Positions 1-64,000 of a stretch of DNA of 64,000 bases are shown here, piece by piece. Origin of the DNA: Gammaproteobacteria bacterium (GTDB lineage Bacteria > Pseudomonadota > Gammaproteobacteria > Xanthomonadales > Wenzhouxiangellaceae). The notes beneath the pieces are model-generated. The model ran no database searches. It was not told the origin of the DNA and saw only the letters and a list, made by a program, of their open reading frames with translations. The position numbers and the translations under genes are program-made. How positions within the stretch are numbered: the stretch's first letter is position 1; every line of letters begins with the position of its first letter. The stretch covers positions 124,001 to 188,000 of the forward strand of contig JAJFKX010000049.1 in assembly GCA_021772985.1 (NCBI GenBank). Reading direction: 5' to 3'.

Positions 1-1
1 T

Positions 2-562
2 GACCGGTTGGTGGCCAATGCGATTAAGAGCTTTGCTGACCCGGGTCTGTGGCAGCAATACAGTGTATTGTGGATATTGGGTGCGTATCTGGAACTGGTG
101 AAATTAACCACCACCAGAATCCACTGGCAAAGGGCGCAACTGGCATCACAATCAGCATCCTTTGAATGGCCGAATTTACGTTTGGTTGGTGGCGGCTATC
201 AGCGATTTGATGAATTAGCTGAAAGTGTCAATGGCATTGTTGAACAGCTGGATGTTAACAACCGCCAGGCAGTGCAAAGAAGTATTCAACAACTATGTAA
301 ACTATATCGGCAAAACAATTGGATTCCCTATAGTTTTCGACAGCTGATAAATGGTAAAAATCACTTGCCAAAAAACAAATTCAGCTGGCGGTTGCTGATG
401 AACGAGGGGGGGATTTTAGGGCCTGTAGATTATCGCCAACATTTTTTTCAGGACATTTCCTTGGTTCAGTTGGGGCACTTTATGTTGTCGGAAAAACAAC
501 GTTATTCCAGACAAAACATTTCCAGGCAAAAACTAAAGGCTTTCGGTCGCAGTATGATCTAA
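2..562 (+). CDS. C-terminal part of a flavin-dependent halogenase-like oxidoreductase (5' truncated)
   Basis: The frame is open to the left edge of the window, so only the C-terminal ~186 residues are seen and the true start lies outside. The visible beginning, with DRLVAN followed by a Trp-rich stretch containing LWQQYSVLWILG, resembles the C-terminal helical region of FAD-dependent tryptophan-halogenase-like monooxygenases. The FAD-binding Rossmann motif that would prove this is not in the window. The remainder is basic and has no motif I know. It is followed by about 100 bases of spacer and then tRNA-Pro. The family call rests on a short resemblance only; it may be another flavin monooxygenase, and its substrate cannot be guessed. 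Confidence 0.45.
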   Translation, partial: DRLVANAIKSFADPGLWQQYSVLWILGAYLELVKLTTTRIHWQRAQLASQSASFEWPNLRLVGGGYQRFDELAESVNGIVEQLDVNNRQAVQRSIQQLCKLYRQNNWIPYSFRQLINGKNHLPKNKFSWRLLMNEGGILGPVDYRQHFFQDISLVQLGHFMLSEKQRYSRQNISRQKLKAFGRSMI

Positions 563-666
563 ACAAGCTTTGGTTGATTAAATCAAAAGTTGACTGAATA
601 ACTAGCAAAGCATTCAGATTGTAGATGCTTCCAGTTTGCATTTAATGTTAAACTAGTCGATTAGTT

Positions 667-743
667 CGGAGCGTGGCGCAGCCTGGTAGCGCACCACACT
701 GGGGGTGTGGGGGTCGGAGGTTCGAATCCTCTCGCTCCGACCA
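667..743 (+). tRNA. tRNA-Pro (anticodon GGG)
   Basis: A complete cloverleaf can be drawn. The 7-bp acceptor stem pairs CGGAGCG with CGCTCCG. The D arm carries AGCCTGGTAGC, the anticodon stem CCACA/TGTGG encloses loop CTGGGGG (anticodon GGG), the T loop is GTTCGAATC, and the gene encodes its own 3' CCA. It reads proline codons CCC and CCU. A second proline tRNA (CGG) lies near 28.5 kb on the other strand. Confidence 0.96.
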
Positions 744-839
744 TTCGAAACATTCTCAAATTCACTGGAAAAACTCGCTAATCACCTATACTTATAGTAG
801 TTCTCGTATGCCTTTTTAATCCAAACAGTAGAATCTAGG

Positions 840-1802
840 ATGAACAAACCCAACAACGTCAGTGTAATGCCGGATATCGCTAATGAGGTCAGCGCCAAAG
901 TAGCTGGAACTCTGGATTGGGTCGGCATGAATGAGATCGAGATGCCGGTGCGGGTGGAAACAGCGGAGGGAGACATTATTCATTGCCCGGCGCGAATAAC
1001 CGCATTTGTTAATCTGGCTGATCCGGATGTACAGGGTATTCATATGTCCCGGCTGTATCTGCATTTAGATCAGATGCTGGCTCATCAAACAGTGACTCCT
1101 GAAACACTGAAAGCACTGGTAAAAACATTTCTGGAATCTCACCAGGGTTTAAGTGATCAGGCGATGCTGCGGATAGACTTTGATTACCTTATTCGTCGCC
1201 CAGCGCTGGTCAGTGATAATTCCGGTTGGCGGCGTTATCCGGTCAGCGTTATCGGTCAGATGAAAGATCAGATATTTAGCCTGGAAATGTCGTTGCAAGT
1301 GTTGTATTCAAGTACTTGCCCTTGTTCGGCTGCGCTTGCCAGGCAACTGATTCAGCAGCAGTTTGAGCACGATTTTGCCGGCAATACGACACTAAACCGC
1401 ACCACAGTGAGTGACTGGTTGCGAACTGAAGAGGGCATTATGGCAACGCCACACAGTCAACGCAGCTCCACGGATATGCGGGTGCGTCTGATTGATGATT
1501 TGAGTGCTTTTCCGTTGGTTGATTTAATTGACCTGGCTGAAGACGCTTTACAAACGCCGGTGCAAACTGCGGTTAAGCGTGAAGATGAGCAAGCATTTGC
1601 CCGTCTGAATGGCGCCAATCTGATGTTTTGCGAAGACGCCGGTCGCCGCATCAAACAGGCGCTGAACAGTGATCAGAGAATTGCAGATTTTTGGGCGCGC
1701 TGTCAGCACTTTGAAAGCCTGCATCCGCACAATGCAGTATCGGTGGTGACAAAGGGTGTTAGCGGCGGGTTTGCTCCGATAGATCGCTGCCATCGGCAGT
1801 AA
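840..1802 (+). CDS. folE2: GTP cyclohydrolase FolE2 (type IB)
   Basis: Converts GTP to 7,8-dihydroneopterin triphosphate, the first step of folate and queuosine-type pterin synthesis, in the cytoplasm. At 320 residues it has the length expected for the FolE2 (COG1469) family. The metal-site motif STCPCSAA lies near residues 158-165 and the conserved PHSQRS near 204-209. FolE2 is structurally distinct from the zinc-dependent FolE and can work with other metals, so many bacteria induce it through Zur under zinc shortage. A zur gene is present about 10 kb away, but I see no clear Zur palindrome upstream. The ATG at 840 has only a weak, close ribosome site (AGG). It is convergent with the next gene. 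Confidence 0.93.
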   Translation: MNKPNNVSVMPDIANEVSAKVAGTLDWVGMNEIEMPVRVETAEGDIIHCPARITAFVNLADPDVQGIHMSRLYLHLDQMLAHQTVTPETLKALVKTFLESHQGLSDQAMLRIDFDYLIRRPALVSDNSGWRRYPVSVIGQMKDQIFSLEMSLQVLYSSTCPCSAALARQLIQQQFEHDFAGNTTLNRTTVSDWLRTEEGIMATPHSQRSSTDMRVRLIDDLSAFPLVDLIDLAEDALQTPVQTAVKREDEQAFARLNGANLMFCEDAGRRIKQALNSDQRIADFWARCQHFESLHPHNAVSVVTKGVSGGFAPIDRCHRQ

Positions 1803-1839
1803 CTAAGCTTAATTACTGCTGCTCCCAATGCCAGGATGA

Positions 1840-2748
1840 TCAGTCGTCCTGGAGGTGTTCCATGCCGACTTGCAGCCAGCCCAGGTTAATGCCGATGCGG
1901 GGTGAATTGGCACTTGACCACGCATATGCAATTTGCCTGCCGCTGCTGACTTCTACTACTGCCAACCGCAATACTTCAGGCTGATCGGCACGATAAACGA
2001 TACGGGCCAACTCCAATCGATAACCCATACTGCGGTCAGCATTATCAAACAGTTCGACAGAATCACCTTGATTATGCAGTCTAAATGGTTGTGCCAGCAG
2101 CCATTCACTTTCAGTATCAATATTGGTTTGGTCATGATTGTAACGTTTGCCGGCCCAGCCGCTATAGTTGAGCTGGCGCTTGAAAATCAATTTGGTATCG
2201 TCGCTTAGCGTTGTATTGCTTTCCAGGTTATATATACGCTCTCCCAGTTCAATACGATCCGGGTTGAGCAAAAATTCCTTGAGCAGGCCAATCGGCTGAT
2301 TTTCCCGGTTCGGCAGCAGGCATTCCTGCTGATTGGTGAAGCCACTGATTCCTTCGTTGCTGGGCAACAGGGTCAGCTGGCAGCTTTGCCCTGTATTGCC
2401 ATTTAGAATTGGCGCGAATGTCAGTTGGAGTTCTGCACTTGGAGTACGTCTAAATTGCCATAGAAACTGACGTTGCGGAACTGAATCCTGAATGGACGAT
2501 TGCACCACTAAAAACTGACCTGGTATCTCTTGGCGGTTGATTTCCAGCTGTAATAATGGAACCTTGTTATCCAGTCGGTGCTGGGCGAAGTTACTGTATT
2601 GGCCAGGCATGTTGATACCCAAACGGGTGATGACATCATCTACCGACTGGGTTAAAGGGTTATCTGTTTGTGGTGATTGACCGGCGCAGCCGTTCAGCAA
2701 TATAAAGATCAATATCAGGTATGAGAATTTATGGCTGGTAATTGACAT
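1840..2748 (-). CDS. Predicted lipoprotein of unknown function
   Basis: 302 residues. The N-terminus is a type II signal peptide: a hydrophobic run then LNGCAG, with the lipidated Cys near residue 21. The rest is soluble, polar and beta-rich in appearance, without any motif I recognise; there is a Cys pair near the middle. It starts 2 nt after the stop of the upstream M23 peptidase gene, so the two are almost certainly co-translated, which hints at an envelope role together with that peptidase. Position after Lol sorting would be the outer or inner membrane. No function can be assigned. Confidence 0.75.
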   Translation of the reverse strand: MSITSHKFSYLILIFILLNGCAGQSPQTDNPLTQSVDDVITRLGINMPGQYSNFAQHRLDNKVPLLQLEINRQEIPGQFLVVQSSIQDSVPQRQFLWQFRRTPSAELQLTFAPILNGNTGQSCQLTLLPSNEGISGFTNQQECLLPNRENQPIGLLKEFLLNPDRIELGERIYNLESNTTLSDDTKLIFKRQLNYSGWAGKRYNHDQTNIDTESEWLLAQPFRLHNQGDSVELFDNADRSMGYRLELARIVYRADQPEVLRLAVVEVSSGRQIAYAWSSANSPRIGINLGWLQVGMEHLQDD

Positions 2749-2750
2749 GC

Positions 2751-3599
2751 TTAATCCAGCGGCTGCCAGTTATCCGGATCAATCAGCAGCATCGGGTCAA
2801 TGCGCTGATCGCGCCAGTTCATACGCCAGTCCAGGTGTGGACCTGAAGCTCGGCCGGTGGCACCAATTGCACCGACGTGATCACCTCGTGCCAGTACTTG
2901 CTCAAGTTCGACATCAACCGCCTGCATATGCAGAAAAGTTGAGGACACACCGTGACCGTGATCAATAATCACGGTGCCACCTGAGTAATAGAGATCCGGT
3001 TCTGCCAGGGTTACAATTCCTGCAGCAGGAGCGACTATTGAAGTGCCTTCCGGTGCGGCTATGTCCAGTCCAAAGTGTGGCCGTTTTGGCTCGCCATTCA
3101 ATACCCGTTGGCTGCCATAAACGCCACTGATACGGCCTGTTGCCGGCAGCTTGAAAGTCTGCAGCCAGTCGCTGCGCTGATCTCGACGCAAACGAGCTGT
3201 AGCAACCTGACGGGCTTCGTGGTTAATTCGTTCCAGGACACTGGCGGGTGGAGAAACCGTGTTTGGTGGCAGACCATTGATTCTTTCAATATCGTAAGCC
3301 CGCTGGGCCGGGTGTAAAACCTTTTCAATAGGCTGTTGGCCAGGCGTGCGAACACTGAGTAACTGAGGTTTGTTTGCATCACGCCCGAAACCCAATACAA
3401 AATAACCCTGAATATCGACAACCAAACGCTCACCATCCAGGCTGACCTGAGCATCCGGGTATGTATGGCCTATTATCAGGCCACCTTGAACAACAGGTCC
3501 GGTGAGAGTCAGTGATGAATCTTCATTGGCTATCGCTGTTTGCAGTGATAATGACAATGACCAGACCACCAGGCAGAATTTCAGAACAGCTTTTGACAC
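2751..3599 (-). CDS. Periplasmic M23-family metallopeptidase (LytM domain)
   Basis: 282 residues with a Sec signal peptide (cleavage near A24). The C-terminal half is a LytM/M23 domain: the zinc motif HFGLD has H175 and D179, HGHG follows near 214-217, FLHM carries H224, and GPHLDW has H255. M23 enzymes cleave peptidoglycan cross-bridge peptides, or act as activators of amidases when degenerate. The usual HxH pair reads HLD here, so Asp257 stands where a zinc-binding His is normal; activity therefore needs caution. The N-terminal ~100 residues look like a beta domain found in this subfamily. It forms a two-gene unit with the downstream lipoprotein gene (2-nt gap). Confidence 0.88.
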   Translation of the reverse strand: MSKAVLKFCLVVWSLSLSLQTAIANEDSSLTLTGPVVQGGLIIGHTYPDAQVSLDGERLVVDIQGYFVLGFGRDANKPQLLSVRTPGQQPIEKVLHPAQRAYDIERINGLPPNTVSPPASVLERINHEARQVATARLRRDQRSDWLQTFKLPATGRISGVYGSQRVLNGEPKRPHFGLDIAAPEGTSIVAPAAGIVTLAEPDLYYSGGTVIIDHGHGVSSTFLHMQAVDVELEQVLARGDHVGAIGATGRASGPHLDWRMNWRDQRIDPMLLIDPDNWQPLD

Positions 3600-3641
3600 G
3601 CGTAAGGTTTCTATTGAGCTTGGCCTATTAGTGTCCCGACT

Positions 3642-5225
3642 TTACAGTCCAGGCGCAAGCAGCAAGACCTGACCGGGTTGCAGAATGCTACCAACCGGTA
3701 AGCTGTTCCAATTGCGTAATGACTCAACTGACAGCCGGTGGCGACGTGCTATGCGCCACAGTGAATCACCAGGTTGTACTCGGTAGCGGCGGTTGCTGGA
3801 TGGTTTAAGTGGCGCCAGCACCACCAGGTTTTTACCGGCTCGAATCCGGTGTGGGCTGCTTAGCTGATTCCAGCGCTGCAGATTAGTCACGCTGACGCCA
3901 TATTGCTTAGCGATAGTTGATAACGACTCACCGTTGCGAATCCGATGACTGGTTCGGCTGGCGGGCAGCAAACCTTGTTGCAGACTCTGCAATTCAGCCA
4001 GTGTTGCTGCATAATTTGGTATTTGATCAAACGAAACTGTTCCGGTGCGCAGTATCTGACCTGGGAAAATGATGTCGTTGTTCAGGCTGTTCTGTTCGCG
4101 CAGCAAAACCACAGTGGTGTTGTTATTACGCGCCAGTGTGCTTAGGGAATCCCCCGGTTGCACGGCAATGGTATTCCATGCCGGTGAGGTTTCCGGTACG
4201 ACGGCCGTTGTTAATGCCTGCAGAAAACTTTCAGCCTGATCAGCCGGTAGGATTAAGCGATGGGGGCCATCCGGTGGCGTGCTCCAACGGTTGAGGCCGG
4301 GGTTGAGTGCGTACAATTCCCGTACCGGCAAATCAGCTAGATGGGCAGCATATACAAGGTCTATCGGCTGATCCAGTTCGACCGCAGCGATTAACGGAGA
4401 ATCTGGAATCGGAGGTAACTCAAGAGCATATGCTTGAGGGTTGCGTAACAGGCAACTAAGCCCGTGCAGTTTTGGTGCGAACCCGCGGGTTTCTCTTGGT
4501 AACCGCAGATCACTGGCCTGCAGGCTGCGCACATTTCCGCCATGTCGGGCTACCGCCCGGCCGACACGCCCGGCGCCGGCATTGTAACCTGCCAAAGCCA
4601 AGCGCCAATTATTTTCAAACTGGGCGAACAATACTTTCAGGTAATCCAGCGCAGCACGGGTGGCGGCATACATATCCCGCCGACCGTCGTACCAGGTATT
4701 GATTTTTAAGCCATAGTCACGCGCGGTTGGCGCAGTAAACTGCCAGCCGCCAACAGCAGCGGCAGTGGAAAAGGCAAATGCATCATAGGCGCTTTCAACG
4801 ATAGGCAGTAAGGCCAGCTCGTAGGGTAATTCGCGCTCCTCTATCTGGCTGATGATATCGTATAGCCATGGCTGGGCACGCACAAAAACGCGTTGCATAT
4901 AGTCGGGGTGATTGCCATACCAGTCCTGCCAGGTATGTGCGGGAGTTCCTGGCGCACAGTCAGGCAGGCTGAAGCCTGCAATCAGTCGTTCCCAGATGTC
5001 AGCAGGGGGTTGTTCGATTTCAGGAACGGGAGGGCCGACAAAGGGCAGGTCATTGAACAGATCCTGACTGGCCTGATCGATAATATCGTTGGCATCACCA
5101 CTGGTGTGAGTGACTATTTCCGGTTGCGGTTCGGGTATTTCAGGCTCGGCCTCAGGTTTGGAAGCAAACAAGGAACACCCGGACAACCAAATGATTGCCG
5201 TTGAGATGGTAATAATTCGCAGCAT
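3642..5225 (-). CDS. mltD: Membrane-bound lytic murein transglycosylase D
   Basis: 527-residue lipoprotein (signal peptide ending LSGC, Cys17) that cleaves the MurNAc-GlcNAc bond with formation of 1,6-anhydro-MurNAc, for peptidoglycan turnover. The family-1 SLT domain spans roughly residues 115-230: catalytic Glu144 in ESAYDAF, then GGWQF near 159-163 and GYNAGAG near 213-219. Three C-terminal LysM repeats follow (about 355-398, 430-472 and 480-524), each beginning VxPGDS- or IRNGES-like, and bind glycan. E. coli MltD has a similar make-up. It lies downstream of gloB on the same strand, as in enterobacteria, with a 177-nt gap, so it may have its own promoter. Confidence 0.95.
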   Translation of the reverse strand: MLRIITISTAIIWLSGCSLFASKPEAEPEIPEPQPEIVTHTSGDANDIIDQASQDLFNDLPFVGPPVPEIEQPPADIWERLIAGFSLPDCAPGTPAHTWQDWYGNHPDYMQRVFVRAQPWLYDIISQIEERELPYELALLPIVESAYDAFAFSTAAAVGGWQFTAPTARDYGLKINTWYDGRRDMYAATRAALDYLKVLFAQFENNWRLALAGYNAGAGRVGRAVARHGGNVRSLQASDLRLPRETRGFAPKLHGLSCLLRNPQAYALELPPIPDSPLIAAVELDQPIDLVYAAHLADLPVRELYALNPGLNRWSTPPDGPHRLILPADQAESFLQALTTAVVPETSPAWNTIAVQPGDSLSTLARNNNTTVVLLREQNSLNNDIIFPGQILRTGTVSFDQIPNYAATLAELQSLQQGLLPASRTSHRIRNGESLSTIAKQYGVSVTNLQRWNQLSSPHRIRAGKNLVVLAPLKPSSNRRYRVQPGDSLWRIARRHRLSVESLRNWNSLPVGSILQPGQVLLLAPGL

Positions 5226-5402
5226 AGAATACTTATTCTGGTTGTTATTCGCCTGTCAATTCAGTCGATCCATAGAATTGAATTGCAACCTCAAGGCCGG
5301 CACACCGCCACCCTTGTCTCTTACGGCCAACGGCCATGCTGCTGCGTCCATGCCTCAGCTTTCCGGCTAAATTGCTAACCGGTGTAATATTTGTGCGGCT
5401 GA

Positions 5403-6230
5403 TCAAGCCGTGTCCTTCCAGCTCCTAATGACCGCTAAAACCTGATGCGGTTCCTCAAGCAGTACTGAAGGGCTTGTTGCCGTCTGACCGGCTTGTTTGT
5501 TCCGCCGCCTGGCGGCTTGAATGACACTGGCTTGCCGACTGCGCAAGAATGGATTGTAACTTAGTTCATCTGCCAGGCTCACCGGAAGCGTGATCTCGCC
5601 TCTTTGTCGCAATTCATTAACTTCCAGGTAGCGTTGTTGTAAGTACGGGTTATCCGGTTCAACCTGAAGTGCGAAGCGGCAATTGGATTGAGTATATTCA
5701 TGCCCACAGCAGACCAATATTTCACCGGGAAGAGCGGCCAGTTTATCCAATGATTGTTGCATTTGTGTCGGCGTACCTTCGAATAACCGACCACAACCTG
5801 CACTGAACAGGGTATCTCCACAAAATAACCAGCTTTCATTCCAGAAAGCAATATGGCTAAGCGTATGACCGGGGATTTCCAACACTTTAAACCTCATATT
5901 CCAATGACCAAGGCTTACTTCGTCGGCTTCACCGACAATTTGTGTGAGCATTGGAATACGCTGATCAGCTGGGCCGATGACCGGTGGTGGCGGAGCAGCA
6001 GGATAATTGTTTGCATGTCTCTGCAACAGTTGGTTCACACCACCAATGTGATCAGCATGATGATGGGTGAGCAAAATGCCGGACAGTTGCGTGTTGCTGG
6101 TGTGCAGAAAATCCAATACAGGATGAGCTTGTCCCGGGTCGACCACAACACAGTATTTATGATCATATATCGCCCAGATATAGTTGTCATGGAATGCCGG
6201 TATGGCAGTCAATTGCGGCATAATGGTCAA
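5403..6230 (-). CDS. gloB: Hydroxyacylglutathione hydrolase (glyoxalase II)
   Basis: Hydrolyses S-D-lactoylglutathione to D-lactate and glutathione, completing methylglyoxal detoxification. It is a metallo-beta-lactamase fold enzyme; the binuclear metal motif THHHADHIGG (His56, His58, Asp60, His61 from the first Met) is intact, and FCGDTLFSAGCGRLFEG and the C-terminal GHEYT motif are present. Length (275) is close to the usual ~255. A second Met three codons in (position 6221, MPQLTAIP) matches the usual family N-terminus and may be the real start. It diverges from the methyltransferase-like gene at 6258, the arrangement known for gloB and yafS. Confidence 0.96.
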   Translation of the reverse strand: MTIMPQLTAIPAFHDNYIWAIYDHKYCVVVDPGQAHPVLDFLHTSNTQLSGILLTHHHADHIGGVNQLLQRHANNYPAAPPPPVIGPADQRIPMLTQIVGEADEVSLGHWNMRFKVLEIPGHTLSHIAFWNESWLFCGDTLFSAGCGRLFEGTPTQMQQSLDKLAALPGEILVCCGHEYTQSNCRFALQVEPDNPYLQQRYLEVNELRQRGEITLPVSLADELSYNPFLRSRQASVIQAARRRNKQAGQTATSPSVLLEEPHQVLAVIRSWKDTA

Positions 6231-6257
6231 TCGCTATGAATTTGTTATCCAGAACGC

Positions 6258-6932
6258 ATGCTATCAAAATGGTTGGCTAAGCAAAACCGCCTACGCAGAG
6301 ACAAACAGTCACCGCCTGCCAGGCTGTGGACTGCGACTGCATTGGGCCGCAGCATTTTGGCCGCTGAACAGGCGGTCATCACAGCGTATTTACCCGATAC
6401 CGAAAACCGCACAGTGGTTGAATTAACCTGGTTGGAAATACCGGTTGCTGGAATATCCAATGCAATTGTCATGCAAGCTGCCAGTAGCAGTTGGCAGATG
6501 CCGTTGGTATGCAGTCTTGAAACACTGCCGTTTATCAGTCGCGGTGTGGATGTGGTGGTGTGGCGTTATCTGGGACTTGAGTGGCGTGCACGCAGGCGGA
6601 TATTGGCGGATATTGCCAGGGTGCTGGTGCCTGGTGGTATTTTGATCACAGTGGCACTGAATCCCATGGACCCACGTATATGGCGAATGGCTGGTATTGC
6701 CGGTGTTAGCTTGCAGGCTGCTGGTGGAGTTAATAACATAGCGCGCGCAGTGGGTCTGCAAATGATGGAAAAAAACTGGTACGGCTCTGGATTATGGCGT
6801 TTTCGGCCATTACAGGTGAGTGTGCTGAATAAGCGCATGCTGGGGGGTGTCAGCCGAACCTATCGCCGTCAGGCGCGCCGCAGGCTAACACAGCCGGCAG
6901 TGGCTTTGAGTCGCACAGGTTGTCAGGGTTAA
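6258..6932 (+). CDS. YafS-like putative SAM-dependent methyltransferase
   Basis: 224 residues. Position (divergent from gloB, upstream of rnhA and dnaQ) and the C-terminal half ([29 protein letters not shown]) fit the uncharacterised YafS methyltransferase-like family. The middle of a class I methyltransferase fold can be followed, including the post-strand-4 stretch. The usual glycine-rich SAM motif I is replaced by [13 protein letters not shown], without a GxGxG, so SAM binding may be weakened or lost. The C-terminus is rich in Arg. Cytoplasmic; substrate unknown. Confidence 0.7.
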
Positions 6933-6975
6933 TTTTGCTTGGGAAAGTTTTGCTGGTGAGATCATTGATAAGTTT

Positions 6976-7416
6976 ATGAAAAAGCAAGTTGAGTTATATA
7001 CCGATGGCGCCTGTAGTGGAAATCCTGGGCCGGGCGGGTGGGGCGCTATCTTGCGTTGCGACAAAAAGGAACGTGAAATATCCGGCGGTGAACGGCAAAC
7101 AACCAACAACAGAATGGAAATGTTAGCTGCGATTTCAGGTCTGCGGGAACTGAAATACCGGTGTACCGTGGAGTTATACACTGATTCCAAATATTTGTTA
7201 CAAGGCGCCACTGAATGGTTATCTGGCTGGAAAGCAAAAGGATGGCTATCGGCCAGCAAAAAACCGGTTAAAAATGTAGATTTATGGCAGCAGTTGGACG
7301 CATTGTTAAAGCAACATGAAATTCATTGGCATTGGGTGCGTGGTCACAGTGGGCACCCGGAAAATGAACGCGCTGATCAACTGGCCAGAGCAGCAATACC
7401 CTGGGGTAAGGTCTGA
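6976..7416 (+). CDS. rnhA: Ribonuclease HI
   Basis: Degrades the RNA strand of RNA-DNA hybrids during replication and R-loop removal. All catalytic residues match E. coli numbering exactly: Asp10 ([11 protein letters not shown]), Glu48 (NNRMEML), Asp70 (LYTDSKYL), His124 (RGHSGH) and Asp134 (ERADQLA). The length of 146 is typical. The gene ends 2 nt before dnaQ, so the two replication genes are co-transcribed here, whereas in E. coli they diverge. Confidence 0.97.
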
Positions 7417-7418
7417 GT

Positions 7419-8120
7419 ATGCGGCAAATAGTACTGGACACTGAAACGACCGGTCTGGAACCACGGGAAGGGCACCGTATTATTGAAATTGGTGCCTTGG
7501 AATTGGTCGAACGGCGGCCGACCGGGAAGATGTTTCATAAATACCTGAACCCGGAACGCGATGTTGAAGAAGGAGCCTTGCAGGTACATGGGCTAAGCAA
7601 TGAGTTTCTACAGGACAAACAGCGCTTTGCTGAAATCATCCAGGAGCTGCTGGATTTTATCGAGGGTGCTGAATTAATTATCCACAACGCACCATTTGAT
7701 ATCGGTTTTCTGAATCACGAATTAAATCTTTGTGATCCAGAGTCAGGCAAAATTGAAGAATATGCCGAGGTGTTGGATACATTGACCCTGGCACGGGAGT
7801 TGCACCCTGGTCAGCGCAACAGCCTGGATGCCTTGTGCAGACGATATGAGGTAGACAATAGCAATCGTCAGTTGCATGGTGCGTTACTTGATGCTGAGTT
7901 GTTACTGGATGTCTATCTGTTGATGACCGGTGGTCAGTCAGCACTGGATTTGAATCTGAAACGAGCAATCACAAATGACCTGGATACATTGGATTTGCCT
8001 GCGCGTGAAGTCAATGCGGTGAAGGTACCTGAAGATGAGTTACAACTGCATGCCGAACGCGTTTCTGCGATTGACCAGAGCTGTGAATCCGGCGCGGTAT
8101 GGAACAAGGTTTTTCATTAA
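7419..8120 (+). CDS. dnaQ: DNA polymerase III epsilon subunit (3'-5' proofreading exonuclease)
   Basis: 233 residues. DEDDh exonuclease motifs are present: ExoI DTETTGLEP (Asp7, Glu9), ExoII HNAPFDIGFL, and ExoIII LHGALLDAELL with the catalytic His and Asp. The C-terminal ~50 residues after YLLMTGGQ form the linker that tethers epsilon to the polymerase alpha subunit. Together with the polymerase it removes misincorporated bases in the replisome. It starts 2 nt after rnhA and is likely translationally coupled. The gene downstream is convergent. Confidence 0.96.
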   Translation: MRQIVLDTETTGLEPREGHRIIEIGALELVERRPTGKMFHKYLNPERDVEEGALQVHGLSNEFLQDKQRFAEIIQELLDFIEGAELIIHNAPFDIGFLNHELNLCDPESGKIEEYAEVLDTLTLARELHPGQRNSLDALCRRYEVDNSNRQLHGALLDAELLLDVYLLMTGGQSALDLNLKRAITNDLDTLDLPAREVNAVKVPEDELQLHAERVSAIDQSCESGAVWNKVFH

Positions 8121-8229
8121 AATGTGCGCTATGTCCGTTAGATTCATGCAGTCTGTGGGCCGCTGCCGATGTTAACAACATTGCATATAATAATTTGAAT
8201 TGTGAGTAATTGATGCTGCTGGAATGGGT

Positions 8230-9708
8230 TCAGGTCTCAGCATGATCATCAGGACTCCATGACACCAATGGGTGATTACGGGTGTCCATCCAGGTCAGAA
8301 TATCGTAGTAAGCACGAATATTATCCACATAGCGGACAGCCGTATTACCACGCGCATAACCATGTTTTAGGTTTTGATAATGAGCCTGGCGGGTCAATAA
8401 TGGCAGTCGTTCACGAACATCATTCCATTCATCGGGGTTGCCACCTTGCCGTTGGGTCAGTACCCGGGCATCTTCCAGGTGACCATAGCCGATATTATAA
8501 GCAGCCAAGGCCAGCCAGGTTCTATCTGGCTCCTGTATACGTTCCGGAAGATTGGCAATAATCGAGTTTAAATAACGTGTTCCACCGTCAATGCTCTGGG
8601 CGGGGTCGGCACGGTCATCAATATTCAGGTCTTTTGCGGTTGATTGGGTCAGCATCATTATCCCACGTACACCGGTGGGAGAAACGGCATCAGGGTTCCA
8701 ATGGGACTCCTGATACCCAACTGAGGCCAATAGTCGCCAGTCCATGGCGTTATTGTTGGCGGCCAACTCAAACAGGCCGCGCAGTACTGGCAGTCGGTCA
8801 CGGATACGGCTCTGAAAAGTTATCGTATCAACCAGGTTGTAGTTGGTGTTGGAGGTGGTGTATTTGGCACGTATCTCGTTCAATGTACCGGTTTGTTCCA
8901 GTTGGTAAAAATAGCTGCGTACTTTTTGCACCAGCGAATCATCATCGTTACCGGGGAAAACCCAAGCCAGTTGATCACTCTGCGGAAATTGAAAAGCAGC
9001 TTCCGTATGTGGAAAAAATGGTTGATTCAGCACCAGGTCGGTGGAATCGATAATGGTGTAACCCAGTTCGCCGACACTAACCATCTGCAGTAAATCTTCA
9101 ACCCCGGCACGGTCGAGTTCCAGCCATTTTAATTCAGGTGCCAGTTCCAGTTCCTGCTGCAACTGTTCAATGTAGCTGGAGCCGGCACTGATGCCAATCA
9201 GACCACCTGCCAGATCCTGAAAAGATTCAGGCGTGGGCGTACCGCGCTTGCTGACCACGGTAGGGATGGTCAGTTGATAGCTGGGGCCAAACCGGAAATA
9301 TTGCTGTCTGTCTGCGGTAATGGTGATGCCGGCTGCTACCAGGTCGCCTTTGTGCTCAGTCAATGCCGGTAATAGCTCATTGACATCGTTCATGACCTGA
9401 ATTTTAAGGTCAACCCCGAGATATTCCGCAAAACCCTGGGCCAACTCATAGTCCAGACCGGCTGGCCCTTCGACGCCTTCATAATAAGTGCTGGTGCTGT
9501 TGCGCGTGAGCATCTGCAATTCACCTCGTTGCAGAACCCGCTGTAAGCTGTCAGGTGCCTCCTCGCTTAACAACCATATACCACCGGCGCTCACCAGTAA
9601 CAGGGCAAAGGCAGCTATTGCCAACCTGGAGTAGAGCCCGGTTAGACGTTGCCCAATAATTGAAAAAGCGTTTTGCTTCAAAACGGATTTAGATTCTGAT
9701 GTTGGCAT
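8230..9708 (-). CDS. mltF: Membrane-bound lytic murein transglycosylase F
   Basis: 492 residues. A single N-terminal membrane segment (about residues 28-48) is followed by a periplasmic solute-binding-like module (about 60-290, starting LQRVLQRGELQMLTRN) and a C-terminal SLT lytic domain. The SLT domain has catalytic Glu in ASVGYQESHWNPDA, then SPTGVRGIMMLT and LALAAYNIGYGH. This two-domain order is diagnostic of MltF, which trims peptidoglycan and is regulated by muropeptide binding to the N-terminal module. It is the second lytic transglycosylase in this window. About 230 bases of non-coding DNA separate its start from gltX, transcribed away. Confidence 0.95.
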   Translation of the reverse strand: MPTSESKSVLKQNAFSIIGQRLTGLYSRLAIAAFALLLVSAGGIWLLSEEAPDSLQRVLQRGELQMLTRNSTSTYYEGVEGPAGLDYELAQGFAEYLGVDLKIQVMNDVNELLPALTEHKGDLVAAGITITADRQQYFRFGPSYQLTIPTVVSKRGTPTPESFQDLAGGLIGISAGSSYIEQLQQELELAPELKWLELDRAGVEDLLQMVSVGELGYTIIDSTDLVLNQPFFPHTEAAFQFPQSDQLAWVFPGNDDDSLVQKVRSYFYQLEQTGTLNEIRAKYTTSNTNYNLVDTITFQSRIRDRLPVLRGLFELAANNNAMDWRLLASVGYQESHWNPDAVSPTGVRGIMMLTQSTAKDLNIDDRADPAQSIDGGTRYLNSIIANLPERIQEPDRTWLALAAYNIGYGHLEDARVLTQRQGGNPDEWNDVRERLPLLTRQAHYQNLKHGYARGNTAVRYVDNIRAYYDILTWMDTRNHPLVSWSPDDHAET

Positions 9709-9941
9709 ATACTTTACATGATGATCTTTGAGCTTTTCCAGCTTTGTAGACCATCTGCCCTACCAGGGGTTCTATTCGACCGTGATGGCATCAGTTCAAT
9801 GATGTGCAATATGATTTGTTGTCAGTGAGATGATTGCAGGCAGGATTTATCAGAGGCCCAATCCATGCTGGACTGTAAAAACCCTGACAACCGACATGTC
9901 ATCCGGGTTAAAATCGCCTGTTTGATAATGGTTTGGTATAG

Positions 9942-11345
9942 ATGACTGAAATACGCACCCGTTTCGCCCCCAGTCCAACCGGATACTTGCATATTGGCGG
10001 CGCCCGTACAGCGCTGTTCAGCTGGTTATACGCCCGCCATTCCGGTGGCCATTTTATATTACGTATCGAAGATACCGACCGGCAGCGCTCCACGCAGGCT
10101 GCAGAGCAGGCAATTTTAGATGGCATGCAATGGTTGGGTCTTGACTATGACGGCAGTTTTTATCGCCAATCAGAAAGGTTTAAACGCTACCAGGAAGTGA
10201 TTCAGCAATTGCTGGATAAGCAGCAGGCTTACTATTGCCATTGCTCTCGGGAACGGTTGGATGTACTGCGCGAGCAGGCGATGCGGGAAAAACGTAAGCC
10301 ACGTTACGACGGCCACTGCAGAGCCTTAGGTTTAGCAGCGGCAGACCACGCTGTGATCAGGTTTGCCAATCCGCAAAGTGGAGAGGTCAGTTTTACTGAT
10401 CTAACCAGGGGAGAGGTGGTAACTGCCAACAGCGAATTGGATGATTTGGTGATTTGTCGCCCCGATGGTTCACCGACTTATAATTTTTGCGTAGTGGTAG
10501 ATGATTTGGATATGGGTATTAGTCATGTTATTCGTGGTGATGATCACATCAATAACACGCCCCGGCAAATCAACATTTATCATGCGCTTGATGCAAAGCC
10601 ACCGCAATTTGCTCATGTGCCGATGATTTTAGGCAAGGATGGTTCACCGTTGTCCAAACGGCACGGTGCTGTCAGCGTGATTGAATACCGCAATATAGGT
10701 TATCTGCGAGAAGCAGTATTAAATCAATTGGTTCGTTTAGGCTGGTCGCAGGGTGATCAGGAAATTTTTTCAATAGATGAGATGGTGCAGTTATTTGATT
10801 TGAGTGGAGTCAATAAAAAGGCTGCGGTTTTTGATGTCGAAAAACTGGATTGGTTGAATCAGCATTACCTGAAAACCTTACCATTGGAAACAGTAAGCGA
10901 GCAGGCAGCCTGGCATTGGCAACAGCTTGGTATTGAGCCTGTCGGAACTGAAGATGTTTTAGCTGTGCAGCGGGAACGCATCGGCAATTTACGACAGCTG
11001 GCGGTCCAGAGTCAGCCATTTTTTCAGGATTTTGATGATTATGAAGAAGGGGCCGCCCAAAAGCATTTACGCTTGGTAGCGGTGCCAGTATTACAAGCAT
11101 TAGTGAAACAATTACAGTCGCTTGAGGCTTGGCAACTAGAACAGCTTTCCATAGCCATTCAAAACGTTATGCAGGAGTTAGATGTGGGCATGGGCAAAGT
11201 TGGGCAGCCATTGCGGGTGGCGTTAATGGGGCATAGCGCCTCGCCCTCGATTGATAAAACTTTGTGGTTAATGGGACGAGAACGCAGCCTTGCACGTATC
11301 CAATGTGCGATTGAATGGATACAGGCTAACCGCCAGCCGCAATAG
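9942..11345 (+). CDS. gltX: Glutamate--tRNA ligase
   Basis: Charges tRNA-Glu with glutamate. Class I signatures are visible: SPTGYLHIGGARTALF (HIGH motif as HIGG) near residues 9-24 and LSKRHG (KMSKS variant) near 238. The Cys/His cluster YYCHCSRERL...YDGHCR fits the zinc-binding insertion of the E. coli-type enzyme. Length 467 is standard. The start ATG at 9942 gives the expected TEIRTRFAPSPTG N-terminus. It stands alone and is followed by zur on the same strand. Confidence 0.97.
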   Translation: MTEIRTRFAPSPTGYLHIGGARTALFSWLYARHSGGHFILRIEDTDRQRSTQAAEQAILDGMQWLGLDYDGSFYRQSERFKRYQEVIQQLLDKQQAYYCHCSRERLDVLREQAMREKRKPRYDGHCRALGLAAADHAVIRFANPQSGEVSFTDLTRGEVVTANSELDDLVICRPDGSPTYNFCVVVDDLDMGISHVIRGDDHINNTPRQINIYHALDAKPPQFAHVPMILGKDGSPLSKRHGAVSVIEYRNIGYLREAVLNQLVRLGWSQGDQEIFSIDEMVQLFDLSGVNKKAAVFDVEKLDWLNQHYLKTLPLETVSEQAAWHWQQLGIEPVGTEDVLAVQRERIGNLRQLAVQSQPFFQDFDDYEEGAAQKHLRLVAVPVLQALVKQLQSLEAWQLEQLSIAIQNVMQELDVGMGKVGQPLRVALMGHSASPSIDKTLWLMGRERSLARIQCAIEWIQANRQPQ

Positions 11346-11426
11346 TGGCCAAGGAACCTCTGATCAAATCACAGGTTTCCTAATACAAATCACCTTGAGC
11401 AACAAAATAGCTGCTAAAATACCGCC

Positions 11427-11870
11427 ATGTCAGTCGCATCGATACTCCGTGAAGTTGAACAGGTTTGCTTGAAGCGAGAACTGCGCCTGACACCTACGCG
11501 CCGTCAGGTGCTGGAATTGATTGTGACTGCCGATGGCCCGGTAAAAGCCTATGACCTATTGGATGCGCTGAGCACTCAGGATGGCAAAAAACACCGTCGT
11601 ACTGCACCTCCAACAGTTTATCGGGCATTGGATTTTCTGCTAGATAATCATTTTATTCACCGCCTGGAAACTCTGAACGCATTTGTATGCTGTGTACATC
11701 CAGAAGAAGCCCATAACGGCCAATTCTTGATTTGCCAGGAATGTGACATGGTAATAGAGGTGCCGGGCAACTCATTATCTAAGGATGTTCTGACCGCAGC
11801 CAAAGCACAAGGATTTGCCGCAGATAAACAGGTTGTGGAAGTCTACGGTAAATGCCATAGCTGTCAGTAA
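11427..11870 (+). CDS. zur: Zinc uptake regulator Zur (Fur family)
   Basis: 147-residue Fur-family repressor. The N-terminal winged helix contains LRLTPTRRQVLELI and the recognition region APPTVYRALDFLLDNHFIHRLE. The C-terminal dimerisation domain has two CxxC pairs (CQEC near residue 107 and CHSC at the end), the structural zinc site seen in Zur. The spacing and the lack of the His-rich Fur tail favour Zur over Fur. Zn-loaded Zur would repress zinc uptake and alternative zinc-free enzymes; folE2 in this window is a plausible but unproven target. The next gene, a CpeT-like lipoprotein, follows by 24 nt and may be co-transcribed. Confidence 0.88.
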   Translation: MSVASILREVEQVCLKRELRLTPTRRQVLELIVTADGPVKAYDLLDALSTQDGKKHRRTAPPTVYRALDFLLDNHFIHRLETLNAFVCCVHPEEAHNGQFLICQECDMVIEVPGNSLSKDVLTAAKAQGFAADKQVVEVYGKCHSCQ

Positions 11871-11894
11871 TGATTTTCCTGTATTGATCTGGCA

Positions 11895-12530
11895 ATGACA
11901 CAGTTGCGCCCAATTGGATGGTTATTGGTGATCGGTTTTCTGGTCATCGGCTGTCAGAGCAAGCCGACTAAACCAGAAGCTGAATTGCAACTACTGGGGC
12001 ACTGGCTGACCGGCATGTTTGATTCCAGTAGCCAGGCACAAACAGATGGCAGCTTTTTCAATATTCGCCTGGTGGCAGCGACTATCTGGAGAGAGCGTGA
12101 AGACGGTATCTGGATATATTTGGAACAGGCCAGTAGCGAAAATACCAACAAGCCTTATCGACAACGGGTTTACCATATATATGAACCGGAACGAGGCCAA
12201 TACGTATCAGACGTGTATACCTTGCCGGACCCGGACACGGCGATTGGCAGTTGGCGGCATCCGGATATGCTGGATGAATTTGGGCCAGGTGATTTGCGTA
12301 TCAGAGCTGGTTGCAGTGTGTATTTACAGCGGCAGAGCCCGCTGGAATTTGTTGGCGGCACCCGCGGAAACAGTTGTGCCAGTAATTTAGACGAAGCCAG
12401 TTATGCGACTTCCGTGGTGTTGGTTACAGCCACTGGTATTAATTCCTGGGACCGTGGTTTTAATGCAATTGGTGAACAGGTGTGGGGTGCGCTAACCGGG
12501 CCTTATGAGTTCCGCCGCCAAGAGCAATAA
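11895..12530 (+). CDS. CpeT/CpcT-family (DUF1001) lipoprotein
   Basis: 211 residues with a lipoprotein signal peptide (VIGCQS, Cys near 20). The body starts with LGHWLTGMFDSSSQA, then FFNIRLVAATIW and WIYLEQA, and later a Cys-containing YLQRQ segment. These match the CpeT/CpcT beta-barrel family first known as phycobiliprotein chromophore lyases. In heterotrophic proteobacteria that lack phycobilins the members are of unknown function, often secreted. It lies 24 nt after zur, so zinc-linked regulation is possible but not shown. Confidence 0.75.
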   Translation: MTQLRPIGWLLVIGFLVIGCQSKPTKPEAELQLLGHWLTGMFDSSSQAQTDGSFFNIRLVAATIWREREDGIWIYLEQASSENTNKPYRQRVYHIYEPERGQYVSDVYTLPDPDTAIGSWRHPDMLDEFGPGDLRIRAGCSVYLQRQSPLEFVGGTRGNSCASNLDEASYATSVVLVTATGINSWDRGFNAIGEQVWGALTGPYEFRRQEQ

Positions 12531-12611
12531 ATTGCTTGCAGAGCCTTGCTTTTGGCTGTCCTTGCCAGCAAATTACTGATACTTACAAAGCACTGATCAG
12601 GAGAGCCGTTT

Positions 12612-14021
12612 ATGGAGATTGATCCGGTAATGCTGGCGCGTTTGCAGTTCGCATTTACAATCTCTTTTCACATTATCTTCCCTGCCTTTACGATCGGCTT
12701 ATCAGCATATATCGCAGTTCTGTTGGCGATGTGGATTAAAACCAAACGTCAGCGTTATCAAAAACTGGCCAGGTTCTGGACCAAGATTTTTGCAGTATCT
12801 TTTGGTATGGGTGTGGTTTCAGGTCTGGTGCTTTCTTACCAGTTTGGTACCAATTGGAGTGAGTTTTCACGGATCCTCGGAAATGTATTAGGACCATTGA
12901 TTGGTTACGAGGTGCTAACAGCTTTTTTTCTGGAGGCCACTTTCCTAGGGGTGTTGCTGTTCGGCTGGGGCAGAGTGCCGCAATGGTTGCAACTAACCGC
13001 AGCCACTGCGGTTGCAGTGGGAACATTGATGTCAGCTTTTTGGATATTGTCCGCAAACAGCTGGATGCATACACCTGCAGGCTTTGAGATGCGTGAGGGC
13101 ATTGCTTACCCGGTGGATTGGATAAAAGTGATTTTTAATCCGAGCTTCCCATACCGTTTTGCGCATATGGTACTGGCTGCCTATTTGACCACCGCAGTCG
13201 TGGTGCTGGCGGTGGCAGCACGCTATCGGGTAGCAGATAAATTCCCTCGGCAATCACCAACCATGTTAAAGATGGCGCTGGGTATGATCATGGTATTGGC
13301 ACCGCTGCAGATGTTTTTTGGTGATTTGCATGGGCTCAATACAGCCGAATATCAGCCCGCTAAAATCGCTGCCATGGAAGCGCATTGGGACTCGTCTGAA
13401 CCTGCACCATTGTTGTTGTTTGCCTGGCCGGATCAACAACAGCAAATCAACCATGCGGCTTTTGGTATCCCGGGTTTGGCCAGTTTGATTATCACCCATG
13501 AACGGGAAGGACTGTTCCCCGGCTTAAATGATTTTCCAGCCGAGGATCAACCACCAGTTTTGCCGGTTTTTTTCTCTTTCCGAATCATGGTTGGCATAGG
13601 TTTATTGCTGATTGGGATTGGTTTGCTCGGTGGTTTTTTGTGGTGGCGTGGCAAACTGTTTACTGCACGATGGTTTATGCGCCCTTTGCAATATGTTTGG
13701 CCTTTGGGTTTTATAGCTTTGCTGGCGGGCTGGATGACCACTGAAATAGGCCGTCAACCATGGCTGGCGTATGGACTGCTACGCACCGCTGATGCAGCTT
13801 CCCCGGTGCCGGCCAGTAGTATTTTGGTGTCGTTGTCGCTGTTCGTGTTGGTCTACGCAGTGGTATTCGGTGCTGGTATCTATTACATCAATCGGTTGAT
13901 TCACAAAGGGCCGGAACCCGAGGTTCTGGAAGCACCCAGTGCGCCAATGGCTGGCCGGCCAATATCCGGGGCTGAGTCAGGCGGTTTTGGTGAGTTAAAC
14001 CGGGAGCGGACAAATGATTGA
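12612..14021 (+). CDS. cydA: Cytochrome bd-type ubiquinol oxidase subunit I (short, CIO-like)
   Basis: Catalytic subunit of the bd quinol oxidase in the inner membrane; it oxidises ubiquinol and reduces O2 to water with a high affinity, without proton pumping. The first helix holds FTISFHIIFPAFTIG with the axial heme ligand His20, and GRQPWLAYG near residue 380 follows the Met of the MTTEIGRQPW segment that ligates heme b558. There are about nine membrane helices. At 469 residues the Q loop is short, unlike E. coli CydA (522), which is the form of the cyanide-insensitive oxidase CioA. A good ribosome site (CAGGAGA) precedes ATG 12612. cydB overlaps its end. No cydX or cydDC is in the window. 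Confidence 0.93.
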   Translation: MEIDPVMLARLQFAFTISFHIIFPAFTIGLSAYIAVLLAMWIKTKRQRYQKLARFWTKIFAVSFGMGVVSGLVLSYQFGTNWSEFSRILGNVLGPLIGYEVLTAFFLEATFLGVLLFGWGRVPQWLQLTAATAVAVGTLMSAFWILSANSWMHTPAGFEMREGIAYPVDWIKVIFNPSFPYRFAHMVLAAYLTTAVVVLAVAARYRVADKFPRQSPTMLKMALGMIMVLAPLQMFFGDLHGLNTAEYQPAKIAAMEAHWDSSEPAPLLLFAWPDQQQQINHAAFGIPGLASLIITHEREGLFPGLNDFPAEDQPPVLPVFFSFRIMVGIGLLLIGIGLLGGFLWWRGKLFTARWFMRPLQYVWPLGFIALLAGWMTTEIGRQPWLAYGLLRTADAASPVPASSILVSLSLFVLVYAVVFGAGIYYINRLIHKGPEPEVLEAPSAPMAGRPISGAESGGFGELNRERTND

Positions 14022-15024
14022 TACATTGCCGTTGATTTGGGGGTTAGTGTTAGCTTTTGCAGTAGTGGTCTATACAATTTTGGATGGGTTTGATCTGGGT
14101 GTGGGCATGCTGTTTGGCCTTGAAAAATCAGAAGCCAACCGGGATCTGATGATGAGTTCAATAGCACCATTCTGGGATGGCAATGAAACCTGGCTGGTGT
14201 TGGGTGGGGGCGGACTGTTTGTAGCTTTTCCATTGGCATACTCAATTATTATGCCGGCCTTGTACATCCCTGTGATTTTTATGTTGCTGGCGCTGATTTT
14301 TCGCGGAGTGGCATTTGAGTTTCGGCATGTGGCGAAACCACATCACCATTGGTGGGACAAAGCATTTTTGCTCGGATCATTAGGCGCTGCATTGGCCCAA
14401 GGGGTGATTTTGGGTGCTTTGCTGCAGGGTATCGAGGTGGCTGATGATCGCTTTGCCGGGAAGCCATTTGATTGGTTGACCCCGTTCAGTCTGTTTTGCG
14501 GAGGCGGTGTGGCTGTGGGTTATGCGATGTTGGGTGCCTGTTGGTTGAACCTGAAAACCGAGGGTGAATTACAGCAAAAAATGCGAGCGATCGCAGTTTG
14601 GTTATTGATGGGTATGTTGTTATTTATTGCACTGGTCAGTCTTTGGACCCCATTGGTTTTCCCACGTATAGCCGATAAATGGTTTTCGCTGCCCAACTTT
14701 TATTTCTTGTGGCCGGTGCCGACAATTACCGGATTACTGGCATTCAGTGTGTATAGCGCGTTACGTAGAAAGCGGGCATTATGGCCGTTTCTGGGCACTG
14801 TTGGATTATTTATTGTCAGTTTTATCGGCCTCGCATTCAGTACCTTGCCGTTAATTGTGCCACCGGATATTAGCGTTTATGACGCCGCAGCTTCACACGA
14901 GTCTCAATTATTCAGTATTCTCGGTGTGCTAATACTGATGCCGGTTATTTTGATCTATACGATATTTGTGTATTACATATTCCGGGGCAAAGTCACGCCG
15001 GAAACCAGCCATCATTCAATCTGA
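14014..15024 (+). CDS. cydB: Cytochrome bd-type ubiquinol oxidase subunit II
   Basis: 336 residues, about eight transmembrane helices, beginning PLIWGLVLAFAVVVYTILDGFDLGVG, the hallmark of CydB/CioB. FWDGNETWLVLGGGGLFVAFP is another family block. It pairs with CydA in the bd oxidase. It overlaps the end of cydA by 8 nt, so the two are translationally coupled. The following 130 bases hold a short 6-bp hairpin (15052-15066) without a U tract and no convincing terminator. Confidence 0.94.
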   Translation: MIDTLPLIWGLVLAFAVVVYTILDGFDLGVGMLFGLEKSEANRDLMMSSIAPFWDGNETWLVLGGGGLFVAFPLAYSIIMPALYIPVIFMLLALIFRGVAFEFRHVAKPHHHWWDKAFLLGSLGAALAQGVILGALLQGIEVADDRFAGKPFDWLTPFSLFCGGGVAVGYAMLGACWLNLKTEGELQQKMRAIAVWLLMGMLLFIALVSLWTPLVFPRIADKWFSLPNFYFLWPVPTITGLLAFSVYSALRRKRALWPFLGTVGLFIVSFIGLAFSTLPLIVPPDISVYDAAASHESQLFSILGVLILMPVILIYTIFVYYIFRGKVTPETSHHSI

Positions 15025-15160
15025 TAATCACATCTTTAGTGAGTTTGCGAGTGTCCGCGGCGGACATGTTTGCAGGCCATCATGGTAAAGCTGATCTTGG
15101 CCATTATCACATTGAAGCGGTACCCGTTATCATTGAAGCCGGTTGAATGGACAGTTACCC

Positions 15161-16225
15161 ATGCCTGATTTAACAGCAGTACGACCTGAGGACAGTTTTG
15201 ACATCAACGCTGTTGATACAGTGCTCAAACAACACATCGAGGGTCTGCAGGGCACGCCTCGAGTGCAGCAGTTTACCTCCGGTGCTTCCAATCTCACCTA
15301 TTTACTAGGCTATCCAGGACGGGAATTGGTACTGCGCAGGCCACCGGTAGGGGCCAAACCCAAATCCGGTCACTCCATGTGGCGTGAATACACGGTTGTC
15401 AAAGCGATCCAGCCCGTATACCCGGCGGTTCCCAATGTGCTGTATTACGCAGGCCATGATGATTCGACGATTGGCACCGAGTTTTATATTATGGACCGGG
15501 TGCCGGGCAGGCATCTTAATACCCGGATACCAGAGCAATGGGGCTGGACTTTGGAACACACACGGATGTTCTGTCATTCGTTCTGGGATAAATTAATTGA
15601 ATTACACCAGCTGGATTACCATTCCGTCGGCCTGGATAACTTCGGCAACCCCAAAGGTTACATAGAGCGCCAGATAAGAGGCTGGAACGAACGTTATGAA
15701 AAGGCGCTAACTGAAGACGCTGAACCGTTCGAAGATGTCCGTGAATGGCTGGATGCCAACCGGCCGCAGCAGGAATCCGGGCACAGTATTTTACATGGGG
15801 ATTTTCGGATTGATAATTTGATCCTGGCAGATGATCCGATGGGTTCGATCAAGGCGGTGCTCGATTGGGAAATATCGGCATTGGGTGACCCACTAATGGA
15901 CCTGGGAGCGGCGCTGGTTTATTGGATTGAACCGCATGACCCAGAGTCATTGAAAGTATTGAAGAAACAACCTTCTGATGCACCAGGCATGTTTACCCGC
16001 CGTGAAGTGGTGCAGTACTACGCTGAGCAAACCGGGCGGAAGATCGACGATTTTACGTTTTTCTATGCCTACGGTATTTTTCGGTTAGCAGTGATAGCTC
16101 AGCAGATTTATTACCGTTATTACCACCGACAAACCACCAATAAAGCATTCGCTATGTATGGCCCCGGAGCACGTGCATTAGGGCATTATGCCCGGCAAAT
16201 TATTAACCAGGGAATGGCGATATAG
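15161..16225 (+). CDS. APH/ACAD11-type small-molecule kinase (phosphotransferase family)
   Basis: 354 residues from the ATG at 15161; an in-frame TTG at 15143 is less likely. The aminoglycoside-phosphotransferase fold is clear: N-lobe ELVLRRPP, catalytic loop SILHGDFRIDNLIL, and metal-binding VLDWEISALGDPLMDLG. This form is the kinase part of mammalian ACAD10/ACAD11 and of LvaA in Pseudomonas putida, which phosphorylates the 4-hydroxyl of a 4-hydroxyacyl-CoA. The gene for an acyl-CoA dehydrogenase follows on the same strand at 16341, matching the LvaC partner that then removes the phosphate. So a role in 4-hydroxy acid or levulinate breakdown is a reasonable inference. Antibiotic resistance is not suggested. 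Confidence 0.85.
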   Translation: MPDLTAVRPEDSFDINAVDTVLKQHIEGLQGTPRVQQFTSGASNLTYLLGYPGRELVLRRPPVGAKPKSGHSMWREYTVVKAIQPVYPAVPNVLYYAGHDDSTIGTEFYIMDRVPGRHLNTRIPEQWGWTLEHTRMFCHSFWDKLIELHQLDYHSVGLDNFGNPKGYIERQIRGWNERYEKALTEDAEPFEDVREWLDANRPQQESGHSILHGDFRIDNLILADDPMGSIKAVLDWEISALGDPLMDLGAALVYWIEPHDPESLKVLKKQPSDAPGMFTRREVVQYYAEQTGRKIDDFTFFYAYGIFRLAVIAQQIYYRYYHRQTTNKAFAMYGPGARALGHYARQIINQGMAI

Positions 16226-16340
16226 GCTGTTGGTTTTTGGGCAAACCAGCACCTACTGTCATTCAGTTCAGATGCTGTAATTCTTATCAGTAAATTCAAA
16301 TATGCTAGTCTGATTAGCTGATCCAAACTAAACCGCTTAT

Positions 16341-17552
16341 ATGAATTTCAGTTTGTCTGAAAAAGCAGTTGGACTGCTGCAAAAAGCCACCCAGGTCATT
16401 ACCCAGGATATTCTTCCATTGGAGCCGGAGTATTTTGCTGAAATCGGCAAGACCGGCAATCGTTGGAGACATACACCACGCCAACTTGAAATTTTGCACA
16501 CCCTAAAGAGCAAAGCCAAACAGGCTGGTTTGTGGAATCTATGGTTGACAGATGCCGAGCTGGGTGCAGGTTTAAGTACGGTGGATTATGCCTATTTGGC
16601 TGAAGCCATGGGCTGGTCACGTTTGGCAGCCGAAGTATTTAACTGTTCCGCACCGGATAGCGGCAATATGGAAGTGTTGATGCGGCACGGGTCGGTAGCG
16701 CATAAGCAAACATGGTTGAATGGTCTTCTGGAAGGTGAAATTCGCTCGGCATTTTGTATGTCTGAACCTCAGGTGGCTTCGTCAGATGCTACTAACATCG
16801 CAATGCCCGCAGAGCTGGATGGTGATCAATGGGTGCTTAACGGTGAAAAACACTGGATTTCCGGTGCTGGTGATGAACGTTGCTGTATTTATATCGTTAT
16901 GGTCAAAACTGACCCGAATGCTGATAGGCATGCGCAGCATTCGATGTTATTGGTTCCAGCCGATACACCTGGCATTGAAATTATTCGACCAATGTTGGTG
17001 TTTGGGCATGATGATGCACCACATGGACATATGCACTTGCGATTTTCCGATGTCCGAGTGCCTAAAGAGAATCTGATAGGGGAACGTGGCAAAGGATTCG
17101 CCATTGCCCAGGGCAGGTTAGGGCCGGGGCGTATTCATCATTGTATGCGAGCTCTGGGTCAGGCTGAACATGCCATGCAATTGATGCGCACACGTGCCAA
17201 ACAGCAAACAGCCTTTGGTCGGCCGTTGGCTAAATTAGGCGGTAATGCTGAAATGATTGCAGATTGCCGGATGCAAATTGAAATGACCCGTATGTTGTGC
17301 CTGAAAGCTGCCTGGATGATGGACCAAGGCGATATGCAAGCAGCCGGGCCATGGATATCCATGATCAAAGTTCAGGCACCACGGACCGCATTAAAAGTAG
17401 TGGATGAGGCTATCCAGATGTTTGGGGGGCTGGGCCTGACTCAGGATACTCCATTGGCAGAAATGTATACCTGGATTCGCACATTGCGTTTTGCCGATGG
17501 CCCGGATGCGGTACATAAGATGGTTGTCGGGCGCGCTGAGCTTAGCCAATAA
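16341..17552 (+). CDS. Acyl-CoA dehydrogenase (ACAD11/LvaC-like)
   Basis: 403-residue FAD-dependent dehydrogenase. Family blocks seen are FCMSEPQVASSDATNIA (flavin/substrate loop), GEKHWISGAG, LGPGRIHHCMRALGQAE, RTAFGRPL-like QQTAFGRPLAKLG, and QMFGGLGLTQDTPLAEMYTWIRTLRFADGPDAVHK near the C-terminus. The ending is typical of the long-chain or ACAD10/11 branch. It follows a kinase gene of the ACAD11/LvaA type by 115 nt, so the pair could turn 4-hydroxyacyl-CoA into a 2-enoyl-CoA through a 4-phospho intermediate. A general beta-oxidation dehydrogenase is the alternative. The LvaB small subunit is not seen. Confidence 0.88.
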   Translation: MNFSLSEKAVGLLQKATQVITQDILPLEPEYFAEIGKTGNRWRHTPRQLEILHTLKSKAKQAGLWNLWLTDAELGAGLSTVDYAYLAEAMGWSRLAAEVFNCSAPDSGNMEVLMRHGSVAHKQTWLNGLLEGEIRSAFCMSEPQVASSDATNIAMPAELDGDQWVLNGEKHWISGAGDERCCIYIVMVKTDPNADRHAQHSMLLVPADTPGIEIIRPMLVFGHDDAPHGHMHLRFSDVRVPKENLIGERGKGFAIAQGRLGPGRIHHCMRALGQAEHAMQLMRTRAKQQTAFGRPLAKLGGNAEMIADCRMQIEMTRMLCLKAAWMMDQGDMQAAGPWISMIKVQAPRTALKVVDEAIQMFGGLGLTQDTPLAEMYTWIRTLRFADGPDAVHKMVVGRAELSQ

Positions 17553-17593
17553 TTGTTACTGATAAAGTAGTTGTTTTAAGCTGGGGAGGGTTT

Positions 17594-18337
17594 ATGAATT
17601 ATGTTAGGTTGATTAAGATTGGCAGTGTGGTTTTTGCAGGTCTGTTTACGCTGTTCAGCTATGCACAATCTGCGCCAATGGACAGTGGCTCTGGTACGGT
17701 ATGCAGTACCAATAACTATGCGTTGTGTTCGCATGCCGTATGTGATTGTTTGAAGCCTGATGGCAGCACCGGCCCCTGCGAAGAGTATGTTGAGGGCACG
17801 GATACCGGTTGGGCACAGTGCACCTGCCCAGAGGTTAAGACCGGACAGACAGGTGAAAAAGCAGCCTACAATGCCAACTTTGCGACCTTGTCCTGTGACG
17901 AGCGCGAAACCCCAACTGCATCAGGTACGCATTTCCCGAAATTCGCCCATCAGGATGTGCCGTATATTTATTCAAGCTACTCTCTGGGTGATAGCCTGCC
18001 GGGCAATGTTGACGGTACTTTAGACAGTGCCGAGCTGATAATTTGTGACCAACCGGACCTGATGGCATTGTGCCTGGATATGCCTTGCAGTAAGGATAAG
18101 CATGGTCAAGTGACTTGTTACTGTCAGAATGTTAATGCTCAAAATTGTGCAACTGACAGTTGGAATACATTGGGTGGGAATTGTGATCAAGGTAATTGTA
18201 ACCCTGGTAGTAACAAGGTTTGGTCGGCAGCCTGCATTGGTCAAACTGTAGAAGGTATGGTTATGAACAGTGTTTATATTCGTGAATACTTAGAACCTGA
18301 TTTTATTGACTTTCCACAGTATTGCTCGGTTAACTGA
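17594..18337 (+). CDS. Cysteine-rich exported protein of unknown function
   Basis: 247 residues with a clear Sec signal peptide (FSYAQSA cleavage near residue 27) and a very strong ribosome site (GGGGAGGG) just upstream. The mature part has 18 cysteines, an even number, arranged in two groups: residues ~37-75 and ~152-215, with repeated short spacings such as CSHAVCDCL and CNPG. This pattern fits a disulfide-bonded periplasmic or secreted protein. The two halves may be an internal duplication. I do not recognise the family; metal or ligand binding is only speculation. It stands alone after the acyl-CoA dehydrogenase gene. Confidence 0.8.
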   Translation: MNYVRLIKIGSVVFAGLFTLFSYAQSAPMDSGSGTVCSTNNYALCSHAVCDCLKPDGSTGPCEEYVEGTDTGWAQCTCPEVKTGQTGEKAAYNANFATLSCDERETPTASGTHFPKFAHQDVPYIYSSYSLGDSLPGNVDGTLDSAELIICDQPDLMALCLDMPCSKDKHGQVTCYCQNVNAQNCATDSWNTLGGNCDQGNCNPGSNKVWSAACIGQTVEGMVMNSVYIREYLEPDFIDFPQYCSVN

Positions 18338-18466
18338 CCGGCTTACAATCGGCTAACCAAGCTCGGATCAGATGCATTCAATAGTTCACCTATTTGATTT
18401 GAATCAACAGCCTGCTGGAGTAGTAATCTATTATGCAGTTATAGATTGCTGCCCAGGAGATTGCTG

Positions 18467-18898
18467 ATGAGAAACGTACTGACAGCTGGCAAGATTGTAG
18501 TTCCGATAGATTTTTCTGATGAGTCGTTTTCCGCCCTTGATCAGGCGTTGATTCTGGCTGATAAACCCAGCAATGTTCATGTTTTGCATGCACTTGAAAT
18601 GCTGGCTGCGATGGAGCCGGGGATTGTCTGGGCGCAGGTTCATGATGAAGAGCGGCGTATTCAGGTGACCGAGGCATTGAAAGACCGCTTGTCAGGAGAA
18701 AAGTATCAAGGCGTCAAACTGGTTGTGGAATTTGGTGATCCGGGGCATTGCATTGCTGATTACGCCCAGGATAACTCTGCCGAGTTGATCGTTATTTCCT
18801 CGCAAGGTCGCACTGGTGTTAAGCGCTTGATGCTCGGTTCGGTAGCAGAACGGGTGATCCGATTATCACATTGCCCGGTTTTGGTGTTGAAGAATTGA
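18467..18898 (+). CDS. Universal stress protein (UspA family)
   Basis: 143 residues from ATG 18467, preceded by AGGAG at good spacing; a longer TTG start is less likely. The single USP domain begins KIVVPIDFSDESFSALDQAL and ends with the ATP-binding GRTGVKRLMLGSVAERV block followed by HCPVLVLKN. The glycine pattern G2xG9xGS suggests an ATP-binding member. Such proteins are cytoplasmic and help survival under stress. Single gene with its own spacer on each side. Confidence 0.93.
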   Translation: MRNVLTAGKIVVPIDFSDESFSALDQALILADKPSNVHVLHALEMLAAMEPGIVWAQVHDEERRIQVTEALKDRLSGEKYQGVKLVVEFGDPGHCIADYAQDNSAELIVISSQGRTGVKRLMLGSVAERVIRLSHCPVLVLKN

Positions 18899-19043
18899 TG
18901 CCGCGAATAGTTGTTATCCGCTGCCAGTAGTCTAATTTCGGATGCTTGTAGCCAGCTTGCTGCAAAACTAATGTATTAGTGGTGGTTGTCGGTTTACTCC
19001 AAGAACTGTCATTATTATTGTTTTTGCAATAGGAATAGGCGCA

Positions 19044-19640
19044 ATGCAAAGGCATAAAACTGTTGATGAATTTCTTAAAGCTAATCCTGAATGGGAGGCT
19101 GAGCTTGCAGTTCTTCGCCGGGTGCTACAGGCATCGGAAATGCAAGAAACGGTTAAATGGGGAATTCCGACTTATACTGTTAATGGTAAAAATGTTGCTG
19201 GTATCGGTGCCTTTAAAACATATGTCGGCGTATGGTTTTTCCAAGGAGTATTTTTAGAAGATAAATACCAAAAGCTGATCAATGCCCAGGAAGGCAAAAC
19301 CAAAGGAATGCGCCAATGGCGGTTCAACTCTGCTGATGACATAGATCAGGCGCTATTAGCCGAATACCTTAACGAGGCAGTAGCCAATCAGCAAGCAGGC
19401 AAGGAAATTAAGCCGGCCAGGAATGCTGGATTAGTGATTCCTGAGGCGTTGCAGCAGGCTTTGACTGATAGCCCCGAATTAAGACAAGCGTTTGCAGCTT
19501 TGACACCTGGCAAGCAGCGCGAGTATGCCGGTTACATTAGCGGTGCCAAGCGTGAAGGAACCAGGATCAGCAGATTGGAGAAAAGCATACCAATGGTATT
19601 GGCCGGGGCTGGTTTGCATGATAAATACCGTAATTGTTGA
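19044..19640 (+). CDS. YdeI/DUF1801-family protein
   Basis: 198 residues. The N-terminal ~115 residues are a DUF1801-type domain (ETVKWGIPTYTVNGKNVAGIGAFK, then VGVWFFQGVFLED). The C-terminal part has the bacteriocin-protection/OmdA motif (LTPGKQREYAGYISGAKREGTRISRLEKSI). Together these define the YdeI/OmpD-associated family, small cytoplasmic proteins of unclear role linked with resistance to cationic peptides in Bacillus. Function here is not established. It converges with the TPR-protein gene at 19713. Confidence 0.8.
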   Translation: MQRHKTVDEFLKANPEWEAELAVLRRVLQASEMQETVKWGIPTYTVNGKNVAGIGAFKTYVGVWFFQGVFLEDKYQKLINAQEGKTKGMRQWRFNSADDIDQALLAEYLNEAVANQQAGKEIKPARNAGLVIPEALQQALTDSPELRQAFAALTPGKQREYAGYISGAKREGTRISRLEKSIPMVLAGAGLHDKYRNC

Positions 19641-19712
19641 GCGATAATCGATTCATCAGGCTGTATTAATAGTACTTGCCGACCATCCGGCAGACTTAAA
19701 TATCGGCCCATA

Positions 19713-20486
19713 TCAGTCAACTTCGCTGGCTGCAAATTCCTGATCCAGTTTCTCTATTGCATCTCGCGGTGACGATTCCGCCGCTTTGCGATAAGCGTCG
19801 TTGGCATCATCAATACGTTTGTCCCCATACAACACATAGATACCGTTGCCGTATTCAATTTGGGTGATAGGTGCCTCAGGGTTTAACTCCAGCGCTTGTT
19901 CCAGGTGCTGAAGCGCCTTATCTTCGCTCGCACCATAAGTCATTTTCCCGACCATTTTCCCGACCTTGTCGATGATTTCCGCATGATACAGGCCCAGTGC
20001 CAGGTGTGCTTCGGAATGATCTGGACAGAGTTCCACACAGTTTTTCAGACTTGCCCCGATTTTGCCGCCCAGACCCTGGCGCAAAGCCTGGGCAATAGAA
20101 ATACTTTGCGCATACCGCCCCAGCGCAAATGCGTGCAAATAGTGGGCATTGGCATCATCTGGATGGTCGTGAACAGCCTGCTCAGCAATGCTTACCGCTT
20201 GCTGGTAGATATCCTGCTGGATATTTTCGTCTTCTTCAATATGGTCGGCATAGATCACCATGGCCTTGCAGTGCGGCGCAAATGCCAGTGGGCCATGCGC
20301 AGCCCCGGCTTCAATAACATCACCAAAACGTCCGGCATGGTAATGTTGCCATATGGCCTGGACAGCCACATCATCCGGCCATGCTTCGTGATCACCACGA
20401 TGCAATGCCCCCCAATTACGGTGCAATTCATCCAGGCTGTAGTCGTAATCCTGATTGTCGTGTGGGTAAGGCTTCCAGTTATTCAT
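19713..20486 (-). CDS. Tetratricopeptide repeat protein
   Basis: 257 residues, no signal peptide, acidic and rich in His and Trp at the N-terminus. The central and C-terminal parts are alpha-helical TPR-like repeats, e.g. AVHDHPDDANAHYLHAFALGRYA, CVELCPDHSEAHLALGLYHAE and ALELNPEAPITQIEYGNGIY. These probably mediate protein contacts in the cytoplasm. It is transcribed away from the phasin gene at 20584, sharing a ~100-bp promoter region. No specific function can be read from the sequence. Confidence 0.75.
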   Translation of the reverse strand: MNNWKPYPHDNQDYDYSLDELHRNWGALHRGDHEAWPDDVAVQAIWQHYHAGRFGDVIEAGAAHGPLAFAPHCKAMVIYADHIEEDENIQQDIYQQAVSIAEQAVHDHPDDANAHYLHAFALGRYAQSISIAQALRQGLGGKIGASLKNCVELCPDHSEAHLALGLYHAEIIDKVGKMVGKMTYGASEDKALQHLEQALELNPEAPITQIEYGNGIYVLYGDKRIDDANDAYRKAAESSPRDAIEKLDQEFAASEVD

Positions 20487-20583
20487 GATCGGTTTTTTCC
20501 AAAAATACGTTTTTAGTGTGAATACTCTAATTTTTGATTATATCTTGTACTCAGTTGATTAAAACCTATCACTGGAGTTAGAC

Positions 20584-21087
20584 ATGGCTAAGAAGAAAGC
20601 AGTAAAGAAATCAGCAGACAGTAAAAACAGCATTTTGAGCAGCGTTGATCCGCTGGTTGATTACGGGCGTGAAGTTTGGCTGGCTGGATTGGGCGCATTT
20701 TCCCTGGCACAACAGGAAGGTGGCAAGCTCGGCGGCAAAGTTCTGGCGAAAGGCGGTAAGCTTTTTGATCAGTTGGTAAAAGAAGGCAGCAAACTGGAGC
20801 AGAGCACACGCAAGAGTGTCGGCACTGCCGGTGGTGATATCCGCGGCGGTATTGAAAGCCGGGTTGAGAAAGTACGTAAAACTGCTGTAAGTAACTGGGA
20901 TCGGCTGGAAAATGTTTTTGAGGAACGTGTTGCTCGCGCATTAGCCCGTTTGGGTATTCCAACAGCTGATGAAATTCAGGAACTGATCGGTCAGGTGAAT
21001 AAGTTGAACCGTGAAGTTCGGGCGTTGAACAGCAAGCAGACGTCAGCTAAAAAAGCCACTAAGAAAGTTGCCAAGAAAGCTGCTTAA
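20584..21087 (+). CDS. Phasin-family (PHA granule-associated) protein with basic tail
   Basis: 167 residues. The central domain (LVDYGREVWLAGLGAFSLAQQEGG, then FDQLVKEG and a long amphipathic helix) is the PhaF/PhaI phasin family that coats polyhydroxyalkanoate granules. Both ends are Lys/Ala-rich (AKKKAVKKSA at the start, KKATKKVAKKAA at the end), a short histone-like tail such as PhaF uses to tie granules to DNA. The ribosome site GGAG precedes the ATG. A perfect hairpin terminator lies 70 nt downstream, so it is a monocistronic gene. No PHA synthase is in the window. Confidence 0.88.
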   Translation: MAKKKAVKKSADSKNSILSSVDPLVDYGREVWLAGLGAFSLAQQEGGKLGGKVLAKGGKLFDQLVKEGSKLEQSTRKSVGTAGGDIRGGIESRVEKVRKTAVSNWDRLENVFEERVARALARLGIPTADEIQELIGQVNKLNREVRALNSKQTSAKKATKKVAKKAA

Positions 21088-21154
21088 TGGAATTGAATTT
21101 GTATTCATGAGTGTCTCCCCGAAGGCAGCATTTCCCCGAGTGTTGCCTGACTTG

Positions 21155-21182
21155 AGCCCGGACCATTGTCCGGGCTTTTTTT
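21155..21182 (+). terminator. Rho-independent terminator after the phasin gene
   Basis: A perfect 9-bp GC-rich stem, AGCCCGGAC pairing with GTCCGGGCT around loop CATT, runs directly into seven T residues. It ends the phasin transcript about 70 nt after the stop codon. Confidence 0.95.
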
Positions 21183-21370
21183 GTGGCCTTGCGAAACACT
21201 CTGAGTAAACTGAAATAGGCCTGTTTGCCAGCAAGCGTAGTAGCACACTGATGGCAGACAAACCTGGCAACTGCTCTGTATACACGACAGCAAACAAACT
21301 AGGCAGGCGGTTTCAACGCTGACCAGTGAAATGAGCCTCTTAGATTTGACGTAGCTGCAGTGCTGATTGT

Positions 21371-21997
21371 TTATTGCAGATACATGCGGGCCAATTGTTC
21401 TAGTTGGTGTTGTTCTTCATCTCTTAAATAAGCTGCTACCTGGCTGATCACCTGCCAAACAGCCAGATTGGGATTTTGCGCCAGTTGATCTGGTGTAATA
21501 GTACTGAAGCCCAGCCAGCAGTTCAGGGTTAGTAATATGTTTCTGGTCAAAGTGGCGCGCTGCAACGCATTCGCGGTAATGACATCAGCCTCGGCTAACT
21601 GATTGATTAAATGCTGGGTGGTTTGCTGTTGAAGCTCCAGCAATGCCTGAAACCGTTTTTTTAGTGCCGGGTAACTGCCTGATAACTCATTCAGATCGCG
21701 GTACCAAAAACGGTATTGGATCTGTCGTTCAAAGATCAGGTGCAAATACAGCCAGATGTCTTCGGCATTTGGGAGTTGAGTATCCGGCAGCACTGTGACC
21801 TCCAGCATGTGCTGTTCGAAATGGCTGAACAATTCACTGATAATGTCCTTGCGGCTGGCAAAATGGTAATAAAGATTGCCAGGGCTGATATCGAGTTCAT
21901 CAGCAATGTGGTTGGTGCTGACATTGGGCGCACCGTGTTCATTGAACAAGGCTAAAGCCGTATCCAGAATCCGCTGTCGGGTATTACGCTTGCCCAA
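21371..21997 (-). CDS. TetR-family transcriptional regulator
   Basis: 208 residues with an N-terminal TetR helix-turn-helix: RQRILDTALALFNEHGAPNVSTNHIADELDISPGNLYYHFASRKDII. The C-terminal ligand domain is distinctive of the subgroup with the FWYRDLNEL block, often near lipid-metabolism genes. It starts with TTG (21997) and lies 22 nt after the acyl-CoA-binding protein gene on the same strand, divergent from the fatty acyl-CoA reductase gene. The layout suggests control of this lipid module in response to an acyl-CoA or fatty acid; that is inference. Confidence 0.88.
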   Translation of the reverse strand: MGKRNTRQRILDTALALFNEHGAPNVSTNHIADELDISPGNLYYHFASRKDIISELFSHFEQHMLEVTVLPDTQLPNAEDIWLYLHLIFERQIQYRFWYRDLNELSGSYPALKKRFQALLELQQQTTQHLINQLAEADVITANALQRATLTRNILLTLNCWLGFSTITPDQLAQNPNLAVWQVISQVAAYLRDEEQHQLEQLARMYLQ

Positions 21998-22019
21998 GTG
22001 CAGGTTTATCGCTGCTGGA

Positions 22020-22277
22020 TTAGCCTTGCAGGCGATTGATTAAATCGACATATTGTTGCTTAGCCTGCTCCTGGTCTGTTCCTTTGAGTTTGGCCCAGGC
22101 GTCGTATTTGGCGCCAGCAACAAAATCGAATAAACCGGGCCGATCTCCGGAAATATCGCCCTCACTGCCTTGCTTGTACAAAGCATACAAGCTAAGCAAT
22201 GTGTCATTGTCCGGGCGCTCTGGCAGAGATTTTGCTGCTGCAGAGGCAGCCAGAAACAGCTCGTTCAGATCACTCAT
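22020..22277 (-). CDS. Acyl-CoA-binding protein
   Basis: 85 residues from ATG 22277, preceded by AAGGA; an upstream in-frame extension has no support. The ACBP four-helix fold shows as LNELFLAASAAAKSLP, LLSLYALYKQGSEGDI (conserved Tyr and Lys that bind the CoA phosphate), and AKYDAWAKLKGTDQEQAKQQYVDLI. It binds long-chain acyl-CoA esters in the cytosol and buffers or delivers them. The neighbour on the other strand is an acyl-CoA reductase, an obvious client for the bound acyl-CoA. Confidence 0.94.
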   Translation of the reverse strand: MSDLNELFLAASAAAKSLPERPDNDTLLSLYALYKQGSEGDISGDRPGLFDFVAGAKYDAWAKLKGTDQEQAKQQYVDLINRLQG

Positions 22278-22446
22278 GGTTAGATCCTTGTTGATTGGTT
22301 GTATTATCAGTATGCCAGAATAACGGCCGACCACAATTATGCAGTACTGGTTTTTCCATTCAGATTTCTTACAATGGCTGTATAACATCAGTTAAATACT
22401 GCAACCTACCATCAGCTAGCGCTATTGGCGCACACAGGAGCAAGGC

Positions 22447-24438
22447 ATGACCTATTTTGTCACTGGCGGCACCGGCTTTATCGGTCGGAATTTGATCGAT
22501 CAGCTGATTCAGCGCAAAGGCACAATTTATGTATTGGTCAGACGTGGGTCGAGCAAGAAATTCAAGGCACTAAGTGAGCGATGGGGCACCGATGCCAAAC
22601 GAGTAGTGGCGGTGACCGGTGATTTAACCAAAAAAAACCTGGGTATTAAAGCCGCCCAATTGGAAGCGTTCCAGAGTGAGATCCAACACGTATTCCATTT
22701 AGCGGCAGTTTATGATTTAGCTGCAGACCTCGCCAGCCAGGAAACGGTCAACATAGATGGTACCCGCAACGCTATGGAGTTTGCCGCCAGTGTCAAAGCC
22801 AAATGCTTTCATCACACCAGCTCTATAGCTGCCGCCGGCTTGTATCGTGGAGTATTTCGTGAAGATATGTTTGATGAAGCGGAAAACCTGGACCATCCTT
22901 ATTTCCGCACCAAGCATAATTCTGAAGGGCTGGTGCGCAATCATTGTCCTGTCCCATATCGAATTTATCGACCGGCGATTGTTGTAGGCCATTCAGAAAC
23001 AGGCGAAATCGATAAAATCGATGGGCCGTATTATTTTTTCAAAATGATCCAGAAGATGCGCAAGATGTTGCCGCCATGGATGCCGACCCTTGGTCTGGAA
23101 GGTGGCAGGATGAATATGGTGCCGGTTGATTATGTCGCCAAAGCCATGGATCACATTGCCCACAAGCCGGGACTGAACGGCAAATGTTTTCATCTGACTG
23201 ATCCCAAACCACGCCGGATTGGCGAGGTGTTGAACATTTTTGCCAATGCAGGTCATGCGCCGCAGATGACAATGCGTATTGATTCACGCATCTTTAACTT
23301 TGTGCCGCAGGTGGTCAAACAAGGTTTGAATATGTTGCCACCGGTACGCCGTATTACCGGCCATGTATTGAAAGATCTTGGTATTCCGCGCGATGTGCTG
23401 GGAATGGTCAATTACCCGACCCGATTTGATAGCCGGGAAACCGAATCCGCTTTGAAAGGTTCCGGCATTGTATTGCCTCGGCTGGATAAATATGCCTGGG
23501 TGCTGTGGGATTACTGGGAAAGACATTTGGACCCGGACTTGTTTATTGATCGCAGCCTGCGCGGACATGTAACCGGCAAAATTGTAATGATTACAGGTGG
23601 CTCATCGGGTATCGGCAAGGCGGCTGCGCAAATGATGGCCAGAGCTGGCGCCAAAGTGCTGGTGGTGGCGCGTGGCCAAGAAGCCCTGCAGGAAACCGTC
23701 GAAGAAATCAAAAACGAGGGTGGTGATGCTGAGGCTTATCGCGCCGATTTATCCGATATGGATGATTGTGACCGGTTGGTCGCCAAAGTGCTGGAGGATC
23801 ACGGGCATGTGGATGTGCTGGTGAATAATGCTGGCCGTTCTATTCGCCGATCTCTGGCTTTATCGTATGACCGTTTCCATGATTTCACCCGTACCATGCA
23901 GCTCAATTATTTTGGCAGTTTGAAGTTGATACTGGGGCTACTGCCGGAAATGGAAAAACGCCGCAGTGGACAGGTAATTAATATTTCTTCTATCGGTGTG
24001 CTTAGTAACGCGCCGCGTTTTTCAGCTTATGTGGCGTCAAAAGCGGCACTGGATGCATTCTCGCGCTGCGCCGCAGCCGAATTCAATGATACTGGCGTGG
24101 CATTTACCACCATTAATATGCCATTGGTACGAACGCCCATGATTGCGCCGACCAAAATGTACGATAATGTACCAACCATTTCAGCTGATGAAGCGGCTGA
24201 AATGGTTCGTAATGCAGTCATTTACCGGCCGCAGCGAATTGCCACCCGTTTAGGTATTTTTTCCCAGGTACTGCATATGCTGGCGCCGAAAGTTTCGGAA
24301 ATAGTGATGAACTCTGCGTTCCGCATGTTTCCTGATTCGGCTGCAGCCAAAGGCATGTCAGGACGTAAGGAGCGCGAAGCTGCGCCGTCGCAGGAACAAA
24401 TCGCATTTGCTTCGATTATGCGCGGTATTCATTGGTAA
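22447..24438 (+). CDS. Two-domain fatty acyl-CoA reductase (fatty alcohol-forming, Marinobacter type)
   Basis: 663 residues made of two Rossmann units. The N-terminal extended SDR has FVTGGTGFIG (residues 4-13) and a YxxxK site in HPYFRTKHN. The C-terminal classical SDR has MITGGSSGIGKA (near 380), NNAG, and SAYVASKAALD as the second YxxxK. This length and order match the bacterial FAR of Marinobacter (Maqu_2507, 661 residues), which reduces acyl-CoA through the aldehyde to the fatty alcohol with NADPH. An Acr1-like or general SDR function is the main alternative. It diverges from the acyl-CoA-binding protein and TetR genes. A wax ester synthase is not in the window. Confidence 0.82.
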   Translation: MTYFVTGGTGFIGRNLIDQLIQRKGTIYVLVRRGSSKKFKALSERWGTDAKRVVAVTGDLTKKNLGIKAAQLEAFQSEIQHVFHLAAVYDLAADLASQETVNIDGTRNAMEFAASVKAKCFHHTSSIAAAGLYRGVFREDMFDEAENLDHPYFRTKHNSEGLVRNHCPVPYRIYRPAIVVGHSETGEIDKIDGPYYFFKMIQKMRKMLPPWMPTLGLEGGRMNMVPVDYVAKAMDHIAHKPGLNGKCFHLTDPKPRRIGEVLNIFANAGHAPQMTMRIDSRIFNFVPQVVKQGLNMLPPVRRITGHVLKDLGIPRDVLGMVNYPTRFDSRETESALKGSGIVLPRLDKYAWVLWDYWERHLDPDLFIDRSLRGHVTGKIVMITGGSSGIGKAAAQMMARAGAKVLVVARGQEALQETVEEIKNEGGDAEAYRADLSDMDDCDRLVAKVLEDHGHVDVLVNNAGRSIRRSLALSYDRFHDFTRTMQLNYFGSLKLILGLLPEMEKRRSGQVINISSIGVLSNAPRFSAYVASKAALDAFSRCAAAEFNDTGVAFTTINMPLVRTPMIAPTKMYDNVPTISADEAAEMVRNAVIYRPQRIATRLGIFSQVLHMLAPKVSEIVMNSAFRMFPDSAAAKGMSGRKEREAAPSQEQIAFASIMRGIHW

Positions 24439-24508
24439 ATATCGCCCGTATCAGGCTGGCGGTTACCGCTAGCCTAGCCTGCCGACAGGATAGCGGTGAC
24501 AACAGGTT

Positions 24509-24916
24509 TTATCCGGCGTGTTGATGAATGGCTTGTAACATCGCTGCCAGGCCATTGCTCCGGGTTGGTGATAGATGCTCTTTCAAACCCAGTTGCTCAA
24601 CAAACCAGGGCTTTGAATTGCTGATTTCGGCAGCGCTTTTACCGGAATAAATACGCAGCAACAGTGCGATCAGCCCCGCTACGATCAAGGCATCGCTGGT
24701 GGCGCGAAAATTCAATAGCTCACCGTCACGCTCGGCAGTCAGCCAAACCTGAGACTGACAACCATGCAGTCTGTTTGCTTCTACTTTTTCCTGCTCGGGA
24801 AGATCGGGCAAAGATTTACCACAGTCTATAATGTATTGATAACGTTCTGTCCAATCGCCCAGAAAGGAGAATTCGTCGACGATTTCCTGCTGGGTTTGGT
24901 CAATTGCAGTAGTCAT
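24509..24916 (-). CDS. sufE: SufE-family cysteine desulfuration protein
   Basis: 135 residues. Accepts persulfide sulfur from a SufS/CsdA-type cysteine desulfurase for Fe-S cluster assembly. The reactive Cys lies in LHGCQSQVWL near residue 53, and DEFSFLGDWTERYQYIID and SNSKPWFVEQLGLKEHLSPTR are family blocks. It could be CsdE rather than SufE; no desulfurase lies next to it to decide. It is separated from cysS by 28 nt on the same strand (cysS upstream), so the two may be co-transcribed. Confidence 0.93.
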   Translation of the reverse strand: MTTAIDQTQQEIVDEFSFLGDWTERYQYIIDCGKSLPDLPEQEKVEANRLHGCQSQVWLTAERDGELLNFRATSDALIVAGLIALLLRIYSGKSAAEISNSKPWFVEQLGLKEHLSPTRSNGLAAMLQAIHQHAG

Positions 24917-24944
24917 ATAGGTTTATGTAGAGGTGTGGTAAGCA

Positions 24945-26315
24945 TTATTCCACCCGCCAGGTAGTGCCTTGCGGGCCATCTTCAATGATCACGCGGAGAT
25001 CGGTAAGTGCGTCACGCAACTGGTCCGCTCTGGCAAAATCCTTGTTTGCACGCGCCGCATTACGCTCAGTAATCATTTGTTCGATTTTATCGGCATCAAC
25101 AGCTGTTTTCTGCGCGGCGAACCATTCTGCCGGAGTTTGTGTCAATACTCCAAGCAAATTGCCGCTGGCTTTGATCTGTCCGGTTAACAACCGGCGTTGT
25201 TCAGCACTCTCAGCATTGGCCAGCTGTTTACCCAAGGCATTCAGTTCAGCCAATGCCATTGGTGTATTCAAATCATCATTCAAGGCATCGGCCAGGCCTT
25301 TAGGAAGTTTACTGGCCTCAGCTCCATCCAGCGCATGGTCCCGTAAAGTGACATACAACCTGTCGAGTGTCTTACGGGCCTGGATCAATGCCTGTTCAGA
25401 CCAATCCAGTGGTTGTCGGTAGTGAGCGCTGAGCAGCACATAGCGCAATACTTCACCGGGCCACTGCTTCAACAACTCGTGTACGGTTAATACATTGCCT
25501 AGAGACTTGCTCATTTTACGACTACGCAACTGCACAAAACCATTATGTAACCAATACCTTGCAAAATGGGATTGGCCATGCGCACAGCAACTTTGTGCCA
25601 GTTCATTTTCGTGATGAGGGAAAACCAAATCCTGACCACCACCATGTATATCAATGACTTTGCCCAGGTGTTTGGCGGCCATTGCGGAGCATTCGATATG
25701 CCAGCCAGGCCGGCCGTAGCCCCATGGGCTGTCCCAGCCAGGCAGTTCATCGGTTGACGGCTTCCATAAAACAAAGTCGCCAGGGTTACGCTTATATGGG
25801 GCAACTTCAACCCGTGCCCCGGCGATCATTTCACGCCTGTCGCGCCGTGAGAGTTGGCCATATTCAGAATAAGATTCGACCGCAAACAGCACATGACCTT
25901 CAGCAATATAGGCATGTTGCTTGGCAATCAATTGCTCAATCATTGCAATGATTTCCGGCATATGTTCGGTAGCTTTGGGGGCAATCGTGGGAGGCTGGAC
26001 GCCAACGCCAGCCATGTCTTCCAGGTAAGCCTTGGTATAGCGCTCGCTGATGACACTGATGGGGACTTGCTGCTCAGCGGCTGCCTGATTGATTTTGTCA
26101 TCTACATCAGTAATGTTACGAGCATAAATAACTTGCGGATAATGCTGTTCCAGCAAGCGTCGCCACAAGTCAAAAATCACTGCCGGTCGGGCATTGCCGA
26201 TATGTGCGTAGTTATATACGGTTGGTCCACAGACGTACATTACGATCCGTTTCGGATCAATGGGTACAAAAGGTTCTTTTTTCCTGGTCAGGGTGTTGTA
26301 GACTGCTACGCTCAT
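24945..26315 (-). CDS. cysS: Cysteine--tRNA ligase
   Basis: 456 residues from the ATG at 26315; the frame is open further upstream but the family N-terminus ([16 protein letters not shown]) begins here. Class I signatures are HIGH in [12 protein letters not shown] and KMSKSLGNV. The zinc site uses [18 protein letters not shown] and HHENELAQ. It charges tRNA-Cys. The gene diverges from pepQ, whose start lies about 45 nt away, so the promoters must overlap. Confidence 0.97.
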
Positions 26316-26360
26316 ACCATTGTAAAACTTCAGATCAGCTGAAAATTGTAACAGGTAACC

Positions 26361-27701
26361 ATGAGTAATAACGACCCAATCAGTACAATTGATACCAATC
26401 TTTTTCCCGCCCATTTACAGCTCTGTTTGGCAAGGCTCGAACAGGCACTGGCAGAACATGGTTATGAGCGGGTACTGATCCATTCCGGTGAGCCGGCCAT
26501 CTGCTTTTTGGATGATCGTTACAGTCCGTTTGTGGTTAACCCACAGTTTGCCTGGTGGACACCATTAAAGGCGCCACATTGTGGTCTTTTAATCGAGCCA
26601 GGTAAGCAACCAGTGTTGTATAACTATCAGCCTGTGGATTATTGGCATGCGCCGGCACCTGTGCCGGAAGCCTGGTGGGCTGATCATTTTGAAATTCGTG
26701 ATGTAACTGATCCCGAGCGATGGCTGGATAAAATTGTTGATCATCCACGTACGGCAGTGATTGGAAATGCACCTGTTTTAGCTGGTTGCTTTCAAAATGC
26801 TGCTTTAAATCCTACAGCATTAATTCATTCTCTACATCTTGCACGCACCATTAAAACTGAATGGGAACAGGGTTGTTTGGCAGCAGCCAATCACCGTGCA
26901 GTGCGCGGCCACCGAGCTGTCGCAGAAGCGTTTGTGCCCGGTGCCTCAGAATTTGAATTGCAACTCGCATATCTGCGTGCAACCGGTCATGATGATAATG
27001 GAACCCCGTATAGCAATATCATCGCGATCAATGAGCATGCAGCTGTGCTGCACTTTACCGAGTTAAGTCGTAGTGTACCAACTGAATTACGTTCGTTGGT
27101 GATTGATGCGGGTGCTGAAGTGCAGGGTTATGCATCAGATATTACCCGCAGTTATAGCACACAACAAAATGGATCTTTTGCTGATCTGGTTGATGCTGTT
27201 GATGCATTGCAACTGGAACTTGTTGCTGAGGTTAAAGCTGGAGTGGATTACCGTGATTTGCATTTGCAAATGCACCATAAAGTTGCGGTAACGCTCAAAG
27301 CGCTGGAAATTGTCGATCTGCCACCACAGGATCAGGTTGATTTACGTTTAACCAGTGCTTTTTTGCCGCATGGGCTAGGGCATTTCCTTGGTCTTCAAGT
27401 GCATGATGTGGCCGGCCTTATGGATGACGCTGGTGAACCGATCGCGCGCCCCGATGGGCATCCATTCTTGCGTTTAACGCGTGAGCTTGAAGCAGGCAAT
27501 GTGCTCACCATCGAGCCGGGCATTTATTTTATTGAGCAGTTGCTGGCTCCATTGCGGGAAGGCGTATATGCCAGGCATATCAATTGGCGCTTGATCGACG
27601 AGTTAAAACCATATGGTGGTGTGCGAATTGAAGATGATGTGCTGGTGACTGATGATCAACCCAGAAACTTTAGCCGCGAAGCATTTGCTGCCGCAAGTTA
27701 A
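26361..27701 (+). CDS. pepQ: Xaa-Pro dipeptidase (PepQ-like, M24B)
   Basis: 446 residues, close to E. coli PepQ (443). The pita-bread catalytic domain has all metal ligands: Asp in [14 protein letters not shown], the second Asp in SDITRSY, His in [15 protein letters not shown], Glu in LTIEPGIYF, and Glu in [11 protein letters not shown]. The N-terminal ~160 residues form the creatinase-like domain. It hydrolyses dipeptides with C-terminal proline, in the cytoplasm. Members of this family can also hydrolyse organophosphates as a side activity. Confidence 0.93.
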
Positions 27702-27729
27702 TCCAAAATAGTAACAGGGTGGTCCATGG

Positions 27730-28407
27730 TTATGCCTCATCATCAACCGGACCGGTGATGGTCAGTAGTGCATCTTCAGGCGTTTGAGGAATGCTGTCAT
27801 GACTCCAGATGGTGTGGTCAGACTCCAGGTGCATGCGTTTTTCGGGGCCTGCCAGCTGCTGCAAAGCAGGGATAATTTGGGCTGCATTCAAGGTGTCCAT
27901 GACAAAACGATCTAAATCGGCAGCATAAGGCTGTCCAAGTAATTGACGGATACTTTGGTTAGCCGGCCCCAGGTTCTCCGGGAATAAGTGCTTGCCGGTC
28001 AGCATGCGAAAGTGATCAGAAACCATTTGTAATGAAGATAACGAGCAGTATGCATCATCAATTAAGCCGATTACACCGATACTATCGGGGATCACATCAT
28101 CGTCACGTTCCCAGTAACTGATTACGGCCTCTAAGATCATTTTCATCGGTTGGGTTAAACCAACCTGATTAGCAGCAGTCCAGGCGACCTGGATAACATA
28201 AGGCACCTGCCGGATATAACCCAGTACAAACTTTGCTGCGGTGGAGAGGTTTTGCTGATCCGGCGTGAGCTCATTGCGCGCCGCAACCGCAGCTAGCAAT
28301 TCCATTACTTCCTGGTGTGCGTTATCAGCAGCACAATTGCTTTCGATCTGTTTTTGAATGGTTTCGCTAATCATGGTTTGCGATTTATCATAAGCATGTA
28401 TAGCCAA
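27730..28407 (-). CDS. DUF1232 (YkvA-like) domain protein
   Basis: 225 residues; an internal Met at 28374 (MISETIQKQ) is an equally possible start. The only recognisable part is a YkvA/DUF1232 block near residues 95-130, ISYWERDDDVIPDSIGVIGLIDDAYC, a short helical pair found in many bacterial proteins of unknown role. The N-terminus is helical and acidic. No signal peptide or long membrane segment is evident. Convergent with pepQ (28-nt gap). Confidence 0.7.
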   Translation of the reverse strand: MAIHAYDKSQTMISETIQKQIESNCAADNAHQEVMELLAAVAARNELTPDQQNLSTAAKFVLGYIRQVPYVIQVAWTAANQVGLTQPMKMILEAVISYWERDDDVIPDSIGVIGLIDDAYCSLSSLQMVSDHFRMLTGKHLFPENLGPANQSIRQLLGQPYAADLDRFVMDTLNAAQIIPALQQLAGPEKRMHLESDHTIWSHDSIPQTPEDALLTITGPVDDEA

Positions 28408-28496
28408 TGCCTAACCTGGTAGCCTGGTTATAAACGTACTGCACGGGGAAGACTTAAAATCATTTTTGTCATTGCCGACCATTTTAGTGAACCATG

Positions 28497-28573
28497 TGGT
28501 CGGGGTGAGAGGATTCGAACCTCCGGCCCCTGCCTCCCGAAGGCAGTGCTCTACCAGGCTGAGCTACACCCCG
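28497..28573 (-). tRNA. tRNA-Pro (anticodon CGG)
   Basis: On the minus strand the acceptor stem CGGGGTG pairs with CACCCCG, the anticodon stem CTGCC/GGCAG encloses TTCGGGA (anticodon CGG), and GTTCGAATC forms the T loop. The 3' CCA is encoded. It reads CCG codons. It is transcribed from a separate promoter just upstream. Confidence 0.96.
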
Positions 28574-28587
28574 TAACCAGATTGTAT

Positions 28588-28616
28588 ATGCTAAGAGATT
28601 GTCCCGGCTGCGACAA
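28588..28616 (-). promoter_or_regulatory. Candidate sigma-70 promoter of tRNA-Pro(CGG)
   Basis: Read on the minus strand: -35 TTGTCG and -10 TAGCAT with a 17-nt spacer, placed so that transcription would begin a few bases before the tRNA 5' end at 28573. Both hexamers differ from consensus. Confidence 0.4.
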
Positions 28617-28790
28617 GCAATTGTGACATTGGCCTGCTGTTTACATGCTTGAGCATGCAGGGCATGATGCCCACAAGCCAACTGGCGGCTTATTGCATTT
28701 TTAACCCACTGCTAAACCCTAATTATCATCGGGTGGAGTTTACGCTCAGCAGTATCAACTAGTACTCTACCAGCAGGCGCAACGAACACA

Positions 28791-29669
28791 ATGGGACTTG
28801 GTGAATTTTTTTCGATCGCCTGCGCAGTTATCTGGGCGCTTGCAGTGGTGTTATTTAAGCGCAGTGGTGAATCGTTGGCGCCCAATGATCTGAATCTGTT
28901 CAAGAACGTACTTACCTTCATGGTGTTGATGCCGGTGGTATTGGTCATAGAAGGCTGGCAGCCACTGATGATTACACCGCTGCAATGGGGGATATTACTG
29001 ATAAGTGGATTTGTTGGTATTGGTCTGGCAGATAGTTTTTACTTCAAAGCGCTGAATGCTTTGGGGGCTAGCCGGATGGGTGTGATTGCCAGCTTATATA
29101 GTCCTTTTGTGATTTTCTTATCGGTCTTGTTTTTGGGTGAACGGCTGGCATTCTGGCAGTATTTCGGTTTTGTGCTGGTGCTAAGTGGTGTGCTTTTGGT
29201 TAGTTACCGGCGTAAAAGCAACAGCATTCCCGGCGAGAATCTCAGGTTAGGGATAATATTTGGCGCCCTGGCAGTATTCCTGAATGCTGTAGGCGTGGTT
29301 ATGGTTAAGCCCACATTGGAACAGGTGCCATTTTTGTGGGCAGTATGGATACGGATTCTGGCTGGTGCGATGGGGCTGGTTATGATCTTGCAACTTCAGG
29401 GCAGACTAGCTGGATTGAAGCAGAGACTGGGTGTTCATCACGCATGGGGCAATACTATTTTAGCCAGCTTATTAGGCGGTTTGATTTCAATGATGTTGTG
29501 GTTGGCCGGATATAAATATACCGACGCATCAATTGCATCAGTTTTAAACGAAACTGCTTCAGTGTTCATCATATTATTTGCCTGGTTGATTTTGAAAGAG
29601 GAATTGAGCAGGCGCAAGGTTATTGGTGTGACACTGACTTTTGCTGGTGTTGTGTTAATGCTTGGTTGA
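28791..29669 (+). CDS. EamA/DMT-superfamily transporter
   Basis: 292 residues with ten predicted membrane helices in two homologous halves of five; each is an EamA repeat (SIACAVIWALAVVLFKRSGE at the start, and LRLGIIFGALAVFLNAVGVVMVKP at the middle). The second repeat ends with ETASVFIILFAWLILKEEL, the typical DMT motif. It is an inner-membrane carrier for an unknown metabolite. It stands alone, upstream of the BlaI-like gene with a ~250-nt spacer. Confidence 0.9.
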   Translation: MGLGEFFSIACAVIWALAVVLFKRSGESLAPNDLNLFKNVLTFMVLMPVVLVIEGWQPLMITPLQWGILLISGFVGIGLADSFYFKALNALGASRMGVIASLYSPFVIFLSVLFLGERLAFWQYFGFVLVLSGVLLVSYRRKSNSIPGENLRLGIIFGALAVFLNAVGVVMVKPTLEQVPFLWAVWIRILAGAMGLVMILQLQGRLAGLKQRLGVHHAWGNTILASLLGGLISMMLWLAGYKYTDASIASVLNETASVFIILFAWLILKEELSRRKVIGVTLTFAGVVLMLG

Positions 29670-29837
29670 TGGTTTGCTGCTGTCATCTAAATACATGACT
29701 GTCTTGCAGGAATGGATAGGGCTGACGGGGCGGTGTGGCAGCAGTGAGTTGGAGTGTTGTTGCTAAGAATTAAACAAGCTGATTGAATGGGTATTTGCAT
29801 TACCGTGGAGTTTGAGGGATAACACAAAAATAAACTT

Positions 29838-29880
29838 CGATATTCTTGCATCACAGCAAGCCTGGGTGTACGATATTCTT
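29838..29880 (+). promoter_or_regulatory. Direct repeat upstream of the BlaI-like gene (possible operator)
   Basis: The ten-base string CGATATTCTT occurs at 29838-29847 and again at 29871-29880, 33 nt apart (about three helical turns), ending 36 nt before the BlaI-like start codon. It could be a pair of binding sites for that repressor, which usually autoregulates. The sites do not match the known TACA/TGTA palindrome of BlaI, so this is tentative. Confidence 0.3.
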
Positions 29881-29916
29881 CGTGATAAACCAAACTAACC
29901 TCTATGTAGAAACCAA

Positions 29917-30327
29917 ATGACTCAGGTAAAACCAAAAACTAGGCAACGGATGGCCAGACCAACGGTTGGTGAGCTAGCAATTTTACGGGTGTTGTGGGAA
30001 CACAGCGAATGCACAGTACGTGATGTGCATGAACAACTTAACCCGAACGGTGGCAATAGCTATACAACAACTTTAAAACTGATGCAGATAATGCATCAAA
30101 AAGGTCTGGTGGAACGCAATGACAGTCAACGTGCGCATATTTACAAACCACGTTGTTCGCAACAGGATGAGCAGCATGCTTTTGTTTCAGATTTAGCCAA
30201 CCGACTGTTCAATGGGTCAGCTACCCGTTTGGCATTGCAGGCACTAGGCCAAACAGGTGATGTAGATCCACTGGAACTGGCTGAAATTAAGCAGCTGATA
30301 ATGGAATTGGAAAAAGCATCGGGATAA
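29917..30327 (+). CDS. BlaI/MecI-family transcriptional repressor
   Basis: 136 residues, the Penicillinase_R winged helix: ARPTVGELAILRVLWEHSECTVRDVHEQL, then SYTTTLKLMQIMHQKGLVERN. The C-terminal half is the dimerisation helix. BlaI-type repressors are inactivated by proteolysis when the partner membrane sensor of the M56 family detects a signal. That partner is encoded right downstream (4-nt gap). No beta-lactamase gene is nearby, so the target is unknown. Confidence 0.92.
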   Translation: MTQVKPKTRQRMARPTVGELAILRVLWEHSECTVRDVHEQLNPNGGNSYTTTLKLMQIMHQKGLVERNDSQRAHIYKPRCSQQDEQHAFVSDLANRLFNGSATRLALQALGQTGDVDPLELAEIKQLIMELEKASG

Positions 30328-30331
30328 GCCC

Positions 30332-32119
30332 TTGACAACAACAACACTCATGAACACTTTAGGTTGGACTTTGATTCACTTTGTCTGGCAAGGGGTGTTG
30401 ATTGGCGTGTTGATGATGATAGCGCTGGTGGCCGGCAATCAGCGCCGTGGGGTAAGTGCTTCCAGGTATCGCTACGCAGTGGCACTCGGAGCGCTAGTGC
30501 TGGCGATCGTAGTACCACTGGTTACGTTCCTGCTGCAATTCATGGACTTGCCGGAGAAAATCATCCAGCCGGACAACATTAATTTTGTGCTGGTCGGCTT
30601 TGCAACTGGGACAGGTGGGTGGCTGAGTGTGCAGGATAGTTGGCTAACTTACCTGTTGATAGCTTGGTTCGCCGGTGTTTTCTGGGGCAGCGCCAGACTG
30701 TTGGTGTCGTGGCTAAGTTTATACATGGTGCAGCATTCAGGTATCCAGCCAACCCCGCTTTGGCTGGAGCAGGATTTCCGTCGGCTACGGCAGGAATGCC
30801 GAATATTGCGGCCAGTCAAAGTGTTAATTTCGAATGTAGTGCGTGTGCCGTTGACCGCAGGCTGGATGCATCCGGTGATTTTGTTGCCGGCTACGGCGAT
30901 AACCGGGTTACAGCCTGAGCAGATTCGGCTTATTTTGCGTCATGAACTGGCGCATATTCAACGTTACGACTACTTGGTCAATTGGGTTCAAAATTTGGTG
31001 CAGGTGATGTTGTTCTACCACCCTGTGGTGCACTGGATAGTTCGAATTCTTAACGATGAACGTGAATTGTGCTGTGACCACGAGGCTATAAGCAATCGCT
31101 GTCATCCGGTAGATTACGCTAAAATACTGGTTAGGTTGCAGGAAGCCAAGGTGCCGCAATTGGCATTGGCAGCCACTGGTGTAAGGCGTGGAGGATTGTA
31201 TCGTCGAGTGCAACGCCTTTTGAATATTGAAGCTGAACATATAGCTTCAAATCATGATACGTCTCGTTCATTTGCCTGGGTATTTACCGTTATATTAAGC
31301 GCTTTGGTTACCACTGTCGGTGTTATGGGGAGCCCCAGCGGACACGCTGCTTATGAGCATACCGTTCTAGTGCCGGTGATACATCCTCTAAGCGATATTC
31401 CGGACATGGTCAAACAGCGGACGGTGCAGCGTGAACAATTGATTCAGTACCATCAACAAACAAACTTTGCTTCATTCAAGTGGCCCAGTGCACTGGCGCC
31501 TGAGGCTAAATCTGATGGAGGACACAAACCACAGCAGCCAGGCCAGCAAAGCGTGCCCCTGGATGTGCTGCACAGGCAAATGATGCGCGCGGTAAAACAA
31601 CAACTACCAGGCGATAGTAGCGTTGCGTTTAATGAGCCAATGGCTGTCGGTATGGTTGCTGCAATTAATCATAACGAAGCAGGACAGAGTATTGACACGG
31701 CTGAACTGGTTACAGATTTGCCGGATTTGCTCATCAGCAACCAAAAGCTGGAAATTCCTGAACCATATATCAAGGTCAAACCAACGTATCCGAGACGCTT
31801 GAGCGGAATGTTTGAACATGAAAGTGTTGATTTGGTTTACAGCATAGGTCCCGATGGGCGGCCTGAGAATATGGTATTGCTAAGCCTGAATGTGCATAAA
31901 GATTTTTCAGATGCCGCATTAGAAGCATTATCCCAATGGAGATTCCAGCCAGTCAGCCCGGCTGTACAGAAGTTGCGTATCAGTCAGGAGTTCAAATTTT
32001 TGAAGGTGGCAGCCAATGTGCATGGCAACTGTTCGGTTACCGGTGGACGGTTATGCCCTAAGTTCGGTCATCTACTGCAGCGTATCCAGGTAAACAAACC
32101 GCAGAAAACGGATACCTGA
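30332..32119 (+). CDS. M56 (BlaR1-like) membrane metallopeptidase fused to a TonB C-terminal domain
   Basis: 595 residues from TTG 30332 (an ATG at 30350 is an alternative). The N-terminal ~330 residues are a BlaR1/MecR1-type membrane peptidase: several membrane helices, then the zinc motif RHELAHIQRYDYL with His204 and ERELCCDHEA downstream. A helix near residue 315 leads to a long periplasmic linker. The last ~100 residues form a TonB C-terminal-like domain (PTYPRRLSGMFEHESVDLVYSIGPDGRP, ALEALSQWRFQP). There is no penicillin-binding sensor domain. The BlaI-like repressor gene is just upstream, so this is probably its signal-responsive protease. The signal is unknown. Confidence 0.88.
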   Translation: MTTTTLMNTLGWTLIHFVWQGVLIGVLMMIALVAGNQRRGVSASRYRYAVALGALVLAIVVPLVTFLLQFMDLPEKIIQPDNINFVLVGFATGTGGWLSVQDSWLTYLLIAWFAGVFWGSARLLVSWLSLYMVQHSGIQPTPLWLEQDFRRLRQECRILRPVKVLISNVVRVPLTAGWMHPVILLPATAITGLQPEQIRLILRHELAHIQRYDYLVNWVQNLVQVMLFYHPVVHWIVRILNDERELCCDHEAISNRCHPVDYAKILVRLQEAKVPQLALAATGVRRGGLYRRVQRLLNIEAEHIASNHDTSRSFAWVFTVILSALVTTVGVMGSPSGHAAYEHTVLVPVIHPLSDIPDMVKQRTVQREQLIQYHQQTNFASFKWPSALAPEAKSDGGHKPQQPGQQSVPLDVLHRQMMRAVKQQLPGDSSVAFNEPMAVGMVAAINHNEAGQSIDTAELVTDLPDLLISNQKLEIPEPYIKVKPTYPRRLSGMFEHESVDLVYSIGPDGRPENMVLLSLNVHKDFSDAALEALSQWRFQPVSPAVQKLRISQEFKFLKVAANVHGNCSVTGGRLCPKFGHLLQRIQVNKPQKTDT

Positions 32120-32247
32120 TCAATTCGTTCAATTCCGTAATATAAGCGATGTAACCCACCGGTCGGTGCCAGTGCATTGGCGCTAAAGGTGGTGGCCGCG
32201 TGCATATCTTATTACACTACAAGTCCATGAATAATTAAGGCACTCAT

Positions 32248-33612
32248 TTGGACTCGATTACCACTCAGGTCTATCCGGCCGGCATTTTGAACACACTTTC
32301 ACGCGATGAAGTAGCACGTTTAACAGACGCTAGCCATGGCGATCTGTATGAGCGGTTGCGGATGTGCATGTTAGCAGTGCTGAACAGTGATAATCCCAGT
32401 GATGATGCCGACCACGTGATGGCGCGTTATGATGAATTCAGGCTTGACGTAGTTCCTGTCAATCGCGGGGTTCGGCTGGATATACACAATGCGCCTGCCA
32501 CGGCATTTGTTGATGGGAAAATTATTTTAGGTATTCGCGAGTTGATGTCGGCGGTGCTGCGTGATTTGATCTACTTTCACACCGAAATAGAAAATAACAG
32601 CAATGTCGATCTGATGGTTGGTTCTGGAATTACCAACGCTGTGTTTGAAATTTTACGTAATGCAAGAGTATTCAAGCCTCAGACTGATCCCGATATTGTG
32701 GTTTGTTGGGGCGGGCATTCGATTTCTGATATTGAATACCAATACAGCAAAGAAGTCGGATACCAATTGGGTTTGCGCGGCTTAAATATCTGTACAGGCT
32801 GTGGTGCCGGTGCGATGAAAGGACCAATGAAAGGCGCGACTATTGCACATGCGAAACAGCGCCTGAGTCCGGGACGTTATCTGGGTATTTCCGAACCCGG
32901 TATTATTGCTGTTGAATCACCTAATGCGATTGTCAACGAATTGATTATCATGCCGGATATTGAAAAGCGGCTGGAAGCATTTGTACGTACCGGTCATGGG
33001 ATAATAGTGTTCCCTGGGGGTGTGGGGACCGCTGAAGAAATTTTCTTTTTACTGGGAGTATTGCTTGATCCTGCTAATTCGGATATGCCATACCCCATGA
33101 TTTTAACAGGCCCTGAATCAGCCCGGGCTTATTTTCAGCAAATTGACAATTTTCTCAAATTCACTATTGGTGAACGGGCTAGAGATAAATACCAAATTAT
33201 TATTGACGATCCGGTCAAGGCAGCAAAAGAAATGTACTCGGGCGTTCAGCAAGTCAAGGATTACCGGATTAAGAATAACGACGCATTTTATTTTAACTGG
33301 CTGTTAAATATTCCAGCATCTTTGCAGCAGCGCTTCAAGCCGACCCACAGTAATATGAATAGCCTGAATTTGCGCCTGGACCAACCAAAGCACAAGTTGA
33401 TTACCGATTTGCGCAGAGCTTTTTCCGGTATTGTTTCCGGAAATGTGAAACCGGATGGTGTTGCGGCTATCCGCCGGGAAGGACCATTCCAGATTATGGG
33501 TGATCAGGAACTGATGAATTCATTGGATCAGTTGCTGGAAGCTTTCACTGAGCAGGGTAGAATGAAATTGCCGGGCAGTCGTTATGAGCCCTGTTATCAG
33601 GTCGTTTCTTAA
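32248..33612 (+). CDS. ppnN: Pyrimidine/purine nucleotide 5'-monophosphate nucleosidase (LOG family)
   Basis: 454 residues, the same length as E. coli PpnN (YgdH), with similarity along the whole protein: SDLY-like HGDLYERLRMCMLAVLNS, GVRLDI, and the LOG domain with CTGCGAGAMKGPMKGA and the FPGGVGTAEEIFFLLG motif. It splits nucleotides into base and ribose 5-phosphate and is controlled by (p)ppGpp in E. coli. Start is TTG at 32248; an AAGG ribosome site at 32237-32240 has 7-nt spacing and the family N-terminus fits. Confidence 0.95.
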   Translation: MDSITTQVYPAGILNTLSRDEVARLTDASHGDLYERLRMCMLAVLNSDNPSDDADHVMARYDEFRLDVVPVNRGVRLDIHNAPATAFVDGKIILGIRELMSAVLRDLIYFHTEIENNSNVDLMVGSGITNAVFEILRNARVFKPQTDPDIVVCWGGHSISDIEYQYSKEVGYQLGLRGLNICTGCGAGAMKGPMKGATIAHAKQRLSPGRYLGISEPGIIAVESPNAIVNELIIMPDIEKRLEAFVRTGHGIIVFPGGVGTAEEIFFLLGVLLDPANSDMPYPMILTGPESARAYFQQIDNFLKFTIGERARDKYQIIIDDPVKAAKEMYSGVQQVKDYRIKNNDAFYFNWLLNIPASLQQRFKPTHSNMNSLNLRLDQPKHKLITDLRRAFSGIVSGNVKPDGVAAIRREGPFQIMGDQELMNSLDQLLEAFTEQGRMKLPGSRYEPCYQVVS

Positions 33613-33667
33613 GCTTGTAGCCGTTATTTTCTAATTGTCTGATAGCAGCAAAAAAACGCAACGGCGG

Positions 33668-34429
33668 TTAATAACGGCCTTCACGTGCTGGGCGTTGCAG
33701 ATTTTCTTCACCAATTAATTGAGAAAACCGGGTAACTGGTAAACCCTTGGTGTATTTCACACCTTGTTCACTAATAATGCCGTCAATTTGCGCTGCCAGG
33801 GCAGCTTTGCGACCTGGGGTCATTTCTGCATTACCGGCAAAGGCATTTGGGTCATTGAAGTTCAAGTTTTCAACCCAGTTTTGTTGTTCATCAGATAGTC
33901 GGGCTTTACCATCCAGTGGGTAACGAATAGCATACCCATGTTGATCTGTGACCAGTACACCGAGCTTGCATGTTATCGGGTTACCCCGAAAATCACCATC
34001 CGGATGCCTGGACAGGAACACCAGGAACCGTGCGCCTTCCTGGCCGGGGAAAGTGACTGGAAAATAGCACTCGCCTGAATGCAGGCCTGATTCACGTACC
34101 CGGATCCTATCTACCACTGTATTTGATTTATAGGGAATCAGGATATTCAGGTCGGCATATCCATCCACGGCAAAGCCGCGCCGGTATTTGTAATTGGTAA
34201 AGGCTACTTTTGCGATAGCGACCAGGTCAGAAGTAGCGGCCAGTTCTGAGATCAGAACAGCTATTTCTGCAGATTCGCTGCTGACATTCAGGTTTTGGTC
34301 AGCATTCGTTGTTTGATTAATGGCGGGTTGTGCTATAGCGGTGCAATAGTAACTTATGCTCATAAGCAACCCTAAACTGCGCAAAAGGGTTTTAAATCTG
34401 CTAATGTTCTGTGTTTTTATTAATCCCAT
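33668..34429 (-). CDS. Exported protein of unknown function
   Basis: 253 residues with an N-terminal hydrophobic segment (SLGLLMSISYYCTAIA) that looks like a signal peptide. The mature part includes LVAIAKVAFTNYKYRRGFAVDGYADLNILIPYKS and RFLVFLSRHPDGDFRGNP, with two Cys (ECYF and TCKLG) that could form a disulfide. No family was recognised. It diverges from the M2 peptidase gene with only 29 nt between the start codons, so regulation is probably shared. Confidence 0.72.
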   Translation of the reverse strand: MGLIKTQNISRFKTLLRSLGLLMSISYYCTAIAQPAINQTTNADQNLNVSSESAEIAVLISELAATSDLVAIAKVAFTNYKYRRGFAVDGYADLNILIPYKSNTVVDRIRVRESGLHSGECYFPVTFPGQEGARFLVFLSRHPDGDFRGNPITCKLGVLVTDQHGYAIRYPLDGKARLSDEQQNWVENLNFNDPNAFAGNAEMTPGRKAALAAQIDGIISEQGVKYTKGLPVTRFSQLIGEENLQRPAREGRY

Positions 34430-34458
34430 ACTAATAACTACATCTTTAGAGAAATATC

Positions 34459-36315
34459 ATGCAACGCATTTATCGTAACATTTTCGTAGCAAGCTTATCA
34501 GTGGTTTCGGTTTTTCTGATTGCTTGCCAGCAACAGGCTGAATCGCAGTCAGCAGATACTCAGCCGACCTCACAGACATTGACCGCTGAAGATGCCCGTC
34601 AGTTCGTTGAAGAGGCCCAACAACAACTGGAAGCTTTGAGCATTGAAGGCGCACGAACGTTTTGGGTGTATCAAACATATATCAATCAGGATACCCAGGG
34701 TTTGGCAGCCAAAGTCAGTGAGCAGGGCACCGCATTGTCGGTTGGTTTTGCCAATGCAGCAGCAAAATACCGTGATGTGGAGGTAGATGCTGATCTCCGT
34801 CGTAAGCTGGATATATTGAGCCGCGGCCTTGTTCTGCCTGCCCCGACCGACGTAGACAAGAATGCCGAGTTGGCGGATATCACCACCAGGCTGGATGGCA
34901 TGTACGGTACCGGGGAATATTGCAAAACTGATGCAGGTGGTGAACAGCAATGCCAGGTATTGGGTGATTTGGAAGAAATTCTGAAAAATTCTCGTGACCC
35001 GGATCAGCTACTGGATGCCTGGCAGGGCTGGCGAACCATATCACCACCGATGCGGGACCTGTACGTTCGCGAAATCGAATTGGCCAATGAAGGCTCAAGG
35101 GAATTGGGTTTTGCTGATGTTTCGGAATTGTGGCGCTCAAATTACGATATGCAGCCGGATGCTTTCAGTGCTGAAATGGATCGTTTGTGGGGGCAGGTTA
35201 AGCCACTTTATGAAGCACTGCACTGTCATGTGCGCAGCGGATTAAACGAGCAATACGGTAATGAAATAGCACCTGTGCAAGGACCTATCCCGGCTCACCT
35301 GCTGGGGAATATGTGGGCCCAGTCATGGGGGAATATTTACGATCTGGTAGCGCCTGACGTTGAAGCCGAAGAGGTTGATATTGAAACGCTGTTGCTGACC
35401 AACAATTACGATGAAATAAAAATGGTAAAAACCGGCGAAGCGTTTTTTAGCTCGTTGGGTTTTGCACCACTGCCGGATACTTTTTGGGAGCGCTCACAAT
35501 TTATCAAGCCACGGGATCGTGAAGTGGTCTGCCATGCATCAGCCTGGGATCTCGATAATAAAGACGATATCCGTATCAAGATGTGCATTAAAATCAACGA
35601 GGACGATTTCCGGACCATTCATCATGAGTTAGGTCACAATTATTACCAACGGGCTTATAAAGATCAGCCGTTCTTATATTTGGGTAGTGCAAATGACGGC
35701 TTTCATGAAGCAGTTGGCGATACCATCGCATTATCGATTACACCGGAATATTTGCAGCAGATAGGCTTGCTGGATGAACTGCCTGATGCCTCCGGTGATA
35801 TCGGGTTGCTGTTACGCCAGGCACTGGATAAGGTTGCATTTCTGCCTTTTGGGTTGATGGTTGACCAATGGCGCTGGCGGGTATTTGGTGGGGAAGTTGG
35901 GCCGGAAGGCTATAACGATTTATGGTGGCAACTGCGTGAGCAATATCAGGGAGTTAATTCGCCTATTGAGCGTCCTGCGGATGCCTTCGATCCAGGCGCG
36001 AAATACCACGTGCCCGGTAACACTCCGTATGCGCGATATTTTCTAGCACACATTTTACAGTTCCAGTTTCATCGGTCGCTATGCGAAATTTCAGGTAACG
36101 AAGCGCCAATCCACCGTTGCAGCATTTATGGAAGCAAACAAGCCGGTAAGCGCTTGAATGCTATGCTCGAAATGGGTTTGTCCAAACCGTGGCCTGATGC
36201 TTTGGAAGCGGTGACCGGTAGCCGTGAGATGGATGCTACAGCGATTCTTGATTATTTTGCGCCGTTGAAGACCTGGCTTGATGAACAAAATCAGGGTCGG
36301 CAATGCGGTTGGTGA
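34459..36315 (+). CDS. M2-family (angiotensin-converting-enzyme-like) peptidyl dipeptidase, lipoprotein
   Basis: 618 residues. A type II signal peptide ends at FLIACQQ (Cys near 23), so the enzyme is probably anchored to an envelope membrane. The zinc site is complete: HHELGHNYY with His389 and His393 as ligands, catalytic Glu390, and the third ligand Glu in GFHEAVGDTIALS. The DFRTIHHELGH context and the length match bacterial and insect M2 enzymes (~600). It removes dipeptides from the C-terminus of peptides. A strong terminator follows directly. Bacterial M2 enzymes have a patchy distribution. Confidence 0.94.
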   Translation: MQRIYRNIFVASLSVVSVFLIACQQQAESQSADTQPTSQTLTAEDARQFVEEAQQQLEALSIEGARTFWVYQTYINQDTQGLAAKVSEQGTALSVGFANAAAKYRDVEVDADLRRKLDILSRGLVLPAPTDVDKNAELADITTRLDGMYGTGEYCKTDAGGEQQCQVLGDLEEILKNSRDPDQLLDAWQGWRTISPPMRDLYVREIELANEGSRELGFADVSELWRSNYDMQPDAFSAEMDRLWGQVKPLYEALHCHVRSGLNEQYGNEIAPVQGPIPAHLLGNMWAQSWGNIYDLVAPDVEAEEVDIETLLLTNNYDEIKMVKTGEAFFSSLGFAPLPDTFWERSQFIKPRDREVVCHASAWDLDNKDDIRIKMCIKINEDDFRTIHHELGHNYYQRAYKDQPFLYLGSANDGFHEAVGDTIALSITPEYLQQIGLLDELPDASGDIGLLLRQALDKVAFLPFGLMVDQWRWRVFGGEVGPEGYNDLWWQLREQYQGVNSPIERPADAFDPGAKYHVPGNTPYARYFLAHILQFQFHRSLCEISGNEAPIHRCSIYGSKQAGKRLNAMLEMGLSKPWPDALEAVTGSREMDATAILDYFAPLKTWLDEQNQGRQCGW

Positions 36316-36335
36316 TTTTGCCTAGTTGAACTTGC

Positions 36336-36372
36336 CTGCGGGAAGCATTACGTTATGCTTTCCGCAGTTTTT
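36336..36372 (+). terminator. Rho-independent terminator after the M2 peptidase gene
   Basis: A 13-bp stem (one G-T pair) with loop TACGTT: arm CTGCGGGAAGCAT pairs with ATGCTTTCCGCAG, followed by five T residues. It works for the plus strand; there is no T run on the other side. Confidence 0.9.
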
Positions 36373-36377
36373 ACAAA

Positions 36378-36626
36378 TTAATGAAATAGTTGTATTTCAA
36401 TAGCGCAACAAGCTGCAATAAGCAGTAACTTCTGTGCTTCGGTTTTGCATAGTTTATGTAGCTTTCCCTGATGCAGCCTATCCATCGGCAATAGTGCTGT
36501 TGCAACCGGATGGTTTAAAATCGCTTCCGCATGTCTGCCGTGCCAACATCTGGCTATGGCGCCGCGTTTATTGGCTAAGCGCAGACACCGTGTAGGTTTT
36601 TCTTGCAGTTCAATACACCAGTTCAT
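36378..36626 (-). CDS. Possible small Cys-rich protein under Fur control
   Basis: 82 residues from ATG 36626 (MNWCIELQEKPTRC); a TTG at 36635 is the alternative start. It has six Cys, several Arg/Lys and a hydrophobic C-terminus (LLLIAACCAIEIQLF). I do not recognise it. The case for it being real is a near-consensus Fur box and a TATAAT immediately upstream on its strand. There is no clear Shine-Dalgarno sequence, and the leader would be only ~15 nt, so the transcript could instead be a small RNA. Coding status is uncertain. Confidence 0.4.
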   Translation of the reverse strand: MNWCIELQEKPTRCLRLANKRGAIARCWHGRHAEAILNHPVATALLPMDRLHQGKLHKLCKTEAQKLLLIAACCAIEIQLFH

Positions 36627-36647
36627 AATGACCAATTGCAGGTATTA

Positions 36648-36676
36648 ATTATAAATACGAATGATAATCATTATTA
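36648..36676 (-). promoter_or_regulatory. Fur box overlapping a promoter
   Basis: The 19-mer at 36657-36675 matches the Fur consensus GATAATGATAATCATTATC at 15 of 19 positions, including an uninterrupted 15-base core AATGATAATCATTAT. On the minus strand a perfect -10 box TATAAT (36653-36648) follows it, with the Fur site covering the -35/spacer region, the classical arrangement for iron-dependent repression. The transcript would run into the small ORF at 36626. No plus-strand gene lies downstream that could use it. Confidence 0.78.
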
Positions 36677-36718
36677 TTTAAAAGTCAAACAATACAGCAC
36701 CTGATTGATAAACATAGG

Positions 36719-37774
36719 TCATACCATAAGTGGTGCTTCGTCGATTAAGGCTGCCTGCTCTCTCAGATTTAATACTTGTTGTTCCCAATAGTTAGTGGTG
36801 TTGAACCATGGGAAAGCACGTGGGAATGCAGGGTCGTGCCAGCGGCGGGCCAGCCATGCGGCATAGTGGATCATTCTGAGTGTGCGCAATGCCTGCATCA
36901 GGTGTAGTTCACGCGGATCAAAATCATAAAACTGCTCATAACCTTCCAGCAAAAGAGATAATTGCCCGCTCATCTCAGCGCGATCACCTGACAGCAGCAT
37001 CCACAAATCCTGAATGGCGGGGCCGCTTTGGCAATCATCGAGGTCGACAAAATGTGGACCATCGTCGGTCCACAAAATATTGCTGGGATGGCAATCACCG
37101 TGTAAACGAATACGCTGATATTCACCACAGCGCGCATATGCGTTGTTGATTTGTTTCAGTAAATCCTCACTCAAACTTGAGAATGCGTTTTCAAGGTGAG
37201 TGGGAATCCAACCCTGATTCAGGAGAAAATTACGTGGTGTGTCCCCAAACCGTTTTATCGTTAACTCCGGGCGATACTTAAACGGGCTACTGGCGCCAGC
37301 TGCGTGGATACGGCCCAGAAATCGACCAAGCCACAATAGTGTATTGTCGTCATCCAATTCTGGTGTGCGCCCTCCGCGGCGGGGAAACAAGGCAAAGCGA
37401 AACCCTGAGTATTCCAGCAAAGTTCGGCCATCAATCTCCAATGGCGCCACTATTGGGATTTCCACAGCTTCCAACTCCAAGGCAAAAGCGTGCTCTTCCA
37501 AAATCATCGCATCGCTCCAACGCTCTGGTCGATAGAACTTGGCAATGATAGGTGTTTGGTCATCGATGCCGACCTGATAGACCCGGTTTTCATAGCTGTT
37601 AAGGGCTAACAGGCAGCCGTCACATAACAGTCCGAAGTGCTCCACTGCATCAATAATGGTATCCGGATTCAGTGCCGCATAAGGCGGCGGCTGGTCGATT
37701 TCCGGAGAACTTTGCTGTTTGGTTGGTGGTTTTTGCATAATTGATTCTACATTGTCATAGCCCTGCATAGTCAC
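36719..37774 (-). CDS. srkA: Stress response kinase A (SrkA/YihE/RdoA)
   Basis: 351 residues from GTG 37774; ATG 37768 or ATG 37738 are possible alternatives, and the first ~30 residues are poorly conserved-looking. The protein kinase-like fold shows YENRVYQVGID, IIAKFYRPERWS (ATP lysine), EEHAFALELEAVEIPIV, the catalytic loop RLHGDCHPSNILW and FVDLDDCQSGPAIQDLW. It is a Ser/Thr kinase that protects cells against programmed death after stress. Single gene, divergent from pyrG with 45 nt between starts. Confidence 0.92.
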   Translation of the reverse strand: MTMQGYDNVESIMQKPPTKQQSSPEIDQPPPYAALNPDTIIDAVEHFGLLCDGCLLALNSYENRVYQVGIDDQTPIIAKFYRPERWSDAMILEEHAFALELEAVEIPIVAPLEIDGRTLLEYSGFRFALFPRRGGRTPELDDDNTLLWLGRFLGRIHAAGASSPFKYRPELTIKRFGDTPRNFLLNQGWIPTHLENAFSSLSEDLLKQINNAYARCGEYQRIRLHGDCHPSNILWTDDGPHFVDLDDCQSGPAIQDLWMLLSGDRAEMSGQLSLLLEGYEQFYDFDPRELHLMQALRTLRMIHYAAWLARRWHDPAFPRAFPWFNTTNYWEQQVLNLREQAALIDEAPLMV

Positions 37775-37819
37775 ACTGGGTTAAACTATCTACCCGATGC
37801 AATAGCTCGGAATCATTAA

Positions 37820-39469
<1,650 letters not shown>

Positions 39470-39520
39470 CCCAGTTAGTTCCAGGGATCAGACTCCAGTA
39501 ACAATATTCAGGCAAATACG

Positions 39521-40342
39521 ATGAGCTTTGATCTTGCTGGTTCAGTGGTTGGCAATCAACACCCGTTGTTTCTGATTGCCGGCCCATGCGTGATTGAATC
39601 GGAGCAACTGGCACTGGATACTGCTGGCGTTATTCAGGAAGTTTGCCAGCAACTGGGTATGCACTGCATTTACAAATCCAGCTTTGATAAAGCCAACCGT
39701 ACTTCGCATGACAGTTTTAGAGGCCTGGGACAGGACCAAGGGTTGAGAATACTGGAAACAGTTAAGCAACAGATCGGCATTCCAATATTGACGGATGTCC
39801 ACGAAGACACTGATATCGAAGCGGTAGCCAGCGTAGTTGATATATTGCAAACGCCAGCGATGTTATGCCGACAAACCAATTTTATTGAACGTGTAGCTGC
39901 CGCCGGCAAACCGGTTAATATCAAAAAAGGCCAGTTTCTATCTCCGCAGGAGATGCGACATGTAGTGGCCAAAGCCAAAGCGGTGGGTAATCACAATATA
40001 TTGGTTTGTGAGCGTGGCTTCAGTTTTGGATACAACAATTTGGTAGCTGATATGCGCAGTCTTGAGATTCTGCGCGAAACGGGTTGCCCGGTGGTTTTTG
40101 ATGCTACTCATTCGGTCCAGCAGCCAGGTGGTCTGGATGGTCGTTCCGGCGGACAACGTCGGTATGTGCCGGTACTCGCCCGTGCGGCAGTAGCTGCCGG
40201 TGTAGCTGGATTATTTATGGAAACACACCCCAATCCGGAGTTGGCATTAAGTGATGGTCCGAACGCCTGGCCGCTATCTGAATTGAAAGCATTGCTGGCC
40301 ACTTTGCTGGCAATTGATGAGGTAGTCAAAAAAACCTTATAA
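39521..40342 (+). CDS. kdsA: 3-deoxy-8-phosphooctulonate synthase (KDO-8-P synthase)
   Basis: 273 residues. Condenses phosphoenolpyruvate with arabinose 5-phosphate to KDO 8-phosphate for the lipopolysaccharide inner core, so this organism makes LPS as well as, apparently, sphingolipids. Family blocks: [64 protein letters not shown], and [11 protein letters not shown]. It lies between pyrG and eno, the normal gammaproteobacterial order. Confidence 0.97.
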
Positions 40343-40354
40343 ACGCTACAATAG

Positions 40355-41674
<1,320 letters not shown>

Positions 41675-41688
41675 TTAGTGCCGGTCAG

Positions 41689-42018
41689 ATGATACGTCTA
41701 TTGGTTGCATTGTTATTCATCGCGCTGATCGCTCTGCAAATACAGCTTTGGCAGCAGCACGGGCAGGTACGTGATTTGCGCCGTTCGATAGAGGCCCAGC
41801 AGGAACAGAATCTGGCATTGAATAAGCGTAATCATGAGCTGGCCGCTGAAGTGGATGACCTGAGGGCTGGCCAGCAAGCCATTGAAGAACGTGCGCGTAC
41901 CCAGCTTGGGCTGATTGCCGAGGGCGAGCAATTTATTCAGATCATTGAACAACCACCAACGCATAGCGCACCAATAGGCGATAATGAACGTCCTGATACT
42001 GGTGATGAGCAGTCATGA
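41689..42018 (+). CDS. ftsB: Cell division protein FtsB
   Basis: 109 residues: one N-terminal membrane segment (LLVALLFIALIALQIQLW) then a periplasmic coiled coil (about 25-75) and a short acidic tail. FtsB joins FtsL and FtsQ in the divisome. The motif ERARTQLGLIAEGEQFIQII is conserved in the family. Its stop overlaps the ispD start by 4 nt (ATGA), so the genes are coupled. Placement between eno and ispD confirms the identity. Confidence 0.95.
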   Translation: MIRLLVALLFIALIALQIQLWQQHGQVRDLRRSIEAQQEQNLALNKRNHELAAEVDDLRAGQQAIEERARTQLGLIAEGEQFIQIIEQPPTHSAPIGDNERPDTGDEQS

Positions 42019-42767
42019 ACCAATATAACGGTAATATGGTATGGGCATTGATACCGGCAGCCGGGCACGGTAAGCGCATGGATGAAGGCATGCCAAAACA
42101 ATACCGTTTGCTGGATGGTTGGCCGGTCATTTTACATACCCTCGAACGGCTGGCAGCGCACCCACGGATTGCCGGGTTTACTGTCTGCCTATCTCCGGAT
42201 GACTGTTGCTGGGCATCTATGCCGGCAGCACTGGATAAGCCTCTAAATACTTGTGCGGGCGGTGAAACCCGCATGCACAGTGTGTTAAAAGGCCTGCATG
42301 CGATGCATGCTTCAGGAGAAGATCAGGGTTACGTATTGATTCATGATGCAGTGCGGCCGTGCCTGCCGGAGCAGTGTCTGGACGAGGTGATCAAAGTCGG
42401 TACCAAAGATGATCATGGCGCTTTACTGGCATTACCTATCAGTGACACGATCAAGCGAGTCGCTGTCCAGGGCCAGATGGACGCAGACGCTCAACAGCAG
42501 GGTTCGCAGAGTTTGCAATGTGTTTCGGAGACCGTTGGCCGCGATGGCTTATGGATAGCACAAACACCGCAAGTATTTAAAACAGGGCTATTGAGACAGG
42601 CTTTAGAACAGGCTATTCAGGGAGCTGAAAGCATCAATGATGAAGCCAGTGCGATGGAAATAGCAGGTTATAGCCCGCACGTGGTTCTTGGCTCACCCGC
42701 TAATTTCAAAATCACTTATGAGGCAGACCTGGCTCTGGCCAGGCGGTTGCGTGAAAAACACAAGTGA
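42015..42767 (+). CDS. ispD: 2-C-methyl-D-erythritol 4-phosphate cytidylyltransferase
   Basis: 250 residues. Transfers CMP to methylerythritol phosphate in the MEP isoprenoid pathway. The nucleotide-binding start IPAAGHGKRMDEGMPKQYRLLDGWPVILHTL, the IHDAVRPCL block, and the DTIKRV and TPQVFKTGLLRQAL stretches are all typical. In most relatives ispF follows directly, but here an FHA-domain gene takes that place and no ispF is in the window. Start codons overlap both neighbours by 4 nt. Confidence 0.95.
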   Translation: MNQYNGNMVWALIPAAGHGKRMDEGMPKQYRLLDGWPVILHTLERLAAHPRIAGFTVCLSPDDCCWASMPAALDKPLNTCAGGETRMHSVLKGLHAMHASGEDQGYVLIHDAVRPCLPEQCLDEVIKVGTKDDHGALLALPISDTIKRVAVQGQMDADAQQQGSQSLQCVSETVGRDGLWIAQTPQVFKTGLLRQALEQAIQGAESINDEASAMEIAGYSPHVVLGSPANFKITYEADLALARRLREKHK

Positions 42768-43198
42768 CAGCAGATAAACAACTCCAATCCAATTACCTGC
42801 AAGGAGTATCAGGGCAATATGCCGGCAAAAAACTGCCGGTGGATGAAGCATTGATCATTGGTTCCGATAGTAGTGTGGAAGTAACCATTGATGATCCGGC
42901 AATTCGATCCAGACATATCCGTATTGTGGCTGATGGTACTCGCATGCAGATAGAAAATTTGACCGAGGCGGATCAAATTTGGGTCAACGGCGTGCCGGTC
43001 AAACAAGCCAGTTTGAGCAGTGGCGATGAGATTCGTGTCGGACAGCAGCGCTTTGTGGTCAAAATTCCCGGATTAAGGCCGGACAGCGTATTAAGGGATA
43101 TATCCGAGCACCAGCAATACGGCAAACGCTGGTTGGTCTGGGCAGGAATTGCAGTGACTATGACGGTTGTTGCAGTCGCATATTATTTGTTGCGTTGA
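42764..43198 (+). CDS. FHA-domain protein with a C-terminal membrane anchor
   Basis: 144 residues starting with GTG at 42764, overlapping the ispD stop by 4 nt. Residues ~18-105 form a forkhead-associated domain: ALIIGSDSSVEVTIDDPAIRSRHIRI, then NGVPVKQASLSSGDEIRVG, which would bind phosphothreonine peptides. A single membrane helix at the C-terminus (WLVWAGIAVTMTVVAVAYYLL) would place the FHA domain in the cytoplasm. Its partner is unknown. It ends the pyrG-to-ispD series. Confidence 0.82.
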   Translation: MTADKQLQSNYLQGVSGQYAGKKLPVDEALIIGSDSSVEVTIDDPAIRSRHIRIVADGTRMQIENLTEADQIWVNGVPVKQASLSSGDEIRVGQQRFVVKIPGLRPDSVLRDISEHQQYGKRWLVWAGIAVTMTVVAVAYYLLR

Positions 43199-43259
43199 GT
43201 CTGTCTGCAAGCGATTAGGTTTGGCGGTTTTCCAACAGCGGTTGATGGTTACAAAGTAA

Positions 43260-46200
43260 CTAGTTCTGAAGTATTTTATCGAGCTGGCGTTTTGCTGCAG
43301 CCATCGAGAAATGCTCATCAACATTACTTAAGCTGGCGTCAGACAGCTTGTGCCAGAGTACCTGGTCAGTGTAGAGCCGCACAACAGCAGCTGCAAAACT
43401 CTCTGACTGGTCACCTATTAGTACTTGTCGTTCGTGATGCAAATCCATGCCTTCAACTGCGGTAGTGGTTGCAACAACAGGTAATCCATAGCTCATCGCG
43501 CTATTGATTTTGCCTTTAACGCCGGCGCCGTAGCGTAACGGCGCCAATGACAGTCGGCAGTTATCATGAAAGAATTCCAGATTTTCAACATAGCCATGTG
43601 TGATAATTTGATCGTTGGCAAACTCAATTATTTCATCCGGCATTTTGCTGCCGATAATATGCAGTTTGACGTCCGGCAACTGAGCAGCAATCAGTTGCCA
43701 GATATCATTGCATAACCATCGGACTGCATCGACATTGGGTGGGTGCTGGAAACCGCCAACAAATACGATGTCCTTGCGGTCTAAAAAATCTTTACGACGC
43801 CCATGTGTAATATGAATGTTCGACAGAATTTCGACCCGGTTGTCCGGCGTTACTTCGGCAAGCAGAGCTTGTTCAGCTTTACTGACCACCAGGGTTAAGT
43901 CGGCATCAGCAATGATGCCTAACTCCTGACGTTTGGTTTGTTCTGCGATACGTTTCAACTGAAGGCTGTTTTCTAGTTCTGCTTCGCGTTGTTCCCGAAG
44001 GTAATGTAAATCAACGGTATCGAAGATAACTTGTGCATCAGGGCAATGATGACGCACCATTTTAAGCAGCTCTCCAGCCGTTTGGTGTCGGCTTAATATG
44101 ACTGTTTGAAACCGCTGGCCGTGATGACCAAGAAACTCGTTGAAATTGTTCAGGTAAGGTTGATACCAGGCTTCTACGCCAATACTTTGCAAGTCATCGG
44201 TATAGCGGCCTTCGTGGCGCATATTCAGTGGGCAGAACACCACGTGCCAGCCAATATCCACCAACAGCTGCATCAGGTTGGCCATACGCATTGAGCCGGA
44301 ATCTTTATCCGGGGTTGGGACCCAGCCGTCGATGATCAAAATCGTTGGTTTGCTGGTGCTTTTTTCTACCGGTAATTCAACCGGTTCAGGCAGCCTGTCC
44401 AGACATTGGTATCGGGCGCTGTGCTGCTGCCAGATTATTCCATCATACGTTAATGCCAAGTTGGCGATAGCAGGTAGTGCTTCAGCCAACGGTTGCATCG
44501 GAAACTTGGATTCCAGCAGTCCATCAACACCGCTTTTCCGTAATAATAGTAATGAAAGTTGTAAATGCCCGGGTTCCCGGCTGTAACTTTCCAGTGGATG
44601 AGCAATCGCTTCTTTGGTGTCAACCGCAACCCCGCCGATCAACATGGCTTCAGGCTGGTATTGGGTTGAATCGAGCAAGGCATTAATACTGTTAACGCCG
44701 GTGCTAATGGCGCCCTGCGCCAGCAGAATATTCTCGATGTGACCGGCATCATAGGCTGTGTGCAGCGTTTTAAACAATGATTTGGGTGTGGTGTGCAATT
44801 GCAAACCCTGACACTCTTCTAAGTAACTGCTAATTTCGCTTGAAGTTGTATCAAGCAGAATATGCAGTTGCGCGGGGTGCAGCATGGTGGCCGCCACCAG
44901 TTGATTTAATAGCGCAGCCAATGATGGTAATAGTGACTGCTCCAATAACACAATATGTGTATGTGGTTGCTCGATACCATCAACAGTTGCAGGCCAGATC
45001 ACTGCTGAAACTGGCATTTCCGGGTCGAAATAGTGCGCTGCCGGTGTTGTTTCCGGTATTTCTTGTAAGTTGCGTAAAGTGTTTTTTAAACCGTTACGAT
45101 AAACTCTCTGAATGAATTTGCCGAACAGTTGCGGCCAGCGTATCGGATTAAATGCGCCATGCAGCTTCAGGTTATAGCTAACCCGGTTAAGTAAGCGCAA
45201 CGGTTTGGTTAATTTCCAGGAGCGGCTGTTTACTATGCTGTCCAATCGATCCTGCAGATGTTGAAGATGGCCAAGCGTTTGCTGCAGATGTTGTTCTTTG
45301 TTGCGCAACAGTGTGGAAGTTTGACGCATCCGACGGGTAATGCTGGTTAAGGCTTCGTGCAGCCGGGCTTTTTCTTCCCGTGATTGCTCCAGTTCCATGG
45401 CCTGCTTGCGCATATGCTTAAGCCTGGCGCTGAGCTGCTGGTATGTCAGTTGCAACTTGTCATTGGTTTGCTGCAGAGCACGTGAGCGCCATTCACTTAA
45501 CCGCTGATGGTTTAACAGTTGTGCGCTGGCAGCATCGGTTTTGCTGAGCATTGGCGGAATAGGTCTGGGAGCTACATCAATTGAATCCCAGACTGATTGA
45601 TAGCCGGCCAGCATTTGCTGCATATTATCCGGCTGATTGCGGCGTGCCTGTTGTTTCAGCTGTGTCAGTATTATGCGATTTTCAACCAGACCATTCAGCG
45701 TATCACTGAGGGCCTGGCTGCTAGGTTCAATCAGCAATCCATCAATACCATGTTCAATTCGATCAACAAAGCTACCGTTGCGGGTGGCGATAACCGGAAT
45801 GTGCAATGCCTGCAATTCACTGAGGGTGTAACTGAAAGTTTCCGGGACAGTAGAGAGCAACAAAGCAATATCCGGATTAATGCTCTTGACCAGTGCCGGT
45901 AATGCCTGCCAGTCATACTGCATGATTACATTGACATTGTTTGTTCCCAGCAATTCACGCGCTTGCCTGCCACAACCTAAAGCTGTCAGTTGGATGTCGT
46001 TGGAAAACCTGGGCAAAGCGTTTAGCAATAAGTCACGCCCTTTGCCTTGTTGCAATCGGCCTAATATCAGGGCCCGGATAGGCCGGTTCTGTGTTTCTTG
46101 GTAATCGACATCGTTGAGTTGTTCACCAGCCGTCGAGTAATCCCAGGGGCGTAACCCGTGGCCAATAATCTTAACCTCGATCCTTTCTGCATCCGGGCAA

Positions 46201-47504
46201 ATGGCCAGCAATTGACGGTGGGCAGCATTGGTAGGCGCCACCATACGCACCCGTGGATGGCGCAGGTGGTACAACCAGCTACGCGTCAGTACGCTCCAAT
46301 CACGGCTGTCTCGATCAACAAATTCCAGCTCACTTTCCTTGGCTTCGGATAAGCTGTGTTCCAGGTCTATTTGTTCAGGGTCAGCACCAGGTGCAATACT
46401 TAATAAAGGCCAGGCTGGATAGTAATCGTGGATAACCTGAATGGTTGGCAATGGACAGCGCAATGCATCCAGACTGTGTCCGATCAGTGAAGATACTATT
46501 ACCCGGCTGATGGCATAACAACGTTGAATTTCGTTCAGGATTTCCTGGTATTGCTGGTTACGAATTTCGGTTGAAAAAATACCTGGACTTAGCCACCATT
46601 CATTCAGCTTTGGGCCATCAGGTTGAACTTGGTGTAAGCTGAGTTGTGTTCCATATTGCTTTTTTTTCCAAAAGCCACGTGACTGCAGAATCAAATGAGT
46701 GTGACTGTTGTCATGGATGCAATAGTCTTCCACCCAGCGGCTTACGCCCCCCCCCCAGCTATGACAAATATGCAACATAACCGGTTTTTGGGCAGGGTCG
46801 ATGCGGTGCAGATGCCAAACCTGATCCTCAACCAATTGATGCAAAGTATGTTGTCGATACTCAGCTGGAAAGGCAGGGGGCAAATCCCAATCATAGGCAG
46901 GCGCTGGTGTCGCTAGTGCTGATTGACTGCAACGGGCAAAAATATCGTCAGCAACCAGCATCCGAATACCAAGTCGCTCTGGCAATGTTTCGCTCAAAAC
47001 CCGATCAGTTTGAACCAACCGTTGCGCGACATCAGCTTTAATCCAAATCAGATGTTCCGGCCATTGGCTGACCCGATAAAGGCGTTTGCTGCTGGTATTG
47101 GCAACCAGCGCATCCAAATTTGCATCAACTGGCGGTTCAGGTAAGTGTCCCGCCAGACCAAAAGGATTAAATGCCGGATGCCAGTTGCTAAGCACGGTTA
47201 TGGCATCGGTATCCGGCAATTGGACTTGCCAAAAACATATTCTTTTCAGCAAGTCAGCCGGTAGTTCAATATCATTGCGCAACAGAATTAAATCATGCCC
47301 CGGGTATTGTTTGCAGGCTTCCTTTAGAGCCGCAGTGAAGTCTTGCTGCAGGCTATCGAAAACCAGCCACTCATCACTGTGCAGTGAGGGTTCTATCTGA
47401 CCTGATGGAAGCTGCCACCTCACCAATACTGGCATATCCAGTTGGGTGGCTGGCGAGTGTGATGCCACAACACTCTGGTCTAAGTTATTGGTTTTTGCAT
47501 GCAT
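43260..47504 (-). CDS. Very large multidomain glycosyltransferase (two GT4-type domains)
   Basis: 1414 residues, no signal peptide. I read: an N-terminal part (~1-220) like a worn GT2 domain; a first GT-B/GT4 domain (~230-650) with HICHSWGGGVSRW, ALILGRLQQGKG and PETFSYTLSELQALHIPVIATRNG; a coiled coil (~670-780); a second degenerate GT2-like region (~870-1120); and a C-terminal GT4 domain (~1130-1410) with KDSGSMRMANL and FVGGFQHPPNVDAVRW, LAPLRYGAGVKGKINSAMSYGLPVVAT. It probably builds a surface polysaccharide or O-antigen. A run of ten G in the coding strand (46756-46747, codons ~250-253) lies in the first GT4 domain and could switch the gene by slippage. No other sugar gene is adjacent. 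Confidence 0.88.
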   Translation of the reverse strand: MHAKTNNLDQSVVASHSPATQLDMPVLVRWQLPSGQIEPSLHSDEWLVFDSLQQDFTAALKEACKQYPGHDLILLRNDIELPADLLKRICFWQVQLPDTDAITVLSNWHPAFNPFGLAGHLPEPPVDANLDALVANTSSKRLYRVSQWPEHLIWIKADVAQRLVQTDRVLSETLPERLGIRMLVADDIFARCSQSALATPAPAYDWDLPPAFPAEYRQHTLHQLVEDQVWHLHRIDPAQKPVMLHICHSWGGGVSRWVEDYCIHDNSHTHLILQSRGFWKKKQYGTQLSLHQVQPDGPKLNEWWLSPGIFSTEIRNQQYQEILNEIQRCYAISRVIVSSLIGHSLDALRCPLPTIQVIHDYYPAWPLLSIAPGADPEQIDLEHSLSEAKESELEFVDRDSRDWSVLTRSWLYHLRHPRVRMVAPTNAAHRQLLAICPDAERIEVKIIGHGLRPWDYSTAGEQLNDVDYQETQNRPIRALILGRLQQGKGRDLLLNALPRFSNDIQLTALGCGRQARELLGTNNVNVIMQYDWQALPALVKSINPDIALLLSTVPETFSYTLSELQALHIPVIATRNGSFVDRIEHGIDGLLIEPSSQALSDTLNGLVENRIILTQLKQQARRNQPDNMQQMLAGYQSVWDSIDVAPRPIPPMLSKTDAASAQLLNHQRLSEWRSRALQQTNDKLQLTYQQLSARLKHMRKQAMELEQSREEKARLHEALTSITRRMRQTSTLLRNKEQHLQQTLGHLQHLQDRLDSIVNSRSWKLTKPLRLLNRVSYNLKLHGAFNPIRWPQLFGKFIQRVYRNGLKNTLRNLQEIPETTPAAHYFDPEMPVSAVIWPATVDGIEQPHTHIVLLEQSLLPSLAALLNQLVAATMLHPAQLHILLDTTSSEISSYLEECQGLQLHTTPKSLFKTLHTAYDAGHIENILLAQGAISTGVNSINALLDSTQYQPEAMLIGGVAVDTKEAIAHPLESYSREPGHLQLSLLLLRKSGVDGLLESKFPMQPLAEALPAIANLALTYDGIIWQQHSARYQCLDRLPEPVELPVEKSTSKPTILIIDGWVPTPDKDSGSMRMANLMQLLVDIGWHVVFCPLNMRHEGRYTDDLQSIGVEAWYQPYLNNFNEFLGHHGQRFQTVILSRHQTAGELLKMVRHHCPDAQVIFDTVDLHYLREQREAELENSLQLKRIAEQTKRQELGIIADADLTLVVSKAEQALLAEVTPDNRVEILSNIHITHGRRKDFLDRKDIVFVGGFQHPPNVDAVRWLCNDIWQLIAAQLPDVKLHIIGSKMPDEIIEFANDQIITHGYVENLEFFHDNCRLSLAPLRYGAGVKGKINSAMSYGLPVVATTTAVEGMDLHHERQVLIGDQSESFAAAVVRLYTDQVLWHKLSDASLSNVDEHFSMAAAKRQLDKILQN
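46747..46756 (-). repeat. G10 homopolymer tract within the glycosyltransferase coding sequence
   Basis: Ten C on the plus strand, ten G on the coding strand, in the codons for Trp-Gly-Gly-Gly of the SWGGGVS motif. A gain or loss of one base would shift the frame after about 250 of 1414 residues. Such tracts are classical phase-variation switches when they lie in surface-glycan genes. A length error from assembly is also possible. Confidence 0.9.
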
Positions 47505-47536
47505 TTTGCGAATGATCTTAGCGTTTCAAATTAAAC

Positions 47537-48334
47537 TTAAAATCCAGCTGCGAAACGCTTTTGCTGATATTGGCTGGGTATTGAGGTGAGCGCCTGATCA
47601 ATACCCTCATGGCTGACCGATTTCAACTCTGAGCTGTCTGTGCCATTTTGTTCTACCATTCGAATCGGGATACCGGTTTCCAGAACTTTGACGATTGAAC
47701 CGGATGCAAGACTGTCAGGAAACAAATTACCGGCATTTTCTTTCATGGTATCTAGCATGTGTTCAGCGAAACTGCCCAGAGCATTGAGTGTGGCCTGTTC
47801 GGCAGAACTTAAATTAATCTCTTCCGGGTCAGCAATGCACAATTCGCTTTCCAGTCTTCCATCTACCCGGGTTTCAACAATTTCACAACGTATATCAGCC
47901 ACCTTGTCGAATTCCCCAGTAAAACTAACATCAATCATATCTTCGGCTGCTGCACTCTGTTGACTGGCGCCTCCGGGCATCATGCTTTCCATCATTGCCC
48001 GTGCCTGTGCACGCTGGCTCTCTGGTAATTGCGATAACGCCTGTTCGATTTGCTGGTTTACATTGCCCAATGTCTGCCCCAAAGATTGGATTTGTGCTTC
48101 ATCAATGGCGTAGTACTGTTGTTCGTCATCATCAACTATGAACAGCGTATTGGAAATGCGGTCGAATAATATCCAGGTGCCGTCTTCACTGTTGATACGC
48201 AGTTTGTCATTGCCCAGGTAAACAACGGCAGCCAGTTGATTAGCTTGGCTGGAATGAAAAACCAGGGTGGTGGCAGATGCGGCAGCACTGCATAATAAGG
48301 CCGAAAATAGCCCAGGTATAATATATTTAGTCAT
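47537..48334 (-). CDS. Exported protein, DUF4412-like
   Basis: 265 residues from ATG 48334 (MTKYIIPGLFSALLCSAAASA), which gives a good signal peptide; a longer upstream extension is not supported. The mature part is acidic and Gln/Met-rich, with LRINSEDGTWILFDRISNTLFIVDDDEQQYYAID near the N-terminus, resembling the DUF4412 beta-strand pattern, then a helical segment, and a Cys pair (RCEIVE, LCIADPEE). Probably periplasmic; function unknown. It lies upstream of the giant glycosyltransferase gene on the same strand (32-nt gap), so the two may be co-transcribed. Confidence 0.7.
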   Translation of the reverse strand: MTKYIIPGLFSALLCSAAASATTLVFHSSQANQLAAVVYLGNDKLRINSEDGTWILFDRISNTLFIVDDDEQQYYAIDEAQIQSLGQTLGNVNQQIEQALSQLPESQRAQARAMMESMMPGGASQQSAAAEDMIDVSFTGEFDKVADIRCEIVETRVDGRLESELCIADPEEINLSSAEQATLNALGSFAEHMLDTMKENAGNLFPDSLASGSIVKVLETGIPIRMVEQNGTDSSELKSVSHEGIDQALTSIPSQYQQKRFAAGF

Positions 48335-48481
48335 TAGAATTCTGCCTCTAACTATAGAAAACTCAATAAGTTGTAGCAATTATTTCTATATCACTTCACT
48401 ATTGCAAGTAGAACATTATTATTCTGGGTATCAATTTTACTTTCAGTATCAGCTTAGCAGTTGCTGATCAAAGGAAAATGA

Positions 48482-50773
48482 ATGGCTAAAAAAGCCAGGC
48501 GGCAGTCGCCTGCTAGACAAAAAAAGCGCAAGCCCGGCAAGCAACCAACGCCACGTTGGCGAGTCAGGTTGGTGTGCATATTTGCAGGACTACTGGGTTT
48601 AACAGCCGGTGTTGGCGGGTGTTGGATTTATGCCATCAGTTCACAGGTTGTGGTTCATTTTGAACAGCGCCGTTGGGATGTGCCAAGCCGGGTATATGCC
48701 CGACCATTAACAGTGTATGCCGGTATGCCTTTAACCAGCCAGTTATTACGCAACGAGCTACAGGCAGCCGGTTACCAATCTAGTGCCGAACCAGCACAGC
48801 CAGGTCAATACAGTATTCAGGGCAACAGTTATGTCATTCATACACGCCCATTTGCTTTTGCTGATGGCTTACAAGCAGCTCAGATCATTAAATTCCAATT
48901 AATTGAAAAAACCATAAGTGGTTTACAGGTAGGCGGTAATGTTGCCAGCCTGGCACGTCTTGATCCAGCTGAGATCGGCAGTTTGCATACCTTGGGAGGG
49001 GACGATCGCACTGTTTTGCAACTGACAGATTTTCCGGAGTTACTGGTAACCGGTATCCAGGCCGTGGAAGACCGCAATTTTAAACGCCATCATGGTATTG
49101 ACTGGCGTGGTTTGGCGCGTGCGCTGTGGCGTAATGTAAGTACTGGCTCGATCAGCCAGGGTGGCAGTACCATCACGCAGCAGATGGTTCGCAATTTGTA
49201 TTTGACCAATAATCGCAATTTATGGCGAAAATTCAATGAAATGGTCATGGCCATTTCATTGGAGCACAAATACAGCAAGCATGAGATTCTGGAGACCTAT
49301 CTGAACCAGGTGTATTTAGGCCAGATTGGTGGGCGTGGGATACATGGTTTTGCACGAGCCAGTCAGTTTTATTTTGGCGTGCCGGTACAAAGCCTGCAGC
49401 CGCACCAGACAGCATTGCTGATTGGTATGGTTCGGGGCGCTTCCTGGTATAACCCCCGCCGCCACCGGGAACGTGCCATGGCACGTCGGAATGTTATTCT
49501 GGACAGCTTTGCTGCAACCGGTCTGCTGCGGCGCCAGCAAGCCGAGCAATGGCAATCCCTACCACTGGCTGTGCGTGATCAGCCAGGTTATCTCAATAGC
49601 CAGTATCCTGCATTTATGGATTTAGTCCGTCGCCAATTGCGCGAGGAATATGCGGAGGATGAATTGCAGCGGGAAGGGCTACGGGTGTTGACCACGCTTG
49701 ATCCAGCAGCCCAACTGCAGGCAGAGCGAGCTGCTCGAGAGGGTTTATCAAGGGTTGAGCAAAGCCGGGGGTGGCAGGAACTGCAGACAGGAATGGTGAT
49801 CGCCGATCCGAATACCGGTGATTTGCTGGCTTTGGTTGGTGATCGTAACCCTGATCGGGCAGGTTTTAACCGGGCAGTGGATGCCCGCCGCCAGATTGGT
49901 TCGATTATTAAGCCATTTGTATACTTATTGGCATTGGCCAACGGTGACAACCTGATGACTCAAATCAGCGATGCGGCAATCAACATACCAATGCCGAATG
50001 GAGAAACTTGGCAGCCACAAAATTATGACTTACAAAATCATGGCAGCGTGCCGTTATTAACAGCATTAATCCAATCCTACAATCAGGCTACCGTCAGGCT
50101 CGGTATGGGCTTTGGGCCGGAGCGGCTTGCAGACTTGCTACGCAGGCTGGAACTGTTGCCTGAAACTGCATTGCCTCATCCATCTTTATTGCTGGGAGCG
50201 TTGGAATTATCACCACTGGAGGTTGCCAGTCTTTATCAGGTCTTGGCAGCAGATGGCTATCGCACCCGCTTAAGCGCGGTACGGGAAGTGCTCGACAGCA
50301 ATGGCAGGGCGTTAACCCGCTATCCAGTGCAATTGGATATTTTTCCCCAACGTGAAGCCATTCCATTAATAACTTTTGCATTAACAGATGTGACAAAACG
50401 TGGCACTGCCTGGCGATTACGGCAGATGCTGGGGCGCGAAGCGAGTATCGCCGCAAAAACAGGCACTACCAATGACCAGCGTGATAGCTGGTTTGTCGGC
50501 TATACTGACGACCGGTTGGCCGTTGTTTGGGTCGGGCGTGATGATAACCAACCTGCTGGCATAGCCGGATCCACCGCGGCAATGCCGATATGGGCGGAAA
50601 TGTTTAACGGCATGCCTTTAAGAAATATCGACGTCTACCGACTGCCAGGGTTAACCTGGTATTGGGTAGACTGGCTGGATGGTTGGGTGACGGATGCAAA
50701 CTGTCCTGGTGCGGGTTTGGTGCCGTTTCGAGCTGGCAGCGAACCAGTTCAATGGCGACCGTGTCGTAATTAA
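48482..50773 (+). CDS. mrcB: Penicillin-binding protein 1B (bifunctional glycosyltransferase/transpeptidase)
   Basis: 763 residues. A basic cytoplasmic tail precedes one membrane helix (~35-55). The UB2H regulatory domain follows (~70-150, RVYARPLTVYAGMPL, ELQAAGYQ). The GT51 domain has catalytic Glu196 in QAVEDRNFKRHHGID and GGSTITQQMVRNLYL. The transpeptidase has SIIK (Ser474, Lys477), SYN (Ser532-Asn534) and KTGT (Lys659). It polymerises and cross-links peptidoglycan. AAAGGA ribosome site. The next gene is an LpoP-like activator lipoprotein, 15 nt on. Confidence 0.96.
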   Translation: MAKKARRQSPARQKKRKPGKQPTPRWRVRLVCIFAGLLGLTAGVGGCWIYAISSQVVVHFEQRRWDVPSRVYARPLTVYAGMPLTSQLLRNELQAAGYQSSAEPAQPGQYSIQGNSYVIHTRPFAFADGLQAAQIIKFQLIEKTISGLQVGGNVASLARLDPAEIGSLHTLGGDDRTVLQLTDFPELLVTGIQAVEDRNFKRHHGIDWRGLARALWRNVSTGSISQGGSTITQQMVRNLYLTNNRNLWRKFNEMVMAISLEHKYSKHEILETYLNQVYLGQIGGRGIHGFARASQFYFGVPVQSLQPHQTALLIGMVRGASWYNPRRHRERAMARRNVILDSFAATGLLRRQQAEQWQSLPLAVRDQPGYLNSQYPAFMDLVRRQLREEYAEDELQREGLRVLTTLDPAAQLQAERAAREGLSRVEQSRGWQELQTGMVIADPNTGDLLALVGDRNPDRAGFNRAVDARRQIGSIIKPFVYLLALANGDNLMTQISDAAINIPMPNGETWQPQNYDLQNHGSVPLLTALIQSYNQATVRLGMGFGPERLADLLRRLELLPETALPHPSLLLGALELSPLEVASLYQVLAADGYRTRLSAVREVLDSNGRALTRYPVQLDIFPQREAIPLITFALTDVTKRGTAWRLRQMLGREASIAAKTGTTNDQRDSWFVGYTDDRLAVVWVGRDDNQPAGIAGSTAAMPIWAEMFNGMPLRNIDVYRLPGLTWYWVDWLDGWVTDANCPGAGLVPFRAGSEPVQWRPCRN

Positions 50774-50788
50774 TTTGATTAAACAGTG

Positions 50789-51307
50789 ATGAAAGTGATG
50801 TTCACAAAATTACCTATAATAACGCTGCTAATACTGAGCGTAATGCTGATTGCCTGCTCTAGCCAGCAACCGGTTCCTATTCAGGAGCGTTCAGTAGATA
50901 TAGAACAGCAGGTCAGGCAGCCCGCAGAGGTTGAAGGTGCCGGTTTGCAGGTCAGGCCGTTACAAAACCCCGGAGTAAGGGAATTGGTCAGCCAGGCTGA
51001 TCAGGCGGAACAGAATAATAATCTTGAGCAGGCAGGAATATTTCTGGAGCGGGCATTACGCATTCAAACGCGTGATCCGGAACTGTTACAGCGTATTGCA
51101 GAGATTAAGTTACAGCAATCCAGTTATGAGCAGGCTTTGAACTATGCATCCCGTTCTTACGATGTTGGTCCAAAGGTTGGTGAATTATGCAGCCGCAATT
51201 GGCGCACAATCGGTGTTTCGCGTGAATTTCTCGATGATATAGCCGGTGCAGAAGAGGCTCGTCAGCGCTCAATTACCTGTGCAGCTAAAAAACCAGAAGG
51301 CTTCTAG
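50789..51307 (+). CDS. lpoP: LpoP-like TPR lipoprotein, probable PBP1b activator
   Basis: 172 residues from ATG 50789. A type II signal peptide ends LIACSSQ (Cys near 23); after a ~45-residue linker there is a TPR-type helical domain (AEQNNNLEQAGIFLERALRIQTRDPELLQRIAEIKLQQSSYEQA split into two repeats) and two Cys (ELCSRNW, ITCAA). LpoP of Pseudomonas aeruginosa, a TPR lipoprotein next to mrcB, stimulates PBP1b from the outer membrane. Size, domain and location match; I infer the same role. It follows mrcB by 15 nt. Confidence 0.75.
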   Translation: MKVMFTKLPIITLLILSVMLIACSSQQPVPIQERSVDIEQQVRQPAEVEGAGLQVRPLQNPGVRELVSQADQAEQNNNLEQAGIFLERALRIQTRDPELLQRIAEIKLQQSSYEQALNYASRSYDVGPKVGELCSRNWRTIGVSREFLDDIAGAEEARQRSITCAAKKPEGF

Positions 51308-51334
51308 CCATATTTAATTACCAGGAGTATTGGT

Positions 51335-53263
51335 ATTTCAGCTGACGAGATATTGGGCCAGGATGGTCCGTTTGCAGAGCAATGGCCAAGCTTTGTGGCG
51401 CGCGCCGGGCAACAGGATCTGGCGTTGGCAATTGCGGAAACCATAGATAGTAAACAAACTTTGGTGGCTGAAGCTGCGACCGGCACCGGTAAAACACTCG
51501 CTTATTTGGTGCCATTGCTGAGCAGTGGTAAAACTGCATTGATTTCGACGGGTACCCGCAACCTTCAGGAACAGCTCTATCATCGGGATTTGCCGGCGGT
51601 ATTGAAGGTGATGCAGCAGGGCGCCCGTATTGCATTGCTTAAAGGTCGTAACAACTATTTATGCCGTTATCGATTGGAGCTGAGCAGGAGCGGTGGCAGG
51701 CTTAGAAGTCCTGAGCTGGTTCATCAGTTACAGCAGGTTTATGTTTGGTCGGCGCGCACCAGTAGTGGTGATCTGGCCGAATTGATTGAATTGCCTGAAG
51801 ATGCACGAATCCGCCCGTTAGTAACCTCGACTACCGAAAACTGTCTTGGCGGAGATTGTCCTTTTTATGATGATTGCCATGTTTATCAGGCACGCCGGGA
51901 AGCAATGCGAGCCCAGATTACCGTGGTAAATCATCATTTGCTATTTGCTGATCTGGCATTGAAAGAACAGGGGCATGGTGAAGTATTGCCAGACGTAGAT
52001 ACGATAATAATTGATGAAGCACATCAGGCGCCGGTAGTGGCTGCACAGTTTTTTGGCACCACCTTTTCGCACCGGCAACTGACTGCACTGTTAAATGATG
52101 CATTGACGGAGGCCGATGCGGTCAGCGGTTTATTAAGTGAGGTGCGAGAAGCCAGCAGTAGCCTTGATCTGGCGCAGCGTGAGGCATTATTGGCTTTTTC
52201 GGTGATTAATCGCCGGGTTGCTTTAAAGCAGGTGCTGGATCGCCAGGTTCCACTTGCTATCCTGGATGACCTGGCTGCTGGACTGGAGACATTAGAGCAG
52301 CGGATTATCTCATTAGATGAACCCAGTAGCGGTTTGCAGCAAATCGCAGCACGTACCCGTCAATTGCAAAGTGCATTGTGCTTGTTCAGAGAACCACAGC
52401 AGGAATATATCTGTTGGTTTGAGCCGAGGTTGCGTGGCTTTGCATTACACGCCACACCATTGAATGTCAGCAAAGTTTTTGCGGATGTGCGCGCACCACT
52501 GAATGCTGCCTGGGTATTAACATCAGCGACACTAACTGTGAATGGCGGATTTGATTATTTCAGCAAGAGATTGGGACTTGAAGATAGTCGTAAACTGATG
52601 ATAGGCAGCCCATTCGATTACGCCAACCGTACCTGTCTGTGGTTACCCAGGGAGCTGCCGCCTGCCGGAGACCGAAGCCACACCGAAGCCCTGCTAAAAC
52701 AGGTGTTGCCTTTGTTGAAAGCCAATAAAGGGCGCACTTTTCTGCTGTTTACTACCCATCGGGCATTACGCGATGCCGCCGGTTGGTTGCATGAATATTC
52801 GGATTTTGATCTGCAAGTCCAGGGTGAAGCACCCAGAGGTGAATTGCTGCAGCGGTTTTTGACCAATCAGCATTCAGGAAATGGTTCGGTGTTACTGGGG
52901 GCGGCCAGTTTTTGGGAAGGCATTGACGTCGCAGGAGCAGCCTTATCAATGGTAGTGATAGATAAATTACCTTTTGCGTCGCCCGACGACCCTGTCCTGC
53001 AAGCCCGCTCAGAAAGCATTCGCCAGGAAGGTGGTAACCCATTTGTGGAATTATCACTGCCCGAATCAATATTAGCCTTAAAACAGGGGGTTGGCCGCCT
53101 GATTCGTGGCCATCAGGATTATGGTGTGGTGGTGATTGGTGACACCAGGCTAAGCACAAAAGCCTATGGGCGTCAGTTTATTAATAGCCTTCCAGAGATG
53201 CCGCAGGTAGATACGCAGGCGCAGGTGCTGGCATTTATGGGTGAGTTCAACGAAAAATGTTGA
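51335..53263 (+). CDS. yoaA: DinG-family ATP-dependent helicase (YoaA-like)
   Basis: About 642 residues. An XPD/DinG superfamily 2 helicase: Walker A EAATGTGKTLAYLVP near residue 45, the Fe-S cluster cysteines in NNYLCRYRL and NCLGGDCPFYDDCHVY, the DEAH box IIDEAHQAP, ALISTGTRNLQEQ, and the C-terminal LLGAASFWEGIDVAG and GVGRLIRG motifs. In E. coli YoaA works with the DNA polymerase chi subunit in damage tolerance. TTG 51353 is the first standard start, but the AGGAG at 51323-51327 points to an ATT codon at 51335 (ISADEILGQDGP), which better matches the family N-terminus. The stop overlaps the tsaB start by 7 nt. Confidence 0.9.
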   Translation: MSADEILGQDGPFAEQWPSFVARAGQQDLALAIAETIDSKQTLVAEAATGTGKTLAYLVPLLSSGKTALISTGTRNLQEQLYHRDLPAVLKVMQQGARIALLKGRNNYLCRYRLELSRSGGRLRSPELVHQLQQVYVWSARTSSGDLAELIELPEDARIRPLVTSTTENCLGGDCPFYDDCHVYQARREAMRAQITVVNHHLLFADLALKEQGHGEVLPDVDTIIIDEAHQAPVVAAQFFGTTFSHRQLTALLNDALTEADAVSGLLSEVREASSSLDLAQREALLAFSVINRRVALKQVLDRQVPLAILDDLAAGLETLEQRIISLDEPSSGLQQIAARTRQLQSALCLFREPQQEYICWFEPRLRGFALHATPLNVSKVFADVRAPLNAAWVLTSATLTVNGGFDYFSKRLGLEDSRKLMIGSPFDYANRTCLWLPRELPPAGDRSHTEALLKQVLPLLKANKGRTFLLFTTHRALRDAAGWLHEYSDFDLQVQGEAPRGELLQRFLTNQHSGNGSVLLGAASFWEGIDVAGAALSMVVIDKLPFASPDDPVLQARSESIRQEGGNPFVELSLPESILALKQGVGRLIRGHQDYGVVVIGDTRLSTKAYGRQFINSLPEMPQVDTQAQVLAFMGEFNEKC

Positions 53264-53931
53264 GGTTGGGCATAGATACAACATCAGAAGCTTGCTCAGT
53301 TGCATTGGATACTGGTAGCGAGATACTCCAGCATTATCGACATGCACCGCGCAAGCATGGTGAATTACTGTTGCCGTGGACGGACCAGTTGTTGGCGCAA
53401 GCTGGGGTGAGCCGCCATCAGCTCGAGGCCGTTTGCGTCAGTTGCGGGCCCGGTAGTTTTACCAGTTTACGGTTAGGCTTTTCAGTTGCATTGGGAATAG
53501 CCTTTGCATTGGATATCCCTGTGTATCCGGTATCCAGTTTACAGTTATTGGCAATGCGGCCGTTCAAACAAGGCGCCGAGTATATTGTGGCTGCGTTGGA
53601 TGCACGGATGAGTGAAGTTTATATTGCTAGTTATTCCAATGAGTTAGGTATGTTTCCTAAGCTTCTAAATAAAGAACAACTAATAGCTCCGGCTAATTAC
53701 CAGTTACCCATTGTGGGCACTCGGAAAATACCCCAATGGCATGCAGTAGGTAATGGTTTCAGCGCGGAGCAAAGCGCGCTCACCGAATTATTGGCAGGCC
53801 AGCTTGGTCGGCTTGAAGCTGCAATCTGGCCGCAGGCCCAGGATCTGTTTATACTATCCGAACAGGTATTACCGGTAACTGCAGATCAGGCAGAATTAGC
53901 GTATTTGCGTAATCAGGTGGTGCAGACTTGA
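53257..53931 (+). CDS. tsaB: tRNA threonylcarbamoyladenosine biosynthesis protein TsaB
   Basis: 224 residues. The N-terminal ASKHA fold begins LGIDTTSEACSVALD and has CVSCGPGSFTSLRLGFSVALGIAFALDIPVYPV. TsaB scaffolds TsaD and TsaE in making t6A37 on ANN-decoding tRNAs. It overlaps yoaA by 7 nt, the order also seen in E. coli. A tRNA-Gly gene and its promoter lie directly at its 3' end. Confidence 0.95.
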   Translation: MLRLGIDTTSEACSVALDTGSEILQHYRHAPRKHGELLLPWTDQLLAQAGVSRHQLEAVCVSCGPGSFTSLRLGFSVALGIAFALDIPVYPVSSLQLLAMRPFKQGAEYIVAALDARMSEVYIASYSNELGMFPKLLNKEQLIAPANYQLPIVGTRKIPQWHAVGNGFSAEQSALTELLAGQLGRLEAAIWPQAQDLFILSEQVLPVTADQAELAYLRNQVVQT

Positions 53932-53955
53932 CAATGGTCGATCAGAGCCTACAAT
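53928..53955 (+). promoter_or_regulatory. Sigma-70 promoter of tRNA-Gly
   Basis: A perfect -35 TTGACA (53928-53933) and -10 TACAAT (53950-53955) with a 16-nt spacer. Transcription would start about 53962, just before the tRNA. The -35 overlaps the tsaB stop codon. Confidence 0.78.
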
Positions 53956-53967
53956 ATCGCGTTCGGT

Positions 53968-54043
53968 GCGGGAATAGCTCAGCTGGTAGAGCGCAACCTT
54001 GCCAAGGTTGAGGTCGCGAGTTCGAACCTCGTTTCCCGCTCCA
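53968..54043 (+). tRNA. tRNA-Gly (anticodon GCC)
   Basis: 76 nt. Acceptor GCGGGAA pairs with TTCCCGC, anticodon stem CAACC/GGTTG encloses TTGCCAA (anticodon GCC), T loop GTTCGAACC, and CCA is encoded. It reads GGC and GGU codons. Confidence 0.97.
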
Positions 54044-54207
54044 TTTTCTTCCAGGACTTCATTTCATAGTTGCTAATTGAACAGTGCCTTAACAGGCAGT
54101 TGAATGGCCGCGACAGTTAGGTGATAGCCGCCCGATAATCCAACCGCCGGTCAGTGGTGTCCAGACACCGAATAATAAATGCTGGAACCAGCAGCAATTA
54201 TCGTTTG

Positions 54208-54933
54208 TCAGCCAATGCGCTTAAGCATTAATCGATATAAAAAAAACAACACCAGCAAATGCACGAGCATGGCCAGCAGATAGCGCAGGGCTGCAGGTAT
54301 GACGTTGGAATACAACAGTTCACCTATCCAATAACTGGGTATTATTGTGGCCAGGTATCGAAAAGCAGATGGTGCTAAGGCAATCAGTGGAATCAAGGCA
54401 GCAATATTCAAGATTTTGCTTATGGCCAGCCCTTCTACCTTATTGCCTGCCAGGGAAAGCAGAGCAAAAGTGAACATAACTGCCTGCAAGGCGACCAGCA
54501 CAGCCAAAAACAGCTTTAGCAGCAAGGGTTCATTTAACAGCGCAATTGCTATCAGCAAAGCAACAATAAAACTTAGCAATGCTGTGATGCCGGCCCGGTA
54601 AATCAAAAAACCATTTCGTCCAATAGGCGTCACTTCCAGGGCCAGCAGTGGGCCGTCATCCCGATCCTCGAGCAGTAACATGCCTGTGACCCAGCCAAGT
54701 AATATCGGAGGCATGAGTAACACAAAGCTGACGACATAATTGGAAAAGCCAGCAATATCAAATGCATTCAATGCATAGCTGTCCAATTGTGAGCGCCAAA
54801 GCCATAAAGCGGCCGGCAGTAACATAATCGTCGCCAGTGCTAAGGACATAATCGGGTCGCGGCGAATGTTGTACACATCTGCCCGGAACAACATTCGTAA
54901 GCGCGGCAGCTTTAAGAGGTTATAAGCACTCAT
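54208..54933 (-). CDS. ABC-2 type transporter permease (second permease of an exporter)
   Basis: 241 residues from ATG 54933, overlapping the stop of the preceding permease by 4 nt (ATGA); a longer upstream extension is not supported. There are about six membrane helices and few charged residues, e.g. LALATIMLLPAALWLW, FVLLMPPILLGWVTGMLLLEDRDDGPL. It resembles permeases of the fluoroquinolone-exporter type (ABC-2). With the ATPase and the other permease it forms a small exporter. It is the last gene of a long minus-strand series that begins with the sphingolipid genes. Confidence 0.85.
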   Translation of the reverse strand: MSAYNLLKLPRLRMLFRADVYNIRRDPIMSLALATIMLLPAALWLWRSQLDSYALNAFDIAGFSNYVVSFVLLMPPILLGWVTGMLLLEDRDDGPLLALEVTPIGRNGFLIYRAGITALLSFIVALLIAIALLNEPLLLKLFLAVLVALQAVMFTFALLSLAGNKVEGLAISKILNIAALIPLIALAPSAFRYLATIIPSYWIGELLYSNVIPAALRYLLAMLVHLLVLFFLYRLMLKRIG

Positions 54934-55631
54934 GGTTTCACGCCGTAGGCTCGCCGCAGTGCATTGCATCCAAGCCAGGCACCCAATATGGCGGCCAGTG
55001 ATGTGATTGCCAGCATTACCCCGATTTGCCAATCAGGCGTAGCGTTATTTGAGAAACAGATAAAAATTAATTTAAGCTGGGCTGTAGCCGGGATCAACAT
55101 GAAACCGATTGGCAAAGGTTCCAAAAAAGCCAGTACTGATGGTAAAACAACAGGCAAAAACAACCAGATTGAACCAATAATATAGCCGGTTACGGTTTTG
55201 AATCTGATACCCATTACCGCACCCAATCCTATGTAGTGAACTGAGATCAAAGTGACGGTCAATAAATACAACGGCCAACGCACTGCCTGTTGACTGGCCA
55301 TGGCCAGGAGTACTGAAGCAGCCAGGGCAATCGCAGTCAGAGTGATAATCTTGGCTGCAAGATATTCGTTCCCGGAAACAGGTGAAACTGCCAATGTCGA
55401 ATCGGTGTTTTCAGCTTTTTCAAACAGCATTAACCCGCCCAGAAAGAAAAAGCCCAGTGCTGCATAATCTGAAAACACCATCAGACCAAAAAACCAACCA
55501 GGCAGATAGGAGGCCAGATAATATAATGCTGCTGCGGTAAAGCTGATGATGACAATATAGGCAGCGATAATACGGTAGCGCCATTGCATGCGAAAATCAT
55601 GTGCAATCAGCGTGATCAGGCGATTGTTCAT
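54930..55631 (-). CDS. ABC-2 type transporter permease (first permease of an exporter)
   Basis: 233 residues with about six membrane helices (IIAAYIVIISFTAAALYYLASYLP, ALGFFFLGGLMLFEKAENTDSTLAVSPVSGNEYLAAKI). The segment LMLFEKAENTDSTLAVSPVSGNEYLAAK, between helices, occurs in such permeases. The start overlaps the ATPase stop by 4 nt and its own stop overlaps the next permease start by 4 nt. The three genes therefore make one translationally coupled exporter. Substrate unknown; proximity to spt makes a lipid a candidate. Confidence 0.85.
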   Translation of the reverse strand: MNNRLITLIAHDFRMQWRYRIIAAYIVIISFTAAALYYLASYLPGWFFGLMVFSDYAALGFFFLGGLMLFEKAENTDSTLAVSPVSGNEYLAAKIITLTAIALAASVLLAMASQQAVRWPLYLLTVTLISVHYIGLGAVMGIRFKTVTGYIIGSIWLFLPVVLPSVLAFLEPLPIGFMLIPATAQLKLIFICFSNNATPDWQIGVMLAITSLAAILGAWLGCNALRRAYGVKP

Positions 55632-56491
55632 AGGTTCTGACCAGCCACCTTGATAAAAACATCATCCAGACTGGCTTCCTGGCTGTGAATAGAAAGAATC
55701 TGTTGGCTTTTCAGGGTCTGCAGGAATTCGGTATTTGCTGCGATGTTATCCATTGCAAAGCTATGCGTGAGCTGTTGGTCATTTACCTTGACGACCACTT
55801 GCAGAACACGCTTCCCAAAACGGCGTTTTAATTCCGATGGTTGATCAATCACATCAGCCCGGCCATTGACCAGAAAGCCCACTCGGTCGCAAAGTTCGTC
55901 GGCTTCTGACATATTGTGGGTGGTCAGAAAAATTGTTTTACCTCGGCCCTTCAAGTCAGTAATCAGCCGCCGTGTGATACGCGCCCGAGCCGGATCCTGG
56001 CCGGTGGTAGGCTCATCCAGAAACAACAGTTCCGGATCGTTCAGTAATGCCCGACATAAGTTTAAGCGCATTTTCATGCCTTTGGAAAACGCTTCTACAC
56101 GCTTACCGGCATCTGCCTGTAAGCCGACCATAGCTAATACTTCTAATGGGTCCAGGGTCTTGACCGAATACAAAGAAGCAAACAGCTGCAGGTTCTCCAG
56201 AGCAGTGAGGCGTAAATATAAAGTTGGTAACTCAAAGCTGACGCCTATCCGCTCATAAAATGAACGGCCCATGCTGCCAACTGAATGGCCGAAAATATTG
56301 GCTTTGCCGGTGGACCCTGGAAGCAAACCCATCAGGATTTTCTGAGTTGTGGATTTACCTGAACCTGAGGGGCCCAGTAAGCCGAAAACCTCACCAGCAT
56401 TAATGTGAAAACTTAGCCCGTCAAGGGTTTTCTCATGATTGCCCTTATAACAAAAACTGAGTTGGGTAACATCAATCAGTCTTGTCGGCAT
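55628..56491 (-). CDS. ABC transporter ATP-binding protein
   Basis: About 287 residues from ATG 56491 (MPTRLIDVTQ); a Met three codons upstream at 56500 is also possible. Walker A GLLGPSGSGKSTTQKIL, signature FSKGMKMRLNLCRALL, Walker B LLFLDEPTTGQDP, and the switch His in FLTTHNMSEADE are all present, so it should hydrolyse ATP. The SxGM-type signature (SKGMK) is that of ABC-2 exporters. It begins about 60 nt after the spt stop on the same strand, with no terminator evident between, so it may be part of the sphingolipid transcript. Confidence 0.93.
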   Translation of the reverse strand: MPTRLIDVTQLSFCYKGNHEKTLDGLSFHINAGEVFGLLGPSGSGKSTTQKILMGLLPGSTGKANIFGHSVGSMGRSFYERIGVSFELPTLYLRLTALENLQLFASLYSVKTLDPLEVLAMVGLQADAGKRVEAFSKGMKMRLNLCRALLNDPELLFLDEPTTGQDPARARITRRLITDLKGRGKTIFLTTHNMSEADELCDRVGFLVNGRADVIDQPSELKRRFGKRVLQVVVKVNDQQLTHSFAMDNIAANTEFLQTLKSQQILSIHSQEASLDDVFIKVAGQNL

Positions 56492-56554
56492 ACGGCACAC
56501 CCCGGTTAAGTTTGTGCGAGTAGCTGCTGCCGCTCGGGATTATGACTCAATGGC

Positions 56555-57760
56555 TCAGGCTGCCTGTTGTTCCAGCATAGGAGCCAACTGTTTGAATATT
56601 TCCAGTACTTGCTCAATCTGTTGCTCAGTATGTGCAGCGCTCAGGCTGATTCTGAGTAATGGATTGCGACTGGGTGTTGCCGGTGGTAACACCAGGTTGC
56701 AATAAGCGCCACTTTCCAGCAATTGCTTCCAGAATGCCAGGGCGTTTTCTTTGCCTTTAATGGTAATGCCGATAACCGGCGATACCTCACTGGCCAGATC
56801 GTAACCGATGGCAGCTAAGCCGGCATGCAATTGCGCTGCACGGACGAACAGGTTTTCACGCAAATGTTTCCCATCGCGTAATTTGCGCAGTGTTACCCGG
56901 GTGGAGGCGATGGTTGAAGGTGTCGGTGAGGCAGTAAAGATATACGGGCGGCTAGCATAGCGAATCAAATCCAGTTCCGGGTGCTGGCTGACACAGAAAC
57001 CACCGGTAGCACCCAGACTTTTACTGAAGGTGCCGACGGTAAAATCGACCTCATCTTCACAATTTTGCAGTTGTGCAACACCGCGACCGGTGGTCCCATA
57101 TACCCCCAGTGAATGCGCTTCATCAACCAACAAGTAACCGCCATGCTCACGTTTCACAGCGGCAATTTCGTTCAACGGAGCCAAATCGCCCAGCATGCTG
57201 TACAGGCCTTCGACAATGATCAGGGCTTGGCTTGCGCGCTCACCCAGACGACGCATACGTTTGGCCAGGTCTTCCGGGTTGTTGTGTTTAAAACGGATAA
57301 CTTCAGCACCACCCAGTTTGCAGCCGTCATAAATGCTGGCGTGGCAATCAGCATCCAGCACAATGACATCACGAGAATTGCCTAATGCGGATATCACGCC
57401 CAAATTGGCCAGATAGCCGGTGGAAAATACGATGCAGTCACGTTGTCCATAAAATTCTGCAAATTCAATTTCCAATTGCCGGTGCAGGCTGAAACTGCCA
57501 TTGGCCATGCGTGAGCCGGTAGTGCCGGTGCCGAGCTGCTGGAGTGTGGTGCGCGCAGCTTCGATGGCTTCCTGGTCAAAAGTCAGGCCCAGGTAATTGT
57601 TAGTACCGACCAAAATTGTATGTCGGCCGTCTATAAGTGCTTCAGTCGGCGAAATAATATTCTGCATTGAAGTGCCGAAGGGGTCGATTCCGGCCTGGTC
57701 GAGCATCTGGCGGGCGTCGGCTATAGGTTGCAGTTTGCTGAACAGGGTATGGTTTTGCAT
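56555..57760 (-). CDS. spt: Serine palmitoyltransferase (3-ketosphinganine synthase), alpha-oxoamine synthase family
   Basis: 401 residues. PLP-dependent condensation of serine with an acyl thioester to give 3-ketosphinganine, the first committed step of sphingolipids. PLP lysine is Lys247 in TVGTFSKSLGATGG; DEAHSLGVYG holds Asp213 and His216; DADCHASIYDG has the stacking His140. By sequence alone it could be a KBL/AONS (glycine C-acetyltransferase or BioF) relative. The neighbours decide for Spt: a dedicated acyl carrier protein, a lipid hydroxylase, a CerR-like reductase and an acyl-ACP ligase, the order known from the Caulobacter ceramide locus. Cytoplasmic. Confidence 0.87.
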   Translation of the reverse strand: MQNHTLFSKLQPIADARQMLDQAGIDPFGTSMQNIISPTEALIDGRHTILVGTNNYLGLTFDQEAIEAARTTLQQLGTGTTGSRMANGSFSLHRQLEIEFAEFYGQRDCIVFSTGYLANLGVISALGNSRDVIVLDADCHASIYDGCKLGGAEVIRFKHNNPEDLAKRMRRLGERASQALIIVEGLYSMLGDLAPLNEIAAVKREHGGYLLVDEAHSLGVYGTTGRGVAQLQNCEDEVDFTVGTFSKSLGATGGFCVSQHPELDLIRYASRPYIFTASPTPSTIASTRVTLRKLRDGKHLRENLFVRAAQLHAGLAAIGYDLASEVSPVIGITIKGKENALAFWKQLLESGAYCNLVLPPATPSRNPLLRISLSAAHTEQQIEQVLEIFKQLAPMLEQQAA

Positions 57761-57802
57761 AACAGATATTTATGTCGGTAAAGGGGCGTTGCCAAAGGCG
57801 GT

Positions 57803-58048
57803 TTATGTTGAGGTGATATCCTGCAGTACTGCGATTAATTGTCCGGCAGTACGCACATCACCTAACCGGTTGACTGGAATCGAGACGTCCAATTCATCCT
57901 CAATGGCAGTGCACATTTCCAGTACCTGGACTGAGTCCAGGCTTAAATCAGCTACCAGATCAGTATCAGCCGTAATGGTTTGAATCTCCGGCTTGATCTG
58001 TTGCAGCTCGCGTTGTATCAACGCCAGTAAATCAAAGTCATTTTTCAT
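57803..58048 (-). CDS. acpR: Dedicated acyl carrier protein (AcpR-like)
   Basis: 81 residues from ATG 58048 (MKNDFDLLALIQREL), 1 nt after the stop of the hydroxylase gene; a longer upstream version is unlikely. The phosphopantetheine site is Ser39 in DLSLDSVQVLEM, the standard DSx motif. The housekeeping AcpP usually reads DSLD and sits with fabD/fabF, so this is a specialised carrier. In the Caulobacter pathway AcpR delivers the acyl chain to Spt after loading by AasR. Both partner genes lie beside it here. Confidence 0.9.
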   Translation of the reverse strand: MKNDFDLLALIQRELQQIKPEIQTITADTDLVADLSLDSVQVLEMCTAIEDELDVSIPVNRLGDVRTAGQLIAVLQDITST

Positions 58049-58049
58049 C

Positions 58050-58874
58050 TCAGACTGCCTTGCCGGTGATATCGTTATTACTGGAAATATCCTCCTGGCT
58101 GGTAACTGTTCGGACATTAATTTGTTGTTTTTCAGCCAGTTGAGCTACCCAGGGGTAGTGTTTTTTCTGCTCTTCGGTATAACCGATATTGAATACGGTT
58201 TCACTGCGTGGTACTGCTGAAGGTTCAGCCTGAAATGTGCCGGTTATCCGGTCCCAGAAAAAATTGGTAATGCCGAAATTAACATTTTCATTACGAAAAT
58301 GGTGCATCAGGTGATAGCGTTTCATGCGCTGTAACCATTTCCATTTAGGCACATATCGCAAATGCTGAATACAATGGCAGAATTCATAAAACAGTGTCGT
58401 CGCGACACCGGCAGCAAAGGCTGATGCCATACCTGCCATACCACCCAATAACCAGCCAATCGGCATGGTGACAATCATTACCGTAGGCAGCGTGGTGTAT
58501 AACGCACCGAATAAAACCCTCAGGTCATGTGGGTCTTGATGGTGTGCATAATGAATCCTTGCCCAAACCTCTGCTGTATATTTGCTCTTATACAGCTGTT
58601 GACTGTGCAATACATAACGATGCAACAAATACCAGGCAAGCGGGTATGCCAGTACCGCTGCAAGTGCCGGTAGGGCAAGCTGTGTATAGTTCTCGGCAGC
58701 CATGATCGCAGTGCTTGACGCAGCTATTGTGAGCATGATGTAAACCAGAATATCCGGATAACGAAAATAGGCAACGGTCAGGTCGCGCAAGTTCATTTGA
58801 TCCAAATGGTATTTATTGCGGCTCCAAATGGTCTCACCCGAATTTGTCGTTGTTTCGCTGGCTGAATTTGGCAT
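58050..58874 (-). CDS. Di-iron fatty acid hydroxylase/sterol desaturase-family protein
   Basis: 274 residues with about four membrane helices and the eight-His di-iron pattern: HRYVLH (85-90), HYAHH (108-112), HCIQH (167-171) and HLMHH (188-192). Members hydroxylate or desaturate membrane-embedded acyl or sphingoid chains. Its place between cerR and acpR suggests it hydroxylates the sphingoid base or the ceramide acyl chain (as fungal and plant enzymes do), but the site cannot be read from the sequence. The next gene starts 1 nt later, so they are coupled. Upstream 203 nt separate it from cerR. Confidence 0.86.
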   Translation of the reverse strand: MPNSASETTTNSGETIWSRNKYHLDQMNLRDLTVAYFRYPDILVYIMLTIAASSTAIMAAENYTQLALPALAAVLAYPLAWYLLHRYVLHSQQLYKSKYTAEVWARIHYAHHQDPHDLRVLFGALYTTLPTVMIVTMPIGWLLGGMAGMASAFAAGVATTLFYEFCHCIQHLRYVPKWKWLQRMKRYHLMHHFRNENVNFGITNFFWDRITGTFQAEPSAVPRSETVFNIGYTEEQKKHYPWVAQLAEKQQINVRTVTSQEDISSNNDITGKAV

Positions 58875-58901
58875 ACGGATAGGTCAAGTTATAAACGGAG
58901 T

Positions 58902-58919
58902 ATTTTAGCTCATTTGAGC
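58902..58919 (-). promoter_or_regulatory. Inverted repeat and -10-like element before the hydroxylase gene
   Basis: In the 203-nt gap between cerR and the hydroxylase gene, GCTCA(TT)TGAGC (58908-58919) directly precedes TAAAAT (minus strand, 58907-58902), 28 nt upstream of the hydroxylase ATG. It may be an internal promoter with an operator. The -35 region is weak, so this is a tentative call. Confidence 0.28.
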
Positions 58920-59077
58920 GTTTTTATCCCAATATCTGAAGTTGATAACAGCTGGCAATATGAAAAAGCATAGACCTGTCCGGTTATTGGCTCTTCAGTT
59001 GGACTGGTCGGGTGGTGTGAACTGGTTGCAGGGGAATAACCAGAGGTCACTGCTAAGATACTTTACGGCTTCCCGGG

Positions 59078-59995
59078 TCAGTCAAGGGGTAAGCCTCGCA
59101 GGCCTTCGATCAGCCTGGTTTGTGGCGTCCAATCAGTGGCATCAGTTAATGCTTGGCTATCAGTGGTCCAATCAGACCAACGCAGTTCACGTGCTTTGCC
59201 AGGGGTGAGTATAGGTTGATGGCCGGTAAGCTTGGCTATTTGCAGGTTAAGCCACGCTATACGTTTCAAGAGCAACTCCGGCAGCGGCAGTGTGCGGATA
59301 GTGCGGCCTGAATATTGCTGCATAATACGACATAGCTTATCCCAATTGTAATTATCCAGTTCACCGTCGTCAGGTTCAAAAACACCTGCGGACGGCGAGT
59401 TAAGCAGAGCAATTACCGCACTGGTCAAATCACTGATGTGTACCAGTGACAACCGTTGGTCAGTAGCCGTGATGCGCAATGCCCAGCCACGGTAGAGCAT
59501 CCGTAACAGCGGTAGCATTTCTTTATCACCGGGGCCATAAATTGCTGGAGGGCGAATGATTGAGCAACAAATCCGATTGCTCAGCTGGCGGCAAACTTGT
59601 TCAGCCTGATATTTGCTTTTGGCATACCAGGATAATTGTGGCTCGCGCGCCGCCAAACTTGAAATCAGAATAACCTGTTCGATATGGCTGTTTTCAACAG
59701 CTTGCAGCAAGCGCTTGGTGCCGGCGACATTGGGTTGGTAAAAATCTTGCCAGTCGGCTCCACGAACAGTTGCAGCACAATGTACCAATACCTCAACATC
59801 GTTGGCCAGCTCATTAAGGGCGGCTTGGTTTTCCAGTGCACCAGGGACTTCGATAATTCTTTTGCCAATGGGGACAGGTGAATGTTTGCCTTCGCGTATT
59901 AGCAGCTTCAGGCTATGTCCGGCTGCATGCAAGGTATGCGCCAGATGGCTACCGACAAAGCCGGTAGCCCCAGTTAATGCGATACGAAGCGGCAG
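59078..59995 (-). CDS. cerR: NAD(P)-dependent epimerase/dehydratase family, ceramide reductase CerR-like
   Basis: 305 residues if read from CTG at 59995. The extended SDR fold shows GATGFVG (residues 9-15), Ser112-Ser113, and the YxxxK pair Tyr124/Lys128 in SWYAKSKYQAE, then RPPAIYGPGDKEML. In Caulobacter the homologue reduces the 3-keto group of the (dihydro)ceramide precursor. No ATG, GTG or TTG lies between the upstream aasR stop (60004-60002) and the glycine motif; the first TTG (59932) would remove that motif. aasR and cerR are in the same frame, separated by the stop plus two codons, so CTG start after coupled termination, or readthrough, is needed. See findings. Confidence 0.82.
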   Translation of the reverse strand: MPLRIALTGATGFVGSHLAHTLHAAGHSLKLLIREGKHSPVPIGKRIIEVPGALENQAALNELANDVEVLVHCAATVRGADWQDFYQPNVAGTKRLLQAVENSHIEQVILISSLAAREPQLSWYAKSKYQAEQVCRQLSNRICCSIIRPPAIYGPGDKEMLPLLRMLYRGWALRITATDQRLSLVHISDLTSAVIALLNSPSAGVFEPDDGELDNYNWDKLCRIMQQYSGRTIRTLPLPELLLKRIAWLNLQIAKLTGHQPILTPGKARELRWSDWTTDSQALTDATDWTPQTRLIEGLRGLPLD

Positions 59996-60001
59996 CGCGG
60001 G

Positions 60002-61765
60002 TTACGCTGCGACGCGTTTAGCGGACGACTTGTCAACCACCCGTTTGATATCGAGGCGCTGCAAGTAGTCTTTTTTGGCGCCCGAGCGTGACAGCTTGCC
60101 TGAGGAAGTGCGCGGTAACGTGTGCGGCGGAACCAGGTCTATTCGACAATCAATACCCATTTCTGCCTGTACGCTGGCACGCAGTCGCTCAGCCAGGTCA
60201 CGTCTGACGGCGGGGTCTGCCTGACGGCATTGAACCACCATCACAGCAACTTCCTGACCTTCATCATCGGTGACGGAAAACGCAGAAGCATCTTCAGGGC
60301 GCACTTCGGGCTGACACTCTGCCAGAAATTCCAGGTCCTGTGGCCAAATGTTTCGACCGTTGATGATAATCATGTCCTTCTGGCGGCCGGTGATGATGAT
60401 TTCACCATCAACCAGGTAACCCATGTCACCGGTATTAAGCCAACCATCTTCAGATAATACTTCAGCAGTGATTTCAGGTTCGTTGAAATAACCGCTCATC
60501 ACGCTGGGGCCGCGTACGAAAATTGTTCCGCATTGTTTTTCAGGCACGACATCACCATCGGTATCCCGGATTTCCATGTCCAGGTCTGGAATGGATTTGC
60601 CGCAACGAACGAAACGGTTAACGCGGCGATCCTCAATCATTGGATCTACCGTAACTGCTATGCCTTCGTGACCAAGCCGATCAGCATCTACATATTCGAT
60701 ATGCACGTCACGCTCCAACGGCGCAAAGCTGATCGCCAGTGAAGTTTCAGCCATGCCATAACAAGCCAGGAATGCACGCCGGTCAAAACCAGCTTCTTGT
60801 AATGCATTGGCGAAATTGCTCAGGCTGCTGGGGCGGATGGTCTCTGCGCCGACACCGGCAACACGCCAGGCGGAAAGGTCCAGCCGTTCCAGATCAGAAG
60901 GGCGTACCCGGCGGGCACACAATTCATAGCCAAATGGTGGGCTGAAAGATACAGTTCCACCGGTTTCCGACATCAGGTTGAGCCATAAGCGTGGGCGCAT
61001 GGCAAAATCACGGGTGCCGATGTAGTCAACTGAGCGTTGTGAGGCCATTGGTGCCAGCACCAGGCCGACCAGGCCCATATCATGGTAGTAAGGCAGCCAT
61101 GAGACGCAGCGGTCGTTCTCATTCATTTCCTGACCATGCTGCAGGATGCCATTCAGATTATGCATCACCGCTTTTTGCTTGATCATCACACCGCGTGGAA
61201 AGCGGGTGCTGCCGGAAGTGTATTGCAAATAGGCCAGTTCATGAGCACCCAGTGGTTCCAGGGGCTGACTGTTTTGCGACTGTTGATCAAAATACTCAGC
61301 GCCGCCTACGTGTTGCACCGGCAGGCCTTCACAGGCGGTCTCCAGCATTTCCAGATAATCAGCAGGCGCCATGGCCAGCTCTGGTTTTGCGCTTTGAATC
61401 AGTTTGCGCAACTGCTGAATATAGGCTTCACGCCCGCCAAGGTGGACTGCTGCAGGTACTGGAACTGGAACTATGCCGGCAAATTGGCAGGCATAAAAAA
61501 AGCGGACAAAATCTGGGCAGGTTTCAGCAACCAATACCATCCGGCTGCCACGCTCAACGCCTAGATCAACCAGCCGTGAAGCCAGTTCCTGTGCTTGAGC
61601 GTACAACTCGGAGTACGGCAGCTTACAATACAGCTGACCACGTCCGTTGTAGAAGTTATAGCCGGTCTCGCCCCTGCTGGCGTACTCAAGTGCAGCTGCC
61701 AGAGTCGGGAAGCGGGCGGCGCATAATGGCAATGAGTGTGTTGTCGGTGTGCCGTTGTTAGCCAA
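60002..61765 (-). CDS. aasR: Fatty-acyl-AMP ligase / acyl-ACP synthetase (AasR-like)
   Basis: 587 residues of the adenylate-forming (ANL/FAAL) family: the AMP-binding core YLQYTSGSTRFPRGVMI near 180-195, LPYYHDMGLVG, the YGMAETSLAISF block, GRQKDMIIINGRNIWPQDLE, and the C-terminal lysine in SSGKLSRSG. It activates a free fatty acid to acyl-AMP and would load it onto the adjacent acyl carrier protein. Start is TTG 61765 with AGGGAG 9 nt upstream. It is the first gene of the minus-strand sphingolipid unit. The same frame continues past its TAA into cerR. Confidence 0.87.
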   Translation of the reverse strand: MANNGTPTTHSLPLCAARFPTLAAALEYASRGETGYNFYNGRGQLYCKLPYSELYAQAQELASRLVDLGVERGSRMVLVAETCPDFVRFFYACQFAGIVPVPVPAAVHLGGREAYIQQLRKLIQSAKPELAMAPADYLEMLETACEGLPVQHVGGAEYFDQQSQNSQPLEPLGAHELAYLQYTSGSTRFPRGVMIKQKAVMHNLNGILQHGQEMNENDRCVSWLPYYHDMGLVGLVLAPMASQRSVDYIGTRDFAMRPRLWLNLMSETGGTVSFSPPFGYELCARRVRPSDLERLDLSAWRVAGVGAETIRPSSLSNFANALQEAGFDRRAFLACYGMAETSLAISFAPLERDVHIEYVDADRLGHEGIAVTVDPMIEDRRVNRFVRCGKSIPDLDMEIRDTDGDVVPEKQCGTIFVRGPSVMSGYFNEPEITAEVLSEDGWLNTGDMGYLVDGEIIITGRQKDMIIINGRNIWPQDLEFLAECQPEVRPEDASAFSVTDDEGQEVAVMVVQCRQADPAVRRDLAERLRASVQAEMGIDCRIDLVPPHTLPRTSSGKLSRSGAKKDYLQRLDIKRVVDKSSAKRVAA

Positions 61766-62268
61766 AACTAGCGTCTCCCTGAAATCTCTATATGGACAGC
61801 GCGTTTATCGAGTGCTATCAGATTAATGCTTTCATCAAGGTTAGGCATGCATAAATCCTATTTTAAATTGGTTATCCATTACACATTCAAACCCGCAAAG
61901 TTTAGCAGTTGCGGTGCTTCTCAGCACCCGCACAAAACTAGCCGGCGAGACTGGTTGTCGGCAAAATGGCCTTCGGGTAGGCATATTGCCTCGCCGGATG
62001 CGCATAAATAAATTTGCTATTTTCTCTGCTAAGCTGATGCGTTGCAAGCATTTCTGACAATTTTACTACAGAGTGGGTAGATTTGTTGCTCAAATACAAC
62101 GTTACAGTGCTGGTTTACATGTGAATAGATGAGATTAAATAAAATTTGCGTTAAAAAAACAATCCCATAGGTATAATTTGTTGGGGATATGTTTGTGGTA
62201 AAAATACAACAATGGCGTTAACCACGCATACTGTAGGGATTGCTGAAAGAACTTGATAGATTGAAGAA
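61766..62268. other. Divergent intergenic region between the two sphingolipid transcripts
   Basis: About 500 bases without a supported gene, lying between the start codons of aasR (minus) and the N-acyltransferase gene (plus). It must hold the control signals of both. I see a TATAAT at 62172-62177 and AT-rich DNA near 62100-62200. A 68-codon frame on the minus strand (61841-62047) has no ribosome site and looks spurious. Confidence 0.7.
62146..62177 (+). promoter_or_regulatory. Candidate promoter for the N-acyltransferase gene
   Basis: A perfect -10 box TATAAT at 62172-62177, with TTGCGT (62146-62151) upstream at an overlong 20-nt spacing. Transcription would start near 62184 and leave an ~85-nt leader before the ATG at 62269. 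The -35 is weak. Confidence 0.35.
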
Positions 62269-63408
62269 ATGATAAAAACTAAACCAAACAATCAGCAGCT
62301 GACGTTAAAACCTGTGATATCGCGCGGCGATCGTCAACACTTTATGCGCTTGCCGCAACAACTATATGCTGACGATGATCATTATGTACAACCATTGAAT
62401 CAGGAGTTGAATCATGTTCTGTGTGGGCGCAATGCCTGGTCAAAGCACGCAGAACTGCAGGCATGGCTGGCTTGGCGCGGAAATCAGCTAGTGGGTCGAA
62501 TCAGCGCGCAAAGAGATCAGTTGCACACTGACCCGCAAATTGGCCAATTCGGTTTTTTGGAAGCAATTGATGATGCTGATGTGTTCAAGGCGCTACTGGA
62601 TACAGCAGCAAAATGGTTATCCAGCCGAGGTGCGACAAGCTTACAAGGCCCATTTGACCCTTCGATCAATGCGCAGACTGGTTTGCTGATCGATGGTTTT
62701 GATACACCTCCATATATAATGATGGGACATGCTCCCAGCTATTACCAGACACGCTACCTGGAATATGGACTGCAGCCCGTCCAGGAGTTGCTGGCCTACA
62801 TCATGGATATACGCTTTGTGGTACCAAAGGTCATGAACCGTTTGGCGCGCCAATATCGTTCTAAATTCCGAATCAGGCAACCGGATTGGTCTCAGCGAGC
62901 ACAGGAAATGGAAACCATGCGCAATATTTTTAACGATGCATGGCAAGATAACTGGGGCTTCGTACCCTACAGCAAAGCTGAGTTTCAGGAATTAGGCAAA
63001 AATTTGAAAATGCTGATCAAACCGGGTTGGGCCCATATCGTTGAGTATGAGGATCGTCCCATTGCCTTTATTGTGTTGTTGCCCAACATCAACAGCATAA
63101 TCCAGGATTTGCGTGGCAAATTGTTTCCGTTTGGCATTTTGAAGTTGTTATGGCGTCTGAAGTTTCAGAAAATTAAAACAGGTCGTGTTCCATTGATGGG
63201 GGTGCTGAGAGAGTTTCATGGCACTCCGTTGGCTGGCGCAGTGTCATTTTTGATGATCGAACAACTACAGATATACAGTGTGTCATCAGGGGTGACTCAT
63301 GCGGAACTCTCTTGGATATTAAAGGACAACAAAGGTATGCGCGATATTCTCGAGGCAATTTCCGGATACCCTTATAAGCGCTATCACGTCTATGCTAAAG
63401 ACATTTGA
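62269..63408 (+). CDS. GNAT-like N-acyltransferase, candidate bacterial ceramide synthase (bCerS)
   Basis: 379 residues. The layout LKPVISRGDRQHFMRLP, then LQAWLAWRGNQLVGRISAQRDQ and GFLEAIDDADVFKALLDTAAKWLSSRGATSLQGPFDPSINAQTGLLIDGF marks the GNAT-fold family to which Caulobacter bCerS belongs. A second GNAT half contains FVPYSKAEFQELGKNLKMLIKPGW and IAFIVLLPN. In that model it N-acylates 3-ketosphinganine. It is divergent from the other four ceramide genes, an arrangement that keeps all five structural genes within 7 kb. A general acetyltransferase function is the alternative. An LptF/G-type permease gene follows by 33 nt. Confidence 0.8.
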   Translation: MIKTKPNNQQLTLKPVISRGDRQHFMRLPQQLYADDDHYVQPLNQELNHVLCGRNAWSKHAELQAWLAWRGNQLVGRISAQRDQLHTDPQIGQFGFLEAIDDADVFKALLDTAAKWLSSRGATSLQGPFDPSINAQTGLLIDGFDTPPYIMMGHAPSYYQTRYLEYGLQPVQELLAYIMDIRFVVPKVMNRLARQYRSKFRIRQPDWSQRAQEMETMRNIFNDAWQDNWGFVPYSKAEFQELGKNLKMLIKPGWAHIVEYEDRPIAFIVLLPNINSIIQDLRGKLFPFGILKLLWRLKFQKIKTGRVPLMGVLREFHGTPLAGAVSFLMIEQLQIYSVSSGVTHAELSWILKDNKGMRDILEAISGYPYKRYHVYAKDI

Positions 63409-63441
63409 CCATTACCAGAATTTACCGGCAGAACCAATGGC

Positions 63442-64000
63442 ATGATCCTTAGACGATATGTATTAAGCGCGGTCATGCGTCCTTTTCTGGGAACTCTGGT
63501 GTTCCTGGTGGCCATTTATGGAGCCTGGGCCGCGAGCAAATTGATTAGTGCTGGTGGCGCAGTATCAATGACGCCCAGCGAGTTTTTTACGGTAATCGGA
63601 TTACAGACTCAGGTAGCGCTGGAAGTATTGGTGCCATTTTCATTATTTTTAGCCATCATTACTGGATTGGGTCAACTGGCTGCAACCCAGGAGGCTCTGG
63701 CCATTCGGGCTAACGGCGGTGGTGACAAGATGTTATTCAGCAGCGTGGCCGGGGTTGGCCTGCTGATAACACTGATCATCGGCGTGGAATCGCTTTGGCT
63801 CCGTCCGCAGGCTTATGAGCATATTTACACGATCAGCACGGCGATTGACCAGGACATCGATTTCAGCCGGATTGAAGGTGGGAAGTTTTATATCAGCCAA
63901 GCGAGCCAAAATGATCAGGGAGGACGAGTGATCTTTGCTGATCGGCGTGAGGACGACACCTTGTATCAGGTTTTTGTGGCACACACTGTGAATGGCCGCA
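63442..64000 (+). CDS. LptF/LptG-family permease (3' truncated by the window)
   Basis: The first ~186 residues are present and the frame runs off the right edge. It begins MILRRYVLSAVMRPFLG, with a hydrophobic helix FLGTLVFLVAIYGAWAASKLI, then VPFSLFLAIITGLGQLAATQEALAIRANG, the characteristic YjgP/YjgQ block, and a periplasmic beta-jellyroll beginning LWLRPQAYEHIY. LptF and LptG extract LPS from the inner membrane for export. This copy could be the housekeeping lptF. Its place right after the candidate ceramide synthase gene, 33 nt on, suggests instead a paralogue that moves sphingolipids. Confidence 0.85.
   Translation, partial: MILRRYVLSAVMRPFLGTLVFLVAIYGAWAASKLISAGGAVSMTPSEFFTVIGLQTQVALEVLVPFSLFLAIITGLGQLAATQEALAIRANGGGDKMLFSSVAGVGLLITLIIGVESLWLRPQAYEHIYTISTAIDQDIDFSRIEGGKFYISQASQNDQGGRVIFADRREDDTLYQVFVAHTVNGR

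Follow-up and report, generated by a model that had tools for sequence, protein, structure and literature searches.

Gene content of the ceramide locus

The window, a 64,000-nt stretch of a gammaproteobacterial contig (family Wenzhouxiangellaceae), carries five Caulobacter-type ceramide genes, spt, acpR, cerR, aasR and bcerS, at positions 56555–63408. A preliminary description had named these five within 7 kb, and we found each of them there, with 6.85 kb between the outer ends of spt and bcerS. Alignment to the E. coli BL21(DE3) proteins gave identities of 53% for Spt, 36% for AcpR, 37% for CerR, 47% for AasR and 44% for bCerS. Sequence comparison confirms that the predicted proteobacterial ceramide gene set is real and complete, with all five genes. 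The earlier gene list omitted a PF04116 hydroxylase gene between cerR and acpR (58050–58874), and the locus continues for ∼4 kb beyond the window, bcerS not being its end. The genes are as follows; window coordinates past 64000 are L009 positions plus 62000.

54208..54933, minus strand: ABC-2 type permease (PF12730, score under the cut-off)
54930..55631, minus strand: ABC permease, FLQE3 family (PF24686, 70.8 bits, cut-off 60)
55628..56500, minus strand: ABC transporter ATPase (PF00005, 95.8 bits)
56555..57760, minus strand: spt, serine palmitoyltransferase (NF047599, 601 bits, cut-off 500; tree; Lys247)
57803..58048, minus strand: acpR, specialised acyl carrier protein, 81-aa form (PF00550, E 2e-9)
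58050..58874, minus strand: FA2H/Scs7-like fatty acid (ceramide) hydroxylase (PF04116, 73.9 bits; His pattern)
59078..59995, minus strand: cerR, ceramide reductase (SDR), probable CTG start (PF01370; 37% to BL21 ECD_RS14835)
60002..61765, minus strand: aasR, acyl-AcpR synthetase, TTG start (NF006624, 795 bits, cut-off 600)
62269..63408, plus strand: bcerS, bacterial ceramide synthase, YghO-like N-acyltransferase (44% to BL21 YghO)
63442..64000, ending at 64536 beyond the window, plus strand: lptF2, second LptF (PF03739)
64543–65613, beyond the window: lptG2 (PF03739)
65627–66562, beyond the window (L009 3627–4562): cpgC-like gene, predicted Tam41 fold
66819–67928, beyond the window (L009 4819–5928): ceramide-kinase-like gene (PF00781, 47 bits)

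The ABC trio lies behind spt in the same direction, with 54 bp between the ATPase gene and spt and an overlap of 4 bases between the two permease genes; among the mapped stretches, such a trio beside spt recurs only in a genus mate (L030/L082). Unnamed gene families of these stretches were used only where they had been checked against Pfam. Neither promoter-like sites (15, against a shuffled mean of 12.5, sd 3.9) nor terminator-like sites (8, against 11.3 in shuffles) showed a clear excess. Beyond the kinase gene, TauD-family and arginine-deiminase genes (L009 6865–9490) look unrelated to ceramide.

Identity of the five ceramide proteins

Spt scores 601.3 bits against the NCBIfam serine palmitoyltransferase equivalog NF047599 (cut-off 500), whereas the BioF equivalog gives it 327.5 bits, below its own cut-off of 426, indicating that the match is not due to chance. 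Among PDB entries, the Sphingomonas Spt 2jg2 reaches 417 bits and KBL/BioF 196 or less. In a tree of 37 rows, which leaves out the Caulobacter and Bacteroides proteins, Spt falls into a proteobacterial clade with E. coli BL21 Spt (support 100/100), from which BioF and Kbl split off (99/96), supporting the earlier reading of the locus as one for sphingolipid synthesis. Equivalog scores, PDB matches and tree together rule out a BioF, Kbl or ALAS identity.

The diagnostic residues named earlier were all verified: the catalytic Lys247 of Spt within TFSKSLG, Ser39 of AcpR (counted along the 81-residue form that begins at 58048), GATGFVG and YxxxK (as YAKSK) in CerR, and the AMP-binding motif YTSGSTRFPRG in AasR. 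The acpR gene, a carrier-protein match to PF00550, stands directly ahead of spt with a gap of 42 bp, and its frame stays open to 58117. For CerR, no ATG, GTG or TTG start was found between the aasR stop and GATGFVG; the probable start at 59995 is a CTG codon, which is why the listed frame begins only at 59932. AasR scores well above the NF006624 cut-off. The bCerS protein has no Pfam or NCBIfam family match at E 0.001, and its alignment with YghO, the bCerS candidate of BL21, bears out its earlier assignment. A bCerS match occurs in 32 of 43 genomes of the same family and Spt in 29 of them; across the class, 24 of 370 genomes have Spt.

An FA2H-like hydroxylase inside the locus

The stop of the hydroxylase gene lies 1 bp from acpR. 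The only solved relative found for its product is the yeast ceramide hydroxylase Scs7 (4zr1; E 3.8e-13 with the single sequence, 6.9e-36 with a profile), and in a weak structural model (pLDDT 68.5) the top three Foldseek matches are likewise Scs7 (TM 0.48–0.49, best E 1.7e-3). Ten His residues are invariant in the hydroxylase alignment A1, in the pattern HX4H, HX2HH, HX3H, HX2HH, which by alignment is that of Scs7. FA2H and Scs7 carry an N-terminal cytochrome b5 domain; here PF04116 is the only match at E 0.001, and no such domain was found, so we call the protein FA2H-like rather than FA2H. We also considered an ordinary sterol-desaturase paralogue; the three other PF04116 genes of this genome all lack the four-part His pattern.

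The 52 Spt-bearing genomes contain 71 PF04116 matches, six of them no more than 8 kb from spt, against an expectation of 0.44 inside 10 kb; all six score 50–83 bits, as none of the others does. Among the 65 unlinked matches, all 32 proteins examined lack the four-part pattern. Scs7-like hydroxylases near spt occur in four survey lineages, the genus itself included; in Roseomonas mucosa a gene of the same type overlaps bCerS, and in genus g49 it stands beside bCerS. A strong match to the hydroxylase occurs in only 2 of 29 Spt-bearing genomes of its own family, and 20 of the 24 in the class sample have none at E 1e-8, which marks it as an accessory gene. Six genomes in which Spt was not detected also encode hydroxylases of this His pattern, and on a Sphingomonas plasmid a close relative has no ceramide genes beside it. 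Other ceramide loci have P450, FA_desaturase or Asp/Asn-hydroxylase genes nearby. The product of this extra gene probably hydroxylates the ceramide lipid. Among the best-ranked articles of open-licence PubMed Central, we found none describing a proteobacterial ceramide locus that includes an FA2H-like gene.

Probable transport and head-group genes beyond bcerS

Downstream of bcerS, lptF2 and lptG2 match PF03739 with 168 and 225 bits and form the second LptF/LptG pair of the genome, the other being on C46; LptF/LptG genes are present in 22 of 26 mapped stretches. The preliminary description had taken kdsA as a sign that the organism also makes LPS, which holds at the gene level: kdsA (39521–40342) passes two Kdo8P-synthase equivalogs and there are two LptF/LptG pairs.

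The model of the CpgC-like protein (pLDDT 82.6) resembles Tam41, with Z-scores of 18.7 (7ecd) and 15.9 (6ig4) against 8.4 for the next unrelated chain, in a comparison limited to chains from the Foldseek list; Foldseek itself gave TM 0.48–0.50 and a best E of 2.6e-7. The protein itself does not match PF09139, five of the seven members of alignment A2 do so at E 0.5 (best 4.5e-6), and the homologue L145 reaches 43 bits (cut-off 24). PF09139 matches (E ≤0.001; four over the cut-off) occur in 6 of 370 class genomes, and five of these six belong to the 24 Spt-bearing ones (P 4e-6). A search of 14 control genomes, Caulobacter included, returned no match. Given this result and the missing match of the protein itself, the case for CpgC comes from gene order and from homologues. 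Both the CpgB- and the CpgC-like genes were compared with Roseomonas and Pseudomonas proteins. Homologues of CpgA, CpgD, CC_1153 and CC_1158 were not found at E 0.001 in the 104 kb comprising the window, L009 and L010. Probably, the genes next to the ceramide set build the head group and carry the lipid to the outer membrane. We found no paper in open-licence PubMed Central that connects Tam41 with bacterial ceramide.

Proposed pathway and alternatives

From the gene content, sequence relationships, His motif, predicted folds and linkage observed here, we infer the activities, hydroxylated carbon, head group and transport of a pathway in which AasR would load a fatty acid onto AcpR and Spt would condense the acyl-AcpR with serine. 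Then bCerS would add the N-acyl chain and CerR reduce the 3-keto group, in the order argued for Caulobacter, and the FA2H/Scs7-like enzyme would hydroxylate the amide-linked acyl chain, with C2 as the most likely position. The CpgB-like kinase would produce ceramide 1-phosphate, which the CpgC-like Tam41-fold protein may activate with CTP to CDP-ceramide, unless it serves another first head-group attachment; the dedicated LptF2/LptG2 pair may assist delivery of the anionic sphingolipid to the outer membrane, in parallel with LPS. We consider it probable that the ceramide made by the cell is hydroxylated, phosphorylated and activated as a CDP derivative, and that the cell exports an anionic sphingolipid in addition to LPS. 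In a wider and tentative reading, plausible but on the doubtful side, CpgC would be a Tam41-fold CTP:ceramide-1-phosphate cytidylyltransferase whose product, CDP-ceramide, is an activated sphingolipid analogous to CDP-diacylglycerol, and the ceramide loci of proteobacteria would repeatedly recruit unrelated oxygenases for hydroxylating the lipid: an FA2H-like type in this genome, g49 and Roseomonas, a DesA type in Caulobacter, and P450, FA_desaturase or Asp/Asn-hydroxylase genes near others.

In the wider alpha-oxoamine family, some enzymes use other amino acids, and a cysteate-C-fatty-acyltransferase (28eh, 155 bits) is among the PDB matches of Spt, as would suit a five-gene set for another alpha-oxoamine product such as a capnine-like sulfonolipid or a 1-deoxy-sphingoid lipid. 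Such a product is highly improbable, as Spt is far nearer to the Sphingomonas enzyme, exceeds the Spt equivalog cut-off, belongs to the clade of BL21 Spt and is accompanied by bCerS- and CerR-like genes. Within a ceramide locus, the hydroxylase could act on C4 of the sphingoid base and yield phytoceramide, like yeast Sur2: PF04116 also holds sphingoid base hydroxylases, and the gene adjoins acpR and cerR, on the long-chain-base side of the pathway. We regard this as unlikely, since its His pattern opens with HX4H as in Scs7 but HX3H in Sur2, the unlinked PF04116 proteins examined lack the Scs7 pattern, and Roseomonas and g49 have the gene beside bCerS, on the N-acyl side. The same position argues against an acyl-supply role, in which free fatty acid or acyl-AcpR would be hydroxylated before Spt and bCerS; this role is favored by the neighboring acpR in our genome and by the description of mammalian FA2H as acting on free fatty acids (in excerpts of PMC3107802), and has some, though a lesser, chance of being correct. 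Hydroxylation of the N-acyl chain is the reading we carry forward.

Ceramide genes in Gammaproteobacteria are established knowledge, at odds with the surprise implied earlier, and we set aside the claim of a first gammaproteobacterial sphingolipid locus: the literature already describes the five genes in E. coli B and Nitrosomonas, SPT, AcpR and AasR of E. coli BL21 have been tested experimentally (excerpts of PMC9386255), and longer clusters are known from Azotobacter vinelandii and Pseudomonas luteola (sections of PMC9386255 and PMC11324152). A separate search of open-licence PubMed Central for Nitrosomonas returned nothing. What is added here is the tie between an FA2H-like hydroxylase and a predicted bacterial ceramide operon, and a predicted fold for the CpgC-type protein, both of which offer testable chemistry. 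In Caulobacter, anionic sphingolipids allow cells to live without LPS and determine how they respond to polymyxin (according to parts of PMC12275187 and PMC11324152), so that the hydroxylation and head-group steps proposed here would matter for outer-membrane stability and the response to antibiotics. The first head-group attachment step of anionic bacterial sphingolipids is called unidentified in the text available from PMC12275187, and the modeled CpgC-type fold suggests how this attachment may occur.

Comparison with known systems

The E. coli BL21(DE3) locus yghO-aasR-cerR-acpR-spt (ECD_02850–02854) has the same five genes in the same divergent layout, with bcerS opposite to aasR-cerR-acpR-spt. 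LptF/LptG genes (29–30% identity) adjoin both loci, but in BL21 they sit on the spt side, and no hydroxylase, CpgC-like or ceramide-kinase-like gene was found in its 40-kb stretch. Caulobacter crescentus CC_1152–CC_1168, compared through the portions of PMC11324152 that describe it, shares the five ceramide genes, the CpgB kinase, CpgC (by order) and LptF2/LptG2 with our locus, whereas no counterparts of its CpgA, CpgD, CC_1153 and CC_1158 were found in our 104 kb. Ceramide hydroxylation in Caulobacter is ascribed there to the unlinked DesA-type CC_0202.

As here, the Roseomonas mucosa plasmid p1-AD2 combines the hydroxylase (46% identity) with CpgC-like, kinase, LptF/G, bCerS, acpR and spt genes. 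Its hydroxylase gene overlaps bCerS, whereas ours stands before acpR; unlike our locus, it carries CpgA-, NTP-transferase- and phosphoesterase-like genes, and no aasR or cerR is annotated in the stretch read. Its order (spt, a hypothetical gene, CpgC-like, kinase, CDP-alcohol transferase, phosphoesterase, LptF, LptG, bCerS) agrees with Caulobacter CC_1162–CC_1154 as described in sections of PMC11324152.

Outside these loci, myxobacterial FA2H-like fatty acid 2-hydroxylases are reported to be functional (excerpts of PMC10002949). The hydroxylase shares its His pattern with yeast Scs7/FA2H, of which Scs7 was aligned, but differs in lacking a cytochrome b5 domain and in lying inside a predicted proteobacterial ceramide operon. 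Similarly, the CpgC-like protein has a predicted fold like that of the CDP-diacylglycerol synthase Tam41 at only ∼15% identity; unlike Tam41, it is encoded next to ceramide genes and its expected substrate would be ceramide 1-phosphate.

A ceramide locus of a kind common in the family

The five ceramide genes that the preliminary description had placed within 7 kb are present, with the diagnostic residues that it named, and its reading of the locus as one for ceramide synthesis is right. Its gene list lacked a hydroxylase gene between cerR and acpR, and its extent of the locus stopped short of the continuation past bCerS.

Genes of the ceramide locus and its flanks (L009, continuation of the same contig; window coordinate = L009 + 62000)
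54208-56500, ABC-2 type transporter trio (ATPase and two permeases, one of the FLQE3 family), 54 bp past spt
56555-57760, minus strand, spt
57803-58048, minus strand, acpR
58050-58874, minus strand, PF04116 hydroxylase gene (274 residues), ending 1 bp short of acpR
59078-59995, minus strand, cerR
60002-61765, minus strand, aasR
62269-63408, plus strand, gene for the bCerS-like acyltransferase
past bCerS, genes for LptF and LptG (lptF2, lptG2)
L009 3627-4562, gene for a CpgC-like protein of 311 residues that matches no Pfam family
L009 4819-5928, DAGK_cat kinase gene (ceramide-kinase-like)
L009 6865-7848, minus strand, TauD-family dioxygenase gene

Spt scores 601.3 bits to the NCBIfam equivalog NF047599 (cut-off 500), and the BioF equivalog reaches 327.5 bits on it, under its own cut-off of 426. 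Its scores against solved structures are 417 bits for Sphingomonas Spt, 270 for Sphingobacterium Spt and at most 196 for KBL/BioF. The tree check proposed in the preliminary description agrees for Spt: among 37 rows selected from 40 loci, without Caulobacter or Bacteroides proteins, it belongs to a 26-member clade of proteobacterial Spt proteins that includes Spt of E. coli BL21(DE3) (support 100/100) and is separated from BioF and Kbl of E. coli (99/96). No match came from four of the genome's seven paralogue loci, which are absent from this tree. Several branches are flagged as long, most of them belonging to R. mucosa Spt or to the side of the tree that holds BioF. AasR scores over NCBIfam NF006624, and identity to the BL21 proteins is 53% for Spt, 36% for AcpR, 37% for CerR, 47% for AasR and 44% for bCerS (YghO in BL21); Spt of a genus mate (L030) is 91% identical. 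The kdsA gene reported from the window was likewise confirmed, scoring over two Kdo8P-synthase equivalogs.

The supposed novelty of a gammaproteobacterial ceramide locus was not borne out, as such loci are published and common in this group. The five genes are described in E. coli BL21, Nitrosomonas eutropha and alphaproteobacteria, with AcpR, AasR and SPT of E. coli and Caulobacter experimentally tested (PMC9386255), and Azotobacter vinelandii and Pseudomonas luteola are reported to carry, in contiguous clusters, orthologues of 13 or more genes from the 17-gene Caulobacter region (PMC11324152). Spt (E ≤1e-80) occurs in 29 of 43 Wenzhouxiangellaceae genomes and in 24 of 370 genomes of the gammaproteobacterial class sample; a bCerS match is found in all 29 Spt-bearing family genomes and in 32/43 overall, that in genome G006 being weak (25% identity). 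Thus, the locus itself is ordinary here, and what is new in it is the FA2H-like hydroxylase within the operon, together with the fold predicted for the CpgC-type protein.

At the start of cerR (59993-60004, minus strand), no ATG, GTG or TTG lies between the preceding stop and the GATGFVG motif, and CTG occupies the same aligned position in the window genome and L030 (just upstream of 7883), so that CerR may begin at CTG. The family holds two Spt lineages in the tree: genera g1, g3 and g4 form one clade, and g2 and g7 (one representative each) fall beside Spt of a Diaphorobacter plasmid, as would be expected if some of the family had swapped its copy for another. Plasmids typed as conjugative carry ceramide loci in Pseudomonas BYT-5 and Diaphorobacter JS3051 (L152, L155), and the pathway may therefore move between proteobacteria. 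Nearly identical Spt proteins in L040, from a MAG labelled Gemmatimonadetes, and in L041 and L045, labelled Gammaproteobacteria, all with profile hits to a CpgC-like gene near spt, reflect either recent transfer or mislabelled bins.

The ABC-2 trio, which may be an inner-membrane lipid flippase and is offered as a lead, directly follows spt only in the own genus among the stretches mapped, and is absent from the mapped spt regions of sister genera. A longer ABC-like protein occurs in 11/26 mapped stretches; the one in L095 combines ABC_membrane and ABC_tran.

An FA2H-like hydroxylase in the ceramide operon

Among solved structures, the only relative found for the hydroxylase is Scs7, the ceramide very-long-chain fatty acid hydroxylase of yeast, matched at E 3.8e-13 with the single sequence and 6.9e-36 with a seven-sequence profile. 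Ten His are invariant in this profile, in the order HX4H, HX2HH, HX3H, HX2HH, and the same motifs fall on Scs7 in the single-sequence alignment. The AlphaFold model is middling (pLDDT 68.5), and Scs7 takes the top three places among its Foldseek matches (best E 1.7e-3). None of the genome's three other PF04116 genes has the four-part pattern.

PF04116 is common (236/370 class-sample genomes), and the 52 Spt-bearing genomes hold 71 matches in 34 genomes. Six of the 71 lie less than 8 kb from spt, with 0.44 expected within 10 kb, a limit picked after inspection, and broken contigs can hide linkage. These six, from four lineages (own genus, two genomes; g49, two; G152; G401), are the only ones scoring 50-83 bits. 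All linked proteins inspected, these six plus a seventh on MAG contig L035, have the four-part pattern, against none of 32 inspected out of 65 unlinked. With the hydroxylase as query, 10 of 370 genomes match at E 1e-8, four of them with Spt (P 0.002). Several observations count against a link to ceramide: 20 of the 24 Spt-bearing class-sample genomes have no such match, the pattern also occurs in six proteins of genomes where Spt was not detected, the G152, G401 and L035 proteins are just 21-24% identical to that of the window, the gene stands before acpR in the window but before bcerS in g49, and only 2/43 family genomes have a strong match, with a third at E 9e-6. Among 72,556 plasmid records, 13 match: 11 from Roseomonas, where the gene overlaps bCerS in the one stretch read, one from Sphingomonas, not adjoining ceramide genes, and one weak match from Bacillus.

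Other oxygenases lie near ceramide genes elsewhere, namely a P450 and an FA_desaturase on Diaphorobacter plasmid pDCB2 and an Asp/Asn hydroxylase in Pseudomonas BYT-5. Hydroxylation by the DesA-type CC_0202 is reported for Caulobacter (PMC11324152), and use of P450 by Sphingomonas and of FA2H-like enzymes by some myxobacteria is described in PMC10002949. These few loci, which are no survey, therefore suggest that unrelated enzymes added hydroxylation to bacterial ceramide several times.

The locus past bCerS

Of the 26 ceramide stretches mapped, 22 encode LptF and LptG; the other LptF/LptG pair of this genome lies on contig 46. The kinase contains the GGDG motif and is 26% identical to Roseomonas and Pseudomonas kinases; 27/43 family genomes have a related gene, many matches being only 24-30% identical. 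The TauD-family gene, ∼0.9 kb past the kinase gene and convergent with it, is probably unrelated to the ceramide locus.

A profile of the 311-residue protein and six homologues matches Tam41 (6ig2) at E 6e-4, and five of the seven members have a PF09139 match with E no higher than 0.5 (lowest 4.5e-6). Its model (pLDDT 82.6) aligns to Tam41 at Z 18.7 and 15.9, with the next unrelated chain at 8.4. PF09139 occurs in just six of 370 class-sample genomes (four over the family cut-off); five of these six belong to the 24 Spt-bearing ones (P 4e-6), and in four the match lies within ∼12 kb of spt. Counting against the CpgC-like reading, no PF09139 match was found in 14 control genomes, Caulobacter included, nor in the window genome. 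Homologues of the protein occur in 17 plasmid records, 13 of them from Roseomonas.

Proposed pathway and comparison with Caulobacter

Relationship to tested genes predicts with high confidence acyl-AcpR formation, condensation, N-acylation and reduction, N-acylation preceding reduction as in PMC11087976. With moderate confidence, the ceramide would be hydroxylated, probably at C2 of the N-acyl chain, and phosphorylated to ceramide 1-phosphate by the CpgB-like kinase; CDP-activation of this product by the CpgC-like protein is predicted with moderate to low confidence. LptF2/LptG2 would export the sphingolipid, by analogy with the proposal in PMC11324152. A search of the window, L009 and L010 (104 kb) found no homologue of CpgA, CpgD, CC_1153 or CC_1158, and a single-head-group CPG-type lipid is therefore more likely than CPG2, provided that these genes are not elsewhere in the genome.

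The R. mucosa order is acpR, spt, a hypothetical gene, the 311-residue-type protein, kinase, CDP-alcohol transferase, phosphoesterase, DUF2141, HIT, LptF, LptG, hydroxylase, bCerS and NTP transferase. It agrees with Caulobacter CC_1162 to CC_1153, known here from the papers' descriptions, so that by gene order the 311-residue protein would be CpgC (CC_1161). The mechanism of CpgC is called unidentified in PMC12275187; according to PMC11324152, CC_1161 has an InterPro domain of CDP-diacylglycerol synthase, and an NDP-activated ceramide is proposed there, an idea that the predicted Tam41 fold supports.
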